Below are positions 1 through 17,922 of a stretch of 17,922 nucleotides of DNA, one piece after another. The notes beneath the pieces were generated by a model. The model was not told the origin of the DNA, did no database searches, and saw only the letters and a program-made list of their open reading frames with translations. This stretch comes from Rhodospirillales bacterium (GTDB taxonomy: Bacteria > Pseudomonadota > Alphaproteobacteria > Rhodospirillales > Casp-alpha2), in the NCBI GenBank assembly GCA_018664265.1, contig JABJOR010000235.1:1-17922 (forward strand), written 5' to 3'. Numbering within the stretch: position 1 is the first letter of the stretch; each line of letters opens with the position of its first letter. The translations under genes and the position numbers were made by a program.

Positions 1-326
1 AAATCGGTATCAGAATATACGCTGCCCTTCATCTCTCGCATCCGCACGCCGGTTTGGTCCTTGCCAAACGCCGTTGTCAGATTAGTCCCCCATAACCGCT
101 GCACCGTATCAAAAGGCTCACCCGGCATGATGTCTTCCACGTTAATCCAGCCGTACCAATCAGCAAAGTCTTCCAATTGATAGTCTTTCCATGCTGGAAG
201 AGCCTCACCTTTACGCTTACTATCCCACAGTCTTTTGAAAGACGCGAAAGAGCCACAAGCATCCGGCGGTGTATCCTTGGGAAACATTTCGTAAACCCAA
301 TCGTCAGCTTCTACCCGGGCACTCAT
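1..326 (-). CDS. PAS_5-type PAS domain protein, N-terminal part (cut by window edge)
   Basis: Reverse-strand reading frame open from an ATG at 326-324 to the left edge: 108 codons with no stop, so the C-terminus lies outside the window. A GGAG ribosome binding site at 335-338 sits 8 nt upstream of the ATG. The product aligns without gaps to the protein at 9868-10350: W10, LW at 33-34, KR at 37-38, LP at 43-44, W46, DY at 48-49, DF at 53-54, W57, G59, V63, D65, M67, RL at 77-78 and G80 share the same numbering in both. That spacing matches my memory of the PAS_5 family of alphaproteobacteria, single-domain cytoplasmic PAS proteins of mostly unknown ligand. It is divergent from amt. The family name is recalled; the paralogy is seen directly. 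Confidence 0.75.
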   Translation of the reverse strand, partial: MSARVEADDWVYEMFPKDTPPDACGSFASFKRLWDSKRKGEALPAWKDYQLEDFADWYGWINVEDIMPGEPFDTVQRLWGTNLTTAFGKDQTGVRMREMKGSVYSDTD

Positions 327-338
327 CTGAATTGCTCC

Positions 339-354
339 ATGTTTCGGCAAACAT
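339..354. promoter_or_regulatory. Inverted repeat in the leader of the left-edge PAS gene
   Basis: ATGTTT (339-344) and AAACAT (349-354) form a perfect 6-bp inverted repeat around CGGC. On the minus strand this places a hairpin or operator directly upstream of the GGAG ribosome binding site (335-338) of the PAS gene. It could modulate translation or bind a repressor; neither is shown. Confidence 0.3.
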
Positions 355-487
355 ATATCTCAGCATCTACTATTAAGTGTGACCTCATAATACAGACGGT
401 ACCATGATTTATGTTAATTCCCTGTAAATCCGCCATTTAGCCGGGCCAAATCCGGCAAAGTCTGTTTATTAGGCACAAATGTTGCTT

Positions 488-518
488 TGCATAAAAATTA
501 AGCACTTTTTTTGCTTAA
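488..518. promoter_or_regulatory. NtrC-like box and overlapping palindrome upstream of amt
   Basis: TGC (488-490), 11 nt, GCA (502-504) has the outer spacing of the NtrC consensus (TGCACC-N5-GGTGCA), although the inner bases do not match. It is centred about 116 nt before the predicted amt transcription start, a usual enhancer distance. Overlapping it is a perfect 7-bp inverted repeat TTAAGCA (498-504) and TGCTTAA (512-518), spaced by 7 nt. Either could be the activator site for amt. The rest of 327-642 is AT-rich and holds no convincing gene; GCCGG...CCGGC near 440-460 is a short hairpin of unknown meaning. Confidence 0.35.
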
Positions 519-585
519 CAATGAGGCATTCCCTACGCCCACTTGTAACTGCCTGATAACAAACAACAAAACTATCCCCAAAAAC

Positions 586-600
586 TGGCACAATACTTGA
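586..600 (+). promoter_or_regulatory. Sigma-54-like -24/-12 promoter of amt
   Basis: TGGCAC at 586-591 is an exact -24 element. TTGA at 597-600 stands where TTGC is expected, and the 10 nt between GG and G is the exact sigma-54 spacing. Transcription would start near 612, leaving a 31-nt leader with GAAGGA at 630-635. The single deviation (A instead of C at -12) lowers confidence. Nitrogen-controlled sigma-54 transcription of amt genes is well known, which supports the call. Confidence 0.5.
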
Positions 601-642
601 AGAAGTGTGTTCATGGTTTTCTCTTAACTGAAGGATACATCT

Positions 643-1887
643 ATGCCCATTCCATCCGAGACGACATATATCCTCAACAGCTTCTCGTTTTTAATCCATG
701 GCGTACTTGTCATGTTCATGGCGGCCGGGTTTGCCATGCTGGAAGCCGGGCTGGTTCGCACAAAAAACGTCGCCACCATTTGTTTGAAAAATATCGCTCT
801 GTATTCTCTGGCAGGCGTTATGTTCTGGCTGTGCGGCTATAACCTGATGTATCTGGATGTCGGGGGTGGGTTCTTCGGCACCCTGCTACCCTGGGCTGGT
901 GATACCAGTGCCGTGGAAACCGCTGATTACAGCGGTGAATACACCGCCCATTCCGACTGGTTTTTCCAGATGGTGTTTGTTGCCACCACGGCCTCTATTA
1001 TTTCCGGCACCATCGCCGAGCGTATCAAGCTGTGGCCGTTCCTGTTATTCGTCGCTGTCCTTGCCGGGTTCCTGTATCCCATTCAAGGCGCGTGGCAGTG
1101 GGGAGGTGGCTGGTTGGCTGAAATGGGTTTCTCCGATTTTGCCGGCTCCACAATCGTTCATTCCGCTGGTGGCTGGGCGGCCCTTGCCGGTGCCATTATC
1201 GTTGGTGCGCGCAAAGGCAAATATAATCGCGAAGGCCGAATCAATCCCATCCCGGGCTCCTCCCTGCCGCTCGCGACTTTGGGCACCTTTATTTTGTGGT
1301 TTGGCTGGTTTGGTTTCAACGGTGGCTCGCAACTGGCGCTGGGCAGTGCAGCGGACGCCACAGCAATTTCCATTATCTATGCCAACACCAATATGGCGGC
1401 AGCGGGTGGCGTTTTGACAGTCATGGCCCTGACCCAACTTATTTATAAGCGCGTTGACCTTTCCATGGTGCTTAACGGTGCCCTTGCCGGGCTGGTTTCC
1501 ATTACTGCCGGACCGGACACGCCACAAGTCTGGCAAGCCATCCTGATCGGTGGTGTCGGCGGTATCATAGTGGTGTTTGCAGTTCCTTTGCTCGACAAGT
1601 TACGCATTGATGATGTTGTCGGTGCCATTCCGGTTCACTTGTGCGCCGGAATCTGGGGAACGCTGGCGGTGCCACTGACAAATCCAGGCGCGCACCTCAT
1701 GACACAACTCGCAGGCATTTTGGCTGTTGGCGCGTTCATGTTCTTCGCATCCTTGATCGTCTGGTTCATCATTGATCGTCTGTTTGGTGTGCGTGTCAGC
1801 GAAGAAGAAGAATTTGAAGGTATGGACAAAGTTGAACTGGGGCTGGAAGCCTATCCGGAATTCGGACAAGGCTCACAAAAAATCTAG
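643..1887 (+). CDS. amt: Ammonium transporter, Amt/MEP/Rh family
   Basis: A 414-residue inner-membrane ammonium channel with about 11 hydrophobic segments, for ammonium scavenging. Visible hallmarks: the Phe gate pair F107-F108 in DWFFQMVF, the SGTIAER motif at 121-127, the structural aspartate D165 in DFAGS, and the twin pore histidines H173 (IVHSAGG) and H332 (IPVHLCAGIWG). The cytoplasmic tail RVSEEEEFEGMD...EAYPEF is the region that PII proteins (GlnK) contact in this family. The ATG at 643 has GAAGGA 7 nt upstream. Unlike many amt loci there is no glnK beside it in this window; a strong terminator follows. Likely controlled by NtrC and sigma-54, as suggested by upstream elements. Family assignment is very secure. 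Confidence 0.97.
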   Translation: MPIPSETTYILNSFSFLIHGVLVMFMAAGFAMLEAGLVRTKNVATICLKNIALYSLAGVMFWLCGYNLMYLDVGGGFFGTLLPWAGDTSAVETADYSGEYTAHSDWFFQMVFVATTASIISGTIAERIKLWPFLLFVAVLAGFLYPIQGAWQWGGGWLAEMGFSDFAGSTIVHSAGGWAALAGAIIVGARKGKYNREGRINPIPGSSLPLATLGTFILWFGWFGFNGGSQLALGSAADATAISIIYANTNMAAAGGVLTVMALTQLIYKRVDLSMVLNGALAGLVSITAGPDTPQVWQAILIGGVGGIIVVFAVPLLDKLRIDDVVGAIPVHLCAGIWGTLAVPLTNPGAHLMTQLAGILAVGAFMFFASLIVWFIIDRLFGVRVSEEEEFEGMDKVELGLEAYPEFGQGSQKI

Positions 1888-1944
1888 CTCGGCAGGTCTG
1901 TTTAAAGTTCCTCCCAAAGTTATTAAGGGGGGTCTGCAGCCCAA

Positions 1945-1981
1945 GGGTGCGCATTAAATTTCTAATGCGCATCCTTTTTTT
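1945..1981 (+). terminator. Rho-independent terminator of amt
   Basis: The stem has TGCGCATTA (1948-1956) pairing perfectly with TAATGCGCA (1963-1971), extended by a G-T and two G-C pairs (1945-1947 with 1972-1974), with a 6-nt loop and seven T residues at 1975-1981. This is the strongest terminator in the window and isolates amt from the downstream genes. Confidence 0.93.
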
Positions 1982-2044
1982 CACTTGCAGGAAATCCCGA
2001 TTGCTTACACAGTTCCTCGTATTGATATAAGTATGGATAAAGTT

Positions 2045-3247
2045 ATGAATATTAATCCGCGGCTGACTACCCTGCCTGATTTTCCCTTCGACAAGCTGAA
2101 AACGCTGCTGGAGGGAATTACACCGCCCGAAGAACTAGACCCCATTGCCCTGTCCGTGGGTGAGCCGCAACAACCCGTGCCCCATTGGGTGCGCGATATT
2201 GTCTCCGATAATTTTCATACCTGGAACAAATATCCACCCTTTCCGGGCAGCGTGGATTTACGTCAAGCCATTGCCGGATGGCTCGGCCGCAGATTTGGTC
2301 TGGGCCATGGCGATATCGATCCCATGGTTCATATTCTGGCTTGCGCAGGCACCCGCGAGGCCCTGTACTTACTGCCCACATGGCTGGTGCCCGATCAAAA
2401 AAATGGCAAGCGTCCTATCGTAGCCATGCCCAACCCGTTTTATCATGTCTACGGTACGGCCGCGTTGGCGAGTGGCGCTGAATCGCTTTATCTGTCTGCC
2501 ACCAAGGAAACCGGGTACTTGCCGGATCTGGATGAGCTTGATGCAGAAATCTTGAGCAGACTTTCCATATTATTTTTATGCAGCCCTGCCAACCCGCAAG
2601 GCGCCGTTGCCGATCACACCTATCTGGAACGCGCCATTAATTTGGCCCGAAAATATGATTTCACCCTGTGTGTCGATGAATGCTACGCCGATGTGTACGA
2701 TACGACCCCGCCTTTAAGTGCCCTACAGGTTTGTCGTGACATGGATGGCAGCGGTACGGACTACACAAACGTGCTGGTCTTTCATTCCCTGTCCAAACGT
2801 TCCAACGGTGCCGGATTGCGGTCCGGGTTTTTTGCCGGAGACGCCGCCATCATGCAAGGCTACGGACGCTTTCGCAGCTACATTTCAGCCTCCATTCCTC
2901 TGCCTATAGATGCAGCGTCGGCCGCTGTCTGGTCGGAAGATTCCCACACCGATGACATCCGCGCCTTTTATCGCAATAATTTTGACATTGCCGAGCGCAT
3001 CATTGATGGACGATTTGATTTTTACAGACCTGACGGTGGGTTTTTCCTGTGGCTGAATACAGGAAACGGCGAACAGGCTGCGCAAACCCTGTGGCGTGAC
3101 GCCGGGGTTCGTGTTTTACCCGGCGCCCATAGCGCACGCGAAGATAAAAATGGTTTCAATCCGGGAGCCTCTCACATTCGTCTGGCACTTGTTAACGACG
3201 CCCCTGTTATATCCGAGGCCTGCGAACGACTTGTTAAGGTCTTGTAA
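2045..3247 (+). CDS. dapC: Class I/II aminotransferase, probable succinyldiaminopimelate transaminase
   Basis: PLP-dependent fold-type I enzyme, 400 residues from the chosen start. Expected reaction: amino transfer in the succinylase branch of diaminopimelate/lysine synthesis. Motifs in this numbering: PANPQG near 181-186, D211 and Y214 in DECYADVY (cofactor binding), Schiff-base lysine K251 in HSLSKRSNGAGLRSGF, and R259. The SLSKRSN...GLRSGF signature and the beginning NPRL...LPDFPFDKL are typical of DapC. The frame is open back to a TTG at 1985, but that codon lies just after the amt terminator T-tract. ATG at 2033 or 2045 are better; 2045 fits the family N-terminus and has a weak GGATAAAG upstream. 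ftsK follows after 25 nt. Other class I/II aminotransferase substrates cannot be excluded. Confidence 0.85.
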   Translation: MNINPRLTTLPDFPFDKLKTLLEGITPPEELDPIALSVGEPQQPVPHWVRDIVSDNFHTWNKYPPFPGSVDLRQAIAGWLGRRFGLGHGDIDPMVHILACAGTREALYLLPTWLVPDQKNGKRPIVAMPNPFYHVYGTAALASGAESLYLSATKETGYLPDLDELDAEILSRLSILFLCSPANPQGAVADHTYLERAINLARKYDFTLCVDECYADVYDTTPPLSALQVCRDMDGSGTDYTNVLVFHSLSKRSNGAGLRSGFFAGDAAIMQGYGRFRSYISASIPLPIDAASAAVWSEDSHTDDIRAFYRNNFDIAERIIDGRFDFYRPDGGFFLWLNTGNGEQAAQTLWRDAGVRVLPGAHSAREDKNGFNPGASHIRLALVNDAPVISEACERLVKVL

Positions 3248-3272
3248 ACGGTCCGGTTTGTAGAATGGCCTC

Positions 3273-5624
3273 ATGGCCAAAACACTGAGTACCCCGCAAG
3301 AAACACCCCAAGGCGTATTGTTGCCTGCCGGAGTGACCGAATTCTTCAAGCGCCGCGCCTGTGAAATGGCCGGATTGCTTTTAATCGCCCTTGGCTGCGC
3401 GCTGATTGCAGCCTTGTTAAGCTTTTCACCCAGTGATCCGTCCCTGAACAACGCAACGGATATACAATCGCAAAACCTGCTCGGTGGAGCTGGCGCTATT
3501 ATGGCGGACATTGCCCTGCAGACCTTTGGCGTGGCAGCGGCCCTTCCAGCCATTACCCTGATTGCCTGGGGCCTGCGATTGTTTGCAAAACAATCAATCA
3601 AACAAGTCAGTGTCCGCTCAATTTTACTGATCTCGTCAATTTTACTGGTGAGCATTGCGGCAAGTACGCTATCGGTGCCCGGCAACTGGCCTTTGATGAC
3701 CGGATTGGGTGGCTTTACAGGACAGGCTCTGTTCAATCAATTGGTGCCCATAATACAAATGGTCCATGCGGCCTATGGCCCGGCGATCCTGTCTGCGGTT
3801 TGCGGTGGTCTTGCGACTGCTATTTTAATCTATGTTTTTGGCTGGTCCATGCGCGATTGGCGCTACGTGGCAGAAGCTTTCCAGATGACCTTTGTCGGAT
3901 TTGCTGGTGCAATCACATATCTTTTGCAATTAGCCAGATTTCCCCATGCGCGCAAAATCCGCATTCTGGAATTTGAAGCCGGGGAAAACGATATCCTTGA
4001 TCGGGAACCCGCCAAGAAGAAGTCTGCTAGAAAACGCATCGCTAAATCCCTGATTGAGCCGAAAAAGGCAAAACCAAAAGCAGGCCGCAAGGCAACAAAG
4101 GAACGACAAAGCGAACTGGACCTGGGCGATGATGATGATTATCACCTGCCGCCGCTTTCCCTATTGGAAGAAACCAAGGAAAACCCGGCCAGCACCAAAC
4201 TGAACAAAGCCGCGTTGGAACAAAACGCTTCGTTCTTGTCCTCGACCCTGGAAGATTTCGGTATTCGCGGCGATATCACAAAAGTCCGCCCCGGCCCTGT
4301 AGTTACACTGTACGAACTGGAGCCTGCACCGGGCACCAAAACGTCTCGCGTTGTTGGCCTGTCCGACGACGTGGCGCGGTCCATGTCGGCGATATCTGTT
4401 CGCGTAGCCGTCGTTCCCGGGCGTAGTGTCATCGGTATTGAGCTGCCCAATGCAACCCGTGAAATGGTTGGCTTGCGTGAAATTCTGGCCTCTGAATCCT
4501 TCGAGAAAGCCCCCGGTAAGTTGCCGCTTATTCTGGGCAAGGACATCGGTGGCAGCCCGATCTGTGTTGATCTGGCCCGCATGCCGCACCTGCTGATTGC
4601 CGGAACCACAGGCTCCGGTAAGTCGGTTGGCATGAATGCCATGATCCTGTCGCTGCTGTACCGGATGCACCCCGATGAATGCAAATTCATCATGATCGAT
4701 CCGAAAATGCTGGAGCTGTCTGTCTACGACGGTATCCCGCATCTGTTAAGCCCGGTTGTTACCGATCCGTCCAAGGCGGTTGTCGCCTTGAAATGGACCG
4801 TGCGCGAGATGGAAGATCGTTATCGCTGCATGTCTCAACTTGGGGTTCGAAATATCGCAGGCTTTAATGCCCGCCTTGAAGAAGCCAACAAAAAAGGCGA
4901 GACCCTGACGCGCCGCGTTCAAACCGGATTTGATGAAGGTGGCATTCCGATTTATGAAGACCAGCCCATCGCCAACAAGGCTCTGCCCTATATTGTTGTC
5001 GTGGTCGATGAAATGGCTGACCTTATGCTGGTCGCCGGAAAAGATGTCGAAGCCGCCATCCAGCGTCTGGCGCAAATGGCCCGCGCGGCAGGCATCCACA
5101 TAATCATGGCAACCCAGCGTCCGTCGGTGGATGTGATTACCGGCACCATCAAAGCCAACTTCCCGACCCGAATTAGCTTTCAGGTCACTTCCAAGATCGA
5201 CAGCCGGACCATTCTTGGCGAACAGGGTGCTGAAAATCTATTGGGCCAGGGGGATATGTTGTATATGGCAGGCGGCGGACGGATCAGCCGTGTCCATGGG
5301 CCGTTTGTATCAGACGAGGAAGTCGAACAAATTGTCGCCCACATTTCCGCGCAAGGCACCCCGGACTATATCGAGAGCGTGACCGAGGGTGACGACGATC
5401 CATTCAGCGCCATGGAAAGCTCAAACGCGCCTTCAGACGAGCTATACGACAAGGCCGTCGCGATCATTGCCAGCGAAGGCAAGGCTTCTACCAGCTTTAT
5501 CCAGCGCCATCTGCAAATCGGTTATAACAGAGCCGCACGCATTATTGAGCAGATGGAAAAAGAAGGCGTGGTCAGCCCTGCCAACCGCGTCGGGCGCCGA
5601 GAAGTATTGATCGGCAATCACTAA
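3273..5624 (+). CDS. ftsK: DNA translocase FtsK
   Basis: A 783-residue septal DNA motor that coordinates chromosome dimer resolution and terminus segregation with division. The N-terminus has about four membrane segments (around residues 31-51, 76-104, 115-133 and 170-190). A short charged linker (about 230-300) carries a strongly basic patch and then an acidic stretch. The motor follows: the beta domain near PGPVVTLYELEPAPG, Walker A GTTGSGKS at 444-451, and Walker B with D579-E580 in VVVVDEMADLM. The last 65 or so residues form the gamma winged-helix domain that reads KOPS sites. The linker is much shorter than in Escherichia coli FtsK, which is usual for alphaproteobacteria. The gene lies 25 nt after dapC and 17 nt before lolA, so co-transcription is likely. 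Confidence 0.97.
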   Translation: MAKTLSTPQETPQGVLLPAGVTEFFKRRACEMAGLLLIALGCALIAALLSFSPSDPSLNNATDIQSQNLLGGAGAIMADIALQTFGVAAALPAITLIAWGLRLFAKQSIKQVSVRSILLISSILLVSIAASTLSVPGNWPLMTGLGGFTGQALFNQLVPIIQMVHAAYGPAILSAVCGGLATAILIYVFGWSMRDWRYVAEAFQMTFVGFAGAITYLLQLARFPHARKIRILEFEAGENDILDREPAKKKSARKRIAKSLIEPKKAKPKAGRKATKERQSELDLGDDDDYHLPPLSLLEETKENPASTKLNKAALEQNASFLSSTLEDFGIRGDITKVRPGPVVTLYELEPAPGTKTSRVVGLSDDVARSMSAISVRVAVVPGRSVIGIELPNATREMVGLREILASESFEKAPGKLPLILGKDIGGSPICVDLARMPHLLIAGTTGSGKSVGMNAMILSLLYRMHPDECKFIMIDPKMLELSVYDGIPHLLSPVVTDPSKAVVALKWTVREMEDRYRCMSQLGVRNIAGFNARLEEANKKGETLTRRVQTGFDEGGIPIYEDQPIANKALPYIVVVVDEMADLMLVAGKDVEAAIQRLAQMARAAGIHIIMATQRPSVDVITGTIKANFPTRISFQVTSKIDSRTILGEQGAENLLGQGDMLYMAGGGRISRVHGPFVSDEEVEQIVAHISAQGTPDYIESVTEGDDDPFSAMESSNAPSDELYDKAVAIIASEGKASTSFIQRHLQIGYNRAARIIEQMEKEGVVSPANRVGRREVLIGNH

Positions 5625-5641
5625 AGCTTTAAAGCTTATTC

Positions 5642-6301
5642 ATGACCAATATTAAATTATCCATAGTATGTATTTTGCTGTCCCTTTGTCTGTGGGCAGC
5701 AATCACACCTGCGCAGGCCGTTCAACCCCCGACAACACTCATGGTTCTCAGCGCAGAAGACAAGTCTGACATCAAACGCATAGAAGACTATCTCAACAGC
5801 ATCGGCACCCTGAAGTCCCGGTTTATGCAGATGACGTCCAAAGGCGATATGCGCCAGGGCGATTTTTTTCTATCGCGCCCCGGCAGGCTTCGAATCGTTT
5901 ACGATCCACCCAATCCCTACATGATTGTCTCGAACGGCATATTCTTGCTTTATGAAGATACCCAACTGGAACAGAAAAGCTTCACGCTTCTCAACACCAC
6001 CCCGGCGGCTATTTTGGTTAAGGAAAACCTGAAACTGACTGCCGATGGCCTCGCTATAACAAAAATTGAACGAGGTGCTAACGCATTTCGTGTATCTCTG
6101 ATTCAGGTTGATGATCCTTACAGCGGCACCATTACACTGGTTTTTACCGACAGGCCCCTTATGTTACGACAATGGACGGTTTTTGATGTTCAAGGCACAA
6201 TAACCGATTTTGCCCTGATCGAGCCAAGGTTTGGTATAGATTTAGAACCAGAATTATTTGAATTTTCAATGGAAAATACTGCAATTAAGAGGCGTGATTG
6301 A
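5642..6301 (+). CDS. lolA: Outer-membrane lipoprotein carrier protein LolA
   Basis: A 219-residue periplasmic chaperone that accepts lipoproteins from the LolCDE complex and delivers them to the outer membrane. A signal peptide is visible: a short basic start, a hydrophobic core to about residue 20 and an AQA cleavage site near 24-26. The mature part shows the LolA pattern: a helix with IEDYLNSIGTLKSRFMQ, then GDFFLSRPGRLRIVYDPP, and later strands including a DPYSGTITLVF segment. The length is normal for the family. It begins 17 nt after ftsK with no good Shine-Dalgarno; a 14-bp palindrome (5624-5637) fills the gap and overlaps the ftsK stop, so translational coupling is possible. The ftsK-lolA pairing is common in alphaproteobacteria. 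Confidence 0.93.
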   Translation: MTNIKLSIVCILLSLCLWAAITPAQAVQPPTTLMVLSAEDKSDIKRIEDYLNSIGTLKSRFMQMTSKGDMRQGDFFLSRPGRLRIVYDPPNPYMIVSNGIFLLYEDTQLEQKSFTLLNTTPAAILVKENLKLTADGLAITKIERGANAFRVSLIQVDDPYSGTITLVFTDRPLMLRQWTVFDVQGTITDFALIEPRFGIDLEPELFEFSMENTAIKRRD

Positions 6302-6384
6302 TTTGAATGCTTTTAAATTTCAACATAAAGCCTATGAAAACAAAAAATAATTAAAAAAACCCTTTTCAAATTAAAAATATGCTC

Positions 6385-6390
6385 TATATT
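6385..6390 (+). promoter_or_regulatory. Possible -10 box for the small RNA candidate
   Basis: TATATT at 6385-6390 is preceded at 16 nt by TTTTCA (6363-6368), a partial -35. Transcription would begin near 6397, exactly at the base of the first RNA hairpin. Confidence 0.3.
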
Positions 6391-6396
6391 AATAAT

Positions 6397-6509
6397 CAGA
6401 CGCAATGCTTCGGCATCAGTGTCGAAATAAAGGGATGGTGCCCCCCTACCACCCTTAGGTTTCTTTTCAGAACCGATATGCGCCCGGTTTCCCCCAACCG
6501 GGCGCTTTT
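6397..6509 (+). ncRNA. Candidate structured small RNA (three hairpins, intrinsic terminator)
   Basis: The gap after lolA holds three consecutive hairpins. Hairpin 1: GACGC (6399-6403) with GTGTC (6419-6423) enclosing ATGC/GCAT capped by a C(UUCG)G tetraloop at 6409-6412. Hairpin 2: AAGGG plus TGGT (6430-6439, one bulged A) with ACCA plus CCCTT (6448-6456), displaying a loop with six consecutive C residues. Hairpin 3: GCGCCCGGTT (6480-6489) with AACCGGGCGC (6496-6505) and four T. This architecture is typical of a trans-acting sRNA, with the C-rich loop able to pair to G-rich ribosome binding sites. No Rfam family was recognised. It could instead be the 3' untranslated region of lolA, or a leader for the downstream gene. 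Confidence 0.45.
6480..6509 (+). terminator. Rho-independent terminator
   Basis: A perfect 10-bp GC-rich stem (6480-6489 with 6496-6505) with loop TCCCCC is followed by TTTT at 6506-6509. It ends the small RNA candidate and may also stop readthrough from lolA. The U-tract is short, so termination may be incomplete. Confidence 0.75.
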
Positions 6510-6714
6510 CGTTGAACCATCAAATTTTCTATTTATCGCTATAGAATACAAATTACTTCACAAAAACGCGTTCAGTAAATCACCTCAGGCCAGGTATAAC
6601 CAAGATTAGATATACCCTTATTGGCATATACGACCAACCATACCAAAAGCCCTTTTGTTTTAGAGTCCGTAATCATGCTTGTTTCAGGCAGACGATATAC
6701 AGTATCAATTTTCT

Positions 6715-7269
6715 ATGGTTAAAAACATTTATCTCATCCGCCATGGACAATCGACTTTCAATGCGCTCTACGATCTGAACGCCAAGGACCCCCTTCACTT
6801 TGACGCTGGATTATCAGATACAGGCTTTCAGCAGGCACGCGAAGCCAGCAAAGCCGCAATCGGTCTCGGTGTTGAGCTTATTGTAACATCCCCGCTCAGA
6901 CGCGCACTGGAAACCACGCTCACATTATTTGGTGGTTTGCCTGTACCAATACTTGTTTCCAGTCTTCATAGAGAAAAACTCGCAAACAGTTGTGATGTCG
7001 GAACGCCGACACCTGCTTTGGCAAAAACGTTCCCCGGCCTTGATTTCAGTCATCTCGACGATATCTGGTGGCACGATGGAGAAAAAGACACACGCGGCGT
7101 ATCCATTGAGCCTGAAAGCGTATATCAGGCGCGGATAACAGAATTCTCACAATGGATTTCAACGCGAAGTGAAAACTCTATAGCGGTTGTAGGGCACAGA
7201 ACATTTTTTCACCATCTGGCAGGCCACCGTCTTGAGAACTGTGAAATCAGGAAATGGCCACAATTATAA
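6715..7269 (+). CDS. Histidine phosphatase (phosphoglycerate-mutase-like) family protein
   Basis: A 184-residue single-domain member of the histidine phosphatase superfamily, which moves phosphate through a phospho-histidine. The catalytic set looks complete: R9-H10-G11 in LIRHGQST, arginines 62-63 in TSPLRRALET, E87 in the LHREKL segment, and H161 in VVGHRTFFHHL. There is no signal peptide, so it should be cytoplasmic. Substrate is unknown; sugar phosphates, nucleotides and phosphohistidine proteins (SixA-like) are all possible. The frame is open back to TTG 6679, but the ATG at 6715 places the family motif right at the N-terminus. Neither start has a good Shine-Dalgarno. A 15-codon frame (6675-6722) ends across this start. 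It lies between a small RNA candidate and sensor genes in an AT-rich block. Confidence 0.82.
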   Translation: MVKNIYLIRHGQSTFNALYDLNAKDPLHFDAGLSDTGFQQAREASKAAIGLGVELIVTSPLRRALETTLTLFGGLPVPILVSSLHREKLANSCDVGTPTPALAKTFPGLDFSHLDDIWWHDGEKDTRGVSIEPESVYQARITEFSQWISTRSENSIAVVGHRTFFHHLAGHRLENCEIRKWPQL

Positions 7270-7302
7270 ACCCCTTCCTGAATTAATTTTTTACGCATAT
7301 CA

Positions 7303-7331
7303 TTGTATTCTCTTGAATAATGAATTATAAA
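7303..7331 (+). promoter_or_regulatory. Possible sigma-70-type promoter of the small coiled-coil gene
   Basis: TTGTAT (7303-7308) and TATAAA (7326-7331) are separated by 17 nt in the AT-rich spacer after the phosphatase gene, about 87 nt before the ATG at 7418. AT-rich sequence produces such matches by chance. Confidence 0.3.
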
Positions 7332-7417
7332 TCCAAATATAGAATGATAATAAATATTAATTAGAAATAATATGTTTTCCAAATGGGATTAACGCCACCA
7401 GACTGAGGAATCTTCAC

Positions 7418-7717
7418 ATGAATAAATTAATCAGAGTAGACTTCCAGCAAAGTACTTCCGAGAGTATTTCAGAGCTTACACCAGTCGATAGTCTGAAAAT
7501 GAGCCTATCTGCTCTCGACGTTCAAATTGAAATTATGCGAACGGAAACAAAAGAATTCAGGGCCAATATTAAATCCATGGCCACTTCGGTACAAGACCTT
7601 GGAAAAGTCATTGCAGACTATGATGCTGCACTGGCAGCCATCAAATTAAAACCGCTGCATCGCAAATCAGTTCGCCTCGCCCGGATTATGGGTGATTATT
7701 TACAGGAAAATACATAA
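7418..7717 (+). CDS. Small helical/coiled-coil protein of unknown function
   Basis: 99 residues starting at an ATG with GAGGAA (7405-7410) 7 nt upstream, the clearest Shine-Dalgarno in this block, which supports a real gene. After a short polar N-terminus, residues from about 22 to 78 read as a long amphipathic helix with heptad-like hydrophobic spacing (LKMSLSALDVQIEIMRTET, then VQDLGKVIADYDAALAAI). The last 20 residues are basic (LHRKSVRLARIMGDYL). There is no signal peptide, membrane segment or cysteine. No family was recognised. It is about 150 nt upstream of the heme-type histidine kinase and may be a partner, but that rests only on position. Confidence 0.6.
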   Translation: MNKLIRVDFQQSTSESISELTPVDSLKMSLSALDVQIEIMRTETKEFRANIKSMATSVQDLGKVIADYDAALAAIKLKPLHRKSVRLARIMGDYLQENT

Positions 7718-7870
7718 CAGTTTATGTGTGCCCGAAAGTTATCGATTATTTTTAAAGCCTAAATACAATATTATGTATCGACAGCGGCCCCAGTTCATAC
7801 TTAACTGGAATCAAAATACACATAAATGCAATTATAGATAAAATTATGCATTCATATACAGGAACAATCT

Positions 7871-9739
7871 TTGGGCACAGTGCAAAATAAATCTGGAATT
7901 TCAATTTGGAATTTTACCATTTATGCCGTCATCACATTGACGATGCTGGTTGTAACATCCGCACTCTGGAATCTCGACAATCTAGACAAACAGGCCATTA
8001 ATATTGCCGCCGCAGAAGCCCGGGCAAACTGGAATAAAGACCAGGCCTTTCGCCGTTGGGCCACACGCCATGGCGGTTTATATGTAAAGCCAGATGAGCG
8101 AACACCCCCAAATCCGTATCTGGATCATTTACCCCACCGGGATATCAAAACCATCGACGGAGCAGACCTCACACTGATGAACCCGGCCTACATGATGAGC
8201 CAGATGACCAAAGAATTTGAAACCATGTACGGTATCAAAGGCAAGATCACAGGCCAAATCCTGCTCAATCCGGATAACGAGCCTGATCCCTGGGAGCTGG
8301 CATCCTTAAAACAGTTCGATAAAGGCGTAAAAGAAACACTGGAAAGGGCAGATGTTGACGGGCAGCCCTACATCCGCTTCATGCGCCCCATGATTATGAA
8401 GGAGGGGTGTGTTCTATGCCATGGTCATCTTGGCTTTGGCGTCGGTGATATTCGGGGCGGGGTCAGCGTCTCCATACCGCTGAAGCCCTATATTCAGGCT
8501 GCTCACAAAAGCAAAGTCTCCTTGCTGACAACCCATGGCAGTGTCTGGGTCCTCGGCATGCTTATGATTGGCTTTATATCCTGGCGGGGCAAAACCTGGG
8601 AAGCTATGCAAAGACAAACCGAAGATCGTTTAACAGGCATCCTCGATATTGCACCAGAGGCCATCATCACCGTTAACTCAGACATGACCATTGAGCTTTT
8701 TAACCAGGGCGCTGAACGCATTTTTGGATACGCGGCAAAGGATATAATCGGTCAATCCATGGAAATCCTGATCCCGCAAGCTGTTCGTCAAAACCACAGC
8801 AAACTTGTCGATGAGTTCAACCGATCAGAAGACAATTATCGGCCCATGGGGCTTCGCCAGGATATATCTGGTTTGCGTAAAGACGGCACCGAGTTTCCAG
8901 CATCCGCATCGGTATCCAAGCTCGACATTAAGGGCGAAAGAATTTTCACCGTCATGTTGCAAGACATCACACAACGCAGAGTAGCCGAACTTGCGATCAT
9001 GATATCCAAGGAAGAAGCCGAAATTGCCAACCGGGCCAAGTCAGAGTTTCTCGCCAATATGAGCCATGAATTACGCACCCCGCTCAACGCCATTATCGGG
9101 TTTTCCGACATGTTGACACATCAGGTCTTCGGATCCCTCGGAAATTCAAAAAATCATGATTCAGCAAGCTCGATCCATGAAGCAGGAAATCACCTGATGC
9201 AAATCATCGGCGATATTCTCGATATTTCAAAAATCGAAGCCGGTGAAGCAACAATTGAAGATACGAACGTCAATATGGAAAAATGCGTGCAGGGCTGCAT
9301 TTCAATGGTAAAGGCCCGGATCCGGGGCGCTGCAATCAAAGTGGATACGGAAATAGAAGATCATTTGCCAGACCTGCGTGCTGATAAACGACATGTGAAA
9401 CAGATTATTATTAATTTGTTATCCAACGCTATTAAATTCACGCCTGCAGGAGGCCGAATTACGCTCAGCGCTGGCCTTAATGAAAACGACTGTATGGAAA
9501 TAAAAATTTCCGATACAGGCGTCGGCATTGATGCAGAAAACATCTCAAAAGTTATGCAGCCCTTCGGGCAAGTCGCCGAAAGCCAAAAACGCAGTCATGG
9601 TGGCACCGGACTTGGCTTGCCGATTTGCAATTCTCTGATGAAACTCCACGGAGGATATTTATTAATTGAAAGCCAAATAGATAAGGGAACAACCGTTACT
9701 ATCACATTCCCATCAGATAGAACGCTTCCTATAAAGTGA
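7871..9739 (+). CDS. Membrane sensor histidine kinase with periplasmic DUF3365 (heme-c-type) and PAS domains
   Basis: 622 residues. Order: membrane helix about 13-33; periplasmic region about 35-218 of the DUF3365/Tll0287-like type with a CxxCH heme-attachment motif at C180-VLC-H184; second membrane helix about 222-238; PAS domain about 250-370; HisKA with phospho-acceptor H399 in FLANMSHELRTPLNAIIGF; HATPase with N519 in NLLSNAIKFTP, DTGVG at 548-552 and GGTGLGL at 577-583. No receiver is fused, so it needs a separate response regulator. Start TTG 7871 has AGGAA 7 nt upstream; GTG 7880 is the alternative. The periplasmic CxxCH suggests covalent heme and redox or gas sensing, known for related domains but inferred here. 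The 99-residue gene and a PAS_5 gene flank it. Confidence 0.9.
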   Translation: MGTVQNKSGISIWNFTIYAVITLTMLVVTSALWNLDNLDKQAINIAAAEARANWNKDQAFRRWATRHGGLYVKPDERTPPNPYLDHLPHRDIKTIDGADLTLMNPAYMMSQMTKEFETMYGIKGKITGQILLNPDNEPDPWELASLKQFDKGVKETLERADVDGQPYIRFMRPMIMKEGCVLCHGHLGFGVGDIRGGVSVSIPLKPYIQAAHKSKVSLLTTHGSVWVLGMLMIGFISWRGKTWEAMQRQTEDRLTGILDIAPEAIITVNSDMTIELFNQGAERIFGYAAKDIIGQSMEILIPQAVRQNHSKLVDEFNRSEDNYRPMGLRQDISGLRKDGTEFPASASVSKLDIKGERIFTVMLQDITQRRVAELAIMISKEEAEIANRAKSEFLANMSHELRTPLNAIIGFSDMLTHQVFGSLGNSKNHDSASSIHEAGNHLMQIIGDILDISKIEAGEATIEDTNVNMEKCVQGCISMVKARIRGAAIKVDTEIEDHLPDLRADKRHVKQIIINLLSNAIKFTPAGGRITLSAGLNENDCMEIKISDTGVGIDAENISKVMQPFGQVAESQKRSHGGTGLGLPICNSLMKLHGGYLLIESQIDKGTTVTITFPSDRTLPIK

Positions 9740-9847
9740 TGCCCTCATGTAACAATACGAATATGATTGTAATTATTATACTGGACGAGGTTCCTGTTTT
9801 GAATCTAGGATAAACAAGGGCTTCAAAAGGCAATAATAATTATACTT

Positions 9848-9870
9848 ATAAGCAAGTAGGGGTGCTTATG
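9848..9870 (+). promoter_or_regulatory. Hairpin presenting the Shine-Dalgarno of the second PAS gene
   Basis: ATAAGCA (9848-9854) pairs perfectly with TGCTTAT (9863-9869). The 8-nt loop (9855-9862) contains AGGGG, the ribosome binding site, and the start codon ATG (9868-9870) lies in the 3' arm. Folding would leave the Shine-Dalgarno exposed in the loop but tie up the start codon: a plausible translational switch. Confidence 0.45.
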
Positions 9871-10350
9871 ACAATTTGGAAAGAGTGGGAATCCTGGACC
9901 TTCGAGTATTTCGATCTTGATACGGACGCGTCAAATTTTCCGGGCGGTGAAGCGTTCATAGATTTATGGAACAAAAAACGCGGAGACCGCCAACTTCCGA
10001 GCTGGTCTGATTATGATTGGGATGATTTTACACCGTGGTGGGGCAGTGTGGTTGTCACAGATGTTATGTGGGAGCCTTACGACTTTCAATATCGGCTGTA
10101 TGGATCAAAGGTCGTTGAACAGTTCGAAGTGGATGTAACAGGCAAGAAAGCTTCTGAGCTTTTTGGTGGTGAATACGATCAATCCGTCGCCATCGAATTT
10201 TATGAAATGATCGGCAACAAGCCATATATTTCACGCTGCTCAGGCACAATCCACTGGCAAAACCGTGACTCTCGAAAAGTCACCTTTCTAGATCTGATGC
10301 TGTCAGACACTGGCGAACGCGTGAACAATGGCGTCTCAATTATGTTTTGA
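9868..10350 (+). CDS. PAS_5-type PAS domain protein
   Basis: 160 residues, soluble, essentially one PAS-like domain with no output domain. It starts at ATG 9868 with AGGGG at 9858-9862; the GTG at 9862 overlaps that Shine-Dalgarno and is unlikely. Family-like positions: W10, LW 33-34, KR 37-38, LP 43-44, W46, DY 48-49, DF 53-54, W57, G59, D65, M67, RL 77-78, G80, and DVTGK near 89-93. It aligns without gaps to the truncated gene at 1-326, so the two are paralogs. Such proteins are abundant in Rhodospirillales-type alphaproteobacteria and mostly uncharacterised; a sensory or adaptor role is inferred from the fold. It follows the heme kinase by 128 nt and converges on the response regulator with a 25-nt gap. 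Confidence 0.82.
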   Translation: MTIWKEWESWTFEYFDLDTDASNFPGGEAFIDLWNKKRGDRQLPSWSDYDWDDFTPWWGSVVVTDVMWEPYDFQYRLYGSKVVEQFEVDVTGKKASELFGGEYDQSVAIEFYEMIGNKPYISRCSGTIHWQNRDSRKVTFLDLMLSDTGERVNNGVSIMF

Positions 10351-10375
10351 GATTATTGTGTTCTAGCCAGTCTAT

Positions 10376-11065
10376 TTAAGGTATCAACCTGTACCCACCT
10401 GGCTCGGTCACCAGAATTTTAGCATTGGACGGATCTTCTTCGATTTTCTGACGCAATCTGTAGACGTGGGTTTCCAGCGTATGGGTTGTCACCCCGGTAT
10501 TGTACCCCCAAACCTCGTCCAGCAAGACATCCCGGCTGATCACCCGTTCGCCTGTGCGATACAAATACTTTAAAATTGCGCCTTCCTTATCGGTCAGGCG
10601 AACTTTTTGCCCGCTTTCATCATTCACCAGCATCTTTGCACCGGGCTGAAACGTATAAGGGCCAATGGCAAACATGGCATCATCGCTGCGTTCATGCTGG
10701 CGAATATGGGCTCGAACACGGGCCAAAAGCACCCCGAAGCGAAAGGGTTTGGTGACATAATCGTTGGCCCCCGCGTCCAGACCCAAAATTGTATCGGCGT
10801 CGGTATCAGCCCCGGTCAGCATAATAATCGGCGATTGCACCCCATTTCGGCGCATCACCCGACACAATTCCCGTCCGTCAATGTCCGGCAAGCCCACATC
10901 CAGGATAATAACGTCATAATAGTCTGTTTTGACGATATCCAGCGACCCCATGCCACTTTCGCACGTAGTGATCACAAATTCATCATGCAATTGAAGCTGT
11001 TCTGTCAACATCTCAACCAATGTAGTATCATCATCTACAAGCAAAATGCGCTTACCGATACTCAT
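10376..11065 (-). CDS. OmpR/PhoB-family response regulator transcription factor
   Basis: A 229-residue two-component regulator. Receiver: acidic pocket in LLVDDD, phospho-acceptor D56 in ILDVGLPDIDG, T84 in MLTGAD, K106 in YVTKPF. After a short linker comes a winged-helix DNA-binding domain from about 133, with LTDKEGAILKYL, RDVLLDEVWGY, the recognition-helix region THTLETHVYRLRQKI, and the terminal wing GGYRLIP. ATG at 11065 gives the usual family start (MSIGKRILLVDDD) with GAGAG about 10 nt upstream; the in-frame ATG at 11083 has no Shine-Dalgarno and adds six residues. The target genes are unknown. It is divergent from ribA, and the nearest kinase is at 7871, so pairing with it is possible but unproven. 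Confidence 0.93.
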   Translation of the reverse strand: MSIGKRILLVDDDTTLVEMLTEQLQLHDEFVITTCESGMGSLDIVKTDYYDVIILDVGLPDIDGRELCRVMRRNGVQSPIIMLTGADTDADTILGLDAGANDYVTKPFRFGVLLARVRAHIRQHERSDDAMFAIGPYTFQPGAKMLVNDESGQKVRLTDKEGAILKYLYRTGERVISRDVLLDEVWGYNTGVTTHTLETHVYRLRQKIEEDPSNAKILVTEPGGYRLIP

Positions 11066-11089
11066 ATTAATCACACTCTCCATCTATTA

Positions 11090-11116
11090 GGTGCTGATGT
11101 TTTAGCACCTGGGTGC
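11090..11116. promoter_or_regulatory. GGTGC/GCACC repeat array upstream of the response regulator
   Basis: Three alternating arms: GGTGCT (11090-11095), AGCACC (11104-11109) and GGTGC (11112-11116). The first pair forms a 6-bp hairpin with an 8-nt loop in the mRNA leader of the regulator; the second pair is a near-continuous palindrome GCACC-TG-GGTGC. Mutually exclusive pairing or an autoregulatory operator is possible. Confidence 0.35.
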
Positions 11117-11266
11117 CAACAAATTGACACCCGACTGGTTTAAGATTGGCATACGGCCTGAAATAAAATCAAAATCATGTCGTATCTGAACACATTATAT
11201 TTGTAAAAGCTTTCACTTTATACAATAACCATACACTGAAATCATTATGGAAATTCATTACAGCTC

Positions 11267-12433
11267 ATGACCCGTCGACTTGAACTCGTTCAGATGCCCG
11301 CCTCACGCGAACCGATGTCTTTATTATCGGTTGATCGCAGTGTATCGGAGCTGCGCCGCGGTCGAATGATTGCCATTCGGGGCCATGAAGGGCAAGCCGC
11401 CCTGATGCTTGCTGCAGAAGCCGTTACGGACGCTGATTTGAAAGAACTTGCTGAAATATCGCAAGGAACACCGCAGCTAATTGTAACCGCACGTCGGGCG
11501 GCTGTTCTGGATATTATCCAAGGTGCTGAACACGCCGTTATCCTGAACGCAGGAGATTCCTCAGTATTAACAGCCGAACTTGCGGCCCATTTGTGTGACC
11601 CTCTGTCCAGCACCCACTGCGATGAAATGAATACGGCCCTCGATAGCCTGAAGACACAGGAAGCCGAACTCCACAGCATTGAGACCGCCGCCGTTCAGTT
11701 TGCAAAAATTGCCCGACTGCTTCCGGCGGCTATCATTGCGAGTATCAAAGACCCTACAGCCGATGACCTGGATGCTTGGGTCAAACGCCATGATTTGTTT
11801 CTCTGCGATGCGGGTGATGTTTTCCAATATGACAACACGGTGGCGCGTTCGCTTTCAAAAGTTAGCGAAGCCCGCGTGCCGTTGGAAAACGCCGAAGATA
11901 CGCGCATTATCGCTTTTCGCCCGGCCGACGGCGGGCTTGAGCATCTGGCGATTATTATTGGACAGCCCGCAACGGACGAACCCGTTTTGGTCCGTCTGCA
12001 TTCAGAATGTTTTACCGGGGATTTGCTGGCCAGTCTGAAATGTGATTGTGGCGATCAATTGCGCGGTGCCATCAGCGAAATATCGACAAAAGGCAGTGGC
12101 ATCATGCTGTATCTGGCGCAAGAAGGCCGAGGCATTGGACTGGTGAACAAACTGCGTGCATACGAGCTACAGGATCGTGGCTTTGATACGCTGGATGCAA
12201 ATGAACAGTTGGGTTTTGATGCGGATGAGAGAGTTTACCTACCCGCCGCACAAATGCTCCACGCCCTGGGTTTCAACAAAATTCACCTGATGACCAATAA
12301 CCCGGACAAGGTTACGGCCCTGTCCAGTTGTGGCATGGACGTCTCAAAACGCGTTCCCCACGCGTTCCCCACAAACAAGCATAACGAACAATACCTCAGC
12401 ACCAAAGAAAAGCGCAGCGGACATTTGTTCTGA
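11267..12433 (+). CDS. ribA: GTP cyclohydrolase II with degenerate N-terminal domain
   Basis: 388 residues. The C-terminal part (about 215-388) is GTP cyclohydrolase II, which opens GTP to the first riboflavin intermediate. It has the zinc cysteines C248, C259 and C261 in HSECFTGDLLASLKCDCGDQL, the QEGRGIGL segment at 285-292, the LGFDADERVY region at 315-324, and MTNNPDK at 342-348. The first 200 residues sit where RibB (DHBP synthase) would be in a RibBA fusion but lack its acidic EDREN-type active-site motif, so a 3,4-dihydroxybutanone-phosphate synthase activity is not expected. Such two-domain RibA proteins are familiar in alphaproteobacteria. The ATG at 11267 has no clear Shine-Dalgarno. 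No FMN riboswitch was recognised in the 200 nt upstream. Confidence 0.92.
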   Translation: MTRRLELVQMPASREPMSLLSVDRSVSELRRGRMIAIRGHEGQAALMLAAEAVTDADLKELAEISQGTPQLIVTARRAAVLDIIQGAEHAVILNAGDSSVLTAELAAHLCDPLSSTHCDEMNTALDSLKTQEAELHSIETAAVQFAKIARLLPAAIIASIKDPTADDLDAWVKRHDLFLCDAGDVFQYDNTVARSLSKVSEARVPLENAEDTRIIAFRPADGGLEHLAIIIGQPATDEPVLVRLHSECFTGDLLASLKCDCGDQLRGAISEISTKGSGIMLYLAQEGRGIGLVNKLRAYELQDRGFDTLDANEQLGFDADERVYLPAAQMLHALGFNKIHLMTNNPDKVTALSSCGMDVSKRVPHAFPTNKHNEQYLSTKEKRSGHLF

Positions 12434-12491
12434 TCATCAAAGCCGCTTCATTCACTTTAAGGCGTAACGCCGAATTCATCTCTGCTTTCTT

Positions 12492-13562
12492 TTATTGCAC
12501 AGCGCGGGCTTCTTTAGCTGCTTTAGCAAGGCAATGAACTACGTTAAGACGTTGACCAAAGTGTTGGATATAATCCAGGAGCGCTTCACCCTTAAGGCTT
12601 TCCCCGGATGGAAAAGATACAGATATGTTCTTTTCAGAAAAGGCATATAATTTAGCCAATCGTTCTGTCAGGTTCTTCACCAGAAGAGTCCAATCACCCG
12701 AATAAACGCGCAGAACATAATTTGCAGCCTCTTCATGGTTTTTAAATTTCCACCATTTTATATCCGGCATTGGATTACATCTGGTATTGAGAACCCACCC
12801 ATAACCAAGAAGCTCAGCCTTGGTGAGTGGCGTTTTCTCCTCTAACACGGCCTCGGGATTTGGCTGCAAAGTTTCTACAGGCAGGGTGGCCGGAATCTCG
12901 ACAGTTGGCGGCAGTGGTGCTGGCTCGGGTTCTGTTACACTGGGGGGCGCAGGAACAGGATCGGATACAATTATAGTTGGTGGAGTATTTTCAGCCTCAA
13001 GGACTGGAGCCGAAGCAATTGCTTTGTCGTCCTGCGCCTGATTGCCAAGTGGCCATGCCCAAAAAAGCCAGGCGCTTGTGGCGAACAAAAGAATAAGGAC
13101 GCCATAAGTTATACCATAACTGTGTTTTACAGGTTTAACTCGTTGAACAAACTGCTGTGGTGGAATAACAGCTTTTAAAGACGGCGAAGACGCTCGATTA
13201 CGACTGGAAGCCAGTGTATTCTTTATCCGCAAAGTAAGCTCTTTTGCATGGATTGGCTTGGTCAGGTAATCATTCGCGCCCAGACCCAGAGCCATTAATC
13301 GATCGTCCATTTTTTGGCGAGCCGTTAATATAATAATCGGAATTTTTGATTCTTCTCGAATTTTTTTAATATGAGGAAGCGCGTCTCCATCAGGAAGCCC
13401 CAGATCCAGCAGGACCAAACTGATATCAGTCGATGCAAACACGTTGTACATTTCGGCCCCGGTTCCGGCAATCAAGACTTCATAGCCAGCGTCTTCCAGA
13501 ATGGCTTTAACCAAATCCTGAATTGATTCGTCATCCTCAACGAGCAAGATAACCTGTGACAT
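12492..13562 (-). CDS. Receiver domain fused to a membrane helix and an unknown, probably periplasmic domain
   Basis: 356 residues with an unusual order. Residues 1-118 are a complete CheY-like receiver: E9-D10-D11, phospho-acceptor D53 in LLDLGLPDGD, T80 and K102 in YLTKPI. A basic linker (about 119-148) is followed by one hydrophobic segment (about 149-170, rich in W, F and L). Next comes a Pro/Glu-rich stalk (about 186-245), then a folded-looking domain (about 246-356) with GYGWVLNTRCNP, IKWWKFKNHEEAANYVLR and C262/C344, which could form a disulfide. With the receiver in the cytoplasm, the last domain would be periplasmic. There is no DNA-binding, kinase, GGDEF or HD domain. I do not recognise the C-terminal domain. 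The ATG has GAGG 10 nt upstream. Divergent from a sigma-54-driven operon with an L,D-transpeptidase-type gene, so an envelope role is conceivable. Confidence 0.85.
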   Translation of the reverse strand: MSQVILLVEDDESIQDLVKAILEDAGYEVLIAGTGAEMYNVFASTDISLVLLDLGLPDGDALPHIKKIREESKIPIIILTARQKMDDRLMALGLGANDYLTKPIHAKELTLRIKNTLASSRNRASSPSLKAVIPPQQFVQRVKPVKHSYGITYGVLILLFATSAWLFWAWPLGNQAQDDKAIASAPVLEAENTPPTIIVSDPVPAPPSVTEPEPAPLPPTVEIPATLPVETLQPNPEAVLEEKTPLTKAELLGYGWVLNTRCNPMPDIKWWKFKNHEEAANYVLRVYSGDWTLLVKNLTERLAKLYAFSEKNISVSFPSGESLKGEALLDYIQHFGQRLNVVHCLAKAAKEARAVQ

Positions 13563-13716
13563 AGTGTTGGAACCTCAATTACGTTTTGAAACCATCTATA
13601 ATTTTAATCTAAGGTTAGCAAGAAAGCCAAAAAAATTGATACATCTTTCTATATGAAGCTATTTTCATGTCTTTAAAGCCTTGAATGAAATGTTGTGATG
13701 TTCCATTTTGCCCTCA

Positions 13717-13784
13717 AACGGTAATAATTGACTGTCTTGAGTGGCATTTTTTGCCGTTTTGTTCATTTTTTAATTTCAACGGTA
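13717..13784. promoter_or_regulatory. Repeated AACGG sites upstream of the sigma-54 promoter
   Basis: AACGGTA occurs at 13717-13723 and 13778-13784, 61 nt apart (close to six helical turns), and an inverted copy of the core (CCGTT) lies at 13754-13758 between them. They sit about 60 to 125 nt before the predicted start, where sigma-54 activators bind. The activator is unknown. Confidence 0.35.
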
Positions 13785-13815
13785 CACTAACATGTTGAAA
13801 CTTATAGATTCTTTC

Positions 13816-13831
13816 TGGCACGGCGTTTGCA
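13816..13831 (+). promoter_or_regulatory. Consensus sigma-54 (-24/-12) promoter
   Basis: TGGCAC (13816-13821), five bases, TTGCA (13827-13831): a full match to the sigma-54 consensus with exact GG-to-GC spacing of 10 nt. Transcription should start near 13842, 21 nt before the ATG at 13863. The strict match also rules out the upstream TTG at 13827 as a start codon, because it is part of the promoter. Confidence 0.85.
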
Positions 13832-13862
13832 AATCATATGCCTAGCAAGGAAAGATCGAATT

Positions 13863-14861
13863 ATGAGCTTTATGGACAGTGTTCGCCCGGCAGAACGGAT
13901 TGAAGGCAATACGCTTGCCAAAATGGCAAGGGGCGAAATCAATTCCCGTTCCACAAACGCCACGCACGGTACTGGTGCTTTAAACGCGCAAGCCGTTGGT
14001 GGAGATGATCCCACAAGTCAAAGTCTGTCTTTTGCAGACTTCATTGACGTTATCAATCCCCTGCAACACATTCCGATTATATCTACCCTCTATCAAAGAC
14101 TGACCGGGGACGAGATTTCCGCGCCGGCAAAGGTTGCGGGAGATGCGTTGTTCATGGGCCCACTTGGCGCGGCGGCGGCCATTATCAACCTGGCGCTGAA
14201 GGAACAAACCGGTGAAGACCTTGGCGGTCATGTAGCAAACCTGTTCTTTGACGAAGAAGACGCACCCGAGTTTGATACCGCAGTCGCAGATAATCAGGCC
14301 CAGCAACAAATACAGGCACAGTCCCTGGCTGCACTGGCACAAACTCAAGCGCAGCCCCAAGTCCAGCCACAGTTGCAAAAACAGGCAGCAAATACGGCCC
14401 ATAATACGACAGAGACGCCGGATACCTTATTGGACCCAGATGCGCCTTTCTCGTTTCCCGGCGTAAACGGAGAAATGCCACAGGAAACAACCGCAGCGCA
14501 AAACAATCTGCAAACCGTCAAACAGAGCTCCGATACAGACTTTTCCGCTCAATCTTTTGCAAACCCCATAGCCAGCTTCAATTCCAGTCAACAGCCCGTA
14601 AATCTGGAATCTCTGCCAGCCGATATTCTGGCTGCGCTTTACAGTGGAACGCCCCTGAATTCAGATACGACACCTTTTGCAAATTCAACCGACAGCCAGG
14701 CACCAAGGTGGAATTTATGGCAAGAAGAAGAAAGCGCAGCCATGCCATCGCCAGCGGCACTCGCGCCACAGGCCCTGTTTCCCAGAGCCATGAACGCATA
14801 TGAAACCTCGGGGCATTTGAAAACCCAGGCACAACAACCCTTTGTGAATATGGTTCAGTAA
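13863..14861 (+). CDS. Gln/Ala-rich protein of unknown function, sigma-54 driven
   Basis: 332 residues from ATG 13863, with AAGGA at 13847-13851. There is no signal peptide. Residues about 55-130 look like the conserved part: FADFIDVINPLQHIPIIS, then TGDEISAPAKVAGDALF, a small-residue hydrophobic stretch (about 97-111) and EQTGEDLGGHVANLFF. Residues about 135-175 are a low-complexity Gln/Ala run; the rest is Ser/Gln/Pro-rich and probably disordered. I have an impression that the NPLQHIP...TGDEIS core occurs in other alphaproteobacteria but cannot name a family. Its own consensus sigma-54 promoter lies directly upstream and the L,D-transpeptidase-type gene starts 10 nt after it, so they form a two-gene operon. 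Function unknown. Confidence 0.8.
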   Translation: MSFMDSVRPAERIEGNTLAKMARGEINSRSTNATHGTGALNAQAVGGDDPTSQSLSFADFIDVINPLQHIPIISTLYQRLTGDEISAPAKVAGDALFMGPLGAAAAIINLALKEQTGEDLGGHVANLFFDEEDAPEFDTAVADNQAQQQIQAQSLAALAQTQAQPQVQPQLQKQAANTAHNTTETPDTLLDPDAPFSFPGVNGEMPQETTAAQNNLQTVKQSSDTDFSAQSFANPIASFNSSQQPVNLESLPADILAALYSGTPLNSDTTPFANSTDSQAPRWNLWQEEESAAMPSPAALAPQALFPRAMNAYETSGHLKTQAQQPFVNMVQ

Positions 14862-14871
14862 GGTCTTGATC

Positions 14872-15384
14872 ATGGTTGCCTCGTTAAACTTCATTGATGT
14901 TTTTGCACCCGGCACCCTGAAAATTCCCAACCATGATTTTCGCTGCGCCCTGGGGCCATCCGGCATCCACCTCGATAAAACAGAAGGCGACGGCGTCACC
15001 CCGGCAGGCAGTTTTGCCCTGCGTCGGGTATTTTATCGATCCGATCGTATGGAGGCACCAGAAACCGGATTATCTGTGCAAGCCCTGACCCCCATAGACG
15101 GATGGTGTGACGATCCGGATCACAAAAAATATAACCGCTTTGTCAGTTTACCCTTTGCCGGATCACACGAAGATTTATGGCGTGAAGATCACGTCTACGA
15201 CATCATTGTTGAGGTCGGCTATAATGATGATCCGCCCGTTCCCATGCTGGGCAGCGCCATCTTCATGCACATAGCGCGGGAAATTTATGATCCAACGCAA
15301 GGCTGCGTGGCTTTGGCAGAAGATGATTTACGGATTGTTTTGAGGCACTGTAACAGCGATACCCGTCTGCGCATTAACCTGTAA
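14872..15384 (+). CDS. L,D-transpeptidase (YkuD-fold) family protein without signal peptide
   Basis: 170 residues. The YkuD-fold pattern is visible: GDGVTPAGSFALRRVFYR near 39-56, and the catalytic segment with H133 (IFMHIAR) and the T142-Q-G-C145 motif, the S/T-x-G-C signature whose cysteine is the nucleophile. The residue after CV is Ala, not the Arg of classical SHGCIR. Family enzymes make 3-3 peptidoglycan cross-links or attach proteins to peptidoglycan in the periplasm, yet no signal peptide or membrane helix is visible, so localisation is unclear. ATG 14872 has AAGG (14860-14863) 8 nt upstream and is preferred over TTG 14866. It starts 10 nt after the unknown gene and should share its sigma-54 promoter. 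Confidence 0.87.
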   Translation: MVASLNFIDVFAPGTLKIPNHDFRCALGPSGIHLDKTEGDGVTPAGSFALRRVFYRSDRMEAPETGLSVQALTPIDGWCDDPDHKKYNRFVSLPFAGSHEDLWREDHVYDIIVEVGYNDDPPVPMLGSAIFMHIAREIYDPTQGCVALAEDDLRIVLRHCNSDTRLRINL

Positions 15385-15465
15385 ATGGCGTGCATTGGCT
15401 CATAAAATGAGACCCCCTACGATAACCGCGAATAACCATGATGAAACATCGAGCAAGCTATAGAA

Positions 15466-15816
15466 CTACATAAAATTCGGGTCTGATAAAATCAGTGGCG
15501 GAGACATTTTCGGATACAACGTCCTCATATAAGTTATAATTTCTGAGATATGCTCTTCGCGTATTTTTCCGACGGACGATGGCATGATGTCCGTGCCATA
15601 GAGAACAATATCGAATTGTTGGGAGGAAGATTTTTCATTACCCTCGCCGAGGGAAATATCTGGTGCTAATGGGAATATCGGTTTTCCCTGTTCACCGTGA
15701 CAAAAAGCACATTCAGAAATCCAAAGCCTTTTGCCAATTTCCAAATCTTGACTGGAAACGGATACTGACGTAACCATCGCGATCATGAAGAATAATGTGG
15801 TACATTTCCTTGTCAT
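15466..15816 (-). CDS. Small class I c-type cytochrome
   Basis: 116 residues. An N-terminal signal peptide is visible: basic start, hydrophobic core of about residues 7-20, with likely cleavage near the SVSSQ region. The mature protein of about 95 residues has one heme motif, C36-AFC-H40, followed by GEQGKP, and an expected axial methionine M78 in DIMPSS, with a final helix around EEHISEIITYMRTL. This is the single-heme electron-carrier pattern, periplasmic. Redox partners are not evident in the window; it stands alone between the L,D-transpeptidase gene (convergent) and yggS. No clear Shine-Dalgarno precedes the ATG. An extended -10 promoter lies about 75 nt upstream. Confidence 0.85.
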   Translation of the reverse strand: MTRKCTTLFFMIAMVTSVSVSSQDLEIGKRLWISECAFCHGEQGKPIFPLAPDISLGEGNEKSSSQQFDIVLYGTDIMPSSVGKIREEHISEIITYMRTLYPKMSPPLILSDPNFM

Positions 15817-15870
15817 TGGATGTCATTTCTAAAGCAAGTCGATATCTGATACGCGTGATGTCCCCGCTAA

Positions 15871-15897
15871 GCTTTCGAATGAAAGCAGATTATAGCA
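15871..15897 (-). promoter_or_regulatory. Extended -10 promoter and leader hairpin for the cytochrome gene
   Basis: On the minus strand TGC-TATAAT (15897-15889) is a perfect extended -10; the -35 is poor. Predicted transcription starts near 15882, within a perfect inverted repeat GCTTTC (15871-15876) and GAAAGC (15881-15886). The leader to the ATG at 15816 would be about 65 nt. Confidence 0.45.
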
Positions 15898-15909
15898 CAA
15901 TCCTGTCTT

Positions 15910-16059
15910 TCACAGAACTTCTTTGTTTACGCGGCAACCTTGTTTGTCTGAAAACAGCCCGGGCCTGTTTCGGGTCATGTTGAAACGCCCGTAGACAGAT
16001 TTAGCCAATGCGTTGCATTGATCGGTTGAGGTCACACCCTTCATAGCAGACATCGACAT
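15910..16059 (-). CDS. Possible 49-residue small ORF, unrecognised
   Basis: The 301-nt gap between the cytochrome and yggS genes contains one open frame on the minus strand, ATG 16059 to a stop at 15910-15912. The product is basic, with two cysteines, and includes ALAKSVYGRFNMTRNRPG. Three in-frame ATGs (16059, 16053, 16044) are available, but none has a convincing Shine-Dalgarno. It matches no family I know. It may be a genuine small protein, a gene remnant or chance. Confidence 0.2.
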   Translation of the reverse strand: MSMSAMKGVTSTDQCNALAKSVYGRFNMTRNRPGLFSDKQGCRVNKEVL

Positions 16060-16117
16060 GCAAAACTTGTGCGTCTCTTAATTCTCAGATTATGAACCAA
16101 GATTTGTGTTTTCTGTG

Positions 16118-16819
16118 TCATTGCACAAATGATTGGCGCGCCCCGAAAATCGCTGTGCCAACCCGAACATGGGTGGCACCGAATTCAATGGCCACTTCAA
16201 AATCCGCGCTCATCCCCATGCTGAGGTTTTCAAGGCCATTGCGCTGGGCGATTTTGCGCAACAGAGAAAAATGCAGCGAGGCTTCTTCCTCCATTGGGGG
16301 AATACACATGAGGCCGATGATCGGAAGCTTTAGCTCATCCCGGCATTCTTTAATAAATGCATCACAATCGGCGGGCAGAATTCCGGCCTTTTGGGGCTCC
16401 TCGCCCGTGTTGACCTGAATATACAGATCCGGGCGAAAGCCGGTCTCCTCCATGATATTGGCAATACGGCGAGCCAGCTTGGGGCGGTCCACGGTCTCGA
16501 TCACATCAAACAGCTCCAGCGCTACGCGCACTTTATTAGTCTGCAGCGGGCCGATCAGGTGCAGTTTAATATCATCTGCCATCTCGCTTAGTCCCGGCCA
16601 CTTGCCTTCGGCCTCCTGTATCCGGTTTTCCCCAAACACCCGCTGGCCTGCGGCAATAACCGGCTCGATGCGCGAGGCTTCCATGGTTTTGCTGACCGCA
16701 ACAAGCGTGACATTCTGGGCCGCACGACCACTTCGCGTTGCCGCCTCATCAATGCGGGTTTGAATATTTGCAAGGTTTTCACGCGATTGTATTGCTGGGC
16801 TGTCAGTATCGTCTACCAT
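16118..16819 (-). CDS. yggS: YggS/PLPBP family pyridoxal-phosphate homeostasis protein
   Basis: 233 residues, single TIM-barrel PLP-binding protein. It has no known catalytic turnover and buffers PLP and amino-acid/keto-acid balance. Hallmarks: K44 in LVAVSKTM (Schiff-base lysine), VFGENRIQEA at 61-70, KLHLIGPLQTNK at 85-96, VNTGEEPQKAG near 137-146, and the C-terminal LSMGMSADFEVAIEFGATHVRVGTAIFG segment. The length is normal and the protein complete. It diverges from the thiE/tenI-like gene with only 38 nt between start codons, so the promoters must overlap. Confidence 0.96.
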   Translation of the reverse strand: MVDDTDSPAIQSRENLANIQTRIDEAATRSGRAAQNVTLVAVSKTMEASRIEPVIAAGQRVFGENRIQEAEGKWPGLSEMADDIKLHLIGPLQTNKVRVALELFDVIETVDRPKLARRIANIMEETGFRPDLYIQVNTGEEPQKAGILPADCDAFIKECRDELKLPIIGLMCIPPMEEEASLHFSLLRKIAQRNGLENLSMGMSADFEVAIEFGATHVRVGTAIFGARQSFVQ

Positions 16820-16857
16820 AGGCTTACATCTCTGATCTGGAATTATTCGGCTTCACC

Positions 16858-17508
16858 ATGAGCAACTTAACAGACCTCACCCGGACACTCAATTTGGTAT
16901 GTAACAAATACCGACAAGATCCACGCTTGCCTGATTTTTTTCTGATGAGCGATGATGAACGTCTACCTGATTCCACCCAAACCATCATTAATATGCCACC
17001 GGGCAGCGCCATAGTCCTGCGTCACCGCGATCCAGCCATTCGTCAAAAACTGGCTTTTAGCTTAAGCCCCTTGTGCAAAAACCGCAGGGTTGCCCTGCTG
17101 ATTGCTGGTGATATTGCCCTGGCACGAAACTGTCGGGCTGATGGCGTACATTTTTCCCAAAATTCCATCGCGCGCAAGGATCACAAAACTCAAAGCGCTA
17201 TCCACCAAAACTGGATTGTGACCGCCGCTGCACATTGCCGCAAAAGCGCCTTGCAAGCTCACGAGGCGGGTATTGATGCAATTTTCCTGTCCCCGGTGTT
17301 TGCCACCAAAAGTCATCCGGGCGTTAAATCGTTGGGACCGCTTGGGTTTCAGGCGATTTCACAGGTTGTCCCAACCCCGATTTATGGCTTGGGTGGCATG
17401 AATAGAGCCAACATTCATCGCCTGAAAGATTGCCGACTGGCAGGCATCGCAGGCATCGGATATATTGCGGATACAGTAAATCGCAATCAGGGCGTTTGCC
17501 TTGCGTGA
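16858..17508 (+). CDS. Thiamine-phosphate synthase/TenI-like protein
   Basis: 216 residues, TIM-barrel ThiE/TenI superfamily. ThiE joins the thiazole and pyrimidine halves of thiamine; TenI is a related aromatase without that activity. Seen: LRHRD near 54-58 in the first-strand region, ADGVHFSQ near 94-101, VTAAAHC near 121-127 (in place of the usual G-x-S-x-H), AIFLSPVFATKSHPG near 141-155, and IYGLGGMN near 175-182. The pyrimidine-site motif is not canonical, so ThiE versus TenI cannot be decided here and no symbol is given. It diverges from yggS and precedes leuS. No strong Shine-Dalgarno was seen at ATG 16858. Confidence 0.82.
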   Translation: MSNLTDLTRTLNLVCNKYRQDPRLPDFFLMSDDERLPDSTQTIINMPPGSAIVLRHRDPAIRQKLAFSLSPLCKNRRVALLIAGDIALARNCRADGVHFSQNSIARKDHKTQSAIHQNWIVTAAAHCRKSALQAHEAGIDAIFLSPVFATKSHPGVKSLGPLGFQAISQVVPTPIYGLGGMNRANIHRLKDCRLAGIAGIGYIADTVNRNQGVCLA

Positions 17509-17512
17509 AATT

Positions 17513-17548
17513 TGGTATAAGAGTAGCCAAACCCTAACATTTTAAGGA
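17513..17548 (+). promoter_or_regulatory. Possible leuS promoter and ribosome binding site
   Basis: TGG-TATAAG (17513-17521) resembles an extended -10 overlapping the space right after the preceding stop codon, with no good -35. AAGGA at 17544-17548 lies 11 nt before the GTG at 17560 and supports that start. Confidence 0.35.
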
Positions 17549-17559
17549 CTAGTCGGACC

Positions 17560-17922
17560 GTGACGGCACAAGAAAATTCATCTCGCTACAACGTCAAAAA
17601 AGCTGAACAAAAATGGCAAGCTGCCTGGGAAGACGGCAATTGCTTTGCAGCCCAGGACGATTCAGATTTACCAAAATATTATGTGCTGGAGATGTTTCCC
17701 TATCCGTCAGGGCGCATTCATATGGGTCACGTGCGCAACTATACCCTTGGTGATGTGGTTGCTCGCTACAAAAAAGCCTGCGGTTTCAATGTGCTACACC
17801 CGATGGGGTGGGATGCTTTTGGCCTGCCGGCTGAAAATGCCGCCATCGAGAACAACACCCATCCGGCAAAATGGACTCGCGAGAACATCGCCACCATGCG
17901 CCGCCAGCTCAAAACCATGGGC
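17560..17922 (+). CDS. leuS: Leucyl-tRNA synthetase, N-terminal part (cut by window edge)
   Basis: The first 121 codons of leucyl-tRNA synthetase, a class I enzyme that charges tRNA-Leu; the frame runs off the right edge. Visible signatures: [14 protein letters not shown] near 11-24, [23 protein letters not shown] with the HIGH-type motif H54-M-G-H57, and [17 protein letters not shown] near 80-96, diagnostic of bacterial LeuRS. The start is GTG at 17560, preceded by AAGGA (17544-17548) at 11 nt; no ATG is available nearby in frame. It lies 51 nt downstream of the ThiE/TenI-like gene. Confidence 0.96.

Follow-up and report, generated by a model that had tools for sequence, protein, structure and literature searches.

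In the textbook two-component system, a signal passes from the outside of the cell inward, and its path ends in the cytoplasm. A gene in a stretch of 17,922 nucleotides from a Rhodospirillales bacterium (GenBank assembly GCA_018664265.1, contig JABJOR010000235.1; the whole stretch is called the window below) raises the question of whether a phosphorylation receiver can be joined through the inner membrane to a domain on its other side and, if so, in which direction a signal would pass. An earlier note had described the gene product as a membrane-anchored receiver with a proline-rich stalk and an unknown, probably periplasmic domain, and had seen a hint of envelope control in a divergent neighboring operon.

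Architecture of the fusion protein

The gene lies on the reverse strand (positions 12492..13562) and is an intact open reading frame (ORF) of 356 aa with an ATG start. Its receiver domain (residues 5-113; 13224..13550, reverse strand) is complete, with D53, T80 and K102, and matches PF00072 at an E value of 2.9e-24 and 85.8 bits, against a cut-off of 30.2. PF00072 is also the sole Pfam match of the whole protein at E values up to 1, a search in which the winged-helix DNA-binding domain PF00486 did not appear. Pfam likewise gave no HisKA or HATPase match, the mark of a hybrid histidine kinase, and no HAMP, GGDEF or EAL match. LapD-type receptors carry HAMP, degenerate GGDEF and EAL domains.

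The receiver is followed by one hydrophobic segment, a predicted transmembrane helix (residues 151-169; 13056..13112, reverse strand; KD 1.77), with a net charge of +3 before it and -2 after it. Beyond this segment lies a stalk of 20% proline (residues 170-245; 12828..13055, reverse strand) and then the C-terminal domain (residues 246-356; 12495..12827, reverse strand), which is supported by a family HMM and an AlphaFold2 model and is predicted to be periplasmic. We use "GDW domain" as a provisional name for the C-terminal domain family of about 89 aa defined here.

A full-length AlphaFold2 model built from 13 sequences agrees with this layout. The receiver (residues 1-124) and the C-terminal part (residues 248-355) are well predicted, and a helix is placed at residues 152-168, albeit at low confidence (block means of 53). 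Residues 125-151 and about 169-243 are disordered; within the stalk, residues 171-240 lack secondary structure and have block-mean pLDDT values of 37-56. The anatomy given in the earlier note thus holds in every detail checked, from the receiver residues to the WWKF segment (residues 270-273) and the two cysteines of the folded C-terminal domain.

The GDW domain is a previously unnamed family

Modeled alone from 40 sequences, the GDW domain of the window protein reaches a mean pLDDT of 95.3 in AlphaFold2 and is helical with two short beta bridges. The family HMM places its core at residues 261-347, which contain both C262 and C344. Across 105 GDW copies, the conserved residues include C262 (105 copies), C344 (104), W291 (104), V283 (103), P266 (102), G289 (101), R338 (101), W271 (99) and H276 (87). 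The cysteine count is exactly two in 104 of the 105 copies. Since this pair is conserved in a domain that appears to be exported (see below), we infer a disulfide between C262 and C344.

The window copy shares the defining features of the family, namely C262, C344, W270, W271, G289-D290-W291 and the helical fold. It has leucine at positions 294 and 298, where the other copies mostly have tyrosine (Tyr294, 103 of 105 copies) and tryptophan (Trp298, 87 of 105), and may for this reason bind another ligand or partner.

No convincing Pfam or NCBIfam match and no significant PDB sequence match were found for the domain, and none of the matches stood out in a structure search of the model against the PDB. 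By these comparisons, it is a previously unnamed domain family.

The fusion is conserved among relatives

The order of receiver, transmembrane segment, stalk and GDW domain was found in 30 intact ORFs, the window's included. Of these, 28 come from the window's order (its own among them), whereas two (G508, G600) belong to a different family within its class. The main census set comprises 24 unique receiver-GDW ORFs, again counting the window's, and in every one of the 24 a single hydrophobic segment separates the receiver from the GDW domain. A single segment is likewise present in the six fusions outside this set (L170, L187 and L188 to L191). A further fusion (L088) is cut by a contig end. 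A protein database search yielded four full-length relatives of the same order (P0002-P0005), with 44-51% identity across the part searched, and more came from genomes related to that of the window. One of the four, P0005, carries a SAR86 label in its source, which we suspect to reflect mis-binning.

In three of the fusion loci from one genus (L188, L189 and L190 in g7, several species), the fusion lies near putative miaA-like and ilv-type amino acid synthesis genes, names that come from the look of the sequence and not from a family call. The GDW domains at these loci keep only one tryptophan of the WW pair.

A frameshift or misassembly that joins two genes, named in the earlier note as a finding that would overturn its reading, can be rejected for the window gene given its intact relatives of the same order. 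The survey for that order, also proposed there, returned 29 further fusion ORFs. Two of these (G007 and G018) sit in single-contig genomes, so the fusion is not a property of fragmented bins. In two other genomes (G005, loci L008/L036, and G023, loci L006/L040), receiver and GDW domain do occupy separate open frames, as an artefact or a decaying gene would predict; either sequencing error or decay may lie behind these two cases. Set against the 29 intact fusions, an artefact of either kind is extremely improbable.

Distribution and other architectures of the family

Within the window's order, a profile search detected the GDW domain in 68 of 317 genomes, and a single-sequence search in 62 of 317. 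The domain was present in only three of 385 genomes sampled from the class, namely that of the window and two from a different family, and in one of 398 sampled from the phylum, again the window's own. No match appeared in the profile search of G001, which is 98% complete and the sole genus-mate listed. All 27 named GDW loci are labeled as metagenome-assembled genomes: 22 are assigned to Rhodospirillales or Rhodospirillaceae, one to Caenispirillum, which also belongs to the Rhodospirillales, and four only to Alphaproteobacteria or Proteobacteria.

The class counts cover loci L060-L180 (27 named loci, 8 places, 6 loci and 80 places, the last from two lists of 76 and 4) and do not represent a random sample. 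Loci L001-L059 were left out of the counts because they are mostly repeats, as were 15 places read after the census. Among 95 unique family ORFs, 24 carry a receiver, 11 have tandem domains, 12 carry CXXCH motifs, 19 have a second unnamed C-terminal domain, four have Sel1-like repeats and one is a fragment. The remaining 24 are single-domain ORFs; among them are L088, a fusion cut by its contig end, and seven other ORFs in which more than 60 residues precede the domain. These counts are lower bounds, because the simple ORF caller lost some domain ORFs that lie under longer opposite ORFs (L066, L073, L077, L086, L170 and L187).

The CXXCH ORFs carry one or two motifs. Pfam confirmed cytochrome c in all three that were submitted (L083, L098 and L129), in which a signal-like start, a GDW domain and a two-heme-motif cytochrome c are combined in one protein (L083:7914-8906, L098:871-1854 and L129:624-1643). 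Sel1 was confirmed by Pfam in the one ORF sent (L119). L094 has a long N-terminal part that looks AMIN-like, but a Pfam search at an E value of 0.001 did not confirm this.

The second C-terminal domain, which follows the GDW domain, has two cysteines and motifs resembling SxRRMRL and PSWxxRxFxYDA (for example L126:4162-4902, L153:4012-4806 and L161:4491-5294, as well as L163, L171 and L173). Four such ORFs sent to Pfam (L084, L153, L161 and L162) gave no match above the cut-off for this domain. Many secreted members (e.g., L061, L079, L126, L153, L154 and L156), including 14 of the 19 ORFs with the second domain, have a short [FL]xTAAG-like motif after the GDW domain. At one locus (L072:7192-8729), a local gene family is formed by three consecutive genes on the same strand, each encoding a signal-like start and one GDW domain.

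The GDW domain is most likely periplasmic

The receiver-free members of the family offer a guide to the side of the membrane on which the domain resides. Among the 69 receiver-free ORFs with an uncut 5' end, 60 have a 12-residue segment with a mean hydropathy of at least 2.0 before the domain. The other nine comprise five that fall just under this value (1.8-1.93), two fragments (L151 and L168) and two without such a segment as called (L060 and L105). The attachment of c-type heme is periplasmic. Because GDW domains occur behind signal peptides and fused to c-type cytochromes, they appear to be exported.

In the fusions, net charge over 20 residues is higher before the hydrophobic segment than after it in 21 of 24 cases, with one tie and two reversals (L093 and L065). 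Given the exported relatives and the single transmembrane segment after a cytoplasmic receiver, the most likely arrangement is a receiver inside and a GDW domain in the periplasm. For the window copy itself, the periplasmic site is most likely by analogy with its relatives and from the computed transmembrane prediction. The relatives' export features and the conserved fusion support the earlier proposal of a membrane-anchored receiver with a probably periplasmic unknown domain.

Two classes of receiver carry the same tail

D53 is kept in 23 of the 24 fused receivers, K102 in 23, T or S at position 80 in 22 and all three in 21; the deviating receivers are those of L114, L122 and L124. A tree of 51 receivers divides the 23 fused ones between two supported groups, an OmpR-like one, which holds the window's receiver, and a PleD-like one, the latter label being taken from the look of the sequence and not from a family call. 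Both groups also hold rows not called fused, some of which are separate-frame cases.

A single clade of the fused receivers was rejected at a p-AU of 0.026, an only moderately significant result obtained with four ambiguous rows set aside (L006, L007, L008 and the REC-HPt protein of L092). A single clade of the GDW domains of the fusions was not rejected (p 0.07), in a tree with few columns. The same arrangement stands on two receiver classes, and two independent fusion events are likely, not proven.

The window receiver matches the receiver parts of NCBIfam TorR, RpaB and ArcA, far below the whole-protein cut-offs, and in this it resembles OmpR/PhoB-type regulators (PF00072 plus PF00486). It differs from them in that a hydrophobic segment, a stalk and a GDW domain take the place of the DNA-binding domain. 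The PleD-type fusions differ in a corresponding way from PleD: the two sent to Pfam (L093 and L095) lack GGDEF and carry the same transmembrane-stalk-GDW tail as the OmpR-type fusions.

The divergent sigma-54 operon is not conserved with the fusion

The earlier note had pointed to a divergent sigma-54 operon with an L,D-transpeptidase-type protein, and both elements are present in the window. An exact match to the sigma-54-type promoter element TGGCACG-N4-TTGCA occurs at 13816..13831 on the forward strand; shuffled sequences gave a mean of 0.28 matches when one mismatch was allowed. Downstream on the same strand lie a 332-aa protein with an ATG start (13863..14861; the longest ORF, of 344 aa, starts at 13827), which has no Pfam match at an E value of 0.01, and a YkuD/L,D-transpeptidase-family protein (14866..15384; Pfam E value, 1.4e-9).

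Conservation of this neighborhood was assessed with phmmer (E values up to 1e-5), using 11 window proteins against ORFs of at least 90 aa at 25 other fusion loci. These loci span 4.6-18 kb with uneven flanks and include the contig-cut L088 and the two-frame case L066. The eleventh query, the OmpR-type regulator, was kept out of the counts because any receiver matches it. A relative of the 344-aa or the YkuD protein was found at none of the 25 loci, nor were relatives of the RibA, PAS_5, cytochrome, YggS, ThiE, LolA and FtsK proteins of the window. Yet the 332-aa protein has a relative in 52 of 61 relatives, most matches spanning about residues 53-140, and 36 of these 52 genomes lie outside those in which a fusion (whole, cut or split) was read. 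The operon therefore says nothing reliable about the fusion. The hint of envelope control finds no echo at the other loci, and a function read from the sigma-54 and L,D-transpeptidase neighbors was rejected, the link being unconserved.

Signaling genes beside the fusions

No kinase gene adjoins the window fusion. Within 5 kb of it are an OmpR-type regulator and a Tll0287-PAS histidine kinase that has two hydrophobic segments; together with a PAS_5 protein (window positions 7871-11083), they look like a separate two-component neighborhood. With this kinase as the sole kinase query, four of the 25 other fusion loci gave a match, all beside PleD-type fusions, and six further PleD-type loci (L118, L122, L124, L135, L177 and L178) gave none.

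At three loci (L093, L078 and L116), the next gene downstream of the fusion, on the same strand, encodes a hemerythrin-PAS-HisKA-HATPase kinase, after gaps of 34, 34 and 43 nt. At a fourth (L117), a hemerythrin domain starts 18 nt downstream of the fusion in a gene that is cut by the contig end. All four gaps are measured by the longest ORF or the first ATG. Because these PleD-type fusions cluster in the receiver tree (support 93/78), the four loci count as a single instance of the link to a hemerythrin kinase. A hydrophobic segment of at least 1.4 is absent from two of the three complete kinases; in the third, one weak segment (1.47) lies inside the kinase part. Lacking a clear hydrophobic segment, they look cytoplasmic.

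Other partners occur elsewhere. At L092, a REC-HPt protein is encoded 19 nt away from the fusion on the same strand, with a single-domain hemerythrin, CheR and an HPt protein in the vicinity, and a hybrid kinase with two hydrophobic segments lies about 0.8 kb from the L114 fusion. Among the OmpR-type fusions, the gene directly upstream encodes a CheY-like receiver at L090 (11 nt) and, at L063 and L065 (34 nt each), a receiver-like protein that scores at the Pfam threshold or slightly below it.

Discussion

By its receiver, the fusion protein is a response regulator, and it has a new, most likely extracytoplasmic end. What this end does is best captured, in our view, by a membrane-anchored response regulator whose output, or far end, would lie in the periplasm, so that signaling runs inside-out, a proposal that we hold with about even confidence. 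A histidine kinase would phosphorylate the receiver; in the four related loci, this would probably be the operon-linked hemerythrin kinase. Phosphorylation would then change receiver dimerization or partner binding. As the stalk is floppy and variable in length across the fusions (20-116 residues, 5-29% proline), the change would be passed on as clustering or repositioning of GDW domains instead of a rigid push. Receivers of the OmpR- and PleD-like classes commonly dimerize when phosphorylated, and clustering passes through a floppy linker. Clustering could in turn alter how the GDW domains bind a partner in the periplasm, perhaps one that the secreted GDW proteins also bind. We infer the direction from cytoplasm to periplasm, and this mechanism, as the best reading. 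It is the simplest one because the kinase seems to sense inside and the only distinct domain lies outside.

Several observations weigh against inside-out signaling. The kinase operon comes from one sub-clade of four PleD-type fusions, whereas the window fusion has no kinase beside it, and its GDW domain deviates at positions 294 and 298. Its transmembrane helix is modeled at low confidence, L060 and L105 lack an export signal as called, and the charge bias is reversed in L093 and L065. Three of the 24 receivers lack one of the D, T/S and K residues, the one-clade test is only moderately significant for the receivers while a single GDW clade is not rejected, and a long disordered stalk is poor at passing on a rigid change. 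The last point applies equally to the reverse direction, in which a periplasmic ligand on the GDW domain would tune how readily the receiver takes up phosphate from a kinase shared with another regulator, making the fusion an outside-in co-sensor or a regulated phosphate sink: a floppy stalk serves no better inward than outward. Secreted GDW proteins, as expected for a binding module, are consistent with such a role, as are the kinase and OmpR-type regulator near the window fusion, the CheY-like or receiver-like proteins directly upstream of the L090, L063 and L065 fusions and the REC-HPt protein beside L092. The three complete operon-linked kinases, however, have soluble-type sensors of their own (hemerythrin and PAS) and no clear transmembrane segment, and we consider the co-sensor or sink somewhat unlikely. 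If instead the GDW domain anchored the receiver at an envelope site, for example a polymer or a protein, the signal would act locally in the cytoplasm and none would cross the membrane. A disordered stalk of such variable length suits a spatial tether, and so does the use of the GDW domain as a reusable module with cytochromes, Sel1 repeats and another domain. Since no cytoplasmic output domain beyond the receiver was found, a tether would need a separate effector, and we regard it as rather improbable. Returning to inside-out signaling, a more specific version may be offered tentatively: soluble, oxygen- or redox-sensing hemerythrin kinases might phosphorylate the tethered receivers, whose periplasmic GDW ends would be part of a network that includes secreted GDW proteins and those fused to cytochromes, the arrangement having arisen on at least two receiver classes.

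A literature search whose scope lay outside bioRxiv and took in few subscription papers returned, in titles and the openings of abstracts, no protein with a receiver, a transmembrane segment and a periplasmic domain, and it did not return the phrase "membrane-bound response regulator" or similar wordings. The accessible text of PMC3018481 names no protein of that order. The closest conceptual parallel is provided by archaeal REC-associated domains, which are likewise unnamed, lineage restricted and joined to receivers. As presented in the accessible text of PMC5847659, they could be inputs, and one of them, MetOD3, is called membrane anchored; it stands N-terminally, in the order MetOD3-REC-MetOD2, in four proteins in Methanoregula. 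The GDW domain differs from MetOD3 in being C-terminal to its receiver. Functionally, the closest parallel is LapD, which, according to the accessible text of PMC3032553, relays a cytoplasmic signal through the inner membrane to an output domain in the periplasm and is thus also inside-out. LapD senses c-di-GMP, whereas the GDW fusion has a receiver, with no GGDEF or EAL domain found. If the inside-out reading is true, the fusion would be a phosphorylation counterpart of c-di-GMP inside-out signaling, and the operon-linked kinases and fusions would form a directly testable pair. The finding suggests that, in these bacteria, a phosphorylation signal can travel outward to the envelope.
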